A DNA stretch of 64,000 nucleotides from contig NZ_JAVBXD010000004.1 in NCBI RefSeq assembly GCF_030756675.1, positions 1-64,000 of the forward strand, written 5' to 3'. Positions within the stretch are counted from its first letter, which is position 1; each line of letters starts with the position of its first letter. Below are positions 1 through 64,000 of this stretch, piece by piece. The position numbers and the translations under genes are program-made. The notes beneath the pieces are model-generated. The model searched no databases. It was not told the origin of the DNA and saw nothing but the letters and a program-made list of their open reading frames with translations. This DNA comes from Bacillus multifaciens (GTDB taxonomy: Bacteria; Bacillota; Bacilli; Bacillales; Bacillaceae_G).

Positions 1-165
1 ATTGCTGCTATGCAGAAAAAAAGGAGCTTCCACTCGCTTTCTCCCTTTGTTTTCACTTCGCATGTGGCAGGAAAAGGCACTGACCGCTTCTATGCATGGC
101 CAGATGCTCTCGCCCACCTAAAAAAAGATGGTTTTATGTCAGTTTTTTAATTCGTATTTATATAT
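1..165 (+). repeat. bcr1-like intergenic repeat, copy A (cut by window start)
   Basis: Shares long stretches with four other places in the window (8407-8598, 32228-32389, 44942-45131, and inverted at 60621-60811). The common core includes CTATGCAG, GTGGCAGGAAAAGGC, TGACCGC-TCTATGCA and GGCCAG-TGCTCT, ending in a TTTTTTAATT then TATATATA tail. Length, sequence character and dispersed intergenic placement fit the bcr1 element known from the Bacillus cereus group; the family name is from memory and not checked. The left end lies outside the window. Confidence 0.8.
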
Positions 166-167
166 AT

Positions 168-202
168 AAAAGAGCCTCTCTCTAAAAGAGTGGCCCTTTT
201 GT
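168..202 (-). terminator. Probable terminator of the MBL-fold gene
   Basis: Imperfect inverted repeat AAAAGAGCC / GGCCCTTTT with an inner CTCT/AGAG pair, just downstream of the minus-strand gene ending at 236. It could also end transcription entering from the repeat on the plus strand. Confidence 0.5.
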
Positions 203-235
203 ATTTAATGTCGTTCTTCGGAATAAAGTAGTATG

Positions 236-1102
236 TTACAAGTTAACCATTTCATAACCATTTACAAAGTACTCTATTGTTTCTAACTCATCTTCGTTTA
301 ATTCTCTATCAAGTTCTTGTTTATACGCCGTTTTTATTTTTTCTGCATCGCCTTTATGTATTTCCGTGTAGGTACCTACTGTTTTTAGCAAACGAATCTC
401 TTGCAAAAATTCATTTCTATCAATTGCTTTCCCGTGTGAAAGAATATAGGTCTCAGCATCAAATTTCTCTAATTCTCGTATTAATTCAAACGTTCGTTTC
501 GTTGTATAGTTCCACTTCGAAGAAAAAATATCTGCATAGATACAATCTCCTAAAAACAATATCTTTTCTTCTTTAATATAAATAACAACGGAGTCATGTG
601 AATGGTCACCTCCCACATGCTTTAACACACATGTCACATCACCAAGGTCTAATTCAAGTTGTTTCTGAAACGTTAATGACGGTAAGACAATTTGAATATT
701 TCTTGGTTGTTCACTGAATTCTTTTTTTATACAACTAGCACAAAATTCAATTTCTGTACCTTCTTTTACCCGTATGTCCAAGGCCTCATCTGTCCATTCA
801 TAAGAAACGAGTGTATTCATCTCTTCTTTTGTTTCACTATGCGCGATAGACAAAGCATTTTTTAATACAGGTAATCCAAAAATATGATCCCAATGCCAGT
901 GTGTTAATGCAACGAAATCAGGATTTGAGATGTTTTGTTCGTTTAGCATTTCTAAAAACAAATGTGCATGTGCTTCTGAATTACCTGCATCTATCATCAA
1001 AGTCTTTTCTTTTCCAACTACCATTCCTAAGATAGGTCTATCTGTTTCAGAAACAGGTGTCATATACCAAAATGAATGTCCTATTTTTTTAATTTGCTGC
1101 AT
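236..1102 (-). CDS. MBL-fold metallo-hydrolase
   Basis: A 288-residue metallo-beta-lactamase-fold hydrolase. The metal-binding signature THWHWDH lies near residue 71, a second histidine in GGDHSHD near residue 162, an aspartate in FLGDC and a late histidine in LSHGK. These are the ligands expected for a dinuclear zinc site. The ATG at 1102 (MQQIKK) is preferred over the ATG at 1117, because the latter overlaps the GGAGG ribosome binding site. The substrate cannot be told; relatives include thiolesterases, lactonases and quinol-type hydrolases. It stands alone, with about 640 bp of gene-free DNA upstream. Confidence 0.85.
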   Translation of the reverse strand: MQQIKKIGHSFWYMTPVSETDRPILGMVVGKEKTLMIDAGNSEAHAHLFLEMLNEQNISNPDFVALTHWHWDHIFGLPVLKNALSIAHSETKEEMNTLVSYEWTDEALDIRVKEGTEIEFCASCIKKEFSEQPRNIQIVLPSLTFQKQLELDLGDVTCVLKHVGGDHSHDSVVIYIKEEKILFLGDCIYADIFSSKWNYTTKRTFELIRELEKFDAETYILSHGKAIDRNEFLQEIRLLKTVGTYTEIHKGDAEKIKTAYKQELDRELNEDELETIEYFVNGYEMVNL

Positions 1103-1700
1103 AACTATTGCCTCCATTTATGACTGTGTAAGAACTGCCACCAAAGAAATTTCTTAGCTTTGTATTTTGATTACTAGTAAATGAATACATCAAAATATAA
1201 TCATTCTTCATATTTTTTCTAATGCAATACAAATACTGATGGTTATTTTTCCGTTGAACAAAATAGCCCTGTTTCATCGGAACTAATTGTTTGTCTATAT
1301 TCTCCTACCGTTTAAGCTAATTCAGACAGGAATATTTTTTCTCAGTACTTGTTACTTTTAATCTTTTTTGCAGTCCGAACTCATCTTTCAATTATATTGA
1401 TTATATTACAATTTATATAAATGAGATACATCCAATACGCAACTTCATGTGAACCAATTTAATACCTACCCAACACAATCAGCCCATGTTGAATCATATG
1501 TAAGAATTCATATTCCAAACAAAAAATTCATTTAGATTAAGAAAAAGAAATTAAAAATTTCGAAAAAACCCTTTTCCAATGAGCAACGTTTGTTATTCAT
1601 TTGCAATCATACAAAAAGTGGTTTATTATGATTTGCTTTTATGTTATTAATAGATTTATTATCATTACGGTACATGAAATTTTTAATATTTACACTCCTA
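1103..1700. other. Gene-free AT-rich stretch
   Basis: About 600 bp upstream of the MBL-fold gene. A 62-codon minus-strand frame at 1089-1277 runs through the ribosome binding site of that gene, has no recognisable match and no convincing start, and is not called. I see no repeat or RNA signature here. Confidence 0.4.
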
Positions 1701-1746
1701 AACTAAACAAGCGAGCATTGATATATCAATGCTCGCTTGTTTAGTT
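1701..1746. terminator. Perfect 46-bp palindrome, terminator of the telA operon
   Basis: Arms 1701-1722 and 1725-1746 are exact reverse complements (AACTAAACAAGCGAGCATTG and its complement). The minus-strand stop codon at 1741-1743 is inside the stem. It very probably ends the operon of the two genes at 1741-3698. Confidence 0.8.
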
Positions 1747-2571
1747 CTTAAATTTCTCTTTGGCCGCACGCATCTTCACTTGTAAATCGTGATCGACAGC
1801 GTTGCGAATGTTACGTTCTACTGTTTCCATCTCTTTTTGAAATCCTTTTAGATAGATCGTAAGCTCTTCTTCTTTCTCTGAACGCTGCGCCGGTGGTATT
1901 TGTGCAATGAGTGATAACATATCTACTAAGTCTTTCATTAAGAAAGTCTCGAGTTTATGTTGCTGTTCAAACATACGATTTTCTTGATAGTATGGAATAG
2001 CTTGCAGTACAGAGATTGTCACATCATCAATAGATCTTTGCAATGATGGATTTACTGAGCGTTTGTATATTTCAATATGTTTTAATGCATCTGGATAACG
2101 GTCATAAAAGTACAACTTGTAAAACGAGAAATCTGTTGGCTTGGATGGTTGCGTTAACTCCTTTTTCAAGAACTCTTTTACTTTCATCGTCGTCATTTCC
2201 ATATCTTCACTTGTAACTTGCTTTGTTGTTTTTACAGTATAGTGGAGTTTTTTCTGTTTTTCCTTCGGCAACATGGAAAAAATTTGTTCCTTTGTACGAT
2301 CGTTAGATGTACAAAAAAGGACGGTAAACGCTTTTTGACTACTACTTCCCTCCATACGAATCCAGCGGTAAAACAACGGATGTTGCGTGAATTCTTGTAA
2401 AAATGGTACTGTGCTGTGTGATAAACGCTCCATTGAGTCTGTCACTCGTTTATACGGTTTTGTCCACGATAAATAAAATTTTCGGCCAAAATAAGCAAGT
2501 AAAATTACTGCTGTAAGTCCTATCAAAAGGACTATGCCGATAAGTAGCAAAATAAATTCAAAGAAACCCAT
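1741..2571 (-). CDS. Membrane-anchored partner of TelA-like protein, possibly XpaC-like
   Basis: 276 residues. A single strong hydrophobic segment covers residues 4-28 (FILLLIGIVLLIGLTAVILL), followed by a soluble, mostly helical, charged cytoplasmic region. The C-terminal half (FYDRYPDALKHIEIY onward, then long helices) resembles in layout the XpaC family (5-bromo-4-chloroindolyl phosphate hydrolysis) that is paired with TelA/YaaN in Bacillus; that assignment is an inference from context and layout. It lies 23 bp downstream of the TelA gene and is surely cotranscribed with it. The biochemical role is unknown. Confidence 0.6.
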   Translation of the reverse strand: MGFFEFILLLIGIVLLIGLTAVILLAYFGRKFYLSWTKPYKRVTDSMERLSHSTVPFLQEFTQHPLFYRWIRMEGSSSQKAFTVLFCTSNDRTKEQIFSMLPKEKQKKLHYTVKTTKQVTSEDMEMTTMKVKEFLKKELTQPSKPTDFSFYKLYFYDRYPDALKHIEIYKRSVNPSLQRSIDDVTISVLQAIPYYQENRMFEQQHKLETFLMKDLVDMLSLIAQIPPAQRSEKEEELTIYLKGFQKEMETVERNIRNAVDHDLQVKMRAAKEKFKN

Positions 2572-2594
2572 GTTTTCACCTCCTCTATTGTAGT

Positions 2595-3698
2595 TTATTT
2601 AGTTGGACGCTGAATGAGCTTCTTTTTCATTTCATCGTTGAACGTGTCTAGTTCTTTTACAAACATTTTACTCGATTCAATAATACGTTCTGTTGATTTT
2701 TCAGACGCTTCAATCGCCGCAAATACGTTTTGGAATGATTCGCGAAGTTTCTCCATGCCGATTGCTGGATTTTCTAACAACTTAGTCGTTTCTTCTGTAT
2801 TTTGTTTTAACGCCTGTGAATTACTTAATATCATTGATTCGATTGCTTCATTTGTCGCGTTTACAGCATCAATTGTTTTCCTTTGATTCGTTAGCGCCAA
2901 TTGAATAGCTGCTGAAACTGTAACAACGTTTTGCGTCATTGTAATTGCATTTCGAATTGCTTCTGTTAACTTTTCATTATTTTTCTTAATGATATCAACA
3001 GAGGCAATAGATTGAAGTAAGACACTCTTTGCTTGCTGCATGTTACGCGTACGTACAAGTATCTTTTCTAGCGCATCGTTAATTAACGGAACATCTTTTT
3101 GCCGCTCTGGATTTTGTTTTTCTACTTCCAACATATCCGCAAGCTTCTTCCCTAAATACACTTGTTTATCAAGCGCATGAATCTTTTGCTCGGATTGTTC
3201 TTTTAACATTTCTAAACCGACGCTGTCTTCTCGTAAATTATCACGACCAACTAATAGCGCCTTTATAATCTCTTCAATTTGTTTATCAATGGATTGATAT
3301 TTATGAACATAGGTTTCTATCGGATTTTTCTTAAATACTTTGAACATAATTCGTTTCATACCAGATGCATTTAGTGAGTTCGGATCTAATTCTGAAACAA
3401 CTTTACGTAAATCAAGCAAAGTTTTAGGGATATCTTCATTTTTCCCATTCATCATCGCCGTTACTGGGCGTTTTAATGCCGTTAATGTTTGCCCTGCGTC
3501 ACGTTGTTCTTTATCTCCTAAATCAGCAAGTTGTGCCAGTACTTTTGAAAGATCTGCATTATGTTCACTATTTAACTTTTGTACATACAAATCAGCTTCT
3601 TTATTTAGTTCAGCTAATTCCTCATCTTTAATGACTGAATCTACTACTACTTCTATATTGTCCTGTGATAAGATTTCCTTCTTTTGCAATTCCGTCAA
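2595..3698 (-). CDS. TelA/YaaN-family toxic anion resistance protein
   Basis: A 367-residue, almost wholly helical protein with the TelA family pattern: a central FKKNPIETYVHKYQSIDKQI region, then VGRDNLREDSVGLEMLKEQ, and a C-terminal block with QAKSVLLQSIASVDIIKKNNEKL. The family is linked to resistance to tellurite and cell-envelope toxicants, but the mechanism is not settled. The start is taken at TTG 3698 because AAGGAG sits 8 bp before it; the longer frame from 3725 (MYVYKGAIL) covers that ribosome binding site. It is the first gene of a two-gene operon. Confidence 0.85.
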   Translation of the reverse strand: MTELQKKEILSQDNIEVVVDSVIKDEELAELNKEADLYVQKLNSEHNADLSKVLAQLADLGDKEQRDAGQTLTALKRPVTAMMNGKNEDIPKTLLDLRKVVSELDPNSLNASGMKRIMFKVFKKNPIETYVHKYQSIDKQIEEIIKALLVGRDNLREDSVGLEMLKEQSEQKIHALDKQVYLGKKLADMLEVEKQNPERQKDVPLINDALEKILVRTRNMQQAKSVLLQSIASVDIIKKNNEKLTEAIRNAITMTQNVVTVSAAIQLALTNQRKTIDAVNATNEAIESMILSNSQALKQNTEETTKLLENPAIGMEKLRESFQNVFAAIEASEKSTERIIESSKMFVKELDTFNDEMKKKLIQRPTK

Positions 3699-3904
3699 CA
3701 AAATCGCTCCTTTATATACATACACTTATAATTATGGTTAAGTGGCCATTTCTTTAAACGACCTATTTTACAATCATTCTCCGTTTTATATTATAAGTAT
3801 ACCTATTGTATTTTTAATTGTCCTCAGACTTAAGGCTGAGAAACTTCCATTCTTAGGGCGTATTCTTTTGTTTACAAGCTAACAATTCTTCTTATATATT
3901 CTAT

Positions 3905-4492
3905 TTAACTTTTTTTCCTCATAACATAAGCACCCATCTTAAAAGGCAATAACACTGTTTCAAACTTCTTCTCTTCTTCGACTAAATCAAAAAAATTCTG
4001 TAATTCTTCTGCATGCGAAGTTGCATTATCAACGACGATGATACTTTTCGGCATTAAAATACGTTTTAAGTCTTCCCACCACCATAAATATTGCGTGCGT
4101 TCTGCATCTAAAAAAATAAAATCATACGACTTGTCTAGCTGTTCTGATAAAAATGCCCCAGCTTCTTGATTATGGATATGAATATAGTTTGTGAGGTTTG
4201 CTTTTTGGAAGTTTTCATTCGCCTCTGCCACTCGTTTCGATGAAAGTTCAACTGTTGTAACAGTCCCCTTTGTTTTCTCGGCAGCATTAGCTAGCCATAT
4301 TGTAGAGAATCCATTCGATGTTCCAATTTCTAATATGTGTTTCGCTTCACACATTTTCACCATAATAGATAAAAACTGCCCCATTTCTTTAGAAACATTA
4401 CGCAATCTTTCTTCTCTCGTTTCTTTTGTGTGATCATGTTCTAATCCGAATACTTCAAGATCTTGCAGTAATTTTTCTACTTCTATTCTCAT
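3905..4492 (-). CDS. SAM-dependent O-methyltransferase (class I)
   Basis: 195 residues. The SAM-binding glycine-rich motif ILEIGTSNGFSTIWLA and the acidic VTTVELSSKR loop, then DFIFLDAERTQYLWWW and IIVVDNATSH, match the small bacterial catechol/caffeoyl-CoA O-methyltransferase family. The start is ATG 4492 (MRIEVEK), preceded by AAGGGG with a 7-bp gap; the upstream ATG at 4519 has no such site. It is divergent from the RelA-like gene, with a small palindrome between them. The acceptor substrate is unknown. Confidence 0.85.
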   Translation of the reverse strand: MRIEVEKLLQDLEVFGLEHDHTKETREERLRNVSKEMGQFLSIMVKMCEAKHILEIGTSNGFSTIWLANAAEKTKGTVTTVELSSKRVAEANENFQKANLTNYIHIHNQEAGAFLSEQLDKSYDFIFLDAERTQYLWWWEDLKRILMPKSIIVVDNATSHAEELQNFFDLVEEEKKFETVLLPFKMGAYVMRKKS

Positions 4493-4554
4493 ACATATTC
4501 CCCTTTCATTTCTAAACATGAAAAATAGTATATGGATGATGTCAAAAAATAAGA

Positions 4555-4570
4555 TGTAGGTCTACCTACA
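4555..4570. promoter_or_regulatory. Small palindrome in divergent intergenic region
   Basis: TGTAGGT-CT-ACCTACA, two 7-bp arms with a 2-bp centre, between the divergent methyltransferase and RelA-like genes. It fits the size of a repressor operator; no regulator is known. Confidence 0.35.
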
Positions 4571-4657
4571 ATTATATGCTATTAGAAAGGCTTTTTCCTG
4601 TATGAAGGCGAACTATTATTACTTAATTGAAAAAAACAAAAAAATGAAGGTGAATTC

Positions 4658-6061
4658 GTGAAAGAACAACTGATTGATAAAGCTACTTATTTAACTGAAA
4701 ATGAATTTAAGAAGTTTCAATTTGCTATTACATTCGCTGAACAAGCACATGAAGGACAATTTCGTATATCCGGAGAACCTTATATTCTACACCCTTTTGC
4801 TGTTACAGACATATTGCTAGATTGCAAGGCTGATTGTGTAACATTAATTTCGGCATTATTACATGATGTCGTAGAAGATACAAATTATACATTGGAAGAT
4901 ATACAAAAACACTTTGGAAATGAAGTTTCTTATATAGTCGATGGACTAACGAAAGTGGATAAAAAATCTGTACAAAATAAAGAAGAATTTGAAGCAATTA
5001 ATTTCAAAAAATTACTTATGGCTGCACAAAAAGACATTCGAGTGATCATTATAAAAGTAACAGATCGTCTTCACAATATGAGAACACTGCAAGTAAAAAA
5101 TAAACATAAACAAGTTCCTTATGCAAACGAAACAATAAAGATATTTGCTCCACTTTGCCATAAGCTACATTTAAAAACGATACAATATGAATTAGAAGAT
5201 CTTGCATTTTTTTATCTCCATAATCAAAAGTACAAAGGTATGAAACAACTTTTACATAATTACAATCAAATATTACGCCATCTAACAGATACCATTTCTA
5301 CAGACATGCAAAGCTTTCATGACGAACTATTAACATGGCACCTGGATTATGAAATAAGTCCTATTAATACTGCTTACTCTCGTCTACAAGTCATTCAAGA
5401 TGTAACAATGGTTTCAAAAATTCATATTACAACTTCATCCATTTTAGATTGTTATAAAATTCTTGGAATGGTACATCAATTATACGAACCAATTCCACAT
5501 CAATTTGAAGATACAATTTCCATCAATAGCAATTTATTTAACAAATGTTTGAAAACAAAAGTTAAAATCGATAACCACGAGATCGCTATATATATTCAAA
5601 CTGAAGATAGTAAACGAATATATGATGGAGGTATTTTTTCTATACTTTCTAGCGATATGCCGCATTCTCAAGTACAGCAGCTTTCTGAGCAGTTTATGGA
5701 TGATACAATTATGAACAACTTGGAATTAACAAAAGATGCGCTCACTTTCTATGATTTAGTTTCCTACGAACTCTTTCAAGATACAATCGTTGTTTTCACA
5801 CCACAATTACAGCCAATTCATTTACCGGAAGGAGCAACAATTATCGATTTTGCATTTGCAGTAGACACAAAACTAGCAATACATATGTCTTCTGCAAAAA
5901 TAAACGGCGATAAAACATCAATTACGACTACTCTTTCACACCTAGATATTGTTGAAATGATAATTGATTCTCCTACCATTCATCTTGAGGCTAAGTGGTT
6001 GAATTTCGCTAATACTTCTAAAGCACAGTTGGCGATTCATAAAGCGTTTCACGGTGAATAA
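4658..6061 (+). CDS. RelA/SpoT-like protein: HD hydrolase with degenerate synthetase and TGS domain
   Basis: 467 residues from GTG 4658 (GAAGGTG upstream). Residues 20-150 are an HD phosphohydrolase domain with the ppGpp-hydrolase signatures: YILHPFAV, SALLHDVVEDT and TDRLHNMRTL. Residues about 200-340 align in order with the RelA synthetase region (LDCYKILGMVHQLYEPIPHQFED corresponds to CYxxLGxIHxxxxPxPGRFKDYI), but the catalytic EIYDLLAIR and IEIQIRT blocks are not conserved. The end (VFTPQLQPIHLPEGATIIDFAF) is a TGS domain. It is far shorter than the usual 720-740 residues. Likely a (p)ppGpp hydrolase or sensor without synthetase activity; that function is inferred. Confidence 0.8.
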   Translation: MKEQLIDKATYLTENEFKKFQFAITFAEQAHEGQFRISGEPYILHPFAVTDILLDCKADCVTLISALLHDVVEDTNYTLEDIQKHFGNEVSYIVDGLTKVDKKSVQNKEEFEAINFKKLLMAAQKDIRVIIIKVTDRLHNMRTLQVKNKHKQVPYANETIKIFAPLCHKLHLKTIQYELEDLAFFYLHNQKYKGMKQLLHNYNQILRHLTDTISTDMQSFHDELLTWHLDYEISPINTAYSRLQVIQDVTMVSKIHITTSSILDCYKILGMVHQLYEPIPHQFEDTISINSNLFNKCLKTKVKIDNHEIAIYIQTEDSKRIYDGGIFSILSSDMPHSQVQQLSEQFMDDTIMNNLELTKDALTFYDLVSYELFQDTIVVFTPQLQPIHLPEGATIIDFAFAVDTKLAIHMSSAKINGDKTSITTTLSHLDIVEMIIDSPTIHLEAKWLNFANTSKAQLAIHKAFHGE

Positions 6062-6163
6062 GCTCTATACATATTTAATAAACGCAACAATTGTTCCCTT
6101 GTATAGCAACATAAAGTCTTTGTTTCCATAACCTCACTAATATGAGTAAATTGTATAATAACA

Positions 6164-6205
6164 TATAAAAGGTGGTACAAATTTAGAATTGTACCACCTT
6201 TTATA
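6164..6205. terminator. Bidirectional terminator
   Basis: Perfect 17-bp stem TATAAAAGGTGGTACAA (6164-6180) with its complement at 6189-6205 and an 8-nt loop, between the convergent RelA-like gene and the gene at 6235. Confidence 0.85.
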
Positions 6206-6234
6206 AAAAAATATATTCAAATAAATAAATTCTA

Positions 6235-6594
6235 CTAATCTCTCATACGTTTCCGAATATCTGCTGCAACCTTAGTAGGATTATCAATTTCAAAAATAAC
6301 ATACTTATATTTTTCGTGACCTTCTAATTCAATCATGACGAGAGGTACTCTATTTTCATAGGAAAGAAAATACCATTCATCAGCATATTTAAAACTTCCC
6401 TCAAAAATGTTAAGGGCAGGAATTGATGTTCCAGGCATGCGAAGCATCCATTGCGGAGCATCAAAATAGTCTACAAACACATTTTTTATTGTGTGAAATG
6501 GCATTTTTAACGATAATTTCACCGCAAAGAAACCTGTTACCCCATTTAATTTTAAAATTACCCCTTCTTCATCAAAGCCTACTTCTCTCCCCAT
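6235..6594 (-). CDS. Hypothetical protein, possibly PH-like fold
   Basis: 119 residues, start ATG 6594 after GGAGAG. There is no signal peptide or membrane span. Alternating beta-type segments (GVILKLNGVTGFFAVKLSLKMPF, WYFLSYENRVPLVMIELEG) ending in one helix (PTKVAADIRKRM) resemble the strand-strand-terminal-helix layout of bacterial PH-like domains, but I do not recognise the family with certainty. It stands alone, convergent with the RelA-like gene. Confidence 0.6.
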   Translation of the reverse strand: MGREVGFDEEGVILKLNGVTGFFAVKLSLKMPFHTIKNVFVDYFDAPQWMLRMPGTSIPALNIFEGSFKYADEWYFLSYENRVPLVMIELEGHEKYKYVIFEIDNPTKVAADIRKRMRD

Positions 6595-6667
6595 GTTCTC
6601 TCTCCTACCTTTTTATAAGTCCATCATCTAAATTGTAACACAGGAAGAAAAAACAGGAAATTCAGAC

Positions 6668-7468
6668 TTATTCAAAATACATAGCAACTGGCGAAATGAT
6701 AAAATTATTTGCTGCTACCACTCCGAATCCTCCTAGCAAATTTGTAGGAAATCCTAAAAATTCATGTAAAATTTCACTTGGTTGCTTATCTATCAGGTTC
6801 GAATAGTCTAGAGAATATATTTCTTTTTTATTTATTTTTTTTGTTATTTTTCCAATAAGGGTAATTTCAACTGATGCATCTGCTGAACCATATTTAAAAG
6901 CGAGTTCCCCTATGCTCTCTGTTAAATAGCACTCCTTAACTGGTATTAAACAATTATCCATCTTTATAAATGAGCTATATGGAATAGCCTCTTTAATATA
7001 TACCAACATATCTTTCACTGAATGAATCTTATTCTTTTGCACACTCACCATATTCTCGTAAGTTTTTTCAAGTTCATTCAGAAAAACAGTCCTTTGTTCG
7101 AGTGTTAATGTTTGTTCAAGGATAGTTTGTACTTCTACATTTTTGGCTTCTTCTAGTTTATTAAAGAGAAATTTAATAAATTTATCATTTATCATTTTTT
7201 GAACAACATCAAAATTTATTGGTTGAAAACTTGAAGTAAACTTCACATATGTACCTGGAGCCAATTCTTCACTGTCTTTCTGCTCATTAAAATTAATTAA
7301 AGAAGAATTTTTATGAAGATAATCTTCAAATTCATTTAGAGTACTATACTGCTGCCCTAGCGTATTTTCCTTTACCTCTATACTTTTCGTCGTACCGATC
7401 AATTCATTATTTATTTGTGCAATAAAAGAATGGATAACATCCTTGTCTAAATATACCAACTCTTTCAA
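6668..7468 (-). CDS. DUF6414-like protein
   Basis: 266 residues from TTG 7468 (AGGAGG 10 bp upstream). The N-terminus, VYLDKDVIHSFIAQIN, matches the opening I associate with the DUF6414 family (a 'YLD...SYLAQI' start), and the middle is helical and charged. The C-terminus (LLGGFGVVAANNFIISPVAMYFE) is mildly hydrophobic. No enzymatic motif is visible and the function is unknown. It is a single gene with a coding remnant about 140 bp upstream at 7612-7740, suggesting an accessory position. Confidence 0.6.
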   Translation of the reverse strand: MKELVYLDKDVIHSFIAQINNELIGTTKSIEVKENTLGQQYSTLNEFEDYLHKNSSLINFNEQKDSEELAPGTYVKFTSSFQPINFDVVQKMINDKFIKFLFNKLEEAKNVEVQTILEQTLTLEQRTVFLNELEKTYENMVSVQKNKIHSVKDMLVYIKEAIPYSSFIKMDNCLIPVKECYLTESIGELAFKYGSADASVEITLIGKITKKINKKEIYSLDYSNLIDKQPSEILHEFLGFPTNLLGGFGVVAANNFIISPVAMYFE

Positions 7469-7611
7469 AAATAGTTCCTCCTAAAAAAACATTTGTTTAT
7501 TCAGTTATTATAATACCTTTTTGTATACATAGATATAGATTTACGAATTAATATCTGTGTATTTTAACAAAAAATTTTACGCTTATATTCTTATATTTAT
7601 TAATTATATAA

Positions 7612-7740
7612 AAAGGTATCCGTATCTCCATCATTAATGGAAACTGGGAAGACAGCTTCCTTGACGTACTAAATAACAAGATTGATTTCGATAACGCTAT
7701 TGAAATCTATGTTTCTAGGTTAGTTCAGTATCAGTCATAA
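7612..7740 (+). pseudogene. C-terminal remnant of an unrecognised gene
   Basis: An open frame of 42 codons with no start codon, ending at TAA 7738-7740. It reads KGIRISIINGNWEDSFLDVL, then NNKIDFDNAIEIY and VSRLVQYQS, which has protein-like composition unlike the surrounding AT-rich DNA. Upstream in frame there is a stop at 7609. I do not recognise the family. Confidence 0.4.
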
Positions 7741-7799
7741 TCTACAAAATAAAAATTATTGAAATAGATACTAAATACACCTTGAAGTTTGTCTCTCAT

Positions 7800-8273
7800 C
7801 TATTCTTCCCTGTCAATTATAAAGCGCAATAAATCTTCTTCTTCATCAAATTTTCCTGCTTCCACAAAACCAAAACTTTTATATAATTGACGAGCAGCAG
7901 CGTTTTCTTTATGAACTGTTAAGCGAATTTCTTTGCACTGCGGATATTGATTTATAATCCATTTCACCATCTCGCAAAGCGCCGCTCGGCCGTATCCTTT
8001 CCCTTGATGCTTTTCATCAATGATAAAGCCATTGATCCAATACATATCATTCGTATTCTCAACAAAAGCATGCATCACAAAACCAATCATCCCCCGCTCT
8101 TTTTCATAAATAGCAAAGGGCAGATAATTCACATGATCACCATCTGGTTTAATAAACACTTTAGCAAGCGATACTGCTACGATAGGAACAAAATGATTTT
8201 GAACGTCTTTTACTTTTAATTTTAGAGCCTCTTGCCAATTCTCTCTCGTCACTGGTTCTAATTGCAATTCCAT
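7800..8273 (-). CDS. GNAT N-acetyltransferase, BltD/polyamine-type
   Basis: 157 residues, ATG 8273 after GGGAGA. The acetyl-CoA motif A is clear: FIIDEKHQGKGYGRAAL near residues 85-101, followed by IRLTVHKENAAARQLYKSFGFVEAG. The order and wording of these motifs resemble the BltD/SpeG-like spermine and spermidine acetyltransferases, so a polyamine or similar amine is a reasonable guess. The acceptor is not proven. Single gene; bcr1-like copy B follows about 130 bp beyond its start. Confidence 0.85.
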   Translation of the reverse strand: MELQLEPVTRENWQEALKLKVKDVQNHFVPIVAVSLAKVFIKPDGDHVNYLPFAIYEKERGMIGFVMHAFVENTNDMYWINGFIIDEKHQGKGYGRAALCEMVKWIINQYPQCKEIRLTVHKENAAARQLYKSFGFVEAGKFDEEEDLLRFIIDREE

Positions 8274-8406
8274 CTAATTCTCCCCTACTCAATCAAAATT
8301 GTATTACTTCTTCTTTCGCTTGTTTTTTATTTGTTACGTTTATAGAAATTACACAAATGCTTGGCATTTCCAAATCACCCACATCTTTGGTTTCATTCTA
8401 TATATC

Positions 8407-8598
8407 CATTTTAATTTCCCGACATATAATCCGCTGCTATGTTTAATCCGACATGACCGCTACTTGCTTTCTCCTTTTGTTTAACCTTGCCTGTGGCAGA
8501 AAAAGGCCCTGACCGCTTCTATGCACGGCCAGATGCTCTCGGCCGCCTAAAAAGAAAGAAGGTTTTTATGTCGATTTTTTAATTTGTATTTATGTATT
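8407..8598 (+). repeat. bcr1-like intergenic repeat, copy B
   Basis: Full-length copy starting with CCATTTTAATTTCCCGACAT and ending near TTTTTTAATTTGTATTTATG. It is more diverged than copies A, D and E in the first third (TAATCCGACATGACCGCTAC replaces the GGAGCTTCCACTCGC stretch), in which it agrees with copy C. It lies between the GNAT gene and zwf. Confidence 0.75.
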
Positions 8599-8748
8599 TC
8601 TTTATTACCTAAAGTTTTCCTTTTTTTCTAAGTAATTCTCATCATTCAATAATCTACAGTGAATTATCCAACCTATATCTTACATGTATTCCCAAATAAA
8701 CCACATACTAAGTTTGAACTTATTTACAATAAAAGTGAGGCTTATTAC

Positions 8749-10263
8749 ATGATAAAAACTCCTAAAGCTATTATTGTTATTTTTGGTGCGACAGGTGATT
8801 TAGCAAAACGGAAATTGTTCCCATCCATTTACAGATTATATCAAAGCGGAAAAATCTCTGAAGATTTCGCTGTTGTTGGTGTTGCTAGAAGACCTTGGTC
8901 TAATGAAATATTTCGCGAAAATGTCAAACGATCTATTCATCACTTTCCAGATGATAATGGCGGTCAAGATATATTTGCTTCCCATTTCTACTATCATCCT
9001 TTTGATGTAACAAACATTTCTTCTTATCATGAGCTTAAAAGTTTGTTAAGCACACTTGATGATAGATATAACACGGCGGGAAATCGCATTTTTTATTTAG
9101 CAATGGCACCTGATTTTTTTGGAACAATTGCTACGAATTTAAAATCAGAAAGATTAACTACTACAGAAGGATGGATTCGATTAATTATAGAAAAGCCATT
9201 TGGACATGACTATGACTCAGCTCAAGAACTAAACAATCAACTGCGCATGGCCTTTACAGAAGAACAAATTTACCGGATTGATCATTACTTAGGAAAAGAA
9301 ATGGTCCAAAATATTAAAGTGATTCGCTTTGCCAACGCTATTTTTGAGCCTCTTTGGAACAGTCAATATATTGCTAACGTTCAAATTACTTCAAGTGAAA
9401 TATTAGGAGTGGAAGATCGAGGACGTTATTATGAGTCTTCCGGTACTCTCCGCGATATGGTACAAAATCATATGCTGCAAATGGTCGCTCTTCTTGCGAT
9501 GGATCCGCCTATTAAGCTAACTGCAGAAGAGATTCGCAGCGAAAAAATTAAGATTTTCCGCGCGTTAAAACCGCTTTCGAATAATGAAGTCGAACAATAC
9601 TTCGTTCGCGGACAGTATGGTCCTGGCATCATAAACGAAAATAAAGTAGTTGGTTACAAAGAAGAAAATGACGTAGATCCAGCATCGAATACAGAAACAT
9701 TTGTTGCAGGTAAGCTAATGATTGAAAATTTCAGATGGACGGGCGTTCCTTTTTATATTCGAACAGGCAAACGTATGCAAGAAAAATCAACTGAAATTGT
9801 TATACAATTTAAAGATTTGCCAATGAATTTATATTTGGGTCAAGAAAGAAAAACCCATCCTAACTTACTCGTTATACATATACAGCCAGATGAGGGAATT
9901 ACACTGCATTTAAATGCACAAAAAACAAATAGCAGTGTAACATCAACTCCCATTAGATTAAGCTATTGTAATAACTGTGCAGATAAAATGAATACACCCG
10001 AGGCCTATGAAATACTCTTATATGATTGCATGCGTGGTGATTCAACCAATTTTGCACATTGGGAGGAAGTGGCCCTTTCTTGGAAATTTGTTGATGTTAT
10101 TTCAAATGTTTGGTCAAATAATAAAGCTACAGAATTCCCGAACTATGAGTCTGGATCAATGGGTCCTAAGGAATCTGATGTCCTATTAGAAAAAGATGAT
10201 TTTCATTGGTGGCCAACTATAACAACTCGTTTCAAAGGAGAGAGTGACAATGAAAATATATGA
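8749..10263 (+). CDS. zwf: Glucose-6-phosphate 1-dehydrogenase
   Basis: 504 residues. It oxidises glucose-6-phosphate to 6-phosphogluconolactone with NADP, the first step of the oxidative pentose phosphate pathway. The Rossmann nucleotide motif VIFGATGDLAKRKLFP is at residues 11-26, the EKPFG motif near 150 and the active-site signature RIDHYLGKE near 178. The start is ATG 8749, preceded by GTGAGG; the frame continues upstream to 8659 but that extension (MNYPTYILHVF) has no ribosome binding site or family match. The last codons overlap the cyclase-family gene by 14 bp, implying cotranscription. Confidence 0.95.
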   Translation: MIKTPKAIIVIFGATGDLAKRKLFPSIYRLYQSGKISEDFAVVGVARRPWSNEIFRENVKRSIHHFPDDNGGQDIFASHFYYHPFDVTNISSYHELKSLLSTLDDRYNTAGNRIFYLAMAPDFFGTIATNLKSERLTTTEGWIRLIIEKPFGHDYDSAQELNNQLRMAFTEEQIYRIDHYLGKEMVQNIKVIRFANAIFEPLWNSQYIANVQITSSEILGVEDRGRYYESSGTLRDMVQNHMLQMVALLAMDPPIKLTAEEIRSEKIKIFRALKPLSNNEVEQYFVRGQYGPGIINENKVVGYKEENDVDPASNTETFVAGKLMIENFRWTGVPFYIRTGKRMQEKSTEIVIQFKDLPMNLYLGQERKTHPNLLVIHIQPDEGITLHLNAQKTNSSVTSTPIRLSYCNNCADKMNTPEAYEILLYDCMRGDSTNFAHWEEVALSWKFVDVISNVWSNNKATEFPNYESGSMGPKESDVLLEKDDFHWWPTITTRFKGESDNENI

Positions 10264-10870
10264 TATAACAACACCTATTTTTGAAGGAATGACTGTTTAC
10301 AAAAATAAACCCGAAAAACAGCCGAAATTTTCTAAAGTCACAAATGCTCATGTAACCGAATCACGTATTGAATTAGATGTTCATACGGGTACACATATCG
10401 ATGCACCTCTTCATATGATTCGTGAAGGAAAGACATTCGAAACCATTCCATTAGAAAAATTAGTTGGAACTGCTAAAGTTTTTGACTTAACAGCTGTGAA
10501 AGATAGGATTACAAAAGCTGATTTAGAAAATCTTGATATTCAAGCTAATGATTTTGTGCTATTTAAAACACAGAATTCATATGAAAACGAATTTAACTTT
10601 GATTTTATTTTTTTAAAAGAGGACGGTGCAAACTATTTAGCAGCCCGAAACATTAGAGGGATTGGGATTGATGCACTTGGTGTTGAGCGTAGTCAACCAG
10701 GGCATCCTACTCATAAAATATTATTTGGCGCAGATATTATCGTTATAGAAGGATTACACTTAAATGAAGTCTCACCTGACAGCTACTTTATGGTGGCAGC
10801 ACCATTAAAATTAGTTGGTACAGATGCCTCTCCAGCACGTGTTCTTCTTTTTAAAGATATACAAGTTTGA
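10250..10870 (+). CDS. Cyclase / kynurenine-formamidase-like metal hydrolase
   Basis: 206 residues. The hallmark metal-binding motif HTGTHIDAPLH (residues 45-55) and a downstream GIDALGVERSQPGHPTH block place it in the cyclase family (PF04199), which includes KynB kynurenine formamidase and isatin hydrolase. The start at ATG 10250 follows AAAGGAG by about 9 bp inside the end of zwf; an in-frame GTG at 10244 is too close to the site. No tryptophan-degradation genes are nearby, so a kynurenine role is not supported; pairing with zwf suggests a different substrate. Confidence 0.85.
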   Translation: MKIYDITTPIFEGMTVYKNKPEKQPKFSKVTNAHVTESRIELDVHTGTHIDAPLHMIREGKTFETIPLEKLVGTAKVFDLTAVKDRITKADLENLDIQANDFVLFKTQNSYENEFNFDFIFLKEDGANYLAARNIRGIGIDALGVERSQPGHPTHKILFGADIIVIEGLHLNEVSPDSYFMVAAPLKLVGTDASPARVLLFKDIQV

Positions 10871-10888
10871 ACTGTTTTTGTAATCAAT

Positions 10889-10922
10889 AAACAGCCCTAT
10901 TTCAATTGGAATAGGGCTGTTT
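10889..10922. terminator. Bidirectional terminator
   Basis: 13-bp perfect stem AAACAGCCCTATT / AATAGGGCTGTTT with an 8-nt loop between the convergent cyclase-family gene and gnd. Confidence 0.85.
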
Positions 10923-10958
10923 AAAATACTAATATTGGTATAACTTTAATAACACCAA

Positions 10959-11864
10959 TTATTCGTTCTTCTCGTTTTTTTCCACAGCATGGCCACCAAA
11001 TTCATTGCGCAATGCCGCTACTACTTTCCCTGTAAATGTATCATTTTCTAACGAACGATACCGCATTAGTAATGACATAGCGATAACAGGCGTTGCCGCT
11101 TGTAGATCAAGAGCTGTTTCAACTGTCCATTTCCCTTCACCTGAAGAATGCATAATTCCTTTAATTTCATTTAATTTTGCATCTTTAGAAAATGCTCGTT
11201 CTGTCAGTTCCATAAGCCATGAACGAATAACTGAACCATGATTCCACACTTTCGCTACTTTTTCATAATCATAATCGAATTCACTTTTCTCTAACACTTC
11301 AAATCCTTCACCAATGGCAGCCATCATTCCATATTCAATGCCATTATGAACCATCTTTAAAAAGTGACCGCTCCCCGCTTTCCCTGCATATATATAACCA
11401 TTTTCTACCGCTGTATCCCGAAAAATAGGTTCTACAATAGCCCAAGCCTCCGGGTCTCCGCCAATCATATAGCAAGCCCCGTGACGCGCACCTTCTGTTC
11501 CACCAGAAGTTCCTGCATCCATAAAATGAATTCCAGCTTCTTTGAAATCATGATAACGCCGAATCGATTCTTTAAAGTGGGAATTACCCGCTTCAATTAC
11601 AATATCTCCTGAACTTAAAAATGGTTTAACTTCACTCATCACCGAATCAACAACAGCATGTGGAACCATAATCCAAATTATCCTCGGTTTGCCTAATTCT
11701 TGAATGAGTTCTTCTAATGTAGTTGTTCCAATAGCCCCGTATCCCTCTATTTCCTTCACCGCATTTGTATTTAAATCAAACGCGACTACTTCATGCTTTT
11801 TATCAATTAAGTTTTGTCCTAAGTTAAGTCCCATTTTCCCTAAACCAATTAAACCAATTTTCAT
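10959..11864 (-). CDS. gnd: 6-phosphogluconate dehydrogenase (decarboxylating), short YqeC-type
   Basis: 301 residues; it converts 6-phosphogluconate to ribulose-5-phosphate and CO2. An N-terminal Rossmann motif (IGLIGLGKMGLNLG), the substrate signature FMDAGTSGGTEGARHG and the catalytic lysine region HFLKMVHNGIEYG are all present. An aspartate at the end of beta-2 (VAFDLN) favours NAD over NADP. It is of the short form (about 300 residues rather than 470) like B. subtilis YqeC. The start is ATG 11864, placed 7 bp after AGGAGGA; the ATG at 11870 is too close. It is functionally linked to the convergent zwf. Confidence 0.9.
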   Translation of the reverse strand: MKIGLIGLGKMGLNLGQNLIDKKHEVVAFDLNTNAVKEIEGYGAIGTTTLEELIQELGKPRIIWIMVPHAVVDSVMSEVKPFLSSGDIVIEAGNSHFKESIRRYHDFKEAGIHFMDAGTSGGTEGARHGACYMIGGDPEAWAIVEPIFRDTAVENGYIYAGKAGSGHFLKMVHNGIEYGMMAAIGEGFEVLEKSEFDYDYEKVAKVWNHGSVIRSWLMELTERAFSKDAKLNEIKGIMHSSGEGKWTVETALDLQAATPVIAMSLLMRYRSLENDTFTGKVVAALRNEFGGHAVEKNEKNE

Positions 11865-12086
11865 GTTCATTTCCTCCTAAAAAAAGAAGTTTTCCTATGT
11901 ACTTATCTTTCTCCATATTGATAATATATAGTTACTTGAAAACATAAACTCGCCCTAAAACACCTCATCACAAATTACATAAAAATAAACACGTTCCAAA
12001 TATATTTTGCACAAATTCGTATTAGTAGATACACTGTAACTAGACATCGGAATTTGAATTTTCAAACAATTAAAAGGGGTGTTACC

Positions 12087-12374
12087 ATGTATAAAAAACA
12101 ACTCACGCATTCCAATAACATCAATTATTTATTATTTGAGCCTACACATGATAATAAACACGTTACGATTATTATTTATCATGGCTGGGGCTCAAGTATA
12201 TACAATCAAACTTTTCATGAACTAGCTCTAGCATCTGGAGAAATTGCAAAATCTCATCTCTCACTTACTCTCTATCCTCACATAAACCACTCTATTAGCT
12301 TACCGATGCTTGAAAACATCGTAAATTGGATAGAAGAAAAATTTGTTATAACAAAAAACACTCATCAATTATGA
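12087..12374 (+). pseudogene. Internally deleted alpha/beta hydrolase
   Basis: 95 codons from ATG 12087 (AAAGGGG upstream). The front is a normal alpha/beta-hydrolase opening (NYLLFEP, VTIIIYHGWGSS with the oxyanion-hole HG), and the end reads as the family tail (LTLYPHINHS with the expected late histidine, then ENIVNWIEEKF). About 130-150 residues including the nucleophile elbow GxSxG are missing without a frame shift. It is therefore probably inactive. A terminator follows immediately. Confidence 0.6.
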
Positions 12375-12388
12375 AAAGATGAGTGTTT
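12356..12388 (+). terminator. Terminator
   Basis: Stem AAACACTCATC / GATGAGTGTTT, with the stop codon of the hydrolase remnant in the loop, followed by CTTT. Confidence 0.75.
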
Positions 12389-12552
12389 CTTTATGTAAAG
12401 TACTGTCTATAGAAAACAAATTTTTATCTGATCTATGTATCTTCAAAAGATTTAACATACCAATAATAAAAATTGGAAATAACAGCGCATACAATATTCA
12501 TTATTCTAAAATCGATGTTATATTATGTACATTACAACAATTCTAACAAAAA

Positions 12553-13437
12553 TCAAAATTCCGCTAGGATTGGAAACTTCATCTCATTAAATTCAACAGG
12601 AAGTTCTCCTCTTACCATTAAACGTTTCTTTGATTCATATAATTTTAAATCAGCATCCTCCACCCCTAATTGATCAGGAGAGAAATAAAATTCAATTGTG
12701 TGGAATGCTTCTGGAATTACCGCACATAGTTCATCTAAAATAGGCATCAATTCACTTATTACTCCGTATAACTTCAATACACCCTCTTCAATTTCATAAA
12801 CAAGTATAGCGTTTAGTTCTTCTGAAAAATAAAGTTTCTTGTTCCATTTTTCATCATACATATTTAAGTAGAAAGATGACTGATAGTGTAACGGTGCAAA
12901 AACTCGTGAAAGACGTTCTTTATTTTCAAATATATCTTTTATAAGCTGCACATTTTTTTCATCAAAAAAATCTAATTTTCGAATAGATGATAACCTTTGT
13001 TCACTCTTTTCATACTGTAAAGTCGCTATATATTCTTTTACTACATTAAAACCGAATGGTGTATATAACTCTGGAGTTTCTGTAAATAAAAATGAATAGT
13101 TATACTCCTCATCAATCTTTTGCAACACTTCACCAAACAGCTGCTTCATAAAACCTTTTTTACGATAATTAGGATGTGTCATTACAGATTGAATACCAGC
13201 TGCTTTTATACGTTCTCCCCCTACCATCATTGGCATTGAAAACATAGATACATTTGCAATGGCTTCATCTTCTTCAAATAAAGTTAACGGCGAGTATGTC
13301 TCATCCCAAAATCCTTTTTTATAAAAATCTTGTAATGTATGTGTTGGAATGTGAAATACTCTTTCAAACAAATCGTATAATCGCTCTCTTCGCTCATTTT
13401 CAAACGTGTAATTAGCACAAACCATAATTTTATCCAT
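12553..13437 (-). CDS. Eis-like GNAT acetyltransferase
   Basis: 294 residues from ATG 13437 (GGAGG 6 bp upstream). The N-terminal GNAT domain carries GIQSVMTHPNYRKKGFMKQLF (the acetyl-CoA loop, residues about 81-101) and LFTETPELYTPFGF; a second, weaker GNAT-like half and a C-terminal segment follow. This two-part layout resembles Eis and related multi-domain GNATs rather than single-domain ones. The acceptor substrate is unknown. Single gene with about 600 bp of AT-rich gene-free DNA upstream. Confidence 0.75.
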   Translation of the reverse strand: MDKIMVCANYTFENERRERLYDLFERVFHIPTHTLQDFYKKGFWDETYSPLTLFEEDEAIANVSMFSMPMMVGGERIKAAGIQSVMTHPNYRKKGFMKQLFGEVLQKIDEEYNYSFLFTETPELYTPFGFNVVKEYIATLQYEKSEQRLSSIRKLDFFDEKNVQLIKDIFENKERLSRVFAPLHYQSSFYLNMYDEKWNKKLYFSEELNAILVYEIEEGVLKLYGVISELMPILDELCAVIPEAFHTIEFYFSPDQLGVEDADLKLYESKKRLMVRGELPVEFNEMKFPILAEF

Positions 13438-14054
13438 GTTGTTCCTCCACTTGCAAATTACTACTTATTCCCCTTACTTTTTGGCTGTAAATATTATGAA
13501 GTGATGTAAAGAATAAGTGCTATCTTTCAACATATTATCACAAATTTTTTAAAAAAGTTTTATATTAATAAAAATATATTTGTAATATTATAAAGTCGAA
13601 TAGAAGAATATTCTTATATATTAATATAATAATTATATAACAAACACTGTAAACACTTGGTTTTAAGCGTTGTTCTAAACTAAATATAGTTGATCAAATA
13701 TAGTTTTTTATTTCACATTTTTCATTTTCTGATTTTCATTTTTTATTTTTTATTTTCATTTTCCTAATTCTTTACATCTTATTTTTTTAATAAAACTTCC
13801 ATCTTAATTTTTCATGTACAACAGCTATTTAATTCATTATATCGTTTCTCTATTCAAAAAACATCGAACAATTAAAATTTTCTTAATTTTCATTTGCTAT
13901 CTAGTGATAATAGTTTAAAATAGTTCAAAATGTATTTTATTTAGAAAGGGAATTTTCATATGTATCACTATGTAACAGACATATAGTAACTGTAACGCAT
14001 ATCGTGGACCTCCTCTTATATTCAAACTATAAAATATACTTAGGAGGAATAACC
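13438..14054. other. Gene-free AT-rich stretch
   Basis: Very AT-rich with runs such as TTTTCATTTTCTGATTTTCATT and a repeated AAATATAGTT pair around 13685-13710. No frame, repeat family or RNA structure could be supported. Confidence 0.4.
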
Positions 14055-14807
14055 ATGAAGGATACTTTTTACCATTTTGTTAAACAAGCTAATCAACCTT
14101 TTCAAGGATGGAATTTCTCATTCCTTGAAGATACTGGAAGACTAAGTACAGAACCACTTCCATGGAGCTATTCATCAATCGTATTACAATATATGCATCA
14201 TGTTGATAACATGCTTGATATGGGAACTGGTGGCGGCGAGTTTTTATCTTTACTAACCCCTCTCCCTGCTAGAACCGCAGCAACAGAAGGATATGCTCCA
14301 AATATCGCTTTGGCAAAATCTAAACTAGAACCTTTAGGTGTAGCTGTTCATGCAATCGAAGATGATACGCATTTGCCATTTGCAAACGATCAATTTGATT
14401 TGATTATTAACAAACATGAATCATATTGCGAAACAGAAGTAATAAGAACTTTAAAGCCAGACGGTATTTTTATTACTCAACAAGTTGGTGGATTAGATAA
14501 TTTGGAATTAAACCACCTTCTTCATGCATATACTGAAAGTGAGTACAGTTATTGGGATATGCAATATGCCTCCTCACAACTGAAACAATCTGGATTTCAA
14601 ATCCTTAAACAACAAGAATACTTTCCTTACCAGCGCTTTTACGACATCGGTAGCATTATCTATTATTTAAAAGCAATTCCATGGCAAATTCCTGATTTTT
14701 CGGTATCAAAATATGAAGAGCAATTGCTTCATGTCCATAACCACATTCAACAAAATGGATTTATTGAAATAAAAGCACATCGCTTTTACATTGTAGCTTC
14801 TTTTTAA
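14055..14807 (+). CDS. Class I SAM-dependent methyltransferase
   Basis: 250 residues, ATG 14055 after AGGAGG. The SAM motif I is NMLDMGTGGGEFLSLL near residues 55-70, an acidic post-II loop AATEGYAPN follows, and motif IV DLIINKHESYCETEVIRTLKPDGIFI is typical of the Methyltransf_11/25 group. The fixed LKPDG turn confirms the fold. The substrate is unknown; similar proteins are often misnamed rRNA methyltransferases. It is a single gene. Confidence 0.85.
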   Translation: MKDTFYHFVKQANQPFQGWNFSFLEDTGRLSTEPLPWSYSSIVLQYMHHVDNMLDMGTGGGEFLSLLTPLPARTAATEGYAPNIALAKSKLEPLGVAVHAIEDDTHLPFANDQFDLIINKHESYCETEVIRTLKPDGIFITQQVGGLDNLELNHLLHAYTESEYSYWDMQYASSQLKQSGFQILKQQEYFPYQRFYDIGSIIYYLKAIPWQIPDFSVSKYEEQLLHVHNHIQQNGFIEIKAHRFYIVASF

Positions 14808-14813
14808 TTCATC

Positions 14814-14848
14814 GCCTCTCCAAGCTAAATCACTCTGCATGGAGAGGC
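14814..14848. terminator. Hairpin after the methyltransferase gene
   Basis: Stem GCCTCTCC / GGAGAGGC with a 19-nt loop, 7 bp past the stop codon. There is no T-run, so it may be an inefficient terminator or an RNA-stability hairpin. Confidence 0.45.
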
Positions 14849-14945
14849 AGTATGATAGCAAAAGCAAAAATGTTACCATCACTTGCAATATTTCTCATTT
14901 CATTGTAAAATGAAACCATAGAATATGATATACAGGCAAATCCAC

Positions 14946-15011
14946 TTCACATATTATCAAGCATCAATAGGGATGATATGCGTTCCTTATGGGTTTTTGA
15001 TAATATGTGAA
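14946..15011 (+). ncRNA. Structured leader or small RNA upstream of the cold-shock gene
   Basis: A perfect 15-bp stem (TTCACATATTATCAA at 14946-14960 with its complement at 14997-15011) encloses a 36-nt loop, followed by ATTTTTATTTTC. It sits 70 bp before the csp start. A plausible promoter is just upstream (TTGTAA then TATGAT or TGATAT, about 14903-14930). It could be the long 5' leader usual for csp mRNAs, or an independent small RNA ending at a terminator. Confidence 0.5.
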
Positions 15012-15081
15012 TTTTTATTTTCATTAGAAATAAGACGGATCATATTACACTTATTTTTTTTATTTTTAGGAGGCATTTACC

Positions 15082-15285
15082 ATGACATTAACAGGTAAAG
15101 TAAAATGGTTTAACAGCGAAAAAGGTTTCGGATTCATCGAAGTTGCAGACGGAAACGACGTATTCGTTCACTTCTCAGCTATTACTGGCGACGGTTTCAA
15201 ATCTCTTGACGAAGGTCAAGAAGTTAGCTTCGAAGTTGAAGAAGGAAACCGCGGACCTCAAGCTAAAAACGTTGTAAAGCTATAA
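15082..15285 (+). CDS. Cold-shock protein (CspA family)
   Basis: 67 residues, the standard Csp length. RNP1 (KGFGFIEV) and RNP2 (VFVHFSAI) RNA-binding motifs are intact, and the ending [13 protein letters not shown] is typical of Bacillus Csps. It acts as a single-stranded nucleic-acid chaperone in the cytoplasm. The start has a strong AGGAGG with a 8-bp gap. A hairpin leader precedes it, a strong terminator follows, and the next gene encodes a YdjO-type cold-inducible protein. Which of the several paralogues (CspA to CspF) it is cannot be settled here. Confidence 0.95.
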
Positions 15286-15295
15286 TTTAGACAAT

Positions 15296-15332
15296 AAAAA
15301 GGTTGTTAACATGAACGGTTAACAACCTTTTT
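15296..15332 (+). terminator. Terminator of csp
   Basis: 15-bp perfect stem AAAAAGGTTGTTAAC / GTTAACAACCTTTTT with a 7-nt loop directly after the csp stop codon. Confidence 0.9.
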
Positions 15333-15372
15333 AATTATATAAACACTTATTTCACATAAAAGGAGTGATCTC

Positions 15373-15558
15373 ATGTATCGTAATAAAAAGAACGACGTTG
15401 CAGAAGTAGCACCGGAAGAAATCCCAGTTTGGGAATGTGAGTCAGAGGAGTGCTTAGGGTGGATGCGAAAAAACTTTGCATTTGAAGAACATCCAAAATG
15501 TCCTTTATGTGGAAGTGAAATGAAAAGCGGAGAACGTTTATTGCCTCGATTGGGATAA
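15373..15558 (+). CDS. ydjO: YdjO-like cold-inducible small zinc protein
   Basis: 61 residues, ATG 15373 after AAAGGAG. Four cysteines arranged as WECESEECLGW and KCPLCGSEM form a likely zinc ribbon. The sequence matches what I know of the YdjO family, noted in Bacillus as cold-inducible. Its place right after a csp gene supports a cold-shock role. The molecular function is unknown. It has its own terminator (15573-15598) and is separated from csp by another, so it may have its own promoter or depend on read-through. Confidence 0.85.
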   Translation: MYRNKKNDVAEVAPEEIPVWECESEECLGWMRKNFAFEEHPKCPLCGSEMKSGERLLPRLG

Positions 15559-15572
15559 ATTTTTTTGTAAGC

Positions 15573-15598
15573 ACCTTGCAGAATATGCTCTGCAAGGT
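15573..15598 (+). terminator. Terminator of the ydjO-like gene
   Basis: Stem ACCTTGCAGA / TCTGCAAGGT, 6-nt loop, followed by a seven-T run. Confidence 0.9.
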
Positions 15599-15628
15599 TT
15601 TTTTATACTTCCTAGTTTGACTCCAAAT

Positions 15629-15800
15629 CTATATGAATAACTCCCCCTCTTCAATTTTAGGACTAACCTCTTCTTGATCATAATAAGTTGTTATAGAGTA
15701 ACATTTTAATCGCTGAGCTTTTCTTCTCATCTCTAATTATTAACTGAACCCATCAAGTACCGTGTTAGCGGCTAACTCCCAACTATTTTCTTTACTTCAT
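15629..15800 (-). pseudogene. Possible remnant of a minus-strand gene
   Basis: Two short minus-strand frames look coding: SKENSWELAANTVLDGFS ending near 15745, then a 33-codon frame from ATG 15730 to TAG 15629 (MRRKAQRLKCYSITTYYDQ, then EEVSPKIEEGELFI). They are in different contexts with stops between them and no ribosome binding site. Probably a decayed gene; not recognised. Confidence 0.25.
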
Positions 15801-15859
15801 CACCTTAAAATAAGAACTTTACTACTTAAAATTGAGAGATAAAAATGGAGTGTGGTGTT

Positions 15860-16597
15860 ATGGAGCGACTTTGGCTTCCGATAATTGTTACGTTTTTTTC
15901 ATTTGGTGGGTTGCTATTGGGCGGAATTGTCGGACTTGCAACAAAACGAATAGTGGAAGAACAAACATTTCGCTTATACGCTCTTTGCGGTGGGATTCTA
16001 CTTGGATTGTTACTATTTGAAATCATTCCAGAAACATTTTCAAGTTATGAAATAATCGGACCCATCCTCGGTAGTACCATTGGAATTTTAATGATGCGTT
16101 TAATAGATCACTACTGTCATCAGTTTATGATACATAAAAACGATCACCAAACATGGCAAACTTTTTTAATTCTTTCCTTTGCCATTTTTATTCACAATCT
16201 ACCTAGCGGTTTTGCGTTAGGAACTGCTTTTACAACGCATCATGAATCCACTCTTTCTTTCTTACTAGCCATTATTATTCATCATGTTCCCGAAGGCCTT
16301 GCCTTAATTATCGCTTTCTTATTTACTCAGCATAAATATATACCTTTTATCTTAATCATCCTCTTTTTATCAATCATTCTTGGTTTAAGCACTGCGTTTG
16401 GTATGATCATTAACAGTAAAACGATTCATTTACCCAGCTTAATAATGGGAAGCGCCATCGGTTCTTTAGGGTATGTAACAATCCATGAAATCCTTTGGAA
16501 AGCAAAACAGAACCTATCATTACTCTCTTTTCTTTCTTGGACTGTTGTTGGATGTTTACTTATTATCGTTGTTATGCCCTTTGTAAGTCATCATTGA
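15860..16597 (+). CDS. ZIP-family divalent metal transporter
   Basis: 245 residues with about eight hydrophobic spans. The two ZIP signatures are present: IHNLPSGFALG in TM4 and IHHVPEGLAL in TM5, which supply the binuclear metal centre. The first helix pair (GGLLLGGIVGLATKR, LCGGILLGLLLFEIIPE) matches the ZupT/GufA-like subgroup. It probably imports zinc or another divalent ion across the plasma membrane. The ATG at 15860 is preferred to 15845, having GGAG 9-10 bp upstream. Confidence 0.9.
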   Translation: MERLWLPIIVTFFSFGGLLLGGIVGLATKRIVEEQTFRLYALCGGILLGLLLFEIIPETFSSYEIIGPILGSTIGILMMRLIDHYCHQFMIHKNDHQTWQTFLILSFAIFIHNLPSGFALGTAFTTHHESTLSFLLAIIIHHVPEGLALIIAFLFTQHKYIPFILIILFLSIILGLSTAFGMIINSKTIHLPSLIMGSAIGSLGYVTIHEILWKAKQNLSLLSFLSWTVVGCLLIIVVMPFVSHH

Positions 16598-16704
16598 ATA
16601 GTCCCCTATCCACTTTATAGTTTCATCAAAGAACGAGCTTACTGGTGATGCTTCTAAAACTTTATATTTAAAGAAGGAAAAGTTGATTTACCGCCTTTAT
16701 AAAA

Positions 16705-16760
16705 AATACAAGGAGAAGACGGTGAGTATATTTTACAAACCGCTGTCTTCTCCTTGTATT
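16705..16760 (-). terminator. Terminator of the Nudix gene
   Basis: 16-bp perfect stem (AATACAAGGAGAAGAC and its complement) with a 24-nt loop that can itself pair. On the minus strand it ends in a T-run. Confidence 0.8.
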
Positions 16761-16769
16761 TGACTGCCC

Positions 16770-17177
16770 TTAAAAAGTCACCATAAATGGCTGACTGTCT
16801 TCATCTAAACAATGTAAAATGCGCTCTTTGAAATTTTTCCATGTTATCATTTGAAGCGCTTCTTCAATTGAAAAATAGCCAACTTCTAAGCTTTCACTAC
16901 TCGTTGTAAATTGTCCTCCAATTGGCTTTCCTACGAACAAATGATTACATATACACTGTGAAACATTTTGATACACTCCGCAGTACTTCACAATTTCAAT
17001 ATCAATACCAGTTTCCTCTTTCGCTTCCCGAATGGCACCTATTGGGATTGCTTCTCCTTCTTCCACTTGACCACCTGGAAGCTCCCAGCCTCGCTTTGGA
17101 CCTTTTAAAAGTAAAATTTCGTTTTTATCGTTTAACACGACTGTTGCGGCACTTACAATATGTTTCGGATAAGGCAA
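16770..17177 (-). CDS. Nudix hydrolase
   Basis: 135 residues from TTG 17177, which has AAGGAGG 7 bp upstream; the longer frame to 17249 runs through that site. The Nudix box is complete: G-G-Q-V-E-E-G-E near residue 43 through REAKEETGIDIE. These proteins hydrolyse a nucleoside diphosphate linked to another moiety, using Mg bound by the REUEE glutamates. The substrate is not predictable. It lies 31 bp after the DUF4937 gene on the same strand and may be cotranscribed. Confidence 0.9.
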   Translation of the reverse strand: MPYPKHIVSAATVVLNDKNEILLLKGPKRGWELPGGQVEEGEAIPIGAIREAKEETGIDIEIVKYCGVYQNVSQCICNHLFVGKPIGGQFTTSSESLEVGYFSIEEALQMITWKNFKERILHCLDEDSQPFMVTF

Positions 17178-17208
17178 ACCTACTCCTCCTTTAAAGAAAC
17201 TGCTAACT

Positions 17209-17841
17209 CTACTTACAATGAACTGGTAATACAGACCAAGAACTAACAAGTGCTGTTTGCTTCCCTTCTAGATGTAACACTTGCTGAGATGGATTAGCTG
17301 TATGGAGTAATTGCGGAAGTATTTCTTTCACATACTGCTTGTGAGAATTCGCATCTTTCCATAATGACAAAACAATGTAACGATTTGAAGAAAGAGCTCT
17401 TCCAACAACACCGCCCATCATCCCTTCAGCTCTCGCTATCCTTGGATTCCAAACCGTTTCTTGCATATGTAAAAATTGCTTTTCACTCTCTTGTTTTACA
17501 TCGCAAATTGCTACTCGTAAAAAAGAACTATGTGCTAATGCTTCAACAAATGGAGTCTCTGTTATATTAAATAAAGATTGATATAACTCTGTTTCACATG
17601 ATGTATACGTACTCTCTTGGTTGTTATCATTAAAAATCTTATCGTGTGATTCATTCATAAAGCTTTGGTACATTTTCATATTTTCCCATAAACTAACTAT
17701 ACAAGCTTCTGATTCATCCCATCCCCCGATTTGTCCATAAAAACCATCTAATCCCTTCAACTCGCTCCATTGTTCTTGAGCAACTGAAAATAATTCCTTT
17801 TTTTTGTCGCTAACATTACAAATAATAGATTTAATTAACAT
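17209..17841 (-). CDS. YdbC-like protein (DUF4937)
   Basis: 210 residues from ATG 17841 (GGGGG 8 bp upstream; the longer frame to 17973 lacks a site). Two copies of an antibiotic-monooxygenase-like alpha/beta unit can be seen: residues 3-70 (FSVAQEQWSELKGLDGFYGQIGGW and IVSLWENMKMYQSFM) and residues 118-200 (FLHMQETVWNPRIARAEGM and YIVLSLWKDANSHKQYV). This matches B. subtilis YdbC. The function is unknown; the fold suggests small-molecule or heme binding. Confidence 0.75.
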   Translation of the reverse strand: MLIKSIICNVSDKKKELFSVAQEQWSELKGLDGFYGQIGGWDESEACIVSLWENMKMYQSFMNESHDKIFNDNNQESTYTSCETELYQSLFNITETPFVEALAHSSFLRVAICDVKQESEKQFLHMQETVWNPRIARAEGMMGGVVGRALSSNRYIVLSLWKDANSHKQYVKEILPQLLHTANPSQQVLHLEGKQTALVSSWSVLPVHCK

Positions 17842-17975
17842 ACAAAATTCCCCCTTAATTCCCGTGAAAGCTTCATTAAAACCTAATACTTTTATTTTAA
17901 AGGGGTTTGATAGAAATATCAAAATTTTAGAAATAATAGAATTACAAAAAGAAATACATTTTTTCACCCACAAAA

Positions 17976-18272
17976 TTATCTTTTAATAAAACTTATACAA
18001 TACAATAAAGCATTACTTAAAATACTTACTACACCTATCCAGAATAGCCAATTTGTTGCGGTCAACCAAGAAGCGACCATGATAAGTATTGCAGTGGCAA
18101 TTGATCCACAATAGCCTATTCGGTTTCGTTTCTTGTTACGGTAAAACTTGTCTTTTGTCTGAGAAATTGATTGCTGGATGGTATTCTTTACATAATAGAC
18201 TTTTTCCTTAATCTTATTTTCAGTATCTTTTGCTTTCTGATAAAAGATATTACTAACATAAACTTTACTCAC
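17976..18272 (-). CDS. Small two-TM membrane protein
   Basis: 98 residues from GTG 18272. Residues 1-48 are charged and helical; residues 54-70 (IATAILIMVASWLTATN) and 74-92 (FWIGVVSILSNALLYCI) are membrane spans. Its start overlaps the stop of the MarR gene (GTGA), so it is translationally coupled and most likely controlled by that repressor. No family recognised; a membrane-stress or efflux accessory role is only a guess. Confidence 0.7.
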   Translation of the reverse strand: MSKVYVSNIFYQKAKDTENKIKEKVYYVKNTIQQSISQTKDKFYRNKKRNRIGYCGSIATAILIMVASWLTATNWLFWIGVVSILSNALLYCISFIKR

Positions 18273-18844
18273 AATTCTGTCCCTCCATATCGGCGTTTCG
18301 AAAACTCAGCCAAGACTTTTTCCTCATAGTTATCTAAGTTTAACTTCATCTGCTCATCAACTTCGAGATTTACCTTTTCTTCAAAACCATCTTGTTGTTC
18401 ACCGTCGAAGCGATAGAGTTTTTGTAATAATCTCCAAAATGTTTCAATTTCATCAGTTGTGAAATCATGAAACATATCTGCTAAAAAATAAGTGGATTTT
18501 TCAGAACAAGCAATTAACGCTTCTTTTCCTTCAGGAGTAATCTCGATATTGATCGAACGCTTATCCGTTTTACTCGGCACAGTTTTAACATACCCTTTTT
18601 TCACAAGGCCTGTAATTAACTTATTAGCAGTCTGCTTTGTTGTACCTAACTTTTTCGCAATATTAATAAGGGTCGTGCTTTCAATTGGCAAATGCGCAAT
18701 CGCAATAAGAGCCATGTGCTGCCGGGAAGTTAATACCTCTAAATACTCATCCCCACGAATTTGCACCTTATTGACAACCGAAAATAAAGTTGCATAACTT
18801 TGCTGCATAGCATGCAGTTCTTTCATTAAGAGATTTATATCCAT
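18269..18844 (-). CDS. MarR-family transcriptional regulator
   Basis: 191 residues, ATG 18844 after AAGGGAG. The winged helix spans roughly residues 40-115: SRQHMALIAIAHL, INIAKKLGTTKQTANKLITGLVKKGYV and the wing DKRSINIEITPEGKEAL. The C-terminal 50 residues are longer than usual and acidic. A 34-bp perfect palindrome 12 bp upstream of its start is the obvious operator, implying autorepression and control of the coupled membrane protein. The inducer is unknown. Confidence 0.9.
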   Translation of the reverse strand: MDINLLMKELHAMQQSYATLFSVVNKVQIRGDEYLEVLTSRQHMALIAIAHLPIESTTLINIAKKLGTTKQTANKLITGLVKKGYVKTVPSKTDKRSINIEITPEGKEALIACSEKSTYFLADMFHDFTTDEIETFWRLLQKLYRFDGEQQDGFEEKVNLEVDEQMKLNLDNYEEKVLAEFSKRRYGGTEL

Positions 18845-18855
18845 ATGTAGCTCCC

Positions 18856-18889
18856 TTCTATATTAGTCAACATGTTGACTAATATAGAA
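18856..18889. promoter_or_regulatory. Palindromic operator of the MarR gene
   Basis: Perfect 34-bp palindrome centred on TTAGTCAACA|TGTTGACTAA. A weaker second site, GTCAACATAGTGAC, lies at about 18911-18924. Both share GTCAACA. Confidence 0.75.
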
Positions 18890-18954
18890 TACCACCCCAC
18901 CAAGAAACATGTCAACATAGTGACTAAGAAGTCACTTTACATATTAAATAAAAA

Positions 18955-18984
18955 AGTAGCAAAGGTATCTTGTCCCTTGCTACT
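18955..18984. terminator. Terminator of the metallophosphoesterase gene
   Basis: Stem AGTAGCAA / TTGCTACT with a partly paired inner region, overlapping the stop codon of the minus-strand gene; an A-run at 18949-18954 gives a T-run on the minus strand. Confidence 0.65.
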
Positions 18985-20093
18985 CAATCAAATGTAAGTT
19001 CGATTTGAATAATCTCTGATCGGCTGCCAAGTCTTAACGGTGGTCCCCAAAAACCAAATCCAGAAGAAACAATTGCATGAAATAAATCTCTCTGTACATA
19101 TCCCCAATCTAATTCATACATTCTTCTTGTAATAATATGATTCGGCGCCATTTGCCCTCTATGTGTATGTCCAGACAGTAATACATCAACACCTGATGAT
19201 TCAGCTTGCTTTAACTCAAATGGCTGATGATCCATTGCAATGATGGGAAGACTCTTATTCATAGCACTCATTAATTCCTCAAAACTTTTCCGATCTCGAT
19301 CCGTCTTATCTTTTCTCCCTACAATATAAAACCAATCTTCAATTTTCACAACTTCATCTAATAAAATATTTACATCAATCTTTTTCATTTCTTGCAAAAA
19401 TTCAGGAATCGCTCCGCCGTAATATTCATGATTTCCTAACACCCCATATACGCCAAGCGGAGCGTGCATTTGTTTCATCACTTGTCCCATATTCTTTTTT
19501 ATAAAATACTCTGGATGATCATCAATAATATCTCCAGGTAAAAGTATAATATCTGGTTTCATATGATTTACATGATGAACCAATCTTTTCAAATGAGACA
19601 AGCCAGACAGCTTACCAAAATGCATATCTGAAGCCATTGCAATTCGAAGTGTTTTACGATTGCTCACTTTTTTAGGTACATGAATCTCGTATTTTCGTAC
19701 GACTGGACTATACGCATTAAATGTTCCATATGCAAAAATAAACACAAAAGTAATGAGGACAATCATTCCAGTCCAAAAAATGGATTGTTCTTTCGGAAAC
19801 GATAACCAATTTAAAATAAGCACAGCTACATCCGCTATTGGTAAGAGTATGACCGCATATTGGATAACTGCAAACCAATAAGAACCAATTGTTCTAAGTG
19901 GTGAAGTAAAATTAACCACTCGATCTAGAATATAAGCGTATGATAATAGTGCAACTACAATCGCATAATATCCCCAAGATTGAATATGAAAAGTCGTATG
20001 TATCCATACCCAACCGTTCCAGCCAATGTAAATCATTAACAGCGTATATAAAGTAAATAAAATAAAAATATTTACTACATTTCTCGTTTTCAA
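18984..20093 (-). CDS. Membrane-bound metallophosphoesterase (YkuE/YkoQ-type)
   Basis: 369 residues from TTG 20093 (AGAGGGGG upstream). Four hydrophobic spans lie in residues 1-125, followed by a calcineurin-like phosphoesterase domain with MASDMHFGK (DxH), LPGDIIDD (GD), GNHEYYGG (GNHE) and the terminal LSGHTHRGQ (GHTH). Related Bacillus proteins hydrolyse UDP-diacylglucosamine or other phospholipid head groups, but this substrate is unknown. A single gene. Confidence 0.85.
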   Translation of the reverse strand: MKTRNVVNIFILFTLYTLLMIYIGWNGWVWIHTTFHIQSWGYYAIVVALLSYAYILDRVVNFTSPLRTIGSYWFAVIQYAVILLPIADVAVLILNWLSFPKEQSIFWTGMIVLITFVFIFAYGTFNAYSPVVRKYEIHVPKKVSNRKTLRIAMASDMHFGKLSGLSHLKRLVHHVNHMKPDIILLPGDIIDDHPEYFIKKNMGQVMKQMHAPLGVYGVLGNHEYYGGAIPEFLQEMKKIDVNILLDEVVKIEDWFYIVGRKDKTDRDRKSFEELMSAMNKSLPIIAMDHQPFELKQAESSGVDVLLSGHTHRGQMAPNHIITRRMYELDWGYVQRDLFHAIVSSGFGFWGPPLRLGSRSEIIQIELTFD

Positions 20094-20246
20094 AATATGC
20101 CCCCTCTTTTACAAGTTTTCATTACAAATATTTATATACTACACTTAATATAACAAATTACACTAAATATAACAAATAACTCTTTGAACCGTTAGGAATT
20201 TTATTTTGACACAAAAATTTTTATAATGCCACTAATACGCCGCAAA

Positions 20247-20293
20247 GTAAAAAAGATTGATTCATCACTTGGACAAATCAATCTCTTTTTTAC
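20247..20293. terminator. Terminator of the DinB gene
   Basis: Stem GTAAAAAAGATTGATT with its near-complement (one bulge) at 20276-20293, just downstream of the minus-strand stop. Confidence 0.7.
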
Positions 20294-20301
20294 TTCATAT
20301 T

Positions 20302-20838
20302 TCAACCAAATGGAAAAGCAGCAGAACTCAAATAACGTTCTTTTATAATTTTACGATGATGAAACTCATGACCAGCAATAATGCATGCCAATGCTCGAAC
20401 AGTGACCTCAGAGTTATTCGCAATCCCTCTTTGTAACCAAGCTTCTGCATCTAAGCTTTTAATTAAATGCACAGTTGATTGACGAACAACCATTAAGTTC
20501 GCTAGAAGATCTTGCATAGATTGTTTATCAAATGCTGCTCTAAGAACATACATATCATCGTTGTATCCAGGAAGTGACACCGTCTCGCCTCTCGCTATCG
20601 AAAGAAGTCGATATGCCATAATCCGTTCAGTATCCGCAATATGACCGATTACTTCTTTTATGCTCCATTTATTTGGAGCATACCGAAAAAGTCCCTCACG
20701 ATCAGAAAGATCTTTCAATAAAAGGTTTGTCTCTTTCATTTGTTCTTCTAAAATATGTATAATATCTCCCTTTGGTAATAAGTTTATATACGTTGAATAA
20801 TACGGGTTATATTCATTTACTTCCGGTCTCTTTTGCAT
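20302..20838 (-). CDS. DinB/YfiT-like protein
   Basis: 178 residues, ATG 20838 (GGGTGG upstream). A four-helix bundle with the metal-ligand pattern of the DinB_2/YfiT superfamily: a histidine in KEVIGHIADTERIM (near residue 65), and the HEFHH pair near residue 160 (IIAGHEFHHRKIIKERY). Family members include bacillithiol transferases and other thiol transferases. The specific role here is not known. Single gene. Confidence 0.85.
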   Translation of the reverse strand: MQKRPEVNEYNPYYSTYINLLPKGDIIHILEEQMKETNLLLKDLSDREGLFRYAPNKWSIKEVIGHIADTERIMAYRLLSIARGETVSLPGYNDDMYVLRAAFDKQSMQDLLANLMVVRQSTVHLIKSLDAEAWLQRGIANNSEVTVRALACIIAGHEFHHRKIIKERYLSSAAFPFG

Positions 20839-20847
20839 TTCTACCAC

Positions 20848-21257
20848 CCTTTTTATTTTAGCTTTACTATAAATATTATCATATTAATCAGAAAGATTAA
20901 AATTCTAAAAGAAAAAGTAATTCATCCTATCTATAAGTTGAATAATTGAGCGATTTATATAATGTAAAATTAAAACAAATTCAATGAGTAAGTTAGGCAT
21001 TCTCCGCTTCTAATCTTGAAATTCAATCACCCTACAAAAAACTTTCTCAACCCTTAACCTATAGACGCTTCTACTATCAACTGCTAACATAATAGGTGAG
21101 CTCCTAACGAGTTTCATTATCTATTGAAAGGACCTGTTTCGGACGCAGGTCCTTCTTCTTTTTCACTTAATCTACTAGATGATATTCTAGTTCATTCGAT
21201 ATACATAAAACTACATGAATGGTATAATTTAACTTAATGATATGACTAGAAAGAGAG
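20848..21257. other. Intergenic region with an orphan terminator
   Basis: Mostly AT-rich. At 21128-21154 there is a strong hairpin (AAGGACCTG / CAGGTCCTT, then CTTCTTTTT) with no gene directly before it on the plus strand. A 31-codon frame at 20997-21089 (LEIQSPYKKLSQPLTYRRFY) could be the decayed gene end it once served, or it may end a small RNA. Confidence 0.4.
21128..21154 (+). terminator. Orphan intrinsic terminator
   Basis: Nine-base-pair GC-containing stem with a 9-nt loop and following T-rich tract; no assigned gene upstream for about 290 bp on this strand. Confidence 0.6.
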
Positions 21258-21266
21258 ATGAAAATA

Positions 21267-21821
21267 ATGAAAGTATCATATTGGAGCGGTAATAAGGTAC
21301 GATTAAGAGCACCTCAAAAAGAAGATATTTATTTATTCGAAGACTTAGATAACGAAATACTTAAAAACCTCGATTCCATTGCTTTCCCACGCACGAAAGA
21401 ACAAATCGAAGAGTGGATAGCTGACATCTCAAAAGGTTCTTCTCCTATCTGTGATGATTTTTATTGGATTGCCGAAGATCACAATAAAAACATAATCGGA
21501 ACAATTGACGTCAGTAATTGCGATTCTAAAAACGGGACATTCGATTACGGCATATCTGTATTCCCTCCCCATAGAGGAAATGGATATGCAAAAGATATGA
21601 TTATAACGATACTAAAACATTACTTCTTCGAGCTTAGATATCAAAAAGCAACTATTCAAATATATTCATTTAATACGGCTTCTATCAACCTTCATCGAAA
21701 ACTGCAATTTGTTGAGGAAGGCCGCTTAAGAAATATGATCTATACAAATGGAACATTCTATGATGAAATCTATTTTGGAATTACGAAAGACGAATTCCAA
21801 GCGTTATATTTTCCTAAATGA
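21267..21821 (+). CDS. GNAT acetyltransferase, RimJ/RimL type
   Basis: 184 residues from ATG 21267 (the ATG at 21258 abuts the GAGAG site). Typical openings of this class are seen: VRLRAPQKEDIYLFEDL, then the acetyl-CoA motif FPPHRGNGYAKDMIITIL and INLHRKLQFVEEGRLRN. The acceptor may be a ribosomal N-terminus or an unrelated amine. It is followed within 40 bp by a membrane protein gene on the same strand. Confidence 0.85.
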   Translation: MKVSYWSGNKVRLRAPQKEDIYLFEDLDNEILKNLDSIAFPRTKEQIEEWIADISKGSSPICDDFYWIAEDHNKNIIGTIDVSNCDSKNGTFDYGISVFPPHRGNGYAKDMIITILKHYFFELRYQKATIQIYSFNTASINLHRKLQFVEEGRLRNMIYTNGTFYDEIYFGITKDEFQALYFPK

Positions 21822-21861
21822 TATTTACTTAATCCTATTACTTTTTATGGAGAGATTCAAT

Positions 21862-22383
21862 TTGAATAAGTTAAAAAAATACTCTAAAGTGTATATAATG
21901 TTTTTTATTCTTCACGTTATATTTCTTATATTTTCTCCTAATAGAATAGTAGGTAGAACTGCCATTCAAAAAGATGATATAAAATTACACGTATACTCAC
22001 AAGCTACAACAGGAGCACCTCAAAGAATAAGTGAAAATGATTTAGCTATTTTAAAAGAAAAAGTGAAAGATACATATCCGAATGTAGATTCTAGAGACAT
22101 TGAATTAAAGGGCGACACCCCGTTCCGTCATGTTGCTGATCCAGCGTACATAGGGTGTTTTACTGTATACGGAAAGGTTACAGGTACAACACGTAACGAA
22201 ACAAGCGGTGAAAATACCGTGGCAGTTTTAAAAGTTTCTTATTGGGACATGCCTATGTTTTGGTACCTATTTCATTATGACTCATACATAACTAAGGTAA
22301 CGCTATATATATTACTACCAATATTTCTGATTGCATTAGTAATAAGTATTATTTCTTTCATACCTAAAAATAACTTTGATTAA
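21862..22383 (+). CDS. Two-TM hypothetical membrane protein
   Basis: 173 residues from TTG 21862, chosen because GGAGAG lies 7 bp before it; the longer open frame from 21748 overlaps the GNAT gene. An N-terminal span (VYIMFFILHVIFLIF), an extracytoplasmic region of about 95 residues containing VDSRDIELKGDTPFRH and CFTVYGKVTGTTRN, and a C-terminal span (LYILLPIFLIALVISII) are visible. The family is not recognised. Probably cotranscribed with the GNAT gene. Confidence 0.65.
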   Translation: MNKLKKYSKVYIMFFILHVIFLIFSPNRIVGRTAIQKDDIKLHVYSQATTGAPQRISENDLAILKEKVKDTYPNVDSRDIELKGDTPFRHVADPAYIGCFTVYGKVTGTTRNETSGENTVAVLKVSYWDMPMFWYLFHYDSYITKVTLYILLPIFLIALVISIISFIPKNNFD

Positions 22384-22560
22384 CGTTAAACATTAGCCAC
22401 CTTACATGTATAATTACCTCTATTTCTCTATCAGTTTTAAATTGAAAGCCATGACTTTCAAATTTCATATAATTCACCTGATCGTGCGCTGAATAAAGCG
22501 TTCTATTTATTTGGAGAAAATTACCGTTTTTTTGGTATAATGAATATAGGCATACTGGTT
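22384..22560 (-). pseudogene. Possible minus-strand coding remnant
   Basis: Minus-strand frame with protein-like composition (FLQINRTLYSAHDQVNYMK, then FESHGFQFKTDREIEVII) but no start or ribosome binding site. It may be the tail of a lost gene. Low certainty. Confidence 0.25.
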
Positions 22561-22578
22561 TAAGAAAGGTGATTTTCA

Positions 22579-22878
22579 ATGATGATTTTTGATGATATAA
22601 ACACAATAGAAGCCCTTGCTTTTCTATTTTTTATGATTTATCTTGCAACCGACCCGAGGGATGTAAGCCTGCTAATGATTCCGGCTTACTTCGGCGGAAT
22701 GCTAGTCACTCACTGGCTTGTTGAAAACGGATTCCAAGATACATATATTTATACGATTTGGATTGTCATCTACGCTCTTGTAATCATTTACCTTATCATC
22801 GCTTCAATTCGTCTAGGTATAAAAAACGTAGTGTACATTAAAGAAAAAATAAGAAAACGTAAAGCTTTAAGAAAATAA
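22579..22878 (+). CDS. Small three-TM membrane protein
   Basis: 99 residues from ATG 22579 (AAAGGTGA upstream; ATG 22582 is equally possible). Three hydrophobic segments (IEALAFLFFMIYLAT, LLMIPAYFGGMLVTHWL, IWIVIYALVIIYLIIASI) are followed by a basic tail (KEKIRKRKALRK) that should face the cytoplasm. The family is not recognised. A good terminator follows. Confidence 0.65.
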   Translation: MMIFDDINTIEALAFLFFMIYLATDPRDVSLLMIPAYFGGMLVTHWLVENGFQDTYIYTIWIVIYALVIIYLIIASIRLGIKNVVYIKEKIRKRKALRK

Positions 22879-22887
22879 CGCAAAAAG

Positions 22888-22909
22888 AAACCGCCCTAAC
22901 AGGCGGTTT
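22888..22909 (+). terminator. Terminator
   Basis: AAACCGCC / GGCGGTTT stem with a 6-nt loop and T-run. Confidence 0.85.
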
Positions 22910-22929
22910 TATTTACGCATATACTCAAG

Positions 22930-23200
22930 CTACAGATGATGTATAAATGCCGTTATTTCTTCCTTCATCATACCGCGAAACTCATGATTACCGTCTAACA
23001 ATAACCACGACGCGTTATCTACAATATTATGATGCCGTTTCTGTGAAATTTCGTCACTTATCATCGAAAGTATTTCTTCAAGAATAGCAATTAATAATCT
23101 ACCATAATTTACTTAATAAAATATACTGTGTAGCCAGCAATGGATTTATGACTGTTGAATGAAATGTACTGTTACCACGTTTCACTTCTGTAACATGTCA
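22930..23200 (-). pseudogene. Decayed gene, C-terminal part (possible alpha/beta hydrolase)
   Basis: A 60-codon minus frame ends at TAG 22930 (LLIAILEEILSMISDEISQK, HHNIVDNASWLLLDGNHEF, then MMKEEITAFIHHL). A second piece in another frame just upstream (VKRGNSTFHSTVINPLLATQ, then YILLSKLW near 23110-23190) continues it across a frame shift. The DGNH-F...EEI..FI ending resembles the histidine-containing tail of an alpha/beta hydrolase, which is tentative. No start is left. Confidence 0.45.
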
Positions 23201-23508
23201 TATTAATTCTTGTTATTCTGTCACTATTACTTCGTGCGTTTGTTCCTACTCCGCTTACTCCATCTCCTTTTGATTTAATTGGTTACGTATAAGATTTTAT
23301 TAACTGTATGTTGAGAAGTTGTAATTCATCATAAATTTTTTATTCATACTATAAAAGGTAAAAAGTAATAGTCATACCACTTTTTCTTGAACGCTCAATG
23401 CAATTTCTGACAAAAATAATCCTGCAAATGAAATTTTATGTAAAATTACGCATTTTTTCTGATATACTTAACATCGTAATATATACATAGTATTAGAGGG
23501 AGACAAAA

Positions 23509-24123
23509 ATGCAGAGTAAGTTTTGGACTATTTTATTTTTAATCATCTTCTTTCCTATTGGTTTATTTCTAATGTGGAAACATAAACATTTCACAAAAAC
23601 AGTGCGTGTTATCATTACATTATTATTCCTATTCTTGATTCTATTAGCATCGTGTAACAATAACACAAGTAGTGCTCAGAAATCTGAATTAGAAAAGAAA
23701 GAGCAGAAACTAATTAAGAAAGAGAAAGACTTAGACAAACTTGAGAAAAAATTAAAAGAAAAAGAAAAGGAATTAGATGAAAAATCAAAAGAATGTCAAA
23801 AAAATACTGAAGAAGAAAAGAAAAAATTAGAAGAGCAAAAGAAACTAGAAGAAGACAAACGTAAGCAAGAGGAAGAACAACGCAAGCAAGAAGAAGCGCG
23901 AAAACAAGAGGAATTGAAAAAACAACAAGAAGAACAAAAGAAACAACAAGAACAACAACAAACTGCACAGCAACAACCAAATAACAATTTACCACAAGGT
24001 AACTATAACTTTAAAAGTTGTAAAGAGGCTAAAGCTGCTGGTTTCTCAAATATTCCGAAAGGACATCCAGCATACTCGTCAAACTTAGATCGAGATGGTG
24101 ATGGAATTGCTTGTGATAAATAA
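23509..24123 (+). CDS. Membrane-anchored coiled-coil protein with excalibur calcium-binding domain
   Basis: 204 residues, ATG 23509 after GAGGGAG. Two hydrophobic stretches (residues 5-22 and 31-48, the second ending LLASC, so a lipobox-like cysteine is possible) precede a highly charged coiled coil of about 100 residues (K/E/Q repeats, residues 58-150). A C-terminal excalibur domain has NFKSCKEAKAAG and DRDGDGIACDK, where D-x-D-x-D-G binds calcium. It is likely at the outer surface of the membrane, with the rod spanning the wall. Found in an accessory stretch. Confidence 0.8.
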   Translation: MQSKFWTILFLIIFFPIGLFLMWKHKHFTKTVRVIITLLFLFLILLASCNNNTSSAQKSELEKKEQKLIKKEKDLDKLEKKLKEKEKELDEKSKECQKNTEEEKKKLEEQKKLEEDKRKQEEEQRKQEEARKQEELKKQQEEQKKQQEQQQTAQQQPNNNLPQGNYNFKSCKEAKAAGFSNIPKGHPAYSSNLDRDGDGIACDK

Positions 24124-24131
24124 TTAAGTGT

Positions 24132-24158
24132 AAAGCCCTCTCATGTGAGAAGGGCTTT
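24132..24158 (+). terminator. Terminator of the excalibur gene
   Basis: AAAGCCCT / AGGGCTTT stem extended by CTC/GAG, followed by TT. Confidence 0.85.
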
Positions 24159-24382
24159 TTATGAGGCGGTGTGATTTACTATTGCCCCATTTCATCTATA
24201 ATTCTTTTATTTCTAAAGGAGTTTACTGCTCGTAGAGAACCCTTAACTATATAACAGGCAGATGTAGTAGCGAAAAGAATACATAATATTCCAATTTCTG
24301 TTTATCAATTCCATTAAATTTTAAAAATGGTAAAATATTGTTGTATAACTAAGGGATTATTTAAATAATAGGAGGAATCAAT

Positions 24383-24703
24383 ATGAAGAAAATTGCACTG
24401 GCTGTTTCAGCGTCAGCTATTTTTTTATTAGGTTTAGCTCCAACAGGTGCGTCAGCAGCAACGATAAATAATGAATTAAGTGGTAAATATCAGGTTGCTA
24501 TACCTGATAAGCAGTACGTTGAAAATGTTTTTAGAGTTTATGATTCACGTTTTTATGGCCAACCACCGAAAGAAATCTACCATGAACAGATGTTTTACGG
24601 GAAATTATATTCTGGTACTCTAACAGTAGATAAGAAACAAAAGGATGGAGATGGCTACTGGTTAGTTTACTATCATGGGTATCTTCAGTTGGCGAAAAAA
24701 TAA
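24383..24703 (+). CDS. Small secreted protein of unknown function
   Basis: 106 residues, ATG 24383 after AGGAGG. Clear signal peptide: MKK, hydrophobic core IALAVSASAIFLLGLAP, cleavage after GASA-A near residue 26. The mature 80 residues are rich in tyrosine and basic residues (YVENVFRVYDSRFYGQPPKE, DGDGYWLVYYHGY) and lack cysteine. No family is recognised. It is terminated by the hairpin at 24757-24797. Confidence 0.75.
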   Translation: MKKIALAVSASAIFLLGLAPTGASAATINNELSGKYQVAIPDKQYVENVFRVYDSRFYGQPPKEIYHEQMFYGKLYSGTLTVDKKQKDGDGYWLVYYHGYLQLAKK

Positions 24704-24756
24704 TTATTAAATTATGAATTTATAAAAAAGAAAACCCCTTAGTTACATAGATGAAC

Positions 24757-24797
24757 ACCCCCTCTTACTAAACACTCTTAAACTTAGTAAAGGGGGT
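24757..24797 (+). terminator. Terminator of the secreted-protein gene
   Basis: ACCCCCT-c-TTACTAA pairs with TTAGTAA-AGGGGGT, followed by TTTTG. Confidence 0.8.
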
Positions 24798-24844
24798 TTT
24801 GCTTTCGATATTTATCTGTTTTACCTAGGATACCTAAAAAAGAG

Positions 24845-25492
24845 ATGGGAGTTTGGGATTTAGAGCAAATAAATCACTTTTTAAAAGAAAGTAAAAAAAT
24901 TAAGAATGCAACACGCTTTCAAATCAGCTTTTTAATAGCAATATTCACAGGTATGCGGCTTGGAGAGATATTAGGACTCAGGTGGAAAGATATTGATATG
25001 ACAAATAATTTAATTTATGTAAAACAAACTTTAACCGAAACAAGAGAGTTGAAATACGGTGCCAAAAATAGAAGTAGTATACGAACTATTCATTTTCCAA
25101 ATATCTTGTTAGAAGAACTAAAATCACATCGACAATTCATAGACCATGAAAAATCTAAAGTTGGTAACGAATACACCGACTTAGACTTAGTTCTTCCTTC
25201 AAAATATGGTAAACCTTTAGATCAACGTAACATACGGAGAGCATTTCATCACTTAACGGAGAAACTCGGATTACCGAAAATACGATTCCATGATTTGCGG
25301 CATACGCACCCTACTCTGTTAATACAACAAAACGTTAATGTAAAATTAATTTCGGAACGTTTAGGTCACTCCGATATTGGAACTACGTTAAATACGTACA
25401 GTCACGTATTACCTGATATACAACGTTCTGTCGCCGAAAAGCTTGACAAAGTATTCGAAGAAAAAGTGACCGCTGAGGTGACTCGGCCTTAA
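24845..25492 (+). pseudogene. Truncated phage-type tyrosine recombinase (integrase)
   Basis: 215 codons covering the catalytic domain only: TGMRLGEILGLRWKDID (first Arg), FHDLRHTHPTLL (H-x-x-R), RLGHSDIGTTLNTYSHV (His and catalytic Tyr). All active residues are present but the N-terminal core-binding domain is missing, there is no ribosome binding site at 24845, and a terminator stands just before it. The usual HTHATLL reads HTHPTLL. It is probably the leftover of a prophage or integrative element. Confidence 0.75.
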
Positions 25493-25535
25493 AAATCGCT
25501 AAAAAACGATGGGCAAAACCGATGGATAATGCTCC

Positions 25536-28500
25536 CTATTTCACCACAAACCTCGTCTTACTACATCCATCTTTCTGCTTCATTACTTCCAGCACTGCTG
25601 GCATTGCACTCTTCAATTCTTGTACGTGCGAAATTACACCGATAAAGCGTCCTGATTTTTGAAGATCAATTAAAGCATCTACTGCTTTCGTTAATGATTC
25701 TTCGTCTAATGAACCGAAGCCTTCGTCAATGAACATCGTTTCAATTGAAATACCGCCTTCGTATGATTGGATGATGTCGGCCATACCAAGTGCTAAGCAA
25801 AGGGAGGCGTTAAATTTTTCGCCACCGGATAATGTTTTTACATCACGTGTTTGCCCTGTATAGGCATCGTAGACATCTAATCCTAAACCGCTTTGTCGAT
25901 TTCGTTTTTCTACCCGTTCACTTCGTTTTAAGAAAAATTGTCCGTTCGATAGTTTTCGAAGTCGTTCATTGGCTACTTGAACAATTTGCTCTAAATATTC
26001 TATTAAAATGTATCGTTCAAATGAAATACGGCTTTCATTGTCACCTTTCATCACTTCATATAAATCAACGAGCTCTTGGAATGCTGTTTCTTCTTCATGT
26101 ATTTGTTCATCAATGCGGCGAATATTTTCATGTAGATCAGAAATATATTCATTGGCACTGTTCGTACGCTGACGTTGTTCTTTTATAATATCAAGCTGAA
26201 TTTCTAATTCTTTCAATTGTTCTTCTAACTCTGTTAACTCAGTCCATTCTTTTCCGCGGAGCGCCTCTGTTAATTCTTCAATTTGTTTCGTTAAAACTTC
26301 AAGCGTCCCGTAATACGATTGAATGTGTTGTTGCAAGCTTGTTCGCTCTGCGTCAGATAATTTAGCCTCATTATATGCTTGCTGACTTGCAAAGCCGCTT
26401 GCTTCAAGTTCTTTCATGAAACGTACATACTGTTCTTCTTTTTTCTCTGTTCTTTGTGTAAATTGTTGCTGCGCTGCTTTATATGCTTCTTCCACGCGAA
26501 TTTTTTCACTCGTACAACGCTGAAATTCATCTTGCGCTCTTTGCCATGCTTCTTGCAGACTGTGAAGTAAAGAAGCTTTCGTTTCACACGCTTGTTGCCA
26601 TGCTTCTAATGTTTGCATCTCTGCTGGAATTTTTTCTTTATCATTTTCATACGCTGTTCGCAGTTGAATCAATTCCATTTCAGAGCGATGCAATTTCCCT
26701 TCTACTTCACGTTTAGTCTCCTGCAATTTATCTAATTGTTCGTCTAGCTTTTGTAGCTGTGGCGATAATTGTTTCCGTTCTTCTTCAGTCGACTTTAACT
26801 CGTTTACTTCTGCAGCAAGTTGTTTTCCTTGCTCAATTAATGTTTGATACACATTTCCTAACTCTAGTGCAGAGTACCCGCGACTCTGCACTTCTTTACA
26901 TAATTCTTCATATTGCCTTTTGTAAAAATTACATTTTTCTTCTATTTGAACGAATTGCTTTTCAGCTTGTGCTTTTTGTTCACGAAGGTTATTTAACTGT
27001 TCTTCATCAACAGACAATTCTTGTTCAGTCGCTTTATTTGGGTGAGCAGTACTGCCGCAAACTGGACAAGGTTTACCATCATGTAAATGAATTGCTAGCT
27101 GACCAGCTTGTTCGCTTAGCCATGATTTCTCCAAAGTTTCATATGCTTGCTGAGCAACATTCATCTGTTCGAAGGTGACCTTTCTTTCCTTCTCATACTT
27201 TTGCACTTCTTGCCACACTTGGTAAGTATCTTTTAATACTTTTGCATCTTCACGCATACGGCTTAACTGCTCCGCTTTGGTTATATATTGCTCAAGTGCT
27301 TTTTCCATCTGTTTTAGCTTACTGGCAAGCTGTAGTTTTTGTGCACTACTGAATTCTTGCTGCTCCTCTAATTTACTTATCTCACGCTTAAATTGCTCCA
27401 TTTGTTTTTCTGCCACTGCTAATTTTATTTTCTTATCAGCAAATGTTGCAATTACTTCTTTTAATTCTTCTAACATTTGGATATTCCGCTTCGTTTCTTC
27501 ACGGATCGTTTCATTGTTTTTTTCTTGTTCGTACTGCTGCTTTGCACGTTCATAAGCTAGTACTAGTTGTTCTTGTTTACCAGCCGTTTGCTTCATGTAT
27601 TGCTCAGCTTGCTCTGCACTTTGAACTGCTTCATCATACCATTGTTCAAACGGTAATAATCGGTTTGCTTGCTCGGCTTGTTTAAATTGTTGTTCTTTCA
27701 TTTCAATAGAAGAACGTTCCTGCCCTAATAAATCATAACGATTTTGTTTTGTTTGCAAATCTTGTAATCTATCATTCAAAGCTTTCGCTTCATGATAACC
27801 TGTTTCCGCTTCTTTTAATTGCTTTAACTGCACTGATTCTTGTTGTTCTAATTGCTTTTCTTGTTTTTCATAAAAATTCATTTCTTGTTCAAGTGCTTCT
27901 ACTACTTGATGTGTATTCACATGTTCTTGATTTGCTAATATTTCAAGCAATGCACCATCTCTCACAGGAAGCTTGAACACGTTACGAAAATACAATTCGC
28001 GTTCTTTTTGCTTTTCTTGCAGAACATCTTTCCATTCTTTACGCTTTTGATCTAATAACTCTCTCATTAATTTATATCGATCTGTTTTAAAAATCCGACG
28101 TAAAATTTCCTCTTTATTTTCCGTTTCAGATGTTAACAGTTTACGAAATTCACCTTGTGGGAGCATTACAATTTGACTAAATTGATGCTTACTAAGACCA
28201 ATTAAATCTTCCACTTTTTTGTTTACATCAGTCACATGGAAGCGATCTACACATGGAATCTGCTCATCACCAGCAACTTCATAAAATTCAATCGCATGGC
28301 CCGTAATCGTTTTATTCCCTTGCTTTTTATGACCAAGTTGACGCTTTATACAATACGTTTTTTCTTTTAATTGAAATAATAATTCAACGCTTGTATATAC
28401 GTTATCATCAGCAAATTGACTACGAAGCATACTCGTATCATTACGTTCTTCTCCACTCGCTTCTCCGTACAATGCGTAACAAATCGCATCAAAAATCGTT

Positions 28501-28625
28501 GTTTTTCCCGCACCTGTATTTCCAGAAATCGCAAAAATACGATGTTCGCCTAGTTCTTCAAAATCAATCGTTTCTTGCTGTTTATATGGACCAAACGCTG
28601 TCATAATAAGTTTGATAGGTCTCAC
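25536..28625 (-). CDS. sbcC: Exonuclease subunit SbcC (Rad50-like)
   Basis: 1029 residues from GTG 28625. With SbcD it forms an ATP-dependent nuclease that cleaves hairpins and protein-blocked ends. The N-terminal Walker A is ISGNTGAGKTTIFDA near residue 34, followed by Q-loop FSQIVMLPQGEF; long coiled coils flank the zinc hook KPCPVCGSTAHPNK near residue 520; the C-terminus has the ABC signature KTLSGGEKFNASLCLAL and Walker B MFIDEGFGSLDE. The start overlaps the sbcD stop by 4 bp (GTGA). It is convergent with the integrase remnant. Confidence 0.95.
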   Translation of the reverse strand: MRPIKLIMTAFGPYKQQETIDFEELGEHRIFAISGNTGAGKTTIFDAICYALYGEASGEERNDTSMLRSQFADDNVYTSVELLFQLKEKTYCIKRQLGHKKQGNKTITGHAIEFYEVAGDEQIPCVDRFHVTDVNKKVEDLIGLSKHQFSQIVMLPQGEFRKLLTSETENKEEILRRIFKTDRYKLMRELLDQKRKEWKDVLQEKQKERELYFRNVFKLPVRDGALLEILANQEHVNTHQVVEALEQEMNFYEKQEKQLEQQESVQLKQLKEAETGYHEAKALNDRLQDLQTKQNRYDLLGQERSSIEMKEQQFKQAEQANRLLPFEQWYDEAVQSAEQAEQYMKQTAGKQEQLVLAYERAKQQYEQEKNNETIREETKRNIQMLEELKEVIATFADKKIKLAVAEKQMEQFKREISKLEEQQEFSSAQKLQLASKLKQMEKALEQYITKAEQLSRMREDAKVLKDTYQVWQEVQKYEKERKVTFEQMNVAQQAYETLEKSWLSEQAGQLAIHLHDGKPCPVCGSTAHPNKATEQELSVDEEQLNNLREQKAQAEKQFVQIEEKCNFYKRQYEELCKEVQSRGYSALELGNVYQTLIEQGKQLAAEVNELKSTEEERKQLSPQLQKLDEQLDKLQETKREVEGKLHRSEMELIQLRTAYENDKEKIPAEMQTLEAWQQACETKASLLHSLQEAWQRAQDEFQRCTSEKIRVEEAYKAAQQQFTQRTEKKEEQYVRFMKELEASGFASQQAYNEAKLSDAERTSLQQHIQSYYGTLEVLTKQIEELTEALRGKEWTELTELEEQLKELEIQLDIIKEQRQRTNSANEYISDLHENIRRIDEQIHEEETAFQELVDLYEVMKGDNESRISFERYILIEYLEQIVQVANERLRKLSNGQFFLKRSERVEKRNRQSGLGLDVYDAYTGQTRDVKTLSGGEKFNASLCLALGMADIIQSYEGGISIETMFIDEGFGSLDEESLTKAVDALIDLQKSGRFIGVISHVQELKSAMPAVLEVMKQKDGCSKTRFVVK

Positions 28626-29779
28626 GCTCTCTCCCCCTCTCGTTCATGAACTGTTTTTAATACTTCTAAGAAGAGACGTTCTTTTTCTTCTGATAACTCC
28701 GTCCCTTTCATTTCTTTGTAAAAAGCTTTCACAAGGGAAAGATCATCCATTTTATGGCGTGAAGTGACTGCAATATTTTCATTCGCTAATTCTTTTCTTT
28801 TGATAACACGCTCTACATGCATTGCATTTGGATATACAGAACGAATCTTTTCCATCGGTTGCAATACAGGATTTTCATCTAATAATTTTACAAATACATA
28901 GTCTTCGGAAACAGGAAGTTGCAGCAATTCATCAATTTTCGCCTCAACCGTTCTCATTTTACGCCTTGGTGTTAATGATCGTTTTTCAAGTGTTACTTGT
29001 CCTACTTCGTTTAATTCAACAATGTAATACCCTTTTTTATGATGCTCTTCTGAAATAGAATAAGCGAGCGGCGAACCTGCATAGCGAATTGTTTCATTCC
29101 GTACGTAATGTGCCTGGTGCAGATGGCCAAGTGCTGTGTAATGAAAAGCGTCAAAATAATGACTGTTTACATATTCTGCTCCGCCGATAGATAATGGCCT
29201 TTCAGCATCACTTGTATTTTCTTCAGCTTCCCCTGATGAAGTTACAAAAGCATGTCCAACAAAAACATGACGCACCTCTTTATCCATACTTTCTGATAAC
29301 TCATTCATAAAAATACGCATTGCATCGTCATGACTTCGAATGTCCTCATTTTTCATAACATGACGAACAATGCTTGGATCGACATATGGGACTAAATGAA
29401 AATGTACTTCTCCATATTCATCATGCATAACAACTGGCTCATATGGATATTGAAATTGTCCGACAATGTGTAAGCCTTGTTTCTTCATTAAACTACTTCC
29501 AAAATGAATACGATCTGGACTATCATGATTTCCCGCAATCGCTAGTACTGGTGTTTGTAATTCAATTACAATTTTTTGTAATGTTTCATTTAATAAATCT
29601 ACCGCCTCTGTCGGAGGGATAGCACGATCGTATAAGTCTCCTGCAATTATAACAGCATCTGGTTTTTCTTCTTTGACTGCTTGTATAAATTGCTCTAAAA
29701 CATAGCGCTGATCTTCTGTCATATAAACACCATGTACAAGCTTTCCTAAATGCCAATCGGCTGTATGAAAAAATTTCAT
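28622..29779 (-). CDS. sbcD: Exonuclease subunit SbcD (Mre11-like)
   Basis: 385 residues, ATG 29779 after AAGGAAGG. The calcineurin-type phosphoesterase motifs are complete: FHTADWHLGK (D-x-H), IAGDLYDRA, AGNHDSPDRI, VGHAFV, and TALGHLHQAH. It provides the Mn-dependent nuclease active site of SbcCD. The downstream gene sbcC overlaps by 4 bp and a DUF2584-like gene lies 22 bp upstream, making a probable three-gene operon. Confidence 0.95.
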   Translation of the reverse strand: MKFFHTADWHLGKLVHGVYMTEDQRYVLEQFIQAVKEEKPDAVIIAGDLYDRAIPPTEAVDLLNETLQKIVIELQTPVLAIAGNHDSPDRIHFGSSLMKKQGLHIVGQFQYPYEPVVMHDEYGEVHFHLVPYVDPSIVRHVMKNEDIRSHDDAMRIFMNELSESMDKEVRHVFVGHAFVTSSGEAEENTSDAERPLSIGGAEYVNSHYFDAFHYTALGHLHQAHYVRNETIRYAGSPLAYSISEEHHKKGYYIVELNEVGQVTLEKRSLTPRRKMRTVEAKIDELLQLPVSEDYVFVKLLDENPVLQPMEKIRSVYPNAMHVERVIKRKELANENIAVTSRHKMDDLSLVKAFYKEMKGTELSEEKERLFLEVLKTVHEREGERA

Positions 29780-29801
29780 CTTTTCCTTCCTTTCTCTTCT
29801 A

Positions 29802-30041
29802 TTAATTCACAGATTGAAGTGAAATCAGTTGATATAAAAGCGTCGTTCTTCCCTCTGCCCATTCCACTTTCTTGACAACGGCACTTCCAACAAGCTCTTG
29901 TCTTGTTTTATAAACTGGCAACGTTTCATCCACTACAAATAAATGATATCCTTCTAACATTAATTGAAAAATATTATCTTCTGTATGTAATCGTTTCTCG
30001 GTTTCATTTACAATAATCTTTGTATGCATTTCAAACTTCAT
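29802..30041 (-). CDS. DUF2584-like small protein
   Basis: 79 residues, ATG 30041 after AGGGGTG. A compact mostly beta protein (MHTKIIVNETEKRLHTEDNIF, LVGSAVVKKVEWAEGRTTLLYQL). The wording fits what I recall of the DUF2584 family in Bacillus. The function is unknown. It is the first gene of the likely operon with sbcD and sbcC. Confidence 0.65.
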   Translation of the reverse strand: MKFEMHTKIIVNETEKRLHTEDNIFQLMLEGYHLFVVDETLPVYKTRQELVGSAVVKKVEWAEGRTTLLYQLISLQSVN

Positions 30042-30059
30042 GCAAAAACACCCCTTTTT

Positions 30060-30334
<275 letters not shown>

Positions 30335-31453
30335 ATGTTGTTGAATCAAAAATATGAAATCTTTCCAACAGAAGTACAAAAAGAAGTGTTAGATCGTTGG
30401 CTACAATATTGTCGTCAAACCTATAATTCTGCCTTGCTAGACAAAGAACGGAAATATAAGCAAAACAAAGAAAATTACAATCGTTATGATATGCAAAGAC
30501 AACTTACATTGGACAAGAATACGTATCCTTTTCTAAAAGAAATACCTTCTCAGCCGCTACAGGAAGTTTTTGTACGTCTGAAAAAAGCGTTTGATCATTT
30601 CTTTCGTAAAGATGCAAAATATCCAAAACAGAAAAAGTATAAAGACTACAATAGTATGACATTTCCGCAATTTGGATTCAAACCAAACGGAAAGCATCGT
30701 TATGCGATGTCTTTTTCTGATCACGGTAAGTTATACAATAAAAAGTTGGGAGAAATAGATATCCTACTTCATAGACCACTCGAAGGAACAATCAAGCAAC
30801 TGATTCTCAAACGCCAAGGGAAAAGATGGTACGCTATTTTCTGTGTCGAAAGACAAGTTGTACCATCTGGTATCGATACTAATCGTGCGATAGGAATTGA
30901 CGTGGGATTACATAATTATGCCGTTCTTTCTAATGGTTTAGAGTTTGAAAACCCTAGATTTCTCCGTGAAAAAGAAAAACAACTCAAGAAAGCACAGCGA
31001 AAACTTTCTAAGAAGAAAAAAGGTTCTGCTAACTTTATAAAACAAATCGAGCGTGTTCGCAAGCTACATGAAAAAGTAGCGAACCAGCGCAGAGATTTTC
31101 TTCATAAACTCAGTTACAATCTTGCGAAAGAGTATTCTGTTATTGTTGTAGAAAATCTGAACATTCGTAACATGGTTAAAAACAGAAAATTATCGAAATC
31201 TATTTCTGATGCAGGGTGGGGAATGTTTCGAAACATGCTTGCTTACAAATGTGAAAATCATGGCGGTGTACTCATCAAAGTAGAGCCAAAATATACTTCA
31301 CAAGACTGTTCTTTTTGCGGGAATCGTGTGAAGAAATCTCTCTCTATTCGTACTCACATTTGTACAAAGTGCGGAACAGTATTGGATAGAGACTATAACG
31401 CGAGCCGAAACATCTTACAAAAAGGATTAGAAGAATTGCTTGCCACAAACTAA
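30335..31453 (+). CDS. tnpB: TnpB-type RNA-guided endonuclease (IS200/IS605, IS1341 group)
   Basis: 372 residues from ATG 30335 (GGGAGGTG 6 bp upstream). The RuvC-like catalytic residues are in AIGIDVGLHNYAVLSNG (Asp), VVVENLNIRNM-type VIVVENLNIRNM (Glu) and DRDYNASRNI (Asp). A four-cysteine zinc finger CSFCG...CTKCG precedes the last. An N-terminal helical recognition region (QLTLDKNTYPFLKEIPSQPL) is complete. No tnpA transposase is adjacent. TnpB proteins cut DNA guided by an omegaRNA made from their own 3' end; the gene looks intact. Confidence 0.95.
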   Translation: MLLNQKYEIFPTEVQKEVLDRWLQYCRQTYNSALLDKERKYKQNKENYNRYDMQRQLTLDKNTYPFLKEIPSQPLQEVFVRLKKAFDHFFRKDAKYPKQKKYKDYNSMTFPQFGFKPNGKHRYAMSFSDHGKLYNKKLGEIDILLHRPLEGTIKQLILKRQGKRWYAIFCVERQVVPSGIDTNRAIGIDVGLHNYAVLSNGLEFENPRFLREKEKQLKKAQRKLSKKKKGSANFIKQIERVRKLHEKVANQRRDFLHKLSYNLAKEYSVIVVENLNIRNMVKNRKLSKSISDAGWGMFRNMLAYKCENHGGVLIKVEPKYTSQDCSFCGNRVKKSLSIRTHICTKCGTVLDRDYNASRNILQKGLEELLATN

Positions 31454-31601
31454 AGTCTACAAACTGTAGGGCAAGGTTATGTCCGAACAGTATAATCTAC
31501 GCCTGTGGAGACTGTGTAAGACGCAGTGGGACCCCTCACTACGCAACGGTCTATGAAACAGGAAGCCCCTACCACAAGATGGATAAGGAGGGGTTATTCA
31601 C
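31454..31601 (+). ncRNA. Candidate omegaRNA / right end of the tnpB element
   Basis: GC-richer than the surroundings, full of short hairpins, and ending with a stem pairing AGCCCCT (31564-31570) with AGGGGTT (31589-31595) then ATTCAC. This is the usual layout of an IS605-type right end, where the omegaRNA scaffold ends at the element boundary and the guide is read from the flank (here TAGTATAGCGGGCATTACTG, 31602 onward). The scaffold probably begins inside the tnpB coding end. Confidence 0.6.
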
Positions 31602-31816
31602 TAGTATAGCGGGCATTACTGATTGACAAGAGAATGAATGAGAAAGGTATAACTTCCCTAATAAAAAATCATTCAGCTTCTGTCATTATTTATAGTATGA
31701 GAAAAGTAGCAACAGAATATAAAGTGAAACTTTACTGTTTTAAATGCCTAAGAGATTTACTACTATTGATTTTTTTATTTCTTCTTATTACGGTATGTGA
31801 AATTAAATATCACTTT

Positions 31817-31850
31817 AAAATAAAAGTGCCGTAAACGACACTTTTATTTT
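31817..31850. terminator. Terminator
   Basis: Perfect 12-bp stem AAAATAAAAGTG / CACTTTTATTTT, 10-nt loop, overlapping the end of the minus-strand gene at 31844. Confidence 0.85.
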
Positions 31851-32104
31851 TGTAAATAATCCTTCATCACAACGTACAACACAATGAATAGTAATACTGT
31901 CATAAAAAGCCATGAAAGTATTGCAACGTAATTATTTTCAGTTAATGAAAAGCTAATCGCAATTGTTAAAATGAAAATTGGAAATACCAATCGTACTTTA
32001 TCTTGCACCGTATCCTGCTCTGGATCTTCTAGATGGAAATAAAAAGTTAAACCAACCATAAGAAAAGACAAAATAATGACCGATAATAGCAAAATCCCTG
32101 GCAT
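31844..32104 (-). CDS. Small three-TM membrane protein
   Basis: 86 residues, ATG 32104 after GGAAGGGG. Three hydrophobic segments (residues 4-23, 37-52 and 60-78), a short acidic loop (EDPEQDTVQDK) between the first two. No catalytic motif or recognisable family. A single gene between the tnpB element and a bcr1-like repeat. Confidence 0.65.
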   Translation of the reverse strand: MPGILLLSVIILSFLMVGLTFYFHLEDPEQDTVQDKVRLVFPIFILTIAISFSLTENNYVAILSWLFMTVLLFIVLYVVMKDYLQK

Positions 32105-32227
32105 TCCAATCTCCCCTTCCTTTACTTTCTTAGGCCACGTACAATTAAATATTTTATATTTAAATATACATAACGCTAAAATATAGAAAACTTGTTATAT
32201 ATAAATACAAGTTAATTTTTTAACGTA

Positions 32228-32389
32228 TAAGTCGCTACTATGCAGAATAAAACATGGCCGCTACTTGCTTTCTACCTTTGCACGTGGCAGGAAAAGGCAC
32301 TGACCGCCTCTATGCATGGCCAGTTGCTCTGGTCTCCTCCCCTAAAAAAAGTGGTTTTTATGTCATTTTTTCAATTTGTACTTATATAT
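32228..32389 (+). repeat. bcr1-like intergenic repeat, copy C
   Basis: Begins near GTCGCTACTATGCAG and ends near TTTTTTCAATTTGTACTTATATA. Shares AAAACATGGCCGCTACTTGC-type sequence with copy B, and is the shortest copy because the usual first 15-20 bp (TTTGATTTTCCGACATATAG) are not recognisable. Confidence 0.75.
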
Positions 32390-32817
32390 CTATTGATTAA
32401 AACCTTTATTATGAAAAATTTCAAATCATAAGTTTTATAATCACATTTGTGAATGATATCAATTCATCGTTAGAAGTTTAATATTCATTTTTCTTTTATA
32501 AAATCCTTCCAAAATATCTCGCCAAAATATGCGGCACTTTTACTCTTTATTCATTAATATAAAGAATATTTCCCTCTTTCTCCAAAAAACACAAAAAAAT
32601 GCATGACAAGTAAAGATCATGTCTATTTTCTACAGTATATTCATTTGCTCTTCATTTTAAAACAAAGAAAGACATGTGATATTGCAGGATTAAAGAAAAA
32701 AAACAAGAAGTTTATATATAAAAATGCACTTTCTCTGTCTTTTTACAAAAAGTCTATTTTCCTAGACACTGACACAACTTGTGAAAACAAACAGAGAATG
32801 ATAGAGGAGGATATACT
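32390..32817. other. Gene-free stretch before the hydratase-family gene
   Basis: AT-rich. It should hold the promoter of the gene at 32818, but no sigma-54 -24/-12 pair with the required 10-bp spacing was found, unlike the neighbouring dehydrogenase operon. A 72-codon frame at 32603-32821 is not convincing. Confidence 0.4.
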
Positions 32818-33870
32818 ATGACTGATCAAGTTCTATTTTCAGTTAACAAAAATGGCGTAGCTACAATTACATTAAATCGCCCAAAAGCATTAAACTCCAT
32901 TTCTTATGAAATGATAGGACCAATGACGCAAAAGTTAAAAGAATGGGAAATGGATAATCAAATTCATCTTGTCATTATAAAAGGCGCAGGTACGAAAGGT
33001 CTTTGTGCCGGCGGTGATATTAAGACTCTTTACGAAGCTCGTTTACATGGCTCTGCCATGCAAAATGCGGTGCAATTTTTTGAAGATGAATTCCAATTAG
33101 ATATGCTCGTTTATAAATTTTCTAAACCAATTGTCGCTTGTTTAGATGGCTTTGTTATGGGCGGAGGTGTTGGACTTACTTACGGAGCTAGTCATAGAAT
33201 TGTAACTGAGCGAACAAAGTGGGCTATGCCAGAAATGAATATCGGTTTTTTCCCTGATGTCGGATCTGCTTATTTCTTAAATAAAGCGCCGGGCTATATC
33301 GGACGTTACTTAGCATTAACAGCTTCTGTCATTAAAGCACCTGATGTACTATATATCAATGCTGCTGACTTTTATATCTCTAGTGAAAAATTAAATGCCT
33401 TTCTTAATCACATTGAACAAATAGATTGGCATACCAAAGATATACATACAGCATTAACAGAGCTAATCAATGATTATTCAGAAGTTCCTGTTACCGAAAG
33501 TGAACTTTCGTCATTCCAAACAGCGATTAATAAACACTTTTCTTTTCACGCTGTCGAAGAAATTATCCATTCTTTAGAAAAAGATGCGAGTCCTTTTGCA
33601 ACACAAACAAAAGAAACAATCTTGTCAAAATCACCTTTCTCTTTAAAAATAACTTTAAAACAATTTATTGATGGCAAAGAAAAAACATTAGAAGAGTGCT
33701 TTGCCACTGATCTTGTGCTCGCTAAAAATTTTCTGAAACATGAAGACTTTTTCGAAGGAATACGCTCTGTTGTCATTGATAAGGACCAAAACCCTCAGTA
33801 TAAATATAAACATTTAGAAGATGTTTCAGACGAAGTTGTAAATAACTTTTTCCATCTTATAAGAAACTAA
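32818..33870 (+). CDS. 3-hydroxyisobutyryl-CoA hydrolase (enoyl-CoA hydratase family)
   Basis: 350 residues, ATG 32818 after AGGAGG. It hydrolyses 3-hydroxyisobutyryl-CoA to free 3-hydroxyisobutyrate in valine breakdown. Crotonase-fold signatures: VATITLNRPKALNSIS, LCAGGDIKTLYE (oxyanion loop), DGFVMGGGVGLTYGASHRIVTE, and the HIBCH-typical PEMNIGFFPDVGSAYFL. The length of about 350 and the FFPDVG motif separate it from ordinary enoyl-CoA hydratases. It is convergent with the dehydrogenases that use its product. Confidence 0.85.
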   Translation: MTDQVLFSVNKNGVATITLNRPKALNSISYEMIGPMTQKLKEWEMDNQIHLVIIKGAGTKGLCAGGDIKTLYEARLHGSAMQNAVQFFEDEFQLDMLVYKFSKPIVACLDGFVMGGGVGLTYGASHRIVTERTKWAMPEMNIGFFPDVGSAYFLNKAPGYIGRYLALTASVIKAPDVLYINAADFYISSEKLNAFLNHIEQIDWHTKDIHTALTELINDYSEVPVTESELSSFQTAINKHFSFHAVEEIIHSLEKDASPFATQTKETILSKSPFSLKITLKQFIDGKEKTLEECFATDLVLAKNFLKHEDFFEGIRSVVIDKDQNPQYKYKHLEDVSDEVVNNFFHLIRN

Positions 33871-33911
33871 TAATAGCAAGTTGGGTTTCTAGCATGAAAC
33901 ATTTTCCCAAT

Positions 33912-33943
33912 AAAAAAGTGTCCAATACAATGGACACTTTTTT
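33912..33943. terminator. Bidirectional terminator
   Basis: 13-bp perfect stem AAAAAAGTGTCCA / TGGACACTTTTTT with a 6-nt loop between the convergent hydrolase and mmsA genes. Confidence 0.9.
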
Positions 33944-33952
33944 ACATTCCTC

Positions 33953-35413
33953 TTAAAACCAGCGTTCGGTCACTACTTTTTTACGTGTATAAAATTGCAC
34001 ACCATCTTTTCCATTTGTACCTAGGTCACCGTAGAAAGAAGCTTTATTTCCTGCAAATGCGAAAAATGCCATTGGAGCTGGAACGTTAACGTTTACGCCA
34101 ATCATCCCTGCATCAATATTATCACGGAATGTTTGTGCGTGTTTACCACTTGACGTATAAATAACTGCACCATTTGCAAATTTTGATTGGTTTGTAAGCT
34201 TAATTCCTTCTTCTAAATCCTTTACTCTCACAATGCTTAATACTGGAGCAAAAATTTCATCTTGCCAAATTTTCATATCTTGATTCACACCATCAAAGAT
34301 TGTTGCTCCAACGAAATACCCTTCCCCAGCTTCTTCATTAATTTTACGGCCATCTACTAATAAAGTAGCTCCATCTGCTACACCGCTATTAATATAGCCT
34401 AGTACACGATCTTTATGAGATTCACGAATTAATGGACCTACATAATTCTCTTCATGGAAACCATCACCGACTTTTAATTTACGCGTTTCTGATACAAGAA
34501 CATCAATGAATTCATCAGCAATTTCATCCACTACCGCTACAACAGAGCATGCCATGCAGCGCTCTCCACTGCTCGCAAATGCAGAGCCAATGACACCTTG
34601 TACTGTTTTTTTAATATTGCAGTCCGGCATAACAATTGCATGGTTTTTCGCTCCTGCAAGTGCTTGTACTCGTTTTCCATATTTTGTTCCTGTTTCGTAT
34701 ACATAGCGTGCAACTGGCTCAGATCCAACAAATGAAACAGCTTGAATATCTTTATTTTCTAAAATGCTATTTACAACATCTTTTCCACCTTGTACTAAGT
34801 TTAAAACCCCTTTCGGGAAGCCCGCTTCATAGAATAATTCTACTAGTCTTTCTGCTAAAAGCGGCGTTCTTTCAGATGTTTTTAATACAAATGTATTACC
34901 GCAAGCGATTGCTAATGGAAACATCCATAGTGGAATCATCATCGGGAAGTTGAACGGTGTAATACCAGCAACAACTCCAATTGGGTATCTCCAAATTGAA
35001 CCATCAATTCCACCTGCAATATTTGGAAGTGCTTGCCCCATCATTAAATTTGGTGTTGATGTTGCCAGTTCTACAGCTTCAATCCCTCGCTGCACTTCGC
35101 CAGTTGCATCTTTTAATGTTTTACCATTTTCTAATGTAATGATTTTTGCAAGCTCATCTTTGTTTTCTTGTAAAAGTTGTAAATATTTATATAGCTGTCT
35201 TGAGCGATTTGGAACTGGTACTTTAGACCATGTTTCATATGCTGCTTTTGCAGCTTCAACAGCACGATCCACATCTTCTTTTGGAGAAAGTGGAACATAA
35301 GCAATTATTTTCCCAGTCGCAGGATTCGGAACAGCTTCCACTTCTGTGCCAGTAGATTCTACCCATTCACCATTAATATGATTTTTCACGCGTTTAATTT
35401 CTGTTGTAATCAT
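33953..35413 (-). CDS. mmsA: Methylmalonate-semialdehyde dehydrogenase (CoA-acylating)
   Basis: 486 residues, ATG 35413 after AAGGAG. It converts methylmalonate semialdehyde to propionyl-CoA with NAD and CoA. Aldehyde dehydrogenase fold: [39 protein letters not shown], and the catalytic cysteine in [13 protein letters not shown]. The RCMA and the N-terminal [10 protein letters not shown] are characteristic of MMSDH/IolA. It is third in the operon acyl-CoA dehydrogenase, mmsB, mmsA. A second paralogue in inositol degradation (IolA) is possible elsewhere in the genome. Confidence 0.92.
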
Positions 35414-35457
35414 TGTATTCGCTCCTTTTTATTTTTTATATTTGCTAGTATTCATTG

Positions 35458-36348
35458 TTATTTATGACTAGAGATTAATTGTTCACTTACCTTTTGATAC
35501 AAAGCAGCCATGTCTTTCTCACCATATCCCGCTTTACCAGCTTCATCATACAAATTCAAAAGCATTTCACTCACTGGTAAGTGAAGCTCACCTTCTTTTG
35601 CTAAATCAACAGCAAATCCTAAGTCTTTCTTTAGTAGATTTACAGTAAATCCTGGTTCATAGTTTTCTGGCGCAATAAAGCTTTTGTAATTGCGCTCATA
35701 AATTCTACTTTGTCCATAACTCACATTTAAAATATCAAACATTTTATCTAAATCCATATTGTTTTTCTTTGCTAATGTCAGAGCTTCACTAACACCCGCT
35801 GTATAAAAACCAATTAATAAGTTATTAATCAATTTTACAGTCGTACCACTATCAATTTGCTCACTCACATGAAATATATTTGCTCCCAATACTTCCATCA
35901 CTGGTAAACCTTTTTCATATACTTCTTTTGGTCCACCAACCATAAAAGTTAATGTGCGGTTTTCCGCTCCAATCACTCCACCACTAACCGGTGCAGCCAA
36001 GAAATCGACTTTTTTATCTTTCGCATCATCTGCAAGCTTTTTATTTAGTTGCGGAGCTACTGTGCTTGTATCAATTAAAACAACATTCGAATGACTATTC
36101 TCAATTAAACCCTCTTCGCCAAAATAAACAGCTTCAACTGCTCGCGGTGACGGTAAACTTGTAAAAATCAAATCACATGTTTCTGCTAATTTTCTAATTG
36201 ATAAACCGATAATCCCTCCTTCTTTCTCGAAGGAAGCTTCAGCATCTTTATTTAAATCAACTCCATATACCGTATAATTTGATTTAACTAAATTTTTAGA
36301 CATTGGAAGACCCATATTACCTAAACCGATAAAACCAATCTTTTTCAT
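35458..36348 (-). CDS. mmsB: 3-hydroxyisobutyrate dehydrogenase
   Basis: 296 residues, ATG 36348 (AGGAGGA upstream). It oxidises 3-hydroxyisobutyrate to methylmalonate semialdehyde with NAD. Family signature: IGFIGLGNMGLPMSKNLVKSNY at the start, LAAPVSGGVIGAENRTLTFM (substrate loop) and the catalytic lysine in TTVKLINNLLIGF. It lies 16 bp after the acyl-CoA dehydrogenase and 44 bp before mmsA on the same strand. Local context favours the valine substrate over tartronate semialdehyde. Confidence 0.9.
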   Translation of the reverse strand: MKKIGFIGLGNMGLPMSKNLVKSNYTVYGVDLNKDAEASFEKEGGIIGLSIRKLAETCDLIFTSLPSPRAVEAVYFGEEGLIENSHSNVVLIDTSTVAPQLNKKLADDAKDKKVDFLAAPVSGGVIGAENRTLTFMVGGPKEVYEKGLPVMEVLGANIFHVSEQIDSGTTVKLINNLLIGFYTAGVSEALTLAKKNNMDLDKMFDILNVSYGQSRIYERNYKSFIAPENYEPGFTVNLLKKDLGFAVDLAKEGELHLPVSEMLLNLYDEAGKAGYGEKDMAALYQKVSEQLISSHK

Positions 36349-36364
36349 ACTGCTCTCCTCCTAT

Positions 36365-38074
36365 TTAAACAATATATTTCCCGCGATTTATAATCGTTTT
36401 TGCGATTTCTCTCTTTTTCGTAAACAAGTTCGTGTATATAGGTACTGACAGTTGACGAATTTCATCTAGAATGGCGTTTCTAGTTTGCTCTTCTTGCACC
36501 GCTGCAGAAAGAAGAACAATTGCCGCTGATTCTATTTTTCGATATCCTTCTTCACAAAGCACATCCGTTATAAACTGTTTTGTACGTTCTTTTCCTTCAC
36601 CATTTTTACTTATCGCTTTCTTTGTACGTAAAAATGCCGATTCCATTACATATACATCTTTCAATATGTCTGCTAACACGCGTGAATATTCTTGTTCTTG
36701 TTCGATTTTTAATTCAGGAGTTTGAGATAGCGTTTTCAAAGATTGCTTCAATAATTGTTTCGATAATAAAATATAACGATGATTTCGTTCTACATTTTTA
36801 AATGTGTCTTCATCTACTTGGTCCCCTAGTTGTTTCGTTTGTTTCATTAACATTTTCGCAACTGTTAAGCGGTTAATTTCATTCGTCCCTTCAAATATAC
36901 GGCTAATTCTAGCATCACGATATAATCGTTCTACTTCATATTCTTGCATATAACCATAACCACCATGAATTTGTACCGCTTCATCCACAATATTTCCAAG
37001 TGTTTCTGAAGCGTTCACTTTGTTGATTGCACACTCCATTGCAAATTGAGACATTCTCTGCATAATACCTTCATCACTCTCATGAATTGCTTCATCAATT
37101 ACGCCTGCTGTTCGATAAGCTGCGCTCTCTGCACCGTATGTAGCGATAATCATATTTGCAATTTTCTCTTGAATCATCGTGAAATCAACTAAATCTGTTT
37201 GAAACTGTTTTCGTTCTTTTCCGTATTGAACAGATAGGCCAATTGCTTGCTTTGCTGTTCCAATATTTCCGAAAGCAAGTTTCAATCTAGCAAAATTGAG
37301 AATATTAAGAGCTACGTGATGTCCCTTTCCTACTTCCCCTAGTACATTTTCAGCAGGAATGACGACATCCTCTAAAATCAGTGTCGCAGTTGAAGAACCT
37401 TTAATACCCATTTTCTTTTCTTCTATGCCAATCGAAACGCCTTCACAAGTTCTTTCGACAATAAATGCTGTCATTCCTTTATTTGTCTTTGCAAAAACAA
37501 CATATACGTCAGCCATATGAGCATTTGTAATCCACTGTTTTTCACCATTTAATGTCCAAGCTGTTCCTTCTTCATTTAAGAAAGCACTTGTTTTTGCACT
37601 TAATGCATCAGATCCAGCATTAGGTTCTGTTAAAGCATAAGCTCCAATCCATTCGCCTGATGCAATTTTAGGTAAGTATTTTTCCTTCTGCTCTTTTGTT
37701 CCGTAATATATATATGGCAGCGTTCCTACTCCAGCATGAATATTAAAGGAAACACTAAAGGCTCCTGCATATCCCATCTTTTCCGCCACAAGTCCAGAAA
37801 CTGCTTTCCCTAATTCAAATCCACCATACTTTTCTGGAACCTCTATACTCAACAATCCAAGTTCTCCAGCCTTTTCAAACAACCTGCGGGAAACTTGATA
37901 ATTGTGCTGCTCGATATTTTCAATTTGAGGAACAATTTCCTGTTTCACAAATTGTTCTGTTGTTTTTGCGATTAAATCTTCATCACTTGAAAAATCCTCA
38001 GGTGTAAAAAAGGTTGTATTAAGCTCCTGATTCAGCGAAAAAAATTCGTCCCATTGCAACTTTGTTTTCTCCAT
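36365..38074 (-). CDS. Acyl-CoA dehydrogenase (probably isobutyryl/short-chain branched)
   Basis: 569 residues, ATG 38074 after GGGGG. The flavin signature YALTEPNAGSDALSA and WITNAHMADVYVVF are clear, as are QIHGGYGYM and the end of the catalytic domain IFEGTNEINRL. A C-terminal extension of about 170 residues makes it longer than the classic 380-residue enzymes, as in VLCAD/ACAD9-type or FadE-like proteins. Being first in the valine-type operon suggests isobutyryl-CoA or a related branched acyl-CoA, but this is inferred. It has its own sigma-54-type promoter. Confidence 0.8.
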   Translation of the reverse strand: MEKTKLQWDEFFSLNQELNTTFFTPEDFSSDEDLIAKTTEQFVKQEIVPQIENIEQHNYQVSRRLFEKAGELGLLSIEVPEKYGGFELGKAVSGLVAEKMGYAGAFSVSFNIHAGVGTLPYIYYGTKEQKEKYLPKIASGEWIGAYALTEPNAGSDALSAKTSAFLNEEGTAWTLNGEKQWITNAHMADVYVVFAKTNKGMTAFIVERTCEGVSIGIEEKKMGIKGSSTATLILEDVVIPAENVLGEVGKGHHVALNILNFARLKLAFGNIGTAKQAIGLSVQYGKERKQFQTDLVDFTMIQEKIANMIIATYGAESAAYRTAGVIDEAIHESDEGIMQRMSQFAMECAINKVNASETLGNIVDEAVQIHGGYGYMQEYEVERLYRDARISRIFEGTNEINRLTVAKMLMKQTKQLGDQVDEDTFKNVERNHRYILLSKQLLKQSLKTLSQTPELKIEQEQEYSRVLADILKDVYVMESAFLRTKKAISKNGEGKERTKQFITDVLCEEGYRKIESAAIVLLSAAVQEEQTRNAILDEIRQLSVPIYTNLFTKKREIAKTIINRGKYIV

Positions 38075-38113
38075 CTGTATCCCCCTATCATTTCATTCTT
38101 CATTTTATTTATT

Positions 38114-38130
38114 TGCAAAATCTATGCCAA
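38114..38130 (-). promoter_or_regulatory. Sigma-54 promoter of the acyl-CoA dehydrogenase operon
   Basis: On the minus strand TTGGCATAGATTTTGCA. GG and GC are separated by exactly 10 bp and it differs from TTGGCAC-N5-TTGCA at one base. It lies 40 bp before the start codon. The adjacent gene encodes a sigma-54 activator. Confidence 0.8.
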
Positions 38131-38137
38131 TCTAAAA

Positions 38138-38209
38138 ACTTGATAGAACAAGGGCAAAATGAAAAGAAAACGTAAAACTGTCTAGACAGTTTTACACTTG
38201 ATAGAACAA
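38138..38209. promoter_or_regulatory. Candidate enhancer: two direct repeats around a palindrome
   Basis: ACTTGATAGAACAA occurs at 38138-38151 and again at 38196-38209, each containing the dyad TTG-N6-CAA. Between them is a perfect 24-bp palindrome (38172-38195, GTAAAACTGTCTAGACAGTT then TTAC). The repeats are likely activator binding sites; the palindrome may end the activator transcript or be a third site. Confidence 0.6.
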
Positions 38210-38213
38210 TTGT

Positions 38214-39974
38214 TTAAATTTTGAATCTTGACAATTTATTATAAAGGGTCGCCCTAGAAATCCCTAACAATGCCGCTGCTTTTGACTTATTTCCTTTTGC
38301 TTCTTTTAAAACGCGTTCAATTAATCCTCTTTCTTCCTCTTCACGCACCACTTTCATCGCTTCTTGTTTTGCTGGTAAAGACTGAATCATAGGTACCAAT
38401 TTCTTTTGCTCCATATCCCGATAATAAAATTCTTCTGGTAAATCCTTAGCCCGTATATGTGCATCATCTGATAGTGCAAATAGCCTTTCTAACACATTGA
38501 TTAATTCCCTAACATTACCCGGCCAATTATAATGGAACATAAGGCGTAATACCTCTTTATCAAGTGTCTTTTCTTCAGCACCATACATTTGACATAACTT
38601 TTGTAAATGTTCTTCGACAATGAGTGGTATATCTTGTTTTCGAAAGCGAAGCGGTGGAATATGAATCGGAATAACATGAAGACGATGATATAAATCCTCC
38701 CTAAAGGTTCCTTCTCTAACCATTTGTTTTAAATCTTTATTTGTCGCTGCGATTAACCTGAAATCAACAGGAAATGGATGTGTGCCACCTATTCTTTCTA
38801 TTTCCCTTTCTTGTAAAACACGTAAAATTTTCACTTGCGTTAATAGAGACATATCGCCAATCTCGTCTAAAAATAATGTCCCATGATTTGCAAGTTCAAA
38901 TTTCCCTGCCTTCCCATTCTTTTTCGCACCTGTAAAAGCACCTTCTGCATAACCAAACAATTCAGATTCTAGTAAATTATCAGGAATAGCAGCACAGTTC
39001 ACACTTATAAATGGACCGTTTTTTGTTATACCGGTCTCATGTATAGCACGTGCAAATTGCTCTTTACCAACACCGCTTTCCCCAGTAATTAATACGGATG
39101 CTTTTGATCTAGCTGCTTTTCGAGCCATTTTTTTCGTTTCAGAAATTGTTTGGCTTTCTCCAAGAATATCTTCAAATCGAATCTGTTTCTTTTTCGGTTT
39201 AGAAAACGTTGGTTTGATTGTCCTATCCTTTTGATCAAATCGTTCTAGTATTTTATAAATATCTGAAATCCCTTCATGAATAAGCATCCCTACAGCACCT
39301 ATCACTCTTCCCTGCTTCCAAATTGGCATCCGGTGCACAACTAGATTCTGTCCTTGCAGACGGTGCACTTGATTTCTTTCTGGTACTCCTGTTTTTAATA
39401 CAACTGGAAGCCGCGTATTCTCAATTACATTTTCAGCGCGCTGCCCAATTGCTTCTTCTTTCGTTACACCAACAAAGCGACTATACGTGTCATTAAACAT
39501 TTGGATAACTCCATTTTCATCCACAATTGCAATACCTTCGTATGCAGAATCAAAACAAAGTTTAAACCATTCTATCGTTTGATGTGCACATTCGATTTCT
39601 TGAACCAAATCTTTTTGAAAGGCTAATAATTCCTTATTACTGAACACTCCTTTAAGCTCTCTGTTTTCCTCACAGGTAACATAAAGTGGAATATTCTCTA
39701 ACTCGCTTAATGAAAACTCTTCCCTTACGTTATAGAAAGAACGTCTCAGTATAGTGACAATCGGTTCATCCCACTTTGAATGATCCTCTAACCACTTTAC
39801 ACAATCAATTAGTTTCACAACCCCAATCACATGATTATTTTCTAAAACAGGGAGTTCTGCGCTCTCTGATTCAGCTAGTAGTCGTAATGCTTCTCGAATT
39901 GTATCATCTTTCCTCAAAATGTACGGGTCCTGCTTCATCCAATTTCGAACAGAGTCATATTTTACAGCCATCAT
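38214..39974 (-). CDS. Sigma-54-dependent activator with CBS and PAS domains
   Basis: 586 residues. Two CBS repeats at residues 1-125 (MKQDPYILRKDDTIREAL, ENNHVIGVVKLIDCVKWL), a PAS domain at about 140-245 (AYEGIAIVDENGVIQMFNDTY), an AAA+ domain at 265-500 with ITGESGVGKEQFARAIHE (Walker A), GAFTGAKKNGKAGKFE (the GAFTGA sigma-54 contact loop) and LFLDEIGDMS, and a Fis-type helix-turn-helix at the end (NKSKAAALLGISRATLYNKL). It probably activates the dehydrogenase operon; the CBS pair may sense an adenylate or CoA ligand. Confidence 0.93.
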   Translation of the reverse strand: MMAVKYDSVRNWMKQDPYILRKDDTIREALRLLAESESAELPVLENNHVIGVVKLIDCVKWLEDHSKWDEPIVTILRRSFYNVREEFSLSELENIPLYVTCEENRELKGVFSNKELLAFQKDLVQEIECAHQTIEWFKLCFDSAYEGIAIVDENGVIQMFNDTYSRFVGVTKEEAIGQRAENVIENTRLPVVLKTGVPERNQVHRLQGQNLVVHRMPIWKQGRVIGAVGMLIHEGISDIYKILERFDQKDRTIKPTFSKPKKKQIRFEDILGESQTISETKKMARKAARSKASVLITGESGVGKEQFARAIHETGITKNGPFISVNCAAIPDNLLESELFGYAEGAFTGAKKNGKAGKFELANHGTLFLDEIGDMSLLTQVKILRVLQEREIERIGGTHPFPVDFRLIAATNKDLKQMVREGTFREDLYHRLHVIPIHIPPLRFRKQDIPLIVEEHLQKLCQMYGAEEKTLDKEVLRLMFHYNWPGNVRELINVLERLFALSDDAHIRAKDLPEEFYYRDMEQKKLVPMIQSLPAKQEAMKVVREEEERGLIERVLKEAKGNKSKAAALLGISRATLYNKLSRFKI

Positions 39975-40157
39975 AACTGAATTTCCCTTCCTTTAGAATA
40001 TCTATACTCCTCTTTTCCTATCTGGTTAACACGCTAATGCTTTTCTACTGCGGAAAAAATATTATGATTAAATGAAACCACACAAACGAGGATTTCGTTT
40101 CTTTTTCGTCCAAAAACTTTTATCAATCCCATTCTTACTATCCGTTAATATAACAAA

Positions 40158-40218
40158 AAAGCGATGATTCATTTCACATCAAGCAGGTGTTTTTGCTAAA
40201 AATGTGTATCATCGCTTT
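40158..40218 (-). terminator. Terminator of the prp operon
   Basis: AAAGCGATGAT / ATCATCGCTTT stem with an inner AGCA/TGCT pair, followed on the minus strand by a T-run. It lies 160 bp past prpB, with a structured element inserted between. Confidence 0.7.
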
Positions 40219-40239
40219 CTTATTTTATCACGCTATTCG

Positions 40240-40373
40240 CGGGTAGTAAGCCCCCCTCATCCCAAAGGTTCAGAAGGGAGCGAGGAGGATTGATGGGCAA
40301 TAACTGCTGGCATGCACCCGATTGGTTCAACTAACTAGCAGTGGGAGGATGCCTCCACTGCTGGAAGTTTCAC
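40240..40373 (+). repeat. GC-rich structured element, IS605-end-like
   Basis: About 134 bp clearly richer in GC than the surroundings. It ends in a strong hairpin (40337-40362, AGCAGTGGGAGG / CCTCCACTGCT with one bulge) followed by GGAAGTTTCAC. Layout and ending resemble an IS200/IS605 right end or omegaRNA-like scaffold without its tnpB. I recall closely similar sequences recurring in B. cereus-group genomes, but it occurs only once in this window. It lies 6 bp after the prpB stop. Confidence 0.5.
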
Positions 40374-40378
40374 TTCAT

Positions 40379-41287
40379 CTATTGTCCTTCAGATAAAATT
40401 GTTTTTGCAATTCCCTTATCTAACTCCTCAAAGTCATGATAAGAAATAGTTTCATATAATTCACTTCTTGTTTGCATATCAGCGAGTCCTTCTTTTTGCG
40501 ACCCTTCTTCTTTTATAAGCTGAAAAATACGCTCATAAGCTTTTGCTGCTACGCGAAGAGAAGTCACTGGATAAATGACCATTTGATAACCGATATTAGC
40601 GAATTCCTCGGCAGTATAATACGGTGTTTTCCCAAATTCAGTCATATTAGCAAGTAAAGGTACCGTTACTTTTTTTGAAAATAAACGAAACTCTTCTTCT
40701 GACTGTAAAGCCTCTGGGAAAATAGCATCCGCACCCGCTTCTATGTAAGCAATTGCTCGCTCAATCGATGCATCTAATCCTTCAACAGCACGAGCATCCG
40801 TACGAGCTACAACAACCATCGATGGTGCTACTTCTTTTATAACTTTAATTTTTTGTTGCATTTCTTCAATAGAAACAAGTTTTTTGCCATTTAGATGTCC
40901 ACATTTTTTAGGGAGTTGCTGATCTTCGATTTGAACAGCAGCTACATTTGCTTCCATCATTTCTACAGCAGTTCTTGCTACATTTAATACTCCACCAAAC
41001 CCTGTATCAATATCGACAAGAAGAGGTAAATCCGTTGCTCTAACAAGATCTCTTGCTCTTTCAGCCACTTCAGTAGATGTTACAATGCCCAAATCTGGTA
41101 AACCCTTACTTGCTGTATAAGCAGCTCCTGACAAATAAAGAGCTGAAAATCCAGCATTTTTTGCAACAAGAGCAGCCATCGCATCATGTGCTCCAGGAAT
41201 TTGCAAGATTTCAGGCGCTTCTACTAAAGTTCGGAATCGATTGGCAAGTTCTTCTTGTGTTGACTGTTTATTTACAACCCAAGCCAT
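40379..41287 (-). CDS. prpB: 2-methylisocitrate lyase
   Basis: 302 residues, ATG 41287 after GGGGGA. It splits 2-methylisocitrate into pyruvate and succinate, the last step of the methylcitrate cycle. Signatures of the isocitrate lyase/PEP mutase family: SGAAYTASKGLPDLGIVTSTE, DIDTGFGG (metal site), and the active-site loop KKCGHLNGKKL. Length is typical. It follows prpD by 17 bp in the same operon. Confidence 0.93.
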   Translation of the reverse strand: MAWVVNKQSTQEELANRFRTLVEAPEILQIPGAHDAMAALVAKNAGFSALYLSGAAYTASKGLPDLGIVTSTEVAERARDLVRATDLPLLVDIDTGFGGVLNVARTAVEMMEANVAAVQIEDQQLPKKCGHLNGKKLVSIEEMQQKIKVIKEVAPSMVVVARTDARAVEGLDASIERAIAYIEAGADAIFPEALQSEEEFRLFSKKVTVPLLANMTEFGKTPYYTAEEFANIGYQMVIYPVTSLRVAAKAYERIFQLIKEEGSQKEGLADMQTRSELYETISYHDFEELDKGIAKTILSEGQ

Positions 41288-41304
41288 TCTTATTCCCCCT
41301 ATAC

Positions 41305-42741
41305 TTAAATTAAGAAAAGATCTACAAATTCATTTACATTCATATTTTCTAATTTTTCTTCATTTAAACAAGCCTCATGAATTTTTTCTTGTTGTTTATT
41401 AGAGTAATGAACAGACATATTTGCAGAGAACTTTTGAACAACCTTTGGAATCGCTTCATCTCTACGGAAACGGTGACCTAATGGATATTCACATTCTACA
41501 TTTTCTGTTACTGTACCATCTTTAAAATGAATCTGAACAGCATTGGCGATTGAGCGCTTGTTCGGATTAAGGTAATCTAAACTGTATTGTTTATTTTCAA
41601 CAACAACCATCTTATTTCGTAATTCATCTACACGAGGGTCAGAAGCTACTTCATCCTCATAATCATCTGCAACAATGTCACCTTTTAATAAACCAATTGC
41701 AGTAATGTATTGCAAGCAATGATCACGGTCAGCTGGGTTATTTAATGGACCCTCTTTATCAATAATACGAACTGCTGATTCATGTGTCGTAATTGTAATA
41801 CGGTCAATTTCATCTAATCGTTCTTTCACTTCTGGTTGTAATTTCACTGCACATTCTGCAGCTGTTTGAGCATGAAATTCTGCTGGATATGATACTTTAA
41901 ACAATACATTTTCCATTACATAAGAATCTAAATGTCTTGCTAATTTTAGTTCTTGCTTGTTAAACAATACATCTTGGAATCCCCATCCTGGTGCAGATAA
42001 TGCTGTTGGATAACCCATTTCACCTTTTAATGCAGTAAGTGCAAGATGAACACCACGACTTGTTGCATCCCCAGCTGCCCATGACTTACGTGAACCTGTA
42101 TTTGGCGCATGACGATATGTACGAAGACTAGAGTTATCAATCCATGCATGAGACAATGCATTAAAGATTTCTTCACGTGTGCCACCAAGCATTTTCGTAA
42201 CAACTGCTGTTGTCGCTACTTTTACGTATAACACATGGTCAAGACCAACGCGGTTTAAACTATTTTCCAATGCAAGTACACCTTGGATTTCATGTGCTTT
42301 AATCATCATTTCAAGTACATCTCTTACTTTTAATGGCTCTTTTCCTTCTGAAATACGAACGCGGCTCACATAATCTGCAACAGCTAAAATGCCACCTAAA
42401 TTATCAGATGGATGTCCCCATTCAGCCGCAAGCCACGTATCATTATAATCTAACCAACGAATCATACATCCGATATTAAAGGCACCCCGTACTGGATCAA
42501 GCACAAATGATGTTCCCGGCACACGTGTACCATTTGGTACAACAGTTCCTGGTACGACAGGTCCTAGTAATTTTGTACACTCTGGATATTGCAGTGCTAA
42601 AATCCCACATCCAAGTGTATCAAGTAGCACATAGCGTGCTGTACTGAATGCCTCTGAGCTTGTAATCTCTTTATTTAACACATAATCTGTAATCTCTTCT
42701 AAAATTGCATCTTTTTGTTTAATTTCATTTGTTTTAATCAC
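41305..42741 (-). CDS. prpD: 2-methylcitrate dehydratase
   Basis: 478 residues from GTG 42741 (GGGAAGG upstream). It dehydrates 2-methylcitrate to 2-methyl-cis-aconitate, iron-sulphur independent. MmgE/PrpD family landmarks: [58 protein letters not shown], and [18 protein letters not shown]. Middle gene of the operon; a 98-bp gap with two small hairpins separates it from the synthase gene. Confidence 0.93.
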
Positions 42742-42779
42742 GCTATCCTTCCCTTTCTATCGAAAATTCGTTATTATTA

Positions 42780-42838
42780 AGAATGAGTGTCGGTCAAACA
42801 CTCATCTGGCGGGCGGCCTTAACAACTCCCCAGTTGTT
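42780..42838 (-). other. Hairpins between the synthase and prpD genes
   Basis: GAGTGT/ACACTC with a 7-nt loop (about 42783-42802) and AACAACT/AGTTGTT (about 42820-42837), separated by GC-rich GGCGGGCGGCC. They may be processing or partial termination signals that set relative expression within the operon. Confidence 0.5.
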
Positions 42839-42839
42839 T

Positions 42840-43958
42840 TTATTTGCTAAGCACATGTCGCTCGCCGATATAATTTACACGCGGGCGGAACAATCGATTA
42901 TTTGAATGTTGTTCAATCACATGCGCACACAAGCCTACCGTTCTTGAACTGAAAAAGATTGGTGTATAGAGTTGAATTGGAATACCTAACATCCAATAGA
43001 CTGGAGCAGCATAATAATCTAGGTTTGGATAGATTCCTTTTTCCTTCTCCATAATTTTTTCTCCAGCTTCACACATTTCATATAATGTATAATCGCCTTT
43101 CACATCACATAACTGTTTTAATGCTTCTTTCATCATAAGCGCTCTTGGATCTATCTTCTTCATGTAGACGCGATGTCCAAATCCCATGATTTTTTCTTTG
43201 TTATACAGTTTCTTTTGCAGTAATTCTTCAAATTTTCTGGCAGTACCTGCTTCAAGTAGCATATACATCACTGCCTCATTTGCGCCTCCATGTAAATTAC
43301 CTTTTAAAGAAGCAACTGCTCCCGTTAAGGCACCATACAAGTCTGATTGTGTCGACGCAATTACTCTAGCCGTAAAAGTAGAGTTAGGCATCTCATGTTC
43401 ACTATACAGAACGAGTGATCGGTCAAATATTTTTTCTTCTAATTCAGAAGGCTTTTTACCCGTAAGCATACGGAAGAAGTTCGCACTATAAGATAATTCT
43501 TGAATCGGTTCAATTGGTTCTTCATTATTTAAAATTCGATAGCTATTAGCTACTATATTCGGCACCTTACTCAACAATTTATAAGCACGCTTTTTATTTA
43601 CATCTAATGAGCGTTCATCAATTTCATTGTCATAACCAGATAGCGCCGAAATTCCTGTACGCAATCCATCCATTGGATGCGTTTGTTTTGGCAATGCTTT
43701 TAAAACATCAAAAATCCCACTCGGAACCTCATATTCAGACTTTAACTTTTCTTCCAATACCGCTTTTTCATCTGAATTAGGAAGTTTCTCCTCTAATAAA
43801 AGATGAACAATATCTAAATAGCTTTTCGTTTTAGATAACTCAATCAAGTCATATCCTTGAATAACGATTTCTCCTTTTTTTGTATCAAGAAAAGAAATCT
43901 TCGTCTCTGCTGCAATTACCCCATCAAGTCCTGGAAAATATTTTTCTTCAGCTCCCAT
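42840..43958 (-). CDS. mmgD: 2-methylcitrate synthase / citrate synthase III
   Basis: 372 residues from ATG 43958 (GGAGG 8 bp upstream; the frame to 44042 is an artefact). It condenses propionyl-CoA with oxaloacetate. Citrate synthase signatures: LRTGISALSGYDNE, the His-containing SEHEMPNSTFTARVIAST, LHGGANEAVMYML and GFGHRVYMKKIDPRA. Short length and company with prpD and prpB identify it as the methylcitrate enzyme. First gene of the operon. Confidence 0.92.
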   Translation of the reverse strand: MGAEEKYFPGLDGVIAAETKISFLDTKKGEIVIQGYDLIELSKTKSYLDIVHLLLEEKLPNSDEKAVLEEKLKSEYEVPSGIFDVLKALPKQTHPMDGLRTGISALSGYDNEIDERSLDVNKKRAYKLLSKVPNIVANSYRILNNEEPIEPIQELSYSANFFRMLTGKKPSELEEKIFDRSLVLYSEHEMPNSTFTARVIASTQSDLYGALTGAVASLKGNLHGGANEAVMYMLLEAGTARKFEELLQKKLYNKEKIMGFGHRVYMKKIDPRALMMKEALKQLCDVKGDYTLYEMCEAGEKIMEKEKGIYPNLDYYAAPVYWMLGIPIQLYTPIFFSSRTVGLCAHVIEQHSNNRLFRPRVNYIGERHVLSK

Positions 43959-44432
43959 TTTGTTTTCCTCCAATCCAAATAGATCTTCGTTTACACTTCT
44001 GTAAGCCTTTCCAAGATTGCACAAATATATTTCCCTCACCATTCACTATTTTAACTTCCTGCAAAGAATATGAGGTTAGCAGCGTACAAGGTTTTTCTAT
44101 GTTTAGATTGTTAATAATGATACTTTTGAAAGGATTGAGATTGCAAGAAAGTGTTCCAAACAAAGAATCTCTCATAAGCTCATACTTGTTAATGATTACG
44201 ACAATAAAAAATGTCTTCCAAAGAAACTGTTACTATAACTTAACTTCGTATATTAGCACCTTCTCCCCACGCAGACTATGATGTGCAAAACAAACGATTT
44301 ATCTTCGCCCGTTTTACACTCATTTCATTTTCTACTCAAATATATCAGACTGTTTAGAAAATTACAATTTATTTTATTTTCTTTATGTTTGGATATACAA
44401 CCGATTTATTTTTTCATTATAATTTCTAAAAA
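43959..44432. other. Promoter region of the methylcitrate operon
   Basis: About 470 bp. A sequence resembling a sigma-54 promoter (minus strand TTGGAACACTTTCTTGCA) has an 11-bp rather than 10-bp GG-GC spacing and was not accepted. Open frames here are shadows. No other structure noted. Confidence 0.4.
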
Positions 44433-44459
44433 AAAAGAATAGCAATACGCTATTCTTTT
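44433..44459 (-). terminator. Terminator of the DUF4870 gene
   Basis: AAAAGAATAGC / GCTATTCTTTT stem with a 5-nt loop; T-run on the minus strand. Confidence 0.85.
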
Positions 44460-44477
44460 CGGACATTTTATATTAGT

Positions 44478-44786
44478 TTATTTCAGCCATGATCCAACAA
44501 TCGGATATTGAAAAGGTCGATCATTCAATGCACGAACAATACCAATAATTGGAGTAATCAAAGCCATGAGTCCAAAAATAATTAAAAATGGAATTCCAAT
44601 TAATACCCAAGAAAAAAATGCTGAAATACCAATTAGCACGCCTATGACAAAGTGAAATATGACTGCTTGTAATGATAAATTTTTAATATCTCTATCTGAA
44701 CTCACAAGAAATATAATAAAAGGAACTAAAACAGGTGCAAACCAAGTACTAGCATGAATGAATATTTTCAGTCCTTTATGCTCCAT
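44478..44786 (-). CDS. DUF4870 membrane protein
   Basis: 102 residues, ATG 44786 after AAGGAG. Three membrane spans (FIHASTWFAPVLVPFIIFLV, AVIFHFVIGVLIGISAFFSWV, FLIIFGLMALITPIIGIV) and a basic tail RALNDRPFQYPIVGSW typical of DUF4870 (formerly Tic20-like). The function is unknown. Single gene. Confidence 0.85.
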   Translation of the reverse strand: MEHKGLKIFIHASTWFAPVLVPFIIFLVSSDRDIKNLSLQAVIFHFVIGVLIGISAFFSWVLIGIPFLIIFGLMALITPIIGIVRALNDRPFQYPIVGSWLK

Positions 44787-44941
44787 TTAAAAATCACTCC
44801 TTTTTTTCTTATTTTTTCTTCCTTATGTAATATTTTATATAAAAACTAATGCTAAGTGCATGAGACTCGAGGCTGATTTGTACTCATTTAAAAGTTCTAC
44901 TTATTTACCTGATTCCTAAATATTGATTAAACTATATGAAT

Positions 44942-45131
44942 CCATTTTGATTTTCCGACATATAGATTGGTGCTGTGCAGAAAAAAAGAGCTTCCACTCG
45001 CTTTCTCCCTTTGTTTAAACTTCGCATATGGCAGGAAAAGGCCCTGACCGCTTCTATGCATGGCCAGATACTCTCGCCCACCTAAAAAAAGATGGTTTTA
45101 TGCCGTTTTTTTAATTTAGATTTATATATAA
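44942..45131 (+). repeat. bcr1-like intergenic repeat, copy D
   Basis: Full-length copy beginning CCATTTTGATTTTCCGACAT and ending TTTTTTTAATTTAGATTTAT. Nearly identical to copy A where they overlap (GGAGCTTCC replaced by AGAGCTTCC), and the best reference for the left end of the element. Confidence 0.85.
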
Positions 45132-45462
45132 GGTAATTTACCCATAATTTCCTATAAATTATGTTCATTCAAAGTAAACGCCTTTCAACTATTTCACCCT
45201 TAACAACACTTCAAAACATAACATCTTCTTTCATGATATGCATATGGAAATATTTACTTAGTGCATTCGTTTAAATTTTTTGATACTTTACATTTAAGCT
45301 CCATAAAAGCTGCTATACCATCATATCTGCTCTTTAGTAAACGAAAGAGCAGATAACTTTTTCCCCTACGGCAATATAAACAACTGCACAACAATAGGGA
45401 TAGACTCATATCCTATTCCAGATACCGAAACCAAATTCGAATCAGGAAGGTAGGAAAATGAA
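45132..45462. other. Gene-free stretch before the cupin gene
   Basis: AT-rich 330 bp. A CTGCTCTTTAGTAAACGAAAGAGCAG hairpin lies at about 45328-45353 (CTGCTCTTT / AAAGAGCAG with a short loop). Otherwise nothing identified. Confidence 0.4.
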
Positions 45463-46110
45463 ATGACTTCTCCTATAGATTATACTTCTCCGTCTATCCA
45501 ATTCACTCAAGATGTAAGTAGAACTAACTTTTTTACAAAAGATGCGCAAAATTATATAAATGTACTAGGTATTAATCAGTTAAATACATTAAACAATACA
45601 TCATTACTCGATATTTTTTTAAGTGCGGGAAATATTATTGAGCCTCATATACATCAAAATGCAGCTGAACTCGTTTATTGTATTTCTGGGGCAGCTGTCG
45701 TTTCTTTGCTTAATCCCTTTACAAACCAAATTTTGAGTTTCCCTATAAAACCAGGTCAAGTTGTCAATATACCACAAGCTTGGTGGCATTATGAAATCGC
45801 CACTGTAGACAACACACATTTATTAGCCATTTTTAATGCCCCTACCCCAGAAGTTACTTTTGGATCAGATATATTACGATTAACACCCGCAAATATTATG
45901 GCTCATACGTATTGTCTCGATGAACAACAGTGGAAACAAGCGATTTCTCCTATTCAATCTACCACTGTAATCGGCCCTCCTAAAGGTTGCAATCCAAGTG
46001 AAAGTCGAAATACATTTCATCATATTCCTAATCAAAACCAAATGCAAGGACGGCATTCACCATATTATTATCAACAACATCAATTTCCATTTCAGTATTG
46101 GGGATATTAA
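45463..46110 (+). CDS. Cupin-domain protein with Q/Y-rich tail
   Basis: 215 residues, ATG 45463. Single cupin barrel: motif 1 EPHIHQNAAELVYCISG (H-x-H, E) near residue 65, motif 2 IPQAWWHYEIA with the last metal histidine near residue 108. It resembles half of the germin/oxalate-decarboxylase type. The C-terminal 40 residues are low complexity and rich in Q, N, H and Y (GRHSPYYYQQHQFPFQYWGY), which recalls spore-coat proteins. Metal binding is expected, but activity unknown. Confidence 0.8.
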   Translation: MTSPIDYTSPSIQFTQDVSRTNFFTKDAQNYINVLGINQLNTLNNTSLLDIFLSAGNIIEPHIHQNAAELVYCISGAAVVSLLNPFTNQILSFPIKPGQVVNIPQAWWHYEIATVDNTHLLAIFNAPTPEVTFGSDILRLTPANIMAHTYCLDEQQWKQAISPIQSTTVIGPPKGCNPSESRNTFHHIPNQNQMQGRHSPYYYQQHQFPFQYWGY

Positions 46111-46175
46111 TATAACGACCAACCAAAATAATACCCTTGATAACTCTTGGATTTCTTTTTATATGGCTTAGCACG

Positions 46176-46991
46176 TCATAAATCAAGCTCCTTTTTTAAC
46201 AAAGTAAGGTTATAATCATGAAATTTTTTCATTGTTTTTGGATAACTATATTTTTTTATAAGGTCGTATGTTTCTTCTTGTTTGTCTTCTAAAAGTAACT
46301 GTTTAGTTTGTAATATATAATGAGCTGACTCAAATATTCGCTTTTTCATCTCTGTTTTATCTGTTGTAAATTCTCCATGTCCTGGTATTAGGAGGCTAAT
46401 GTCATTTTTCTCTATTATAGATTCGAATTTTGTTAAAGTTGATAGATAGTCATCGCTATTATGATAAATATAAGGAAATTCTACATTTGATAAGTAATCA
46501 CCAGCTATTACAATACCAAGTGGCTCAAGAACTGTAATAAGGCCATCATCAGTATGACCTGGGGCTTGATAAAAATGAAATTTTATATCTCCTATTTCTA
46601 ATTCCTCATAATCTTTGCTAATGGAAATATCTACATTTGGAAACTTTACTTTATACTTCCTTGTTATGTAATAAGAATCGTCAAAGTCTTGAATACTATT
46701 GATAATGGATTGCTTCTCTGGATAATCCTTTAATTTTTCGCTTGCAATTACTTTAGCACGCGAAAACGCACCATAACCTAAAATATGATCAAAATCAGAA
46801 TGTGTAAAAAGTAAGTAAAGGTCTTTATCTTTTTTATTTTTATATACATAGTCCTGAATTTCATCTACTTCATTCGGTAGCCAAGTCGGATCTACTACTA
46901 ATACCGATTTATCTGTTTCTACAACAACTGAATTGGTTTGATAAATAGCACTTTGAAAGATTGTTATGTAATTGTCTTTATATCGAATCAT
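46176..46991 (-). CDS. MBL-fold metallo-hydrolase with variant metal motif
   Basis: 271 residues from ATG 46991 (GGAGG 9 bp upstream; frame open to 47048). The lactamase fold is clear: VLVVDPTWLPNEVDEIQDY, LFTHSDFDHILGYGAF, QAPGHTDDGLITV, VIAGDYLSNVEF and LLIPGHGEF. The canonical H-x-H-x-D-H reads HSDFDH, so the second histidine is aspartate; the other ligands are kept. The substrate is unknown. It is at the edge of a decayed region. Confidence 0.8.
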   Translation of the reverse strand: MIRYKDNYITIFQSAIYQTNSVVVETDKSVLVVDPTWLPNEVDEIQDYVYKNKKDKDLYLLFTHSDFDHILGYGAFSRAKVIASEKLKDYPEKQSIINSIQDFDDSYYITRKYKVKFPNVDISISKDYEELEIGDIKFHFYQAPGHTDDGLITVLEPLGIVIAGDYLSNVEFPYIYHNSDDYLSTLTKFESIIEKNDISLLIPGHGEFTTDKTEMKKRIFESAHYILQTKQLLLEDKQEETYDLIKKYSYPKTMKKFHDYNLTLLKKELDL

Positions 46992-47324
46992 AGTCTTATA
47001 CCTCCATTTTAGATTTTCCCCTCTTACTTTAATGAGATTTAGGTACATATCTCAAAAGTTAAAATTAACAAACAAAAAGGAATTTTCACAAAAACCATAC
47101 AAAAAGAATAGCATTCTTTTTGTTTGTAGACTACGAAATATATTTCCCACTATTTAATTTTCCGAAAATTCTCTTCATTTTATCACTTTCTAAGTATATG
47201 CAGTATAACTTGGTTCCTCTTTTTTCATGTGGATACATTATAAGCTGTTTCATTCAATATATTTTTCCTCTTTTCATACTACTTCTCTACTTCATAAAAC
47301 AACTAGATATAATTTTGTATTTTA

Positions 47325-47611
47325 TTAAATTTAATATAGTGACTTTAAATCCTGTATTTCCTCACGAACCTGTAATCTCTATATTCTTAAACAGCAAACC
47401 AATTCCAAATGTCCAAGCTGACTTTTCGATTCTAATTCGAGATACAGAGTCTATAGGATGTCATCAACTTACTGGAGAAACGATTATATCAGTACCAGCT
47501 AATTCGATACTTGAACTAAGAAACAATAGTTTCTTTAATAATCAAAGCATTATAACTTGTGATAATGGTGTAAATGCTGTGGAATTGACTATCGTTAAAT
47601 TGAGTTTATAA
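47325..47611 (+). pseudogene. C-terminal remnant of an exosporium collagen-like (BclA-type) protein
   Basis: The last 95 codons (ISIFLNSKPIPNVQADFSIL, CHQLTGETIISVPANSILEL, NNGVNA-type end VELTIVKLSL) fit the beta-jelly-roll C-terminal domain of B. cereus-group exosporium glycoproteins, which read ...LTGNVIISL-A-GD-L-L-N...ASLVIEKLS. The collagen repeats and leader are gone; the frame upstream to 47120 is AT-rich and hydrophobic, not protein-like. A terminator follows at 47639. Confidence 0.55.
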
Positions 47612-47638
47612 AAATTCAAAACACATTTTGTATCAACG

Positions 47639-47667
47639 AAAAGGACGCTTGTAAATGTGTCCTTTTT
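47639..47667 (+). terminator. Terminator after the exosporium remnant
   Basis: AAAAGGAC / GTCCTTTT stem and T-run. Confidence 0.8.
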
Positions 47668-47837
47668 GTTATGTCATTTAATTTCCTCTATACCAATAGT
47701 GAAAAATATCTATACTAAATTTTCCGGATAATGTTTCTCAATTTACTGTATATTCTATACATGTTAAATTGAAATTGAAAAAGGTTTCTTTTTCATTACT
47801 TCCCTTTTCAAACCTCGGAAGCAATAAGATAGTTGGT

Positions 47838-47862
47838 GACACTCCTACGAGTGTCTTTTTTT
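47838..47862 (+). terminator. Orphan terminator
   Basis: GACACTC / GAGTGTC with a 4-nt loop and a seven-T tail, with no gene identified immediately before it. It may be a trace of a lost gene or the end of a small RNA starting near 47740. Confidence 0.65.
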
Positions 47863-48426
47863 ATCCAAAAATAGACTCAGCTATACAGCGGAGTCCAAAG
47901 TTAAAAAAGAAGAAAAGAGAAAATGAAAAATTTCGCAAAGGTCAGTTTAACAACATTTATTGATTTCTGTAGTATGAGGGATTTTTCACACCCTGAGAAT
48001 GTAAACCCTGTAGGATTAGATACCACTTCTCAAGATTATTTTATATTAAATTCTTCCAATCCTTTATTCTACTTAAACAAATTTTAATCCCGCTGTAAAT
48101 TCTCGAATTTTTATTTTTACTCGTCCTTTCTCTCATTGGTGATTCTAATCTTTCCTTCATTTCCCTTACTGAAGATAAATCGAAGAAAATTCCATCTCCT
48201 CGGTTGAGCAATTACTGACTTCTCTTAGTTTGCTTTACCGAAGCATCTCTCTAAGTCCAAATCTACTCTCCATCTGTATCCTTCATGATATCTATACTCT
48301 GTTATCTTCTTATCGTATCATCCCCCTCTTTTATTCGGCTAAAAGCCAATGCTATGGAGAGGGAAAATATAAGTGCTCATACTTGAAGAATTACTTATTG
48401 AATGGAACAGCTGGCGATTAAAATAC
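47863..48426. other. Decayed intergenic region
   Basis: Several short frames (for example 48041-48209 on the minus strand, SSVREMKERLESPMRERTSK) but none with a start signal or recognisable relative. Likely degraded accessory DNA. Confidence 0.3.
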
Positions 48427-48852
48427 TCATTCAAAAGTCTTCTTAATAACTTCATATGTTCCTTTTAAAGAAAGCACAAGCAAAGTTATCCCAAAAACAA
48501 AGTAAATTATAAAAGCAATATAGTAAATAGTTATACTAGATTTAGTCGGTAAATAAGGGAATAAAAAGATTGTTAACAAGAATAATAACATTACAAGCAT
48601 TAATGATAGATAATTTAAATACAGATTTTTATTCCTTTTCCTTATTTCATAGCTTTGAAAAGACATACATGCAATAGATATTGCAATTAATCCTATATTT
48701 ATACTCACTCCTAGTTTCGCTGTTTCTTGAACCATTTCTGTTAACATTGTTATGTTTCCAATCGTATTAGATAATACCGCAATCAACGTAACAATTGCTA
48801 GAATTACAATCAATCTAATAATTATTTGAATATCTTTACATAATTTTCTCAT
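48427..48852 (-). CDS. Four-TM hypothetical membrane protein
   Basis: 141 residues, ATG 48852 (AGGTGGGG upstream). Four hydrophobic segments: residues 10-28 (IIRLIVILAIVTLIAVLS), 46-63, 80-98 (YLSLMLVMLLFLLTIFLFP) and 108-128. A short basic loop (YEIRKRNKNLY) lies between the second and third. The family is not recognised. It sits among remnants, but the frame and ribosome binding site are intact. Confidence 0.6.
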   Translation of the reverse strand: MRKLCKDIQIIIRLIVILAIVTLIAVLSNTIGNITMLTEMVQETAKLGVSINIGLIAISIACMSFQSYEIRKRNKNLYLNYLSLMLVMLLFLLTIFLFPYLPTKSSITIYYIAFIIYFVFGITLLVLSLKGTYEVIKKTFE

Positions 48853-49200
48853 TCACATGCCCCACCTTCTTCAATATCACTAAATCATAATAATAAAATA
48901 CATTATAATACATATATCTAATTAAAAAAATAAATACATTACATTACTTACCAAAAAGTTAAAGCATGCTTAGTCTAAAAAAGCTTTTTTTTACACTAAT
49001 AAAAAGTTTCAACCCAAATCATACAAATCCTTATTTCTCTCACTGTACTTCCCTTTTTTAACATTACCTACAAATTTTCATTTCGTTAGAAATATTGTTA
49101 GAAATTTGAGAGAAGTTTTTTCTTCTAGTTAGTTTATATATCTAGTGTATTTATGCTATTCCATTCATTAAAATTAGAAACTAATGAGGAGTAACTATTT
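48853..49200. other. Gene-free AT-rich stretch
   Basis: Very AT-rich, contains CGTTAGAAATATTGTTAGAAATTT (GTTAGAAAT twice in tandem, about 49086-49108). Nothing else seen. Confidence 0.4.
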
Positions 49201-49370
49201 ATGGCTAGAAAAAAGAAAATCCTGTATGAATCGGAAATGAAATATATAGTGATAAAAAAATTGAAGATATTTTCAAGGGAGTTTATGAACACTACCTTGA
49301 ATTAGAAGTCACAGTAAATAGAAAAACACCTGAAGAATTAGAAGAAATGAAACAACAAAAGATAAATTAA
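49201..49370 (+). pseudogene. Small gene with frame shift
   Basis: ATG 49201 has a proper GAGGAG site. It reads MARKKKILYESEMKYIV, then a +1/-1 shift, then DKKIEDIFKGVYEHYLELEV, TVNRKTPEELEEMKQQKIN to TAA 49370. A repaired product would be about 56 residues. The family is not recognised. Confidence 0.5.
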
Positions 49371-49560
49371 TAACATAAACAATGAAGACATTATCACACA
49401 AAACGATGAACCAAATATTACGAGTTAAAAACACAATCATCTGAATTTAAAGTTCAACTCTAATAAAAAAATAGGCGGATCATATGAGCTACCTATTTCT
49501 TCATTATTTTACCTGGAATTATTTTTCATCAATTATATTATTGTGGGAAATTAATACCAA

Positions 49561-49594
49561 ATTACGAAATATGCAAAATTGCATATTTCGTAAT
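49561..49594. promoter_or_regulatory. 34-bp palindrome
   Basis: Arms ATTACGAAATATGCAA (49561-49576) and TTGCATATTTCGTAAT (49579-49594) are exact complements around AA. It is not followed by a T-run. It may be an operator, a recombination site or a cruciform; see findings. Confidence 0.6.
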
Positions 49595-49688
49595 CTTAAT
49601 ATAATGTTATAATTACACGGAAAGGTTTCTAACTACTTTTGTATTTGTAATGTCATAACTAATGTTTGATTAGACAACCGTTATCTTA

Positions 49689-49925
49689 TCAAACAGCAAC
49701 AAAAGACCCTGATATTCTATTGAATCGAGTATCAGGGTCTTTTGTTAGTTGTCTAAGCCAAATTACATAAGATTCCTCAAAATACATCAAACCTTCAGCG
49801 CCCTCACCCTTTACACAAATCCAGTTCTTATAACGGTAGTGAACATCATAAACAGGACGCTTTGTAATTTTATTGGGGTCGCAAGTCGATGTACCTACCT
49901 CTGTGTAAATCCATGTTTGTACCAT
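49689..49925 (-). CDS. Small hypothetical protein, probably damaged
   Basis: 78 residues as open frame. Upstream, another frame reads RYEFALKRAANCIRVGWDKW directly before, suggesting that the original protein began near 50000 and a frame shift now divides it. The body (TKRPVYDVHYRYKNWICVKG, AEGLMYFEESYVIWL) looks genuine, but the last 20 codons are the arm of the terminator hairpin at about 49692-49743. The start (ATG 49925) lacks a clear ribosome binding site. Not recognised. Confidence 0.4.
   Translation of the reverse strand: MVQTWIYTEVGTSTCDPNKITKRPVYDVHYRYKNWICVKGEGAEGLMYFEESYVIWLRQLTKDPDTRFNRISGSFVAV
49692..49743. terminator. Strong hairpin terminator
   Basis: ACAAAAGACCCTGATA pairs with TATCAGGGTCTTTTGT around a 20-nt loop containing TTCTATTGAATCGAG. 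Confidence 0.75.
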
Positions 49926-50217
49926 TTATCCCAACCAACGCGTATGCAGTTAGCTGCTCTTTTTAACGCAAATTCATACCTCCATAATGCTTTTTCATTC
50001 CAAAAGTTCAATAATTTGTTATATACATATATATAATTAAAATGAAATATATGGTAGAATTCTTTGTAAAGAGTACATATTATATGTATTATGTACTTTG
50101 TAGAAAGCTCTAGCTGTATTAAGATTAGGGCTTTCTTCTATTTGCCATCCAAATACATATTTCTATTCAAAAAGATTATTTTGCAACTAATATATTCTAA
50201 CTATAGGAGTGATTACT

Positions 50218-50610
50218 ATGAACAAAATTGATAGCTTTTTCGAATCATCATTAAGTACATGCAAGACATTACAATTAAGTTTAATCCCAAATATATCTGG
50301 AAAAGAAGAAACTATACCTCATAAGCTAGTTTCTTATGATCTCAAAGAAACTGTTACTGGTTATCTATTAGAATTGAACTTAGAAAATATAGAAACAAAA
50401 GAACAATATATTTTTACATACAATGATATTCAAAAAATTGAATATCATGGTGGATCTACACATCAAAATCAAAAATACTATATATACTGTTTAAATAAAC
50501 ATTTATATACTAAACAACATAGCAATGAACTACTTGACGGTAGAGAGCTAAATGTTTCATACAAAGATAATTCTTATATAGATATATATAGAATTATGAT
50601 TTTTAAATAA
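50218..50610 (+). CDS. Hypothetical protein
   Basis: 130 residues from ATG 50218 (AGGAG 8 bp upstream; the ATG at 50209 overlaps the site). No membrane span or signal peptide. The middle has beta-type strands (KLVSYDLKETVTGYLLELNL, YIFTYNDIQKIEYHGG) and it ends in a basic, tyrosine-rich part. The family is not recognised. Its own terminator follows. It lies in the decayed accessory region but is intact. Confidence 0.6.
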   Translation: MNKIDSFFESSLSTCKTLQLSLIPNISGKEETIPHKLVSYDLKETVTGYLLELNLENIETKEQYIFTYNDIQKIEYHGGSTHQNQKYYIYCLNKHLYTKQHSNELLDGRELNVSYKDNSYIDIYRIMIFK

Positions 50611-50631
50611 ACTTACAATTATTCACACCCC

Positions 50632-50671
50632 AAGGATCTAGTATGTTTTTCAAAATCTATACTAGATCTTT
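50632..50671 (+). terminator. Terminator
   Basis: AAGGATCTAGTAT / ATACTAGATCTT (one G-T pair), then TTT. Confidence 0.8.
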
Positions 50672-50740
50672 TTATCTATAGACGCCGTTTTCTGATTAGA
50701 TTCATCAATTATTTATTTTTTCACTCTAGACTCAACAACA

Positions 50741-50992
50741 TTAGTTTTCTTTAAAATATTTTTTGCTAGCTTCTCTTTTTAATACATCTTCCACAAACCG
50801 TAACTGCTATCCTATATACAAATCATCTTCATTTCCACCTGTTGCAAGTCAATCGCCAACACGTTGATTAATATCTTGTAAAAACTGTAAAATTAATTAC
50901 GATTTTACTATTGGTCAATACCCGTCTTCCTCTTCACATAACGTACAAAGTTTAAAAGACGAACACTTTCCGTAAACCGTTCCTTTTCCCAT
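50741..50992 (-). pseudogene. Nonsense-riddled small phage-like gene (DUF6877-like)
   Basis: One continuous minus-strand frame from ATG 50992 to TAA 50741 with four internal stops. After MGKGTVYGKCSSFKLCTLC it reads QFLQDINQRVGD*LATGGNE, DDLYIG*QLRFVEDVLKRE; the stops stand where Trp (TGG to TGA) and Gln (CAG to TAG) would be expected. The repaired QRVGDWLATGG...QQLRF pattern resembles the phage-associated DUF6877 family as I recall it. Confidence 0.5.
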
Positions 50993-51433
50993 ATTACGAA
51001 AGAATTTCATGAACCAAAAATTTCTTCAGGTAAACGATTAATTGTCATACCTGAAATTACATTACAAGCTCTAGAAGAACAACTAAATCAAGTTAATACA
51101 GACAAAGAACATTATGGAAGTGAATATAATAACTTTGATTTAGTTTGTCCTACCTTTAACGGTAATCCTACAATTTCAAAAGTTTGACACATCTATAGAA
51201 AAGGCTTATAAAGAAAAGTGAAGTTCCTAATATTCGTTTTCATGATCTACGGCATACCTATGCTACATTGAATGTTAAAACAAGGTATTCTTCCGAAGAT
51301 TGTAAGTAAGCGGTTAGGACATAAAAGAATAGGCATCACATTGGATACCTATTCTCACGTTGTGCCAGGTCTTCAAGAAAAAGCGGTGGATCAATTTGCA
51401 GATGAATTATTCGGAAAGAAAACATTTCGTTAG
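50993..51433 (+). pseudogene. Frameshifted tyrosine recombinase remnant
   Basis: First piece TKEFHEPKISSGKRLIVIPE, ITLQALEEQLNQVNTDKEHY, then LVCPTFNGNPTISKV and stop. Later pieces in shifted frames give IRFHDLRHTYATLN-like wording and LPKIVSKRLGHKRIGITLDT, YSHVVPGLQEKAVDQFADEL. These are the central and catalytic parts of a phage-type integrase. At least two frame shifts. It ends 70 bp before the thioredoxin-like gene, a possible old attachment junction. Confidence 0.7.
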
Positions 51434-51505
51434 AAGTTTTAATTTCCCAGCAAAAACACCATCCAAAAAACAACAAATAATAATAATAAAAGAGGGGTCA
51501 AAAAC

Positions 51506-51820
51506 ATGAAAGAAATCAAGTCTGAACAAGAATTCCGCAATCTTATCGCAAAAGAAAATCCAGTAGTAATTAAGTTCTTCACAACATGGTGCCCAGATTG
51601 TGTGCGCATGGACAATTTTATTGAGGATGTAATGGAAGAGTTCAATAAATTTGAGTGGTATTCCATTAATAAAGATGAGTTCCCAAGTATTGCGGAAGAA
51701 TATCAAGTAATGGGAATTCCAAGTTTATTAGTGTATCAAAACGGTGAAAAACTTGGTCATTTACATAGTGCAAATGCAAAGACAGAAGAGCAAGTTACTG
51801 AGTTTTTAGAGGTATATTAA
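51506..51820 (+). CDS. Thioredoxin-family protein (YtpP-like)
   Basis: 104 residues, ATG 51506 after AGAGGGG. Thioredoxin fold with active site TTWCPDCVRM near residue 27 (C-P-D-C instead of C-G-P-C), and cis-proline loop MGIPSLLVYQNGEKLG. Typical of small cytoplasmic thiol-disulphide proteins such as YtpP. Own terminator at 51838-51867. Confidence 0.9.
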   Translation: MKEIKSEQEFRNLIAKENPVVIKFFTTWCPDCVRMDNFIEDVMEEFNKFEWYSINKDEFPSIAEEYQVMGIPSLLVYQNGEKLGHLHSANAKTEEQVTEFLEVY

Positions 51821-51837
51821 TATAATATAAACAATTT

Positions 51838-51867
51838 AAAGCACTTAGAAGCATATCTAAGTGCTTT
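51838..51867 (+). terminator. Terminator of the thioredoxin-like gene
   Basis: AAAGCACTTAGA / TCTAAGTGCTTT with a 6-nt loop and T-run. Confidence 0.9.
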
Positions 51868-52010
51868 TTTGTCTTTTTTGCCCTTACGAAACAATGTTCC
51901 CCCTTTCTTAAAATGCTAAAAGTACACAACAATGTTTGTATAGACCCACACGACTTTCGTTTGATACGCTTATATATAGAGAATCTTTGAGAGAAAGGTG
52001 AGTGAATAGT

Positions 52011-52892
52011 ATGGAATCACTTTCTAACAAAGCTGCTGATAAAGGTGCTATGTTAAGTATTGTTGCCTATATATTTTTATCAACTGTTAAAATTACAATA
52101 AGCTACATAGCCGTTTCTAGCGCACTGCGTGCAGATGGTCTTAATAATTTAACTGATATTGGCGCATCATTAGCCGTATTAGTTGGGTTAAAAATTTCCC
52201 GAAAACCTCGCGATTCGGATCACCCATATGGTCACTTACGTGCGGAACAAATCGCTTCACTGATCGCATCCTTTATTATGATAACTGTTGGAATCGAAGT
52301 TATCGTGAATGCAGTTCAATCCTTTTTCAAGGAAGAACAGACGACCCCTAATTTACTTGGAGCATGGGTTGCTTTGTTTTGCGCTGCTATTATGTATAGC
52401 GTATACGTTTATAATCGTAAAATTGCCAAGGAAACAAAAAGCAAAGCACTGGAAGCGGCCGCAAAAGATAATTTATCTGATGCTCTCGTAAGTGTTGGAA
52501 CAGTTATTGGGATTTTCGGTTCACAGTTTCAAATGCCGCTTCTTGATCCAATTGCGGCACTTATTGTCGGTATCATTATTTGTAAAACAGCATGGGATAT
52601 TTTCAAAGAAGCATCACATCTGTTAACAGATGGCATTGATCCAGACAAAATGAAAGAATATGCTGAAACAGTTCAAACCATTGCAGGCGTTGAACATATT
52701 GTTGATATTCGAGCACGCATGTATGGAAATCAAACGTATGTTGATATTACTATCGAAGTAGACCCACACATGGATGTAAGTGAAAGCCATCGTATTACTG
52801 ATGAAATTGAAGAAAAACTGCAACATAAACACAATATTTGGCACACACATATTCATGTAGAGCCAATGCAAAAAGAACCTATACTCTCATAG
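52011..52892 (+). CDS. Cation diffusion facilitator (CDF) metal exporter
   Basis: 293 residues from ATG 52011 (AAAGGTG upstream; GTG 52002 is too close). Six hydrophobic spans in residues 15-205 with the CDF signature LRADGLNNLTDIGASLAVLV (D-x-x-x-D in TM2), DSDHPYGHLRAEQIASL, and the second metal pair KDNLSDALVSVGTVIG in TM5. The C-terminal cytoplasmic domain (HIVDIRARMYGNQTYVDITI, HIWHTHIHVEP-like end) is the CDF dimerisation domain. Probably zinc, manganese or iron efflux. Confidence 0.92.
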   Translation: MESLSNKAADKGAMLSIVAYIFLSTVKITISYIAVSSALRADGLNNLTDIGASLAVLVGLKISRKPRDSDHPYGHLRAEQIASLIASFIMITVGIEVIVNAVQSFFKEEQTTPNLLGAWVALFCAAIMYSVYVYNRKIAKETKSKALEAAAKDNLSDALVSVGTVIGIFGSQFQMPLLDPIAALIVGIIICKTAWDIFKEASHLLTDGIDPDKMKEYAETVQTIAGVEHIVDIRARMYGNQTYVDITIEVDPHMDVSESHRITDEIEEKLQHKHNIWHTHIHVEPMQKEPILS

Positions 52893-52901
52893 GTTCTTTT
52901 T
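52870..52901 (+). terminator. Terminator of the CDF gene
   Basis: AAAAAGAACCTA / TAGGTTCTTTTT stem; the stop codon lies in the hairpin. Confidence 0.85.
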
Positions 52902-52940
52902 ATATAATACAAAATGGATTGAATCACTACGAATGATCCA

Positions 52941-53594
52941 TTAACTTGATATAGAAGATTTATTGTCGACTACATGTGGGAGAAATGTTTGATGAAACAT
53001 GATACATAAAATAAGCCAACTTCCTCCAGCAGCCCAGCCCGCTAAAATATCAGACGGATAATGTACGCCTAAATATATTCGACTAATAGAAATGGAGAAG
53101 ATAAGAAAGCAAGCAATAACAATCAGCAGTAATTTTTGATGTAATTGTAGGCGGTGTTCAGTAATTGTAATGTATGCAATAAACCCAAGAAATGCAACAG
53201 CATTCATCGCATGTCCGCTCGGAAAACTGTACCCTGTCGCAGTAACAAGTTGTGATATATCAGGCCTTGGTCGTTCATACCATACCTTTAACATATAGTT
53301 CAAATAGCGCGAACCATAAAAATTTATCATTAACAAAATCGCTGTCATGTATCGTCTTCGAATTAAGAAATACATAAACAGGATAAACAATACAGGAAAA
53401 TATACCTTTTTTGAACCAATATAAGACATCCATACAAAATAAGCGGTAAAATACTCGTTGCGAAAACTTTGTATATAATCACTGACTACATGATCAAATT
53501 GATTAACAAAAGATGTTTCATAAGAAAAAGATAGTACGACAAAACAAACAAGTAAAACAAAAAGTAGCATATATAAATGTCGATATCTCTTCAT
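52941..53594 (-). CDS. PAP2-family membrane phosphatase (YodM-like)
   Basis: 217 residues from ATG 53594 (GTGAGG 9 bp upstream). Six membrane spans with the three phosphatase motifs: KVWYERPRPD (K-x6-R-P), TGYSFPSGHAMN (PSGH) and SRIYLGVHYPSDILAGW (S-R-x5-H-x3-D). It acts on lipid phosphates such as undecaprenyl-pyrophosphate or phosphatidate; the exact lipid is not known. It is last in the unit peptide-kinase-Spo0M-PAP2, and the position near YozD recalls B. subtilis yodM. Confidence 0.9.
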   Translation of the reverse strand: MKRYRHLYMLLFVLLVCFVVLSFSYETSFVNQFDHVVSDYIQSFRNEYFTAYFVWMSYIGSKKVYFPVLFILFMYFLIRRRYMTAILLMINFYGSRYLNYMLKVWYERPRPDISQLVTATGYSFPSGHAMNAVAFLGFIAYITITEHRLQLHQKLLLIVIACFLIFSISISRIYLGVHYPSDILAGWAAGGSWLILCIMFHQTFLPHVVDNKSSISS

Positions 53595-53666
53595 CTGCAT
53601 AACCTCACTATACAAAAATGGAGCGGGTGTTTTATTTTCCCTCTCCATTTCTTTTTTATGCATGAA

Positions 53667-54425
53667 TCAGCAAGAAATATAACTGTTAATTTTTTGCTGC
53701 ATTGTTGGAATGTCTTCACGCTTCACTGTGAAACGTAAAACTTTTTCATCCATATCTAAAGCTTCAGATAATAGTCCAGCAATCCCTCTTGCTTTTCGAT
53801 CTACTTCCATCACAATTTCTAAACTATCATACGAACGCGGGATAATCAAAAGTTCTAATTCATCGAGCTTTCCATAATATTGTCCGGATACAGGAACAAA
53901 TTCAAACTCTTGCGCGAATGGGACGTGATCGCGCAAACGGTATGGAAGTTCTTCACATTCCGCTTGACGAAGATGAAACCCAAGATTTTGGACTGCCTCT
54001 AATACACTTTTTAATAACAAGTTTGGTAGTATTTGAATGTAATCCCGGTCACTTGGGTCAATGCTGCGTTTAATATCTAGACCAGTCTGCACCCAAACGG
54101 TTTTCATTCCAAATGTTAACGGTACTTCAATCGGCATTGGGAATGAAAATGGAATTTCTCGTTTTTCATTTATCCCGATAGTAACAGGCGTTGTTAAACG
54201 AACTTTCTTTAAGTCATATGTTGAACTTATTTTCTTATCATCCACTTCACGAATATATGTCGTAGACAACGTTAAATAAATACTATCAATTTCTTGTGCT
54301 ACTGATCCGCCAGTAATATGTACAACCCCTGTAATTTCTTCACCGATAAGCCATTCTTCTTGTGTTAACACAGTGTCAACTTTTGCACTGCCAATACCAA
54401 CGCTTGCTAAAAACTTTTGGAACAT
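53667..54425 (-). CDS. spo0M: Sporulation-control protein Spo0M
   Basis: 252 residues, ATG 54425 (AAAGGATGGG inside the end of the kinase gene, which it overlaps by 19 bp). Arrestin-like N-terminal half: LTQEEWLIGEEITGVVHITG and REIPFSFPMPIEVPLTFG, with KTVWVQTGLDIKRSIDPSDRD as the family's best conserved block. Spo0M affects the Spo0A pathway and cell division in B. subtilis; the mechanism is unclear. Overlap with a kinase-like gene suggests a functional tie. Confidence 0.92.
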   Translation of the reverse strand: MFQKFLASVGIGSAKVDTVLTQEEWLIGEEITGVVHITGGSVAQEIDSIYLTLSTTYIREVDDKKISSTYDLKKVRLTTPVTIGINEKREIPFSFPMPIEVPLTFGMKTVWVQTGLDIKRSIDPSDRDYIQILPNLLLKSVLEAVQNLGFHLRQAECEELPYRLRDHVPFAQEFEFVPVSGQYYGKLDELELLIIPRSYDSLEIVMEVDRKARGIAGLLSEALDMDEKVLRFTVKREDIPTMQQKINSYISC

Positions 54426-55225
54426 GTATTTCCCATCCTTTCTATTATACAGCGCACATCTTCTATTAAATCTTGTACATTTTCATAATACGGTTCTTTC
54501 ATTTGTAACATCCGCATAATTACGTCACTACTATTTGCTGATAATGTTAATTCTTCGTGCCAGGGCCGTTCTTCTTTTGAAGATTCATAACTAGAATACA
54601 GCAAAAACAAAACGAAATGTCCAAGAGCATAAAAATCACTACGATAATGAATTTCGCGCATATATGCTTGTTCCCCTTTATAAGAATGAGCACGTTCATC
54701 ATTTTCACCAATAAAGCGAGCTAACCCAAAATCAATGATAAATATTTCATCATCATTCATTAAAATATTTGGAATTCTCAAATCGCGATGCACAATACCT
54801 TGACTATGAAAATAGGAAACAACATGAAGCACTTTATATAAAATAAGAAAAACTTCTTTCTCTGTATACATTTCTCCATACTCAAAAATAAAATCTTCAA
54901 ATGTCTTTCCGCGCATTTCCTCCATTACAAAAAAGGTTCCTTTTCTCCATGAAAAACTATGAAAGAAACAAGGAATTGCATGATGCTCTAACCGCTGTAA
55001 AATCGTTTGCTCATATGTAAACGATTTCCTACCTGATGTGTAGCGCTGTTTACTTTTTCGAAGTTGTTTTAATACTTTTTCCTCACCAGACAACAGGTCA
55101 GTAACAAGATACGTAAAACCATAACTTCCCATACCGAGAATACGTTGAATTTGATACCGCTGTGCAACGACAATATCGATGGACAGCGGTCGATCAAACC
55201 ATGCGAATACTTTTTGGAAATTCAT
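54407..55225 (-). CDS. Eukaryotic-type Ser/Thr kinase-like protein
   Basis: 272 residues. Kinase landmarks: RILGMGSYGFTYLV (Gly-rich loop, residues 29-42), KVLKQLRKS (VAIK-type lysine), HRDLRIPNIL (catalytic loop; usual K replaced by R) and IIDFGLARF (DFG). The substrate-side half is short and no membrane anchor or PASTA domain is present, so it resembles YrzF-like cytoplasmic kinases. It has no ribosome binding site: its ATG overlaps the stop of the preceding peptide (TGATG), and spo0M overlaps its end. All three are thus translationally coupled. Confidence 0.88.
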   Translation of the reverse strand: MNFQKVFAWFDRPLSIDIVVAQRYQIQRILGMGSYGFTYLVTDLLSGEEKVLKQLRKSKQRYTSGRKSFTYEQTILQRLEHHAIPCFFHSFSWRKGTFFVMEEMRGKTFEDFIFEYGEMYTEKEVFLILYKVLHVVSYFHSQGIVHRDLRIPNILMNDDEIFIIDFGLARFIGENDERAHSYKGEQAYMREIHYRSDFYALGHFVLFLLYSSYESSKEERPWHEELTLSANSSDVIMRMLQMKEPYYENVQDLIEDVRCIIERMGNTCSKSF

Positions 55226-55416
55226 CAGCTACTAGAGAAAAAGCTGCGACTTTTATGTTTTCTTTTATAATGATGATGCCCATACCCATGAGATGGATGA
55301 TGCTTATGATAATCGCTGCTAGAATACGAACGATGTCGATGACGATAATCACTACTGGAGTAAGAGCGGTGCTTATGCTTATTGCCTAGAATAGAATCAA
55401 TAATTTTTTTGAACAT
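55225..55416 (-). CDS. His/Ser/Tyr-rich repeat peptide, candidate kinase substrate
   Basis: 63 residues from ATG 55416 (GAGGTGA upstream). A short amphipathic start (MFKKIIDSILGNK) is followed by a basic stretch containing two near-identical units, HRSYSSSDYRHR and HRSYSSSDYHKHH, then GYGHHHYKRKHKSRSFFSSS. Composition recalls spore-coat CotG-type proteins. Its stop overlaps the kinase start (TGATG). The Ser/Tyr clusters in front of a kinase gene suggest phosphorylation, which is only an inference. Confidence 0.7.
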   Translation of the reverse strand: MFKKIIDSILGNKHKHRSYSSSDYRHRHRSYSSSDYHKHHPSHGYGHHHYKRKHKSRSFFSSS

Positions 55417-55503
55417 CACTTCACCTCTTCAGAAAATTTTCACTTTTATTATACCAAATACAACGCGATATAGTGATATTAGTTTTATTATTTATACGAT
55501 GCA

Positions 55504-55529
55504 AAAAACGACGAGTCTATCCCGTCGTT
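55504..55529 (-). terminator. Terminator of the YozD-like gene
   Basis: AACGACG / CGTCGTT stem with T-run on the minus strand, overlapping the stop codon at 55528. Confidence 0.75.
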
Positions 55530-55713
55530 ACTTTCCTTCATCATCTTCGTCAAAAACTTCATCAATCATACATTTTTCTAACAAATAATCGAATGCAATG
55601 TCTGCAAGATCTTCAATTTCTTCGCGCTTTGGTACGTAGCCTCTTACAATTAATTGCTCATAAAAAAATTCTGCAATTTCTTCCGTATCAATCACGACTT
55701 CTATTTCCTTCAT
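55528..55713 (-). CDS. yozD: YozD-family small acidic protein
   Basis: 61 residues from ATG 55713 (AAAGGGGTG 6 bp upstream). Acidic helical protein: KEIEVVIDTEEIAEFFYEQL, then REEIEDLADIAFDYLLEKCM and an acidic tail DEVFDEDDEGK. It matches the B. subtilis YozD wording and the local gene order (YozD, YodN, YozE, YokU, KamA). The function is unknown. Confidence 0.8.
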   Translation of the reverse strand: MKEIEVVIDTEEIAEFFYEQLIVRGYVPKREEIEDLADIAFDYLLEKCMIDEVFDEDDEGK

Positions 55714-55867
55714 GAGCATCACCCCTTTAATTCTGTTTTATGAAGAAAAATAGAAATTATGTATAACAATAGAAAAACATTTTTCTTTTTTTGCTAGATA
55801 TATAGGTTATATAAAAAAATAGTTTTGCATAGGATGTAGTACAAGCTATATAAAGGAGGAAAACACA

Positions 55868-56023
55868 ATGGAATGTAAACAAGAAATCATACATACAGAA
55901 GAAGGTTTCGTACATGAAGATGTGTGGGTAGACAAGCTAGTTTCTATATTTATCATCTTTTTAACAATTGTAGGCATACCATATACAACTTATATTCTCT
56001 TTCAATTCCTTCTCTCTTTTTAA
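55868..56023 (+). CDS. Small single-pass membrane protein, 51 residues
   Basis: ATG 55868 after a perfect AAAGGAGG with an 8-bp gap; stop at 56021. An acidic N-terminal half (CKQEIIHTEEGFVHEDVWVD) is followed by one membrane span (LVSIFIIFLTIVGIPYTTYI) and an FQFLLSF end. It is divergent to YozD and convergent with the YodN-like gene. Not recognised, but the strong ribosome binding site makes it credible. Confidence 0.65.
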   Translation: MECKQEIIHTEEGFVHEDVWVDKLVSIFIIFLTIVGIPYTTYILFQFLLSF

Positions 56024-56024
56024 G

Positions 56025-56687
56025 TTATTTTTTTTCGGATAATTTGATTAAATAATTACGTACAACTTCCATTACAATTTTATATTCTTCATCTTGAAAT
56101 GTTTCATATAATGTTCTGTAATCATTAAAAATATCTAATAAACCATCAATAATCTCTTTTCGATTCGTTTTTATACTTACTTTTTTCGAATTATTAATAG
56201 ACTTTAATTTACCTAAATCAAGCTTATTCATCCCTGCCTTATCTTGTTTCATTTTCTTTAAAATGACATTGGCTGTTTGTGCATTCGCAATCAGTGCCAA
56301 ATCGGACTCATCCGCTTCGAGCCATTCACCATCTGTAATACGAGATAATTCATATATTGTATCTTCCCAAGCATCATTTTTATAACGCCATACTTCCGTC
56401 CGGTAGCCAACAACACGAAATACATCTTTTTCATAGCCTGTAACCTGAACGAGGTCACCAAACGTAAATTTATAATGAAGTTCAATCCACTCTGATTCGC
56501 CATCTTTCATTTCTTGTTCTGTCACAAGCTGCAAAGTATGTTCTACATAAAATCCATCGTGATTGTTTACTTCATACACATAAACACCATCGAGCATTTT
56601 GATGTTCGTGATTTTTCCGACCGTACCATATAACGTAATCACGACTATATCTCCTATATTGTATTTGGGCTGCTTTTTTCTCGTCAT
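56025..56687 (-). CDS. YodN-like hypothetical protein
   Basis: 220 residues from ATG 56687 (AAAGGAGA 8 bp upstream; frame open to 56768). Two small beta-barrel-like units, each with a GD-V pattern: IGDIVVITLYGTVGKITNIK (residues 12-31) and FGDLVQVTGYEKDVFRVVGY (about 75-94), suggest SH3/KOW-like folds. The C-terminal third is helical and basic. Position between YozD and YozE matches B. subtilis yodN. The function is unknown. Confidence 0.7.
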   Translation of the reverse strand: MTRKKQPKYNIGDIVVITLYGTVGKITNIKMLDGVYVYEVNNHDGFYVEHTLQLVTEQEMKDGESEWIELHYKFTFGDLVQVTGYEKDVFRVVGYRTEVWRYKNDAWEDTIYELSRITDGEWLEADESDLALIANAQTANVILKKMKQDKAGMNKLDLGKLKSINNSKKVSIKTNRKEIIDGLLDIFNDYRTLYETFQDEEYKIVMEVVRNYLIKLSEKK

Positions 56688-56800
56688 GTCTCTCTCTCCT
56701 TTTGAAGTCGTGATTTTAAGTATGTGACGATAACAGTATATGCGACCCAATACGAAAACGCTTATCACATGAGGTTGTATACTTGAATATTTTTCATAAA

Positions 56801-56826
56801 AAATACACTCCTCTATTGGAGTGTAT
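56801..56826. terminator. Terminator of the yozE gene
   Basis: ATACACTCC / GGAGTGTAT with a 6-nt loop; T-run on the minus strand. Confidence 0.8.
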
Positions 56827-56872
56827 AAACATTGTTCCTAATTTAATTTTATATACATAGGCAACATTCATC

Positions 56873-57088
56873 CTAACGCTCTTGTATGTATAATTCCCAA
56901 GCCTGATCAAAAATGCTCATACTATCTAATGAACCATTTAACTCTAAATATGAACTAATCTCATCATAATCCTCCGATTGCTTTGGAAAACTATGATCTT
57001 CATACATAATTTCCGCCAAATCGCATAGTTTATTTTTTGCTAAAGAAGCACGGTGCTTCATCATATAATGATAAAATGACTTTTTCAA
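56873..57088 (-). CDS. yozE: YozE-family SAM-like protein
   Basis: 71 residues, ATG 57088. SFYHYMMKHRASLAKNKLCD followed by MYEDHSFPKQSEDYDEISSY and MSIFDQAWELYIQER is the YozE_SAM-like pattern (a small helical bundle). Function unknown; widely conserved in Firmicutes. Part of the kamA-side cluster as in B. subtilis. Confidence 0.88.
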   Translation of the reverse strand: MKKSFYHYMMKHRASLAKNKLCDLAEIMYEDHSFPKQSEDYDEISSYLELNGSLDSMSIFDQAWELYIQER

Positions 57089-57142
57089 CGATATTCCCTA
57101 CCTTTCTAACTTGGCTACATTATACAAGGCAAACAAGAAAAA

Positions 57143-57165
57143 AACCAGCATAAAAAATGCTGGTT
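57143..57165 (-). terminator. Terminator of the kamA-yokU transcript
   Basis: AACCAGCAT / ATGCTGGTT, 5-nt loop, followed on the minus strand by a run of T. Confidence 0.85.
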
Positions 57166-57436
57166 AAAAATCAAAATAATTTCGCTTTAATAAACGCGGA
57201 CGCTCCATGAGCTCTGTATATGTGACTTGTTTTGGCAAATCTTTCGTATAAATCAAAAAGAGCTGGTCTTCAATTTCTTTCACAGTAGTATCTGATTGAT
57301 AATACATTCCGCAATTTGGACATGCGATACAAGGTGTTTCTTCAATTGTAACTGTTTGTGTTCCATCTGGTAATTCCCAGTATACAGTATTTACACTTTC
57401 AATTGCTTCTTCACCTTCACACCACATACATCTCAT
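57164..57436 (-). CDS. yokU: YokU-family zinc-finger protein
   Basis: 90 residues; ATG overlaps the kamA stop (ATGA), so it is translationally coupled. Two CxxC pairs (RCMWCEGEE at the start and CIACPNCGMYY near residue 38) form a zinc ribbon like the YgiT/MqsA type. Conserved next to kamA in Bacillus, suggesting a role tied to the aminomutase, but no function is known. Confidence 0.85.
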   Translation of the reverse strand: MRCMWCEGEEAIESVNTVYWELPDGTQTVTIEETPCIACPNCGMYYQSDTTVKEIEDQLFLIYTKDLPKQVTYTELMERPRLLKRNYFDF

Positions 57437-58851
57437 ACTGCATCTCCTTCAGTTTTTGTGCTTTCGTCTAATTTTGCCATTTGTGCTTGATATTTTTTAT
57501 CTTTCAACTGATCACGTTTGTCACGTTTATCTTTTAATGAAGCGTGCGTTGTATTTGTTTCATAATCTTTACGGCGGTTCATACGCTGTAAGCCTTCTGG
57601 GACAAGGTTAAATTTCTTATCACTCATAAGTGCTGCTACACCAACATCAGAGCGCTTTTCTTCGTAAGTAGGATAAATTTCTTTGAAATATCCTTCTGCT
57701 CTGCCTGCTACATAATTTTCTGGCTCTGGATACGTTGTAATCACACCTTCAAAGTTACGAAGAACAACTTTATCAGCGCTTTGTGAAATAATGTAGTTTG
57801 GCTGAACGGCAATTTTCCCGCCGCCGCCCGGTGCATCTACAACAAATGTTGGAACTGCATAACCAGATGTATGTCCGCGTAATCCTTCAATAATTTCAAG
57901 ACCTTTTGATACTGGCGCACGGAAATGGCCAATTCCTTCTGATAAGTCACATTGATAAATATAGTAAGGACGCACACGAATTTTTACTAAATCGTGCATC
58001 AATTTTTTCATAATCGGTACGCTATCATTAATACCTGCTAAAATAACAGCTTGGTTTCCAAGCGGTACACCTGCATTTGCAAGCATTTCACATGCAAGTT
58101 TAGATTCTTCAGTAATCTCAATAGACGTATTAAAATGTGTATTTAACCAAACTGGATGATATTTCTTAATAATATTGCAAAGGTTTTCCGTAATACGCTG
58201 CGGAAATACAACAGGAGCTCTTGTTCCAATACGGATAATTTCCACATGTGGAATTGCACGTAAGTTCTTTAAAATATACTCTAAAATGTTATCGTTAATT
58301 AAAAGTCCGTCACCGCCAGAGATTAATACGTCACGAACTTGCGGCGTTTCGCGAATATAAGCAATCGCTTCGTCTAATTGCTTCTTCGGAACACCCATTC
58401 CAATTTGTCCACTAAAACGACGACGTGTACAGTAGCGGCAATACATAGAACATTGATTTGTTACTAGGAAAAGAACACGGTCTGGATAACGGTGTGTTAA
58501 CCCTGGAACGGGTGAATCTTCATCTTCATGAAGCGGGTCTTCTAAATCATACTTCGTTTTATATAATTCCTCTGAAATCGGTACAGATTGCATGCGAATT
58601 GGGCAACGTGGATCATCTGGATTCATTAGGGATGCATAATATGGTGTAATGTTTAATGGGATTGTTTTTGTTGAAATTTTAACACCTTCTTCTTCTTCTG
58701 GTGTTAAATTAATGACTTTCTTTAAATCATCTAATGTTTTAATTGTATTTGTTAATTGCCAAATCCAATCGTTCCATTGCTCCTCTGTAACATCTTTCCA
58801 TAGTTCAATCTCTTTCCAATGACGTTCTGGTTTATATACGTCGTGTAACAT
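57433..58851 (-). CDS. kamA: Lysine 2,3-aminomutase
   Basis: 472 residues from ATG 58851 (GGGGG 7 bp upstream; the ATG at 58857 is too close). Radical-SAM, PLP-dependent enzyme converting L-lysine to L-beta-lysine. The iron-sulphur motif CSMYCRYCTRRR (C-x3-C-x2-C) is near residue 138, ISGGDGLL and NAGVPLGNQAVILAGIND follow, and the PLP-lysine region is VDAPGGGGKIAVQPNY. The C-terminal 60 residues are basic and low complexity (RDKRDQLKDKKYQ). Preceded by a consensus sigma-54 promoter. Confidence 0.95.
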   Translation of the reverse strand: MLHDVYKPERHWKEIELWKDVTEEQWNDWIWQLTNTIKTLDDLKKVINLTPEEEEGVKISTKTIPLNITPYYASLMNPDDPRCPIRMQSVPISEELYKTKYDLEDPLHEDEDSPVPGLTHRYPDRVLFLVTNQCSMYCRYCTRRRFSGQIGMGVPKKQLDEAIAYIRETPQVRDVLISGGDGLLINDNILEYILKNLRAIPHVEIIRIGTRAPVVFPQRITENLCNIIKKYHPVWLNTHFNTSIEITEESKLACEMLANAGVPLGNQAVILAGINDSVPIMKKLMHDLVKIRVRPYYIYQCDLSEGIGHFRAPVSKGLEIIEGLRGHTSGYAVPTFVVDAPGGGGKIAVQPNYIISQSADKVVLRNFEGVITTYPEPENYVAGRAEGYFKEIYPTYEEKRSDVGVAALMSDKKFNLVPEGLQRMNRRKDYETNTTHASLKDKRDKRDQLKDKKYQAQMAKLDESTKTEGDAV

Positions 58852-58889
58852 TGCCATTCCCCCTTTTTCAAACGCTCACTAATTATTAA

Positions 58890-58906
58890 AGCAATAATCA
58901 TGCCAA
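58890..58906 (-). promoter_or_regulatory. Sigma-54 promoter of kamA
   Basis: Minus strand TTGGCATGATTATTGCT: one mismatch to TTGGCAC-N5-TTGCT and exact 10-bp GG-GC spacing, 39 bp before the kamA start. The gene upstream encodes a sigma-54 activator. Confidence 0.85.
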
Positions 58907-59053
58907 CTTTAACAGTTACATCTAAATTTTGATCCTCTTCTATTCGTACCACCTTGGCTATTACAAGCTTCTTTACTATAAAAATATCGTTTTATACGAA
59001 AATAAAATAAAAACACCTCTCAAAAAAAACAGAATTTTCTTTACTTTTATATA

Positions 59054-59084
59054 TGTAAGCGCTCATTTATTGGTGCAAATGCAC
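59054..59084. promoter_or_regulatory. Candidate cre and activator sites upstream of kamA
   Basis: TGTAAGCGCTCATT (59054-59067) resembles a CcpA cre box with two mismatches. GTGCAAATGCAC (59073-59084) is a perfect dyad about 170 bp upstream of the sigma-54 promoter, a usual distance for an activator site. Confidence 0.4.
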
Positions 59085-59112
59085 AAAATATGCCAATTAT
59101 TCGGCATATTTT
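59085..59112 (-). terminator. Terminator of the sigma-54 activator gene
   Basis: AAAATATGCC / GGCATATTTT with an 8-nt loop, overlapping the stop codon at 59097. Confidence 0.75.
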
Positions 59113-60476
59113 GTATATTTATTTAATTTATACTGCAAAGTTTGTCTTGGAATACATAACAACTTTGCAGCTTGCAAAACATTTCCTTTCGCTTCTAACA
59201 TTGCCTGTTCAATCAACTCTTTTTCCGTTTTATACAGCGCCTCCCGAAGCGGTAATATCGACCTTTTCTGCAGATGCGGCGTTTGTCGAAACGAACGTGG
59301 TAAACAAGATAGCGTTAGCATTTTCCCTTCTGCTACAATGACCGCGTGTTCAATCATATGCTTTAATTCACGTACATTACCTGGCCAATTGTATTGAAGC
59401 AATTGCTGCTTTGCATCTTCGTCTATACCAATCACATTCTTTTTATATTCCTTGTTATAAGCCTTCAAAAAGTGCGGAGCTAACAATACAATATCTTCCT
59501 TTCGCTCACGAAGCGGCGGAATAAATAAAGAAAACACATTTAATCGATAATATAAATCAGTACGAATTTTATTTTCACGAAGGCACTCATCTGGAGGCTG
59601 ATTCATCGCGGTAATCACACGCACATCAACTTTTCTCGTTTTATTATCACCGATGCGGCGAATAACACCATCTTCTAGTACGCGAAGCATTTTTGCTTGT
59701 AAATCTAACGGCATCGAATTCAGTTCATCTAAAAATAATGTACCACCGTCTGCAAGCTCAAATAAACCCGCGCGCTCTATTGCACCTGTATAGCTTCCTT
59801 TAGTCGTTCCAAACAGTAAACTTTCAAGTAATGATTCTGGCAAAGCAGCACAATTTTGAGCGATAAACGCGTTTTTTCTTCTTTTCGATGCCTCATGTAT
59901 CGCTTGTACAAATAACTCTTTTCCCGTACCTGTTTCCCCGTAAATCAGTACGTTTGCATTCGTGGTTGCAACCTTTAGCGCCAATTGTTTCGTCTGTAAA
60001 AAACGCAAATCATTCGTTATAATCGTATCGAATGCTATATGTCTGTATGGTACTTTTTTCGGTGACGACCGCTTCATTTTCGACTGCAAGTCAGCAATTT
60101 TTTCCGTCAACTGCTGAATAGTAGAATAATCTTTCGCAATTTCAACAGCACCAGCAATGCGTCCTTCTATAAAAATCGGAAGCGTTGTATTCACCGTATA
60201 TACATCTTCTCCCCTTTGATTTTGATATCGCTGCACTTGGTGTAGAATTGGCTTTTTCATTTGCAATACCTTTAACAATGTACTCGTTTCTGGCGTTAAC
60301 GAAGGAAATGCTTCTAATAAATATTTACCAAGTACATCTTCTACATTCGATCCATCATGTTTTGCTGCTACTGAATTATAAAAAATCGTAACCCCATTTT
60401 CATCTACTGCATGAATGGCTTCATCAATGCTACTTAAAATCGCTTCAATCACTTCTTGTGTTGAAATCGCCAGCAA
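59097..60476 (-). CDS. Sigma-54-dependent activator, probable kamA regulator
   Basis: 459 residues from TTG 60476 (AAGGAGGGG 6 bp upstream). PAS domain at residues 8-115 ([20 protein letters not shown]), AAA+ at 145-385 with [20 protein letters not shown] (Walker A), the sigma-54 loop reading [11 protein letters not shown] (GSYTGA instead of GAFTGA), [14 protein letters not shown], and a Fis-type helix-turn-helix ([20 protein letters not shown]). RocR-like layout. It is directly upstream of kamA, which has a sigma-54 promoter, and its own gene has one too. Confidence 0.92.
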
Positions 60477-60503
60477 CGCATTCCCCTCCTTCGCTCAAAA
60501 ATC

Positions 60504-60520
60504 AGCAATTATGGTGCCAA
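60504..60520 (-). promoter_or_regulatory. Sigma-54 promoter of the activator gene
   Basis: Minus strand TTGGCACCATAATTGCT, a full match to TTGGCAC-N5-TTGCT with 10-bp spacing, 28 bp before the TTG start. A dyad GGTGC-N10-GCACC (60513-60532) overlaps the -24 element. Confidence 0.85.
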
Positions 60521-60620
60521 ATTTTGAGCACCTACGACTAAAACGAAACTCCCATCAGCGAAGATTTTTTCTTCTACGCTTATGGAAGTTAAACGAATTG
60601 ATACTTAATGAATCATTATC

Positions 60621-60811
60621 TACTATATAAATACGAATTAAAAAACCGACATAAAACCATCTTTTTATAGGTGGGCGAGAGCATCTGTCCATGCATAGAA
60701 GCGGTCAGTTCCTTTTCCTGCCACATGAGAAGTGAAAACAAAGGGAGAAAGCGAGTGGAAGCTCCTTTTTTTCTGCATAGCAGCAATCTATATGCCGGAA
60801 AATCAAAATGA
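60621..60811 (-). repeat. bcr1-like intergenic repeat, copy E (inverted)
   Basis: Full-length copy in reverse orientation, nearly identical to copies A and D; ends 2 bp past the ablB stop codon, so it lies between ablB and the activator gene. Confidence 0.85.
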
Positions 60812-60813
60812 AT

Positions 60814-61656
60814 TCATATAGATAAATCCTTCACCCAAACATTCATATCTTCTAACTTATCAAAAATATAACAGTTATTCGCAAGTCTTCCTGTGTACGT
60901 ATACCCAAGCTGATAAAACGCTGCGTTCATACCAAATGATAGTGACCGTGCAATTGTATACGAACAAAAAACACCTCTCTCTTGCAGTTCTTCTTCTAAC
61001 TTCATAAGTAAACTTTTCATAAAACCATGCTTACGATACTCTGGTAATGTAGCACAATTTGTTAATTCTGCATTTCCTTCTTTTACGTTTATTTCTGCTG
61101 AAGCAGTGCTTATAATCTTTCCTTCCGTTTCATACACGTAATAAATTGTATCTTCTTTCATCGTTTTCACAATGTAATCGAATTCATTTAAAGGTGTAGG
61201 ATAAATCTCAAATACTTTTCCGAATACGTCTGCAAGCTGCTTTGCATCTTCTTCTGTTGCTTTTCGCAACACAAACTGTGCTGGTATCTCCTTTTCCACT
61301 ACTTGCTTAGCAATTACACCACTCACAATCTCATCTTCCTTCACCCACTGCACACTATTCCGGCGCTCATCATCCCGATATTTCACCATAAAATACGCAT
61401 CATGACCTTGAAAGTACTGTGGAATACTCGCTTCTAGCATATAACCAAGAGAAAGCCACGCCGAAACATGCTCTCTCTTTCCTTTTATAATTAATTTCGT
61501 GAAAGAATGAGAATTTGCGAGTTCTTCAACTCTATGCATTACTTGTTCGGCATTTCCCTTATAATGGTCAACTCGAATACGTTTATTAAAATAATCTAAT
61601 GTACCTTCTACCGTATAGTACTTCGTCTGTTCTGCAAATTCTTCGTAATATCTCAT
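60814..61656 (-). CDS. ablB: Beta-lysine N6-acetyltransferase (YodP/AblB)
   Basis: 280 residues from ATG 61656, which overlaps the yodQ stop (ATGA) and has GAGGTGG upstream. Two GNAT-like halves: residues 1-110 (a degenerate N-terminal unit, YYTVEGTLDYFNKRIRVDHY) and the active C-terminal GNAT (EFDYIVKTMKEDTIYYVYET, ELTNCATLPEYRKHGFMKSL, MNAAFYQLGYTYTGRL). AblB acetylates beta-lysine made by KamA to N-epsilon-acetyl-beta-lysine. The link to kamA 2 kb downstream supports this. Confidence 0.9.
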   Translation of the reverse strand: MRYYEEFAEQTKYYTVEGTLDYFNKRIRVDHYKGNAEQVMHRVEELANSHSFTKLIIKGKREHVSAWLSLGYMLEASIPQYFQGHDAYFMVKYRDDERRNSVQWVKEDEIVSGVIAKQVVEKEIPAQFVLRKATEEDAKQLADVFGKVFEIYPTPLNEFDYIVKTMKEDTIYYVYETEGKIISTASAEINVKEGNAELTNCATLPEYRKHGFMKSLLMKLEEELQERGVFCSYTIARSLSFGMNAAFYQLGYTYTGRLANNCYIFDKLEDMNVWVKDLSI

Positions 61657-62921
61657 TTGTCCACCTCGCACCAATCTAGCAGTGTGCATGCAATAATCTT
61701 TGCTGCTGCAATCATTTTATCAATTTCAATATATTCATTTGGATAATGTGCGACTTTCGTTTCACCTGGACCAAACACGATTGTTGGAATATTTGCGATC
61801 TGTGTAAATAATCCTCCATCTGTTCCCCACGGCGATGCCTCAATAATTGGCTCTGTACCTTCAATATGTACAAAATTGTCCTTTAACGTCGTGATAAGCG
61901 GATGGTTTTCTTCTAATTCACCTGGAACCCACCTTGCGCCAAACCATTCTACTTCTACTGGATGTTCTGTAAACCATGGATCTACCTGATTTAACTGTCC
62001 TACCCAATTTTCAAATTCTTTTTTTGCCTCTTCCATACTTTCATTTGGCGCTACCCCATATCTTCCTTCTAAAGTAAGAAAATCAGGTACAGAACTTGGC
62101 CAGCTGCCACCTTCAATTTTCCCAATATTAATCGGAATTGGAATTGGGATTCCTTTATATAATGGATCTGTGATCCGTTCATTTCGTTTTTCTTCTAACT
62201 TCCTTATATGCTCTATAGCAAACATACTTTTTTCAATAGCACTTACGCCTTCATAGCGTGTCCCACCATGCGCAGCTTTCCCTTTTACGAATAAACGAAA
62301 CCACATTGAACCTTGTTGTTTCGAGAAAAATTTCATATTCGTCGGCTCTGGGATAATTACACCATCTGCCTCGTAGCCTCGTAAAAGTGTCGCAAGCGTA
62401 CCTGCGCCGCCACTCTCTTCTTCTATTACACTTTGAAAATATACATCTCCCTTTAAAGAAATGCCTGTTGCTACAATGGCTTCTATCGCCAACATAAGCG
62501 ATACATTACCACCTTTCATATCAGTTGTGCCGCGCCCGTATACACGATTCCCAATTTTTTCTCCTGCATATGGATTATGCTCCCACTGCTTTAAATCTCC
62601 TTCAGGCACAACATCAATATGACCATTTAAAATCATCGACTTTCCGCCGCCACTTCCCTTTAATGTTGCTACTATATTAGGACTATCGTTAAAACTTGTA
62701 CGTGGTGAGACGAAATACGGATGATCTTTCATTTTCGTAAATGACGGTTCCCAAATATCTAAATCTAAACCAAGCTCACGCAACTTTTCAATTACAACTG
62801 CCTGTGCACCGCTTTCATCTCCACTCGTACTTTTTTCTTGAATTAAACGTTTTAATAATTTCACACTCATATTTTCATGACTTTCAATATATTCACATAC
62901 ATGTTTTTTATATTGCTCCAA
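61653..62921 (-). CDS. yodQ: YodQ-like M20 deacetylase/peptidase
   Basis: 422 residues from TTG 62921 (GGAGAGG upstream). ArgE/DapE-type: metal ligand and catalytic motifs MILNGHIDVVPEGD, YGRGTTDMKGG, QSVIEEESGGAGTL and the late histidine region VFGPGETKVAHYPNE. A lid domain lies around residues 200-320. In B. subtilis it belongs to the kamA-linked yod cluster; it might deacylate an acetylated beta-lysine intermediate, but the reaction is not proven. Confidence 0.88.
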   Translation of the reverse strand: MEQYKKHVCEYIESHENMSVKLLKRLIQEKSTSGDESGAQAVVIEKLRELGLDLDIWEPSFTKMKDHPYFVSPRTSFNDSPNIVATLKGSGGGKSMILNGHIDVVPEGDLKQWEHNPYAGEKIGNRVYGRGTTDMKGGNVSLMLAIEAIVATGISLKGDVYFQSVIEEESGGAGTLATLLRGYEADGVIIPEPTNMKFFSKQQGSMWFRLFVKGKAAHGGTRYEGVSAIEKSMFAIEHIRKLEEKRNERITDPLYKGIPIPIPINIGKIEGGSWPSSVPDFLTLEGRYGVAPNESMEEAKKEFENWVGQLNQVDPWFTEHPVEVEWFGARWVPGELEENHPLITTLKDNFVHIEGTEPIIEASPWGTDGGLFTQIANIPTIVFGPGETKVAHYPNEYIEIDKMIAAAKIIACTLLDWCEVDK

Positions 62922-62936
62922 TTGTTACCTCTCCTT

Positions 62937-63599
62937 TCAGTCAATCACTAATAAAGACGGACTTACATGAAAAGCAGCTTCTGTACATTTTTTTACATCT
63001 TCTACTGTGTATGGACTCATTAATTCTTGCAGCACTAATCCTTCCGACGTTACTTCCATTACTGCCATATCTGTAATAATTACGTCTACACATCGTTTTG
63101 ATGTAAGCGGAAGTGTACATTCTGAAACAATTTTTGATTTCCCGTATTTATCGACATGATTCATGACAACAACAACACGTTTTGCTTTTTGCGCTAAATC
63201 CATTGCGCCACCTATTCCTGGTACACGCTTACCTGGTACAATCCAGTTTGCTAAGTCACCTTTTGCACTTACTTGCAGTGACCCGAGAATAGTAATATCA
63301 AGTAATCCTTTTCGAATCATCCCAAATGCTGTGCTGCTATCAAAATAACTAGCTCCGGCAATAATTGATGTTGGCAGGCCAGCCGCATTACATAAATTTT
63401 CATCCTCTTCCCCTTTTACAGGTGTTGGTCCCATACCAACAATGCCGTTTTCCGCATGAAACATAACATGCATATCATCTGGCAAATGATTCGGAATTAG
63501 AGATGGGATACCGATTCCTAAATTCACAATCATTCCATTTTGAATTTCCTTTGCTGCGCGCTTTGCAATTTTGTTGCGAACATCTACTCCCATGCCCAT
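62937..63599 (-). CDS. yodR: 3-oxoacid CoA-transferase subunit B (YodR-like)
   Basis: 220 residues, ATG 63599 (AAGGAG upstream; overlaps the subunit A gene by 16 bp). Signature of the beta subunit: NLGIGIPSLIPNHLPDDMHV, HAENGIVGMGPTP with the catalytic glutamate, and GMIRKGLLDITILGSLQVSA. It transfers CoA between acyl groups, together with YodS. Context suggests a role in beta-lysine breakdown. Confidence 0.9.
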   Translation of the reverse strand: MGMGVDVRNKIAKRAAKEIQNGMIVNLGIGIPSLIPNHLPDDMHVMFHAENGIVGMGPTPVKGEEDENLCNAAGLPTSIIAGASYFDSSTAFGMIRKGLLDITILGSLQVSAKGDLANWIVPGKRVPGIGGAMDLAQKAKRVVVVMNHVDKYGKSKIVSECTLPLTSKRCVDVIITDMAVMEVTSEGLVLQELMSPYTVEDVKKCTEAAFHVSPSLLVID

Positions 63600-64000
63600 T
63601 TCCAGTTCACTCCTTCCGATGGAACGATATAATCAACAAATACACCAGGCGTAATAATTTCTTCTGGATCGAGTTCCCCAAGAGGAACAATTTCTTCAGC
63701 CTCGACAATCGTGATATCACCAGCCATCGCGACATGTGGATTCATATTGCGCGCACTTTTATCAAACACAAGGTTTCCAAACGGGTCTGCTTGTTTCGCA
63801 AACACGATAGACACTTCTGCTGTTAATGCTGTTTCAACCAAATATGTTTTCCCGCTTATTTCAACAGTTCGTTTTCCTTCTTCTATAATCGTATCCATCC
63901 CAACATCAACAAGAACACCACCAAGTCCGACTCCTCCAGCTCGAATTCGTTCTGCTAATGTACCTTGAGGGGAAAATTCAATCTTCAATTTCCCTTCATT
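63584..64000 (-). CDS. yodS: CoA-transferase subunit A (YodS-like), partial
   Basis: The last 138 codons; the frame runs off the window end. GTLAERIRAGGVGLGGVLVD, YLVETALTAEVSIVFAKQAD and NLVFDKSARNMNPHVAMAGD are standard for subunit A of succinyl- or acetoacetate-type CoA transferases. It continues upstream beyond 64000 and begins the operon yodS-yodR-yodQ-ablB, or is preceded by a yodT-like gene. Confidence 0.9.
   Translation of the reverse strand, partial: NEGKLKIEFSPQGTLAERIRAGGVGLGGVLVDVGMDTIIEEGKRTVEISGKTYLVETALTAEVSIVFAKQADPFGNLVFDKSARNMNPHVAMAGDITIVEAEEIVPLGELDPEEIITPGVFVDYIVPSEGVNWKWAWE

Follow-up and report, generated by a model that had tools for sequence, protein, structure and literature searches.

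The locus under study lies on the minus strand of the window, by which we mean the whole 64,000-nucleotide stretch of DNA that was analyzed. It comprises a short open reading frame (ORF) for a basic peptide, a protein kinase gene, spo0M and a PAP2 phosphatase gene, with the following features:

55225–55416, minus strand: partner peptide, 63 aa, basic and Ser/His/Tyr-rich, stop codon included (ATG ORF and conservation)
55381–55416, minus strand: first 12 residues of the peptide, MFKKIIDSILGN, a conserved amphipathic basic N-terminus (alignment, hydrophobic moment)
55345–55365, minus strand: SYSSSDY unit 1 of the peptide (sequence; SSS clusters in homologues)
55309–55329, minus strand: SYSSSDY unit 2 of the peptide (sequence)
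55228–55284, minus strand: conserved C-terminal block of the peptide, YGHHHYKRKHKSRSFFSSS (alignments)
54407–55225, minus strand: Hanks-type kinase of the YbdM/PrkD family, 272 aa (PF00069, catalytic residues, AlphaFold2 model)
53667–54425, minus strand: Spo0M, arrestin-like fold (PF07070, fold comparison)
52941–53663, minus strand: PAP2 phosphatase, probable fourth gene of the unit (ORF, family match)
55448–55456, minus strand: extended −10 element TGGTATAAT, probable sigma-A promoter of the peptide gene (TGnTATAAT in relatives)
55507–55529, minus strand: terminator-like stem in the interval between yozD and the peptide gene (stem scan)

The peptide, MFKKIIDSILGNKHKHRSYSSSDYRHRHRSYSSSDYHKHHPSHGYGHHHYKRKHKSRSFFSSS as translated from the ATG ORF at 55416–55225 (minus strand), contains 15 Ser, 12 His, 8 Lys, 6 Arg and 6 Tyr residues and no Glu. 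Its stop codon overlaps the kinase ATG (TGATG), and the kinase gene in turn overlaps spo0M by 19 bp. A first-pass annotation of this DNA had described the 63-residue peptide with its two SYSSSDY units and both overlaps, all of which were confirmed in the sequence. The same annotation had stated that the kinase gene lacks a ribosome binding site of its own; by eye, no Shine–Dalgarno-like run was indeed present ahead of the kinase ATG. Only 3 bp separate the spo0M stop codon from the start of the PAP2 gene, so that the tight unit extends to four genes. A PAP2 gene also follows spo0M in L003–L007 and L011. In Mesobacillus foraminis, a PAP2 gene is located beside the kinase gene, on the opposite strand.

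Since the terminator-like stem separates yozD from the peptide gene, a separate transcript probably starts with the latter. One such site was found in the region, compared to 1.6 from shuffled sequences; by eye, L011 and L156 have a similar stem at the corresponding position, as does L088, where it is cut short. The neighborhood in the window also includes kamA, yokU, a YozE-like gene, yodN and yozD. YodN (56025–56687 of the window), designated a "germination protein" by NCBIfam NF058646, is encoded near the unit. Plasmid searches with the window locus or with a TnpB-like gene gave no match, nor did the kinase sequence alone when used as a query against genome contigs.

A Hanks-type kinase in two gene arrangements

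The window kinase is a Hanks-type protein kinase. It matched PF00069 with an E value of 1e-31 (110 bits, against a cut-off of 31.7) and carries the motifs GMGSYG, K53, E72, HRDLRIPN and DFG. The AlphaFold2 model had a pLDDT of 93.9, and the nearest solved fold was PknB. In an alignment of 30 kinase sequences, residues G31, G33, G36, K53, E72, H146, D148, N153, D165 and G167 were invariant, so that the ATP-binding residues, whose loss the first-pass annotation had named as grounds for doubt, and the catalytic residues are all present. A search of Pfam and NCBIfam at E up to 1 yielded no match between the window kinase and the CotH family. The match to CotS, a family other than CotH, was weak (19 bits; cut-off 172.7), and class III/IV lanthionine synthetases, enzymes that include a kinase domain, scored 72 bits against curated cut-offs of 575–650.

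B. cereus BC2258 is the likely orthologue of the window kinase. B. anthracis PrkD, which a 2012 study by Arora is said to treat together with PrkG, may be the same gene. The window kinase and that of L052, which is of the B. subtilis type, share 33% identity and are held together by one alignment and one tree, with no defined family cut-off. In the B. subtilis-type genomes (L046–L054), the kinases begin like MALKLLKKLLFDRPL, and a 61–64-aa peptide is encoded just downstream on the opposite strand. The start of the L052 kinase, MALKLLKKLLFD, is an exact match to the YbdM start encoded by a published primer (PMC3033389, in part).

Among 117 distinct kinases, the peptide gene was upstream in 82 (referred to in the following as operonic), convergent in 30 and missing in five, two of which are the zinc-ribbon variants L153 and L154 described below. 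This set left out identical kinases, L033–L038, L071–L074 and 14 loci outside the kinase pattern. A peptide was found in 14/14 of the latter, which include a locus whose kinase was not recognized (L068), a convergent locus that nevertheless has an RD kinase (L150) and an operonic one with HLD (L134). The two arrangements differ in their catalytic loop, HRD being present in 79/82 operonic kinases versus 1/30 convergent ones. In a quick IQ-TREE analysis of the 117 kinases, 112 of which were labelled, a single change split operonic from convergent kinases, so the pair remained linked while the gene order was rearranged. With its peptide gene upstream and co-directional, the window does not have the B. 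subtilis-type convergent arrangement. The nearest relative of its kinase in this tree was that of Ectobacillus (L011, 58%).

Conservation of the peptide and its pairing with the kinase

The occurrence of the pair was determined by searching 397 Bacillales genomes with one kinase profile and two peptide profiles (HMM). Matches at E 1e-48 or better were taken as family kinases; the next among the matches listed were long proteins of another kind, at E of approximately 1e-35 to 1e-34. By this threshold, 145 of the 397 sampled genomes had a family kinase among the matches listed, and the peptide adjoined the kinase in 139 of the 145, two of these as zinc-ribbon fusions. In 120 genomes, the peptide match was ≤92 bp from the kinase match, end to end, either upstream on the same strand (98) or convergent downstream (22). 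Individual reading of the remaining 25 added 19 adjacent peptides: 17 clear ones that had scored below the profile threshold (L056–L058, L060–L070 and L150–L152), and two, in L153 and L154 (genomes G086 and G085), in which the peptide motif ahead of the kinase is a fusion with zinc-ribbon-like segments. The fusions have YGN..HYQRKG, followed by a Ser-rich stretch and two sets of zinc-ribbon-like CxxC pairs, and their kinases are more distant.

An adjacent full peptide was absent in six of the kinase-bearing genomes. No peptide was found in G389 and G108 (L059 and L157), only a 40-aa ORF adjoined the kinase in G055 (L055), only unlinked copies were present in G341 and G400, and G136 had a peptide copy several kb from a kinase match containing an internal stop. 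Of the 252 kinase-less genomes, a single one (G218) had a peptide match, which was weak and short. The co-occurrence of kinase and peptide at the genome level gave a Fisher p of approximately 3e-78, with genomes treated as independent. A check of co-occurrence across genomes had been proposed in the first-pass annotation, and its outcome is that the peptide is conserved beside the kinase; judged from these sequences, the two are a genuine, widely conserved pair. Unlinked second peptide copies, accompanying a linked pair elsewhere in the genome, were seen in L071 and L072 and as matches in G258 and G321.

Two other searches covered different samples. In a separate one-genus search, the kinase was present in 17/44 genomes and the peptide in 17/17 of these. 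When species genomes were scanned using an alignment of two kinases, 32 loci were returned (L003–L034). In 29 of the 30 loci L003–L032, a Ser/His/Lys-rich ORF precedes the kinase in the same orientation, the exception being L026 from Priestia endophytica, with no peptide ORF adjoining the kinase. The most distant of the examined loci, L032 (30%, by alignment), is from Pelotomaculum, and perhaps the module occurs there too. L026 shares a kinase HND loop and the lack of an adjacent peptide with L135 and L136, whose genomes have an unlinked peptide match. L033, a Gemmatimonadetes kinase of 27% identity, falls outside the 30 examined loci. L034 (Bacillus sp. BHET2) has the kam/yod locus and spo0M, with a kinase match of only 43 residues, and its kinase is possibly decayed.

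When taken from their first start codons, the peptide and kinase ORFs overlapped in 25/82 operonic loci and were 0–31 bp apart in 55 more. The peptide finder used for the 82 operonic loci selects on composition and includes the 40-aa ORF of L055; the HMM counts are independent of it.

The peptide did not match any Pfam or NCBIfam family at E up to 1, and the ORF was taken as real because of its conservation, not its composition. Homologues are approximately 50–90 aa in size and, when aligned, share a common design, consisting of M[L/F/I]xK plus a hydrophobic helix, SSS clusters usually preceded by Tyr or His, YGHxHYK and a C-terminal FFSS. An SSS cluster was present in 79/82 operonic and 30/30 convergent peptides (109/112), the number of serine clusters varying up to four; 79/82 operonic peptides had a YGHxHYK-like motif, and 68/82 operonic and 29/30 convergent peptides started with M[LFIV]xK. 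In the 68 operonic M[LFIV]xK peptides, the mean hydrophobic moment of the first 12 residues was 0.55, versus 0.31 when shuffled, and the mean net charge was +13. The corresponding values for 29 of the 30 convergent peptides were 0.76 versus 0.34 and +18. The B. subtilis 168 peptide is presumably the protein named YbdL.

In 10 of 12 pairs of peptide homologues, dN/dS was 0.02–0.25; the other two pairs gave 1.18 on a single synonymous change and a saturated dS, respectively. By this comparison, the peptide is under purifying selection as a protein. Among the matches listed in the open-access PMC literature, titles and starts of abstracts contained no description of the peptide, the peptide–kinase pairing or the trio with Spo0M. 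Of two annotated, named records, both with incomplete gene tables, one misses the peptide and the other has it overlaid by another frame. In the former, from Cytobacillus spongiae (NZ_CP089998.1), the ORF (L001, 5751–5918) directly precedes the kinase in the same neighborhood as in the window and has no CDS in the PLSDB gene table, from which the original record may differ. In the latter, from M. foraminis (NZ_CP033045.1), the peptide (L002, 6914–7102; 28479–28667 of the record) is covered by CDS WP_162990425.1 (28475–28717), which ends 4 bp from the peptide stop, hence in another frame, and is probably a mis-framed annotation.

Promoters of the peptide gene and the place of Spo0M

When the upstream sequences were read, TGAAAC followed after 16–17 bp by CGTATA was noticed ahead of many peptide genes; we take TGAAAC-N16-17-CGTATA to be the SigW consensus. 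The exact motif TGAAAC-N15..17-CGTA occurred in 23/29 peptide upstream regions versus 0.005 from mononucleotide shuffles, although this test was partly made on the data that had suggested the motif, since it was noticed by reading the same 29 regions. The further counts given below add loci, but their genomes overlap with the original 29. In L001–L034 (404 kb, both strands), there were 28 sites, 24 of which were the one before the peptide. Of the distinct operonic loci, 59/82 had the exact motif before the peptide, compared to 2/30 convergent loci; an earlier convergent set had none for either gene (0/22).

SigW itself (TIGR02948) was found in 372/397 genomes at E 1e-30, 365 of them over the curated cut-off. 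Among 79 operonic loci of the sampled genomes, those with SigW were divided into 58 with and 17 without the motif, while the four without SigW all lacked it (0 with; Fisher p 0.004). These four genomes are not independent, L091 and L155 being near copies, and the lack of SigW in G411 was deduced from its absence among the 372 matches listed at the E 1e-30 threshold. In this table, L068, L157 and L172, which yielded no kinase ORF, were uncounted, and L171 was scored as "none" despite an adjacent peptide match. When idealized consensus sequences for sigma E, F, G, K, H, B and A were scanned in the 29 upstream regions, no clear excess was found: the highest values against mononucleotide shuffles were z 2.0 for sigma H and z 2.3 for sigma B, and the other factors were at or below expectation.

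Given the promoters in 59/82 operonic loci, the module there would be part of a membrane or envelope-stress response, with the peptide promoters putatively dependent on SigW. As far as sequence can tell, where the genome encodes SigW, membrane stress has the best support as the setting of the operonic class. It cannot be the only setting, since the convergent class mostly lacks the motif, as do 23/82 operonic loci, including the window.

The 150 bp upstream of the window peptide contained no SigW-type motif, even with one mismatch allowed. TGnTATAAT was present within 130 bp in 5/23 operonic loci lacking the ECF motif (L008, L011, L088, L091 and the window) versus 0/59 with it. The extended −10 of the window was not among the sites of a sigma-70 scan, which requires a −35 hexamer, and the genome of L008 (G340) has an extended −10, yet SigW is present. 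The window unit is probably driven by this extended −10 promoter, in the absence of a SigW promoter. We infer that the window belongs to or near the B. cereus group, in which six of the seven B. subtilis ECF sigma factors are not present (PMC3171730, in part); Table 3 of that paper names a B. cereus-group orthologue for SigM only, and the group is thus reported to be without SigW. B. anthracis itself was rejected as the source of the window, given that PrpB shares approximately 85% with PDB 4iqd, a B. anthracis structure, by eye.

The window Spo0M matched PF07070 at E 4e-76, and the Spo0M fold is present. It matched VPS26, ARRDC3 and arrestin-2, in a beta-sandwich match that was tied with unrelated folds. 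The first-pass annotation had presented peptide, kinase and Spo0M as a coupled trio. The tight coupling holds in the window, where PAP2 adds the fourth gene, but the trio is not a fixed one: spo0M adjoined the kinase in 40/82 operonic and 0/30 convergent loci, as sought within 450 bp at loci some of which carry only 500–600 bp of sequence past the matched kinase region. In B. subtilis, spo0M is a core sigma-W gene, the most reduced in a sigW mutant after sigW and rsiW (PMC3498285, in part), and is under SigW control together with sigma H (PMC5325327, in part).

Candidate function and relation to known systems

A protein of approximately 50–90 aa that was kept beside the YbdM/PrkD kinase in 139/145 genomes, even as the gene order changed, is the strongest candidate for a dedicated partner of this kinase. 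Only three Hanks kinases are named for B. subtilis, YbdM/PrkD among them (PMC6333020, in part). The reading that we favor, with a probability of roughly 0.55, is that the kinase acts with a dedicated, membrane-seeking phospho-acceptor, in many genomes as part of the envelope-stress response, and with Spo0M as a frequent third partner. Peptide and kinase would thus make up a dedicated two-protein module, widespread in Bacillales. The basic amphipathic N-terminal helix would settle the peptide on the inner face of the cell membrane, and the cytosolic kinase, made beside it through coupled translation, would phosphorylate its serine clusters (YSSSD). Phosphorylation would convert the strongly basic tail to a mixed or acidic one, so that its binding partners change. 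Spo0M, arrestin-like, encoded by a core SigW gene and present in about half of the operonic loci, is a likely downstream partner. An extension of this scheme, which we consider speculative and rather unlikely to hold as a whole, is a bacterial relay in which membrane stress causes the Hanks kinase to phosphorylate the membrane-bound mini-protein, Spo0M recognizes the phosphorylated tail and then targets the membrane or the division apparatus, and PAP2 acts on lipids.

What speaks against the peptide as acceptor is that the known YbdM substrates are other proteins. YbdM phosphorylates DegS at Ser76 (PMC3033389, in part), and the B. cereus YbdM (BC2258) uses CodY as a substrate, with Ser215 as the main phosphorylation site (PMC12583987, in part). 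The substrates named are AbrB, DnaC, DegS and CodY, at least AbrB, DegS and CodY being common to other kinases (PMC6213207, PMC3033389, PMC12583987 and PMC4837961, each in part). The peptide might therefore be a regulatory subunit (an anchor, activator or pseudosubstrate) that draws the soluble kinase onto the membrane or onto an acidic polymer, with DegS, AbrB, CodY and perhaps Spo0M as the real targets. We regard this as a tenable possibility, and hold it tentatively. Both proteins often start with a basic hydrophobic segment in the alignments, the conserved YGHxHYK...FFSS block lies outside the Ser clusters and resembles a docking motif, and there is a precedent in the Bacillus kinase YabT, which is activated via a DNA-binding motif (PMC3708118, in part). 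On the other hand, nothing in the sequence demands activation, and no feature of the peptide is repeated more than the serine clusters, with SSS in 109/112 and a number that rises to four, as acceptor repeats may.

The other explanations fare less well. The first-pass annotation had likened the pair to CotH and its substrate, which is reasonable as an analogy for a conserved kinase–peptide pair, and had placed the module in sporulation. The sporulation reading draws on the Spo0M name and an older sigma-G report, and was not supported by the present analysis. A spore or spore-coat phosphorylation module resembling CotH with CotB and CotG would account for the Ser-rich basic repeats adjoining a kinase, as in the CotH/CotB/CotG precedent (PMC7821199, in part), and for the vicinity of YodN with its NCBIfam "germination" label; B. 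subtilis ybdM is, moreover, a reported member of the sigma-G regulon, with transcription during exponential growth reported as well (PMC3033389, in part). However, the recurrent promoter is of the sigma-W type (exact motif in 23/29 loci), sites for sigma E, F, G and K were not in excess in the same 29 loci, and B. subtilis spo0M is core sigma-W (PMC3498285, in part). The kinase is of the PF00069 Hanks type rather than the atypical kinase-like fold of CotH (PMC7821199, in part), and two reviews that link Hanks kinases to B. subtilis sporulation make an exception of PrkD (PMC6213207 and PMC4837961, each in part). We thus consider the sporulation assignment improbable. An exported or membrane-active peptide, akin to a bacteriocin or RiPP, with a kinase that modifies it or protects the cell, would fit the cationic amphipathic N-terminus and the weak scores of lanthionine synthetases, but those scores miss the cut-offs by far, and no leader, transporter or cyclase was noticed among the listed neighbors by reading, as opposed to a systematic scan; this explanation appears very unlikely. 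The least credible is that the ORF is a mere leader that couples translation to the kinase, its amino acid sequence being irrelevant. The stop/start overlap in 25/82 loci would suit such a role, but a leader of this kind is contradicted by the dN/dS values, by the convergent loci, where the peptide is beside the kinase even on the opposite strand, and by unlinked copies that keep the peptide sequence.

The candidate peptide partner makes YbdM/PrkD function directly testable in B. subtilis 168, and the SigW promoters point to a specific stimulus to try. Published SILAC data include a ybdM knock-out (PMC6250715, in part). Compared to the SigW regulon of B. subtilis, in which spo0M is among the most strongly dependent genes (PMC3498285, in part), the operonic class is alike in having mostly SigW-type promoters and in including spo0M in about half of the loci. 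It differs in that 23/82 operonic loci, counting the window, are without the motif, and the main text of the regulon paper makes no mention of ybdM (PMC3498285). By analogy only, a kinase, a membrane-seeking tail with Ser clusters and an arrestin-fold protein in one operon recall the eukaryotic relay of receptor kinase, phosphorylated tail and arrestin, from which the operon differs in having no receptor and in that phosphate reading by Spo0M is putative.

In the CotH/CotB/CotG system, CotH phosphorylates the serine-rich repeats of CotB, promoted by CotG (PMC7821199, in part). The likeness lies in a kinase encoded together with Ser-rich basic repeat proteins that are substrates or promoters of phosphorylation; for the present module, adjacency and Ser-rich basic composition are observed and phosphorylation is putative. 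CotH is, however, an atypical, Fam20C-related spore-coat kinase (PMC7821199, in part), whereas the window has a canonical Hanks kinase with a partner family of approximately 50–90 aa, often under a SigW-type promoter. The closest comparison is with B. subtilis YbdM (PrkD) and B. cereus YbdM (BC2258), which belong to the same kinase family as the window kinase. YbdM is of the convergent class, with a non-RD loop, HSDIRTPN, and the peptide downstream on the opposite strand, whereas the window kinase is operonic, with the RD loop HRDLRIPN and the peptide upstream.
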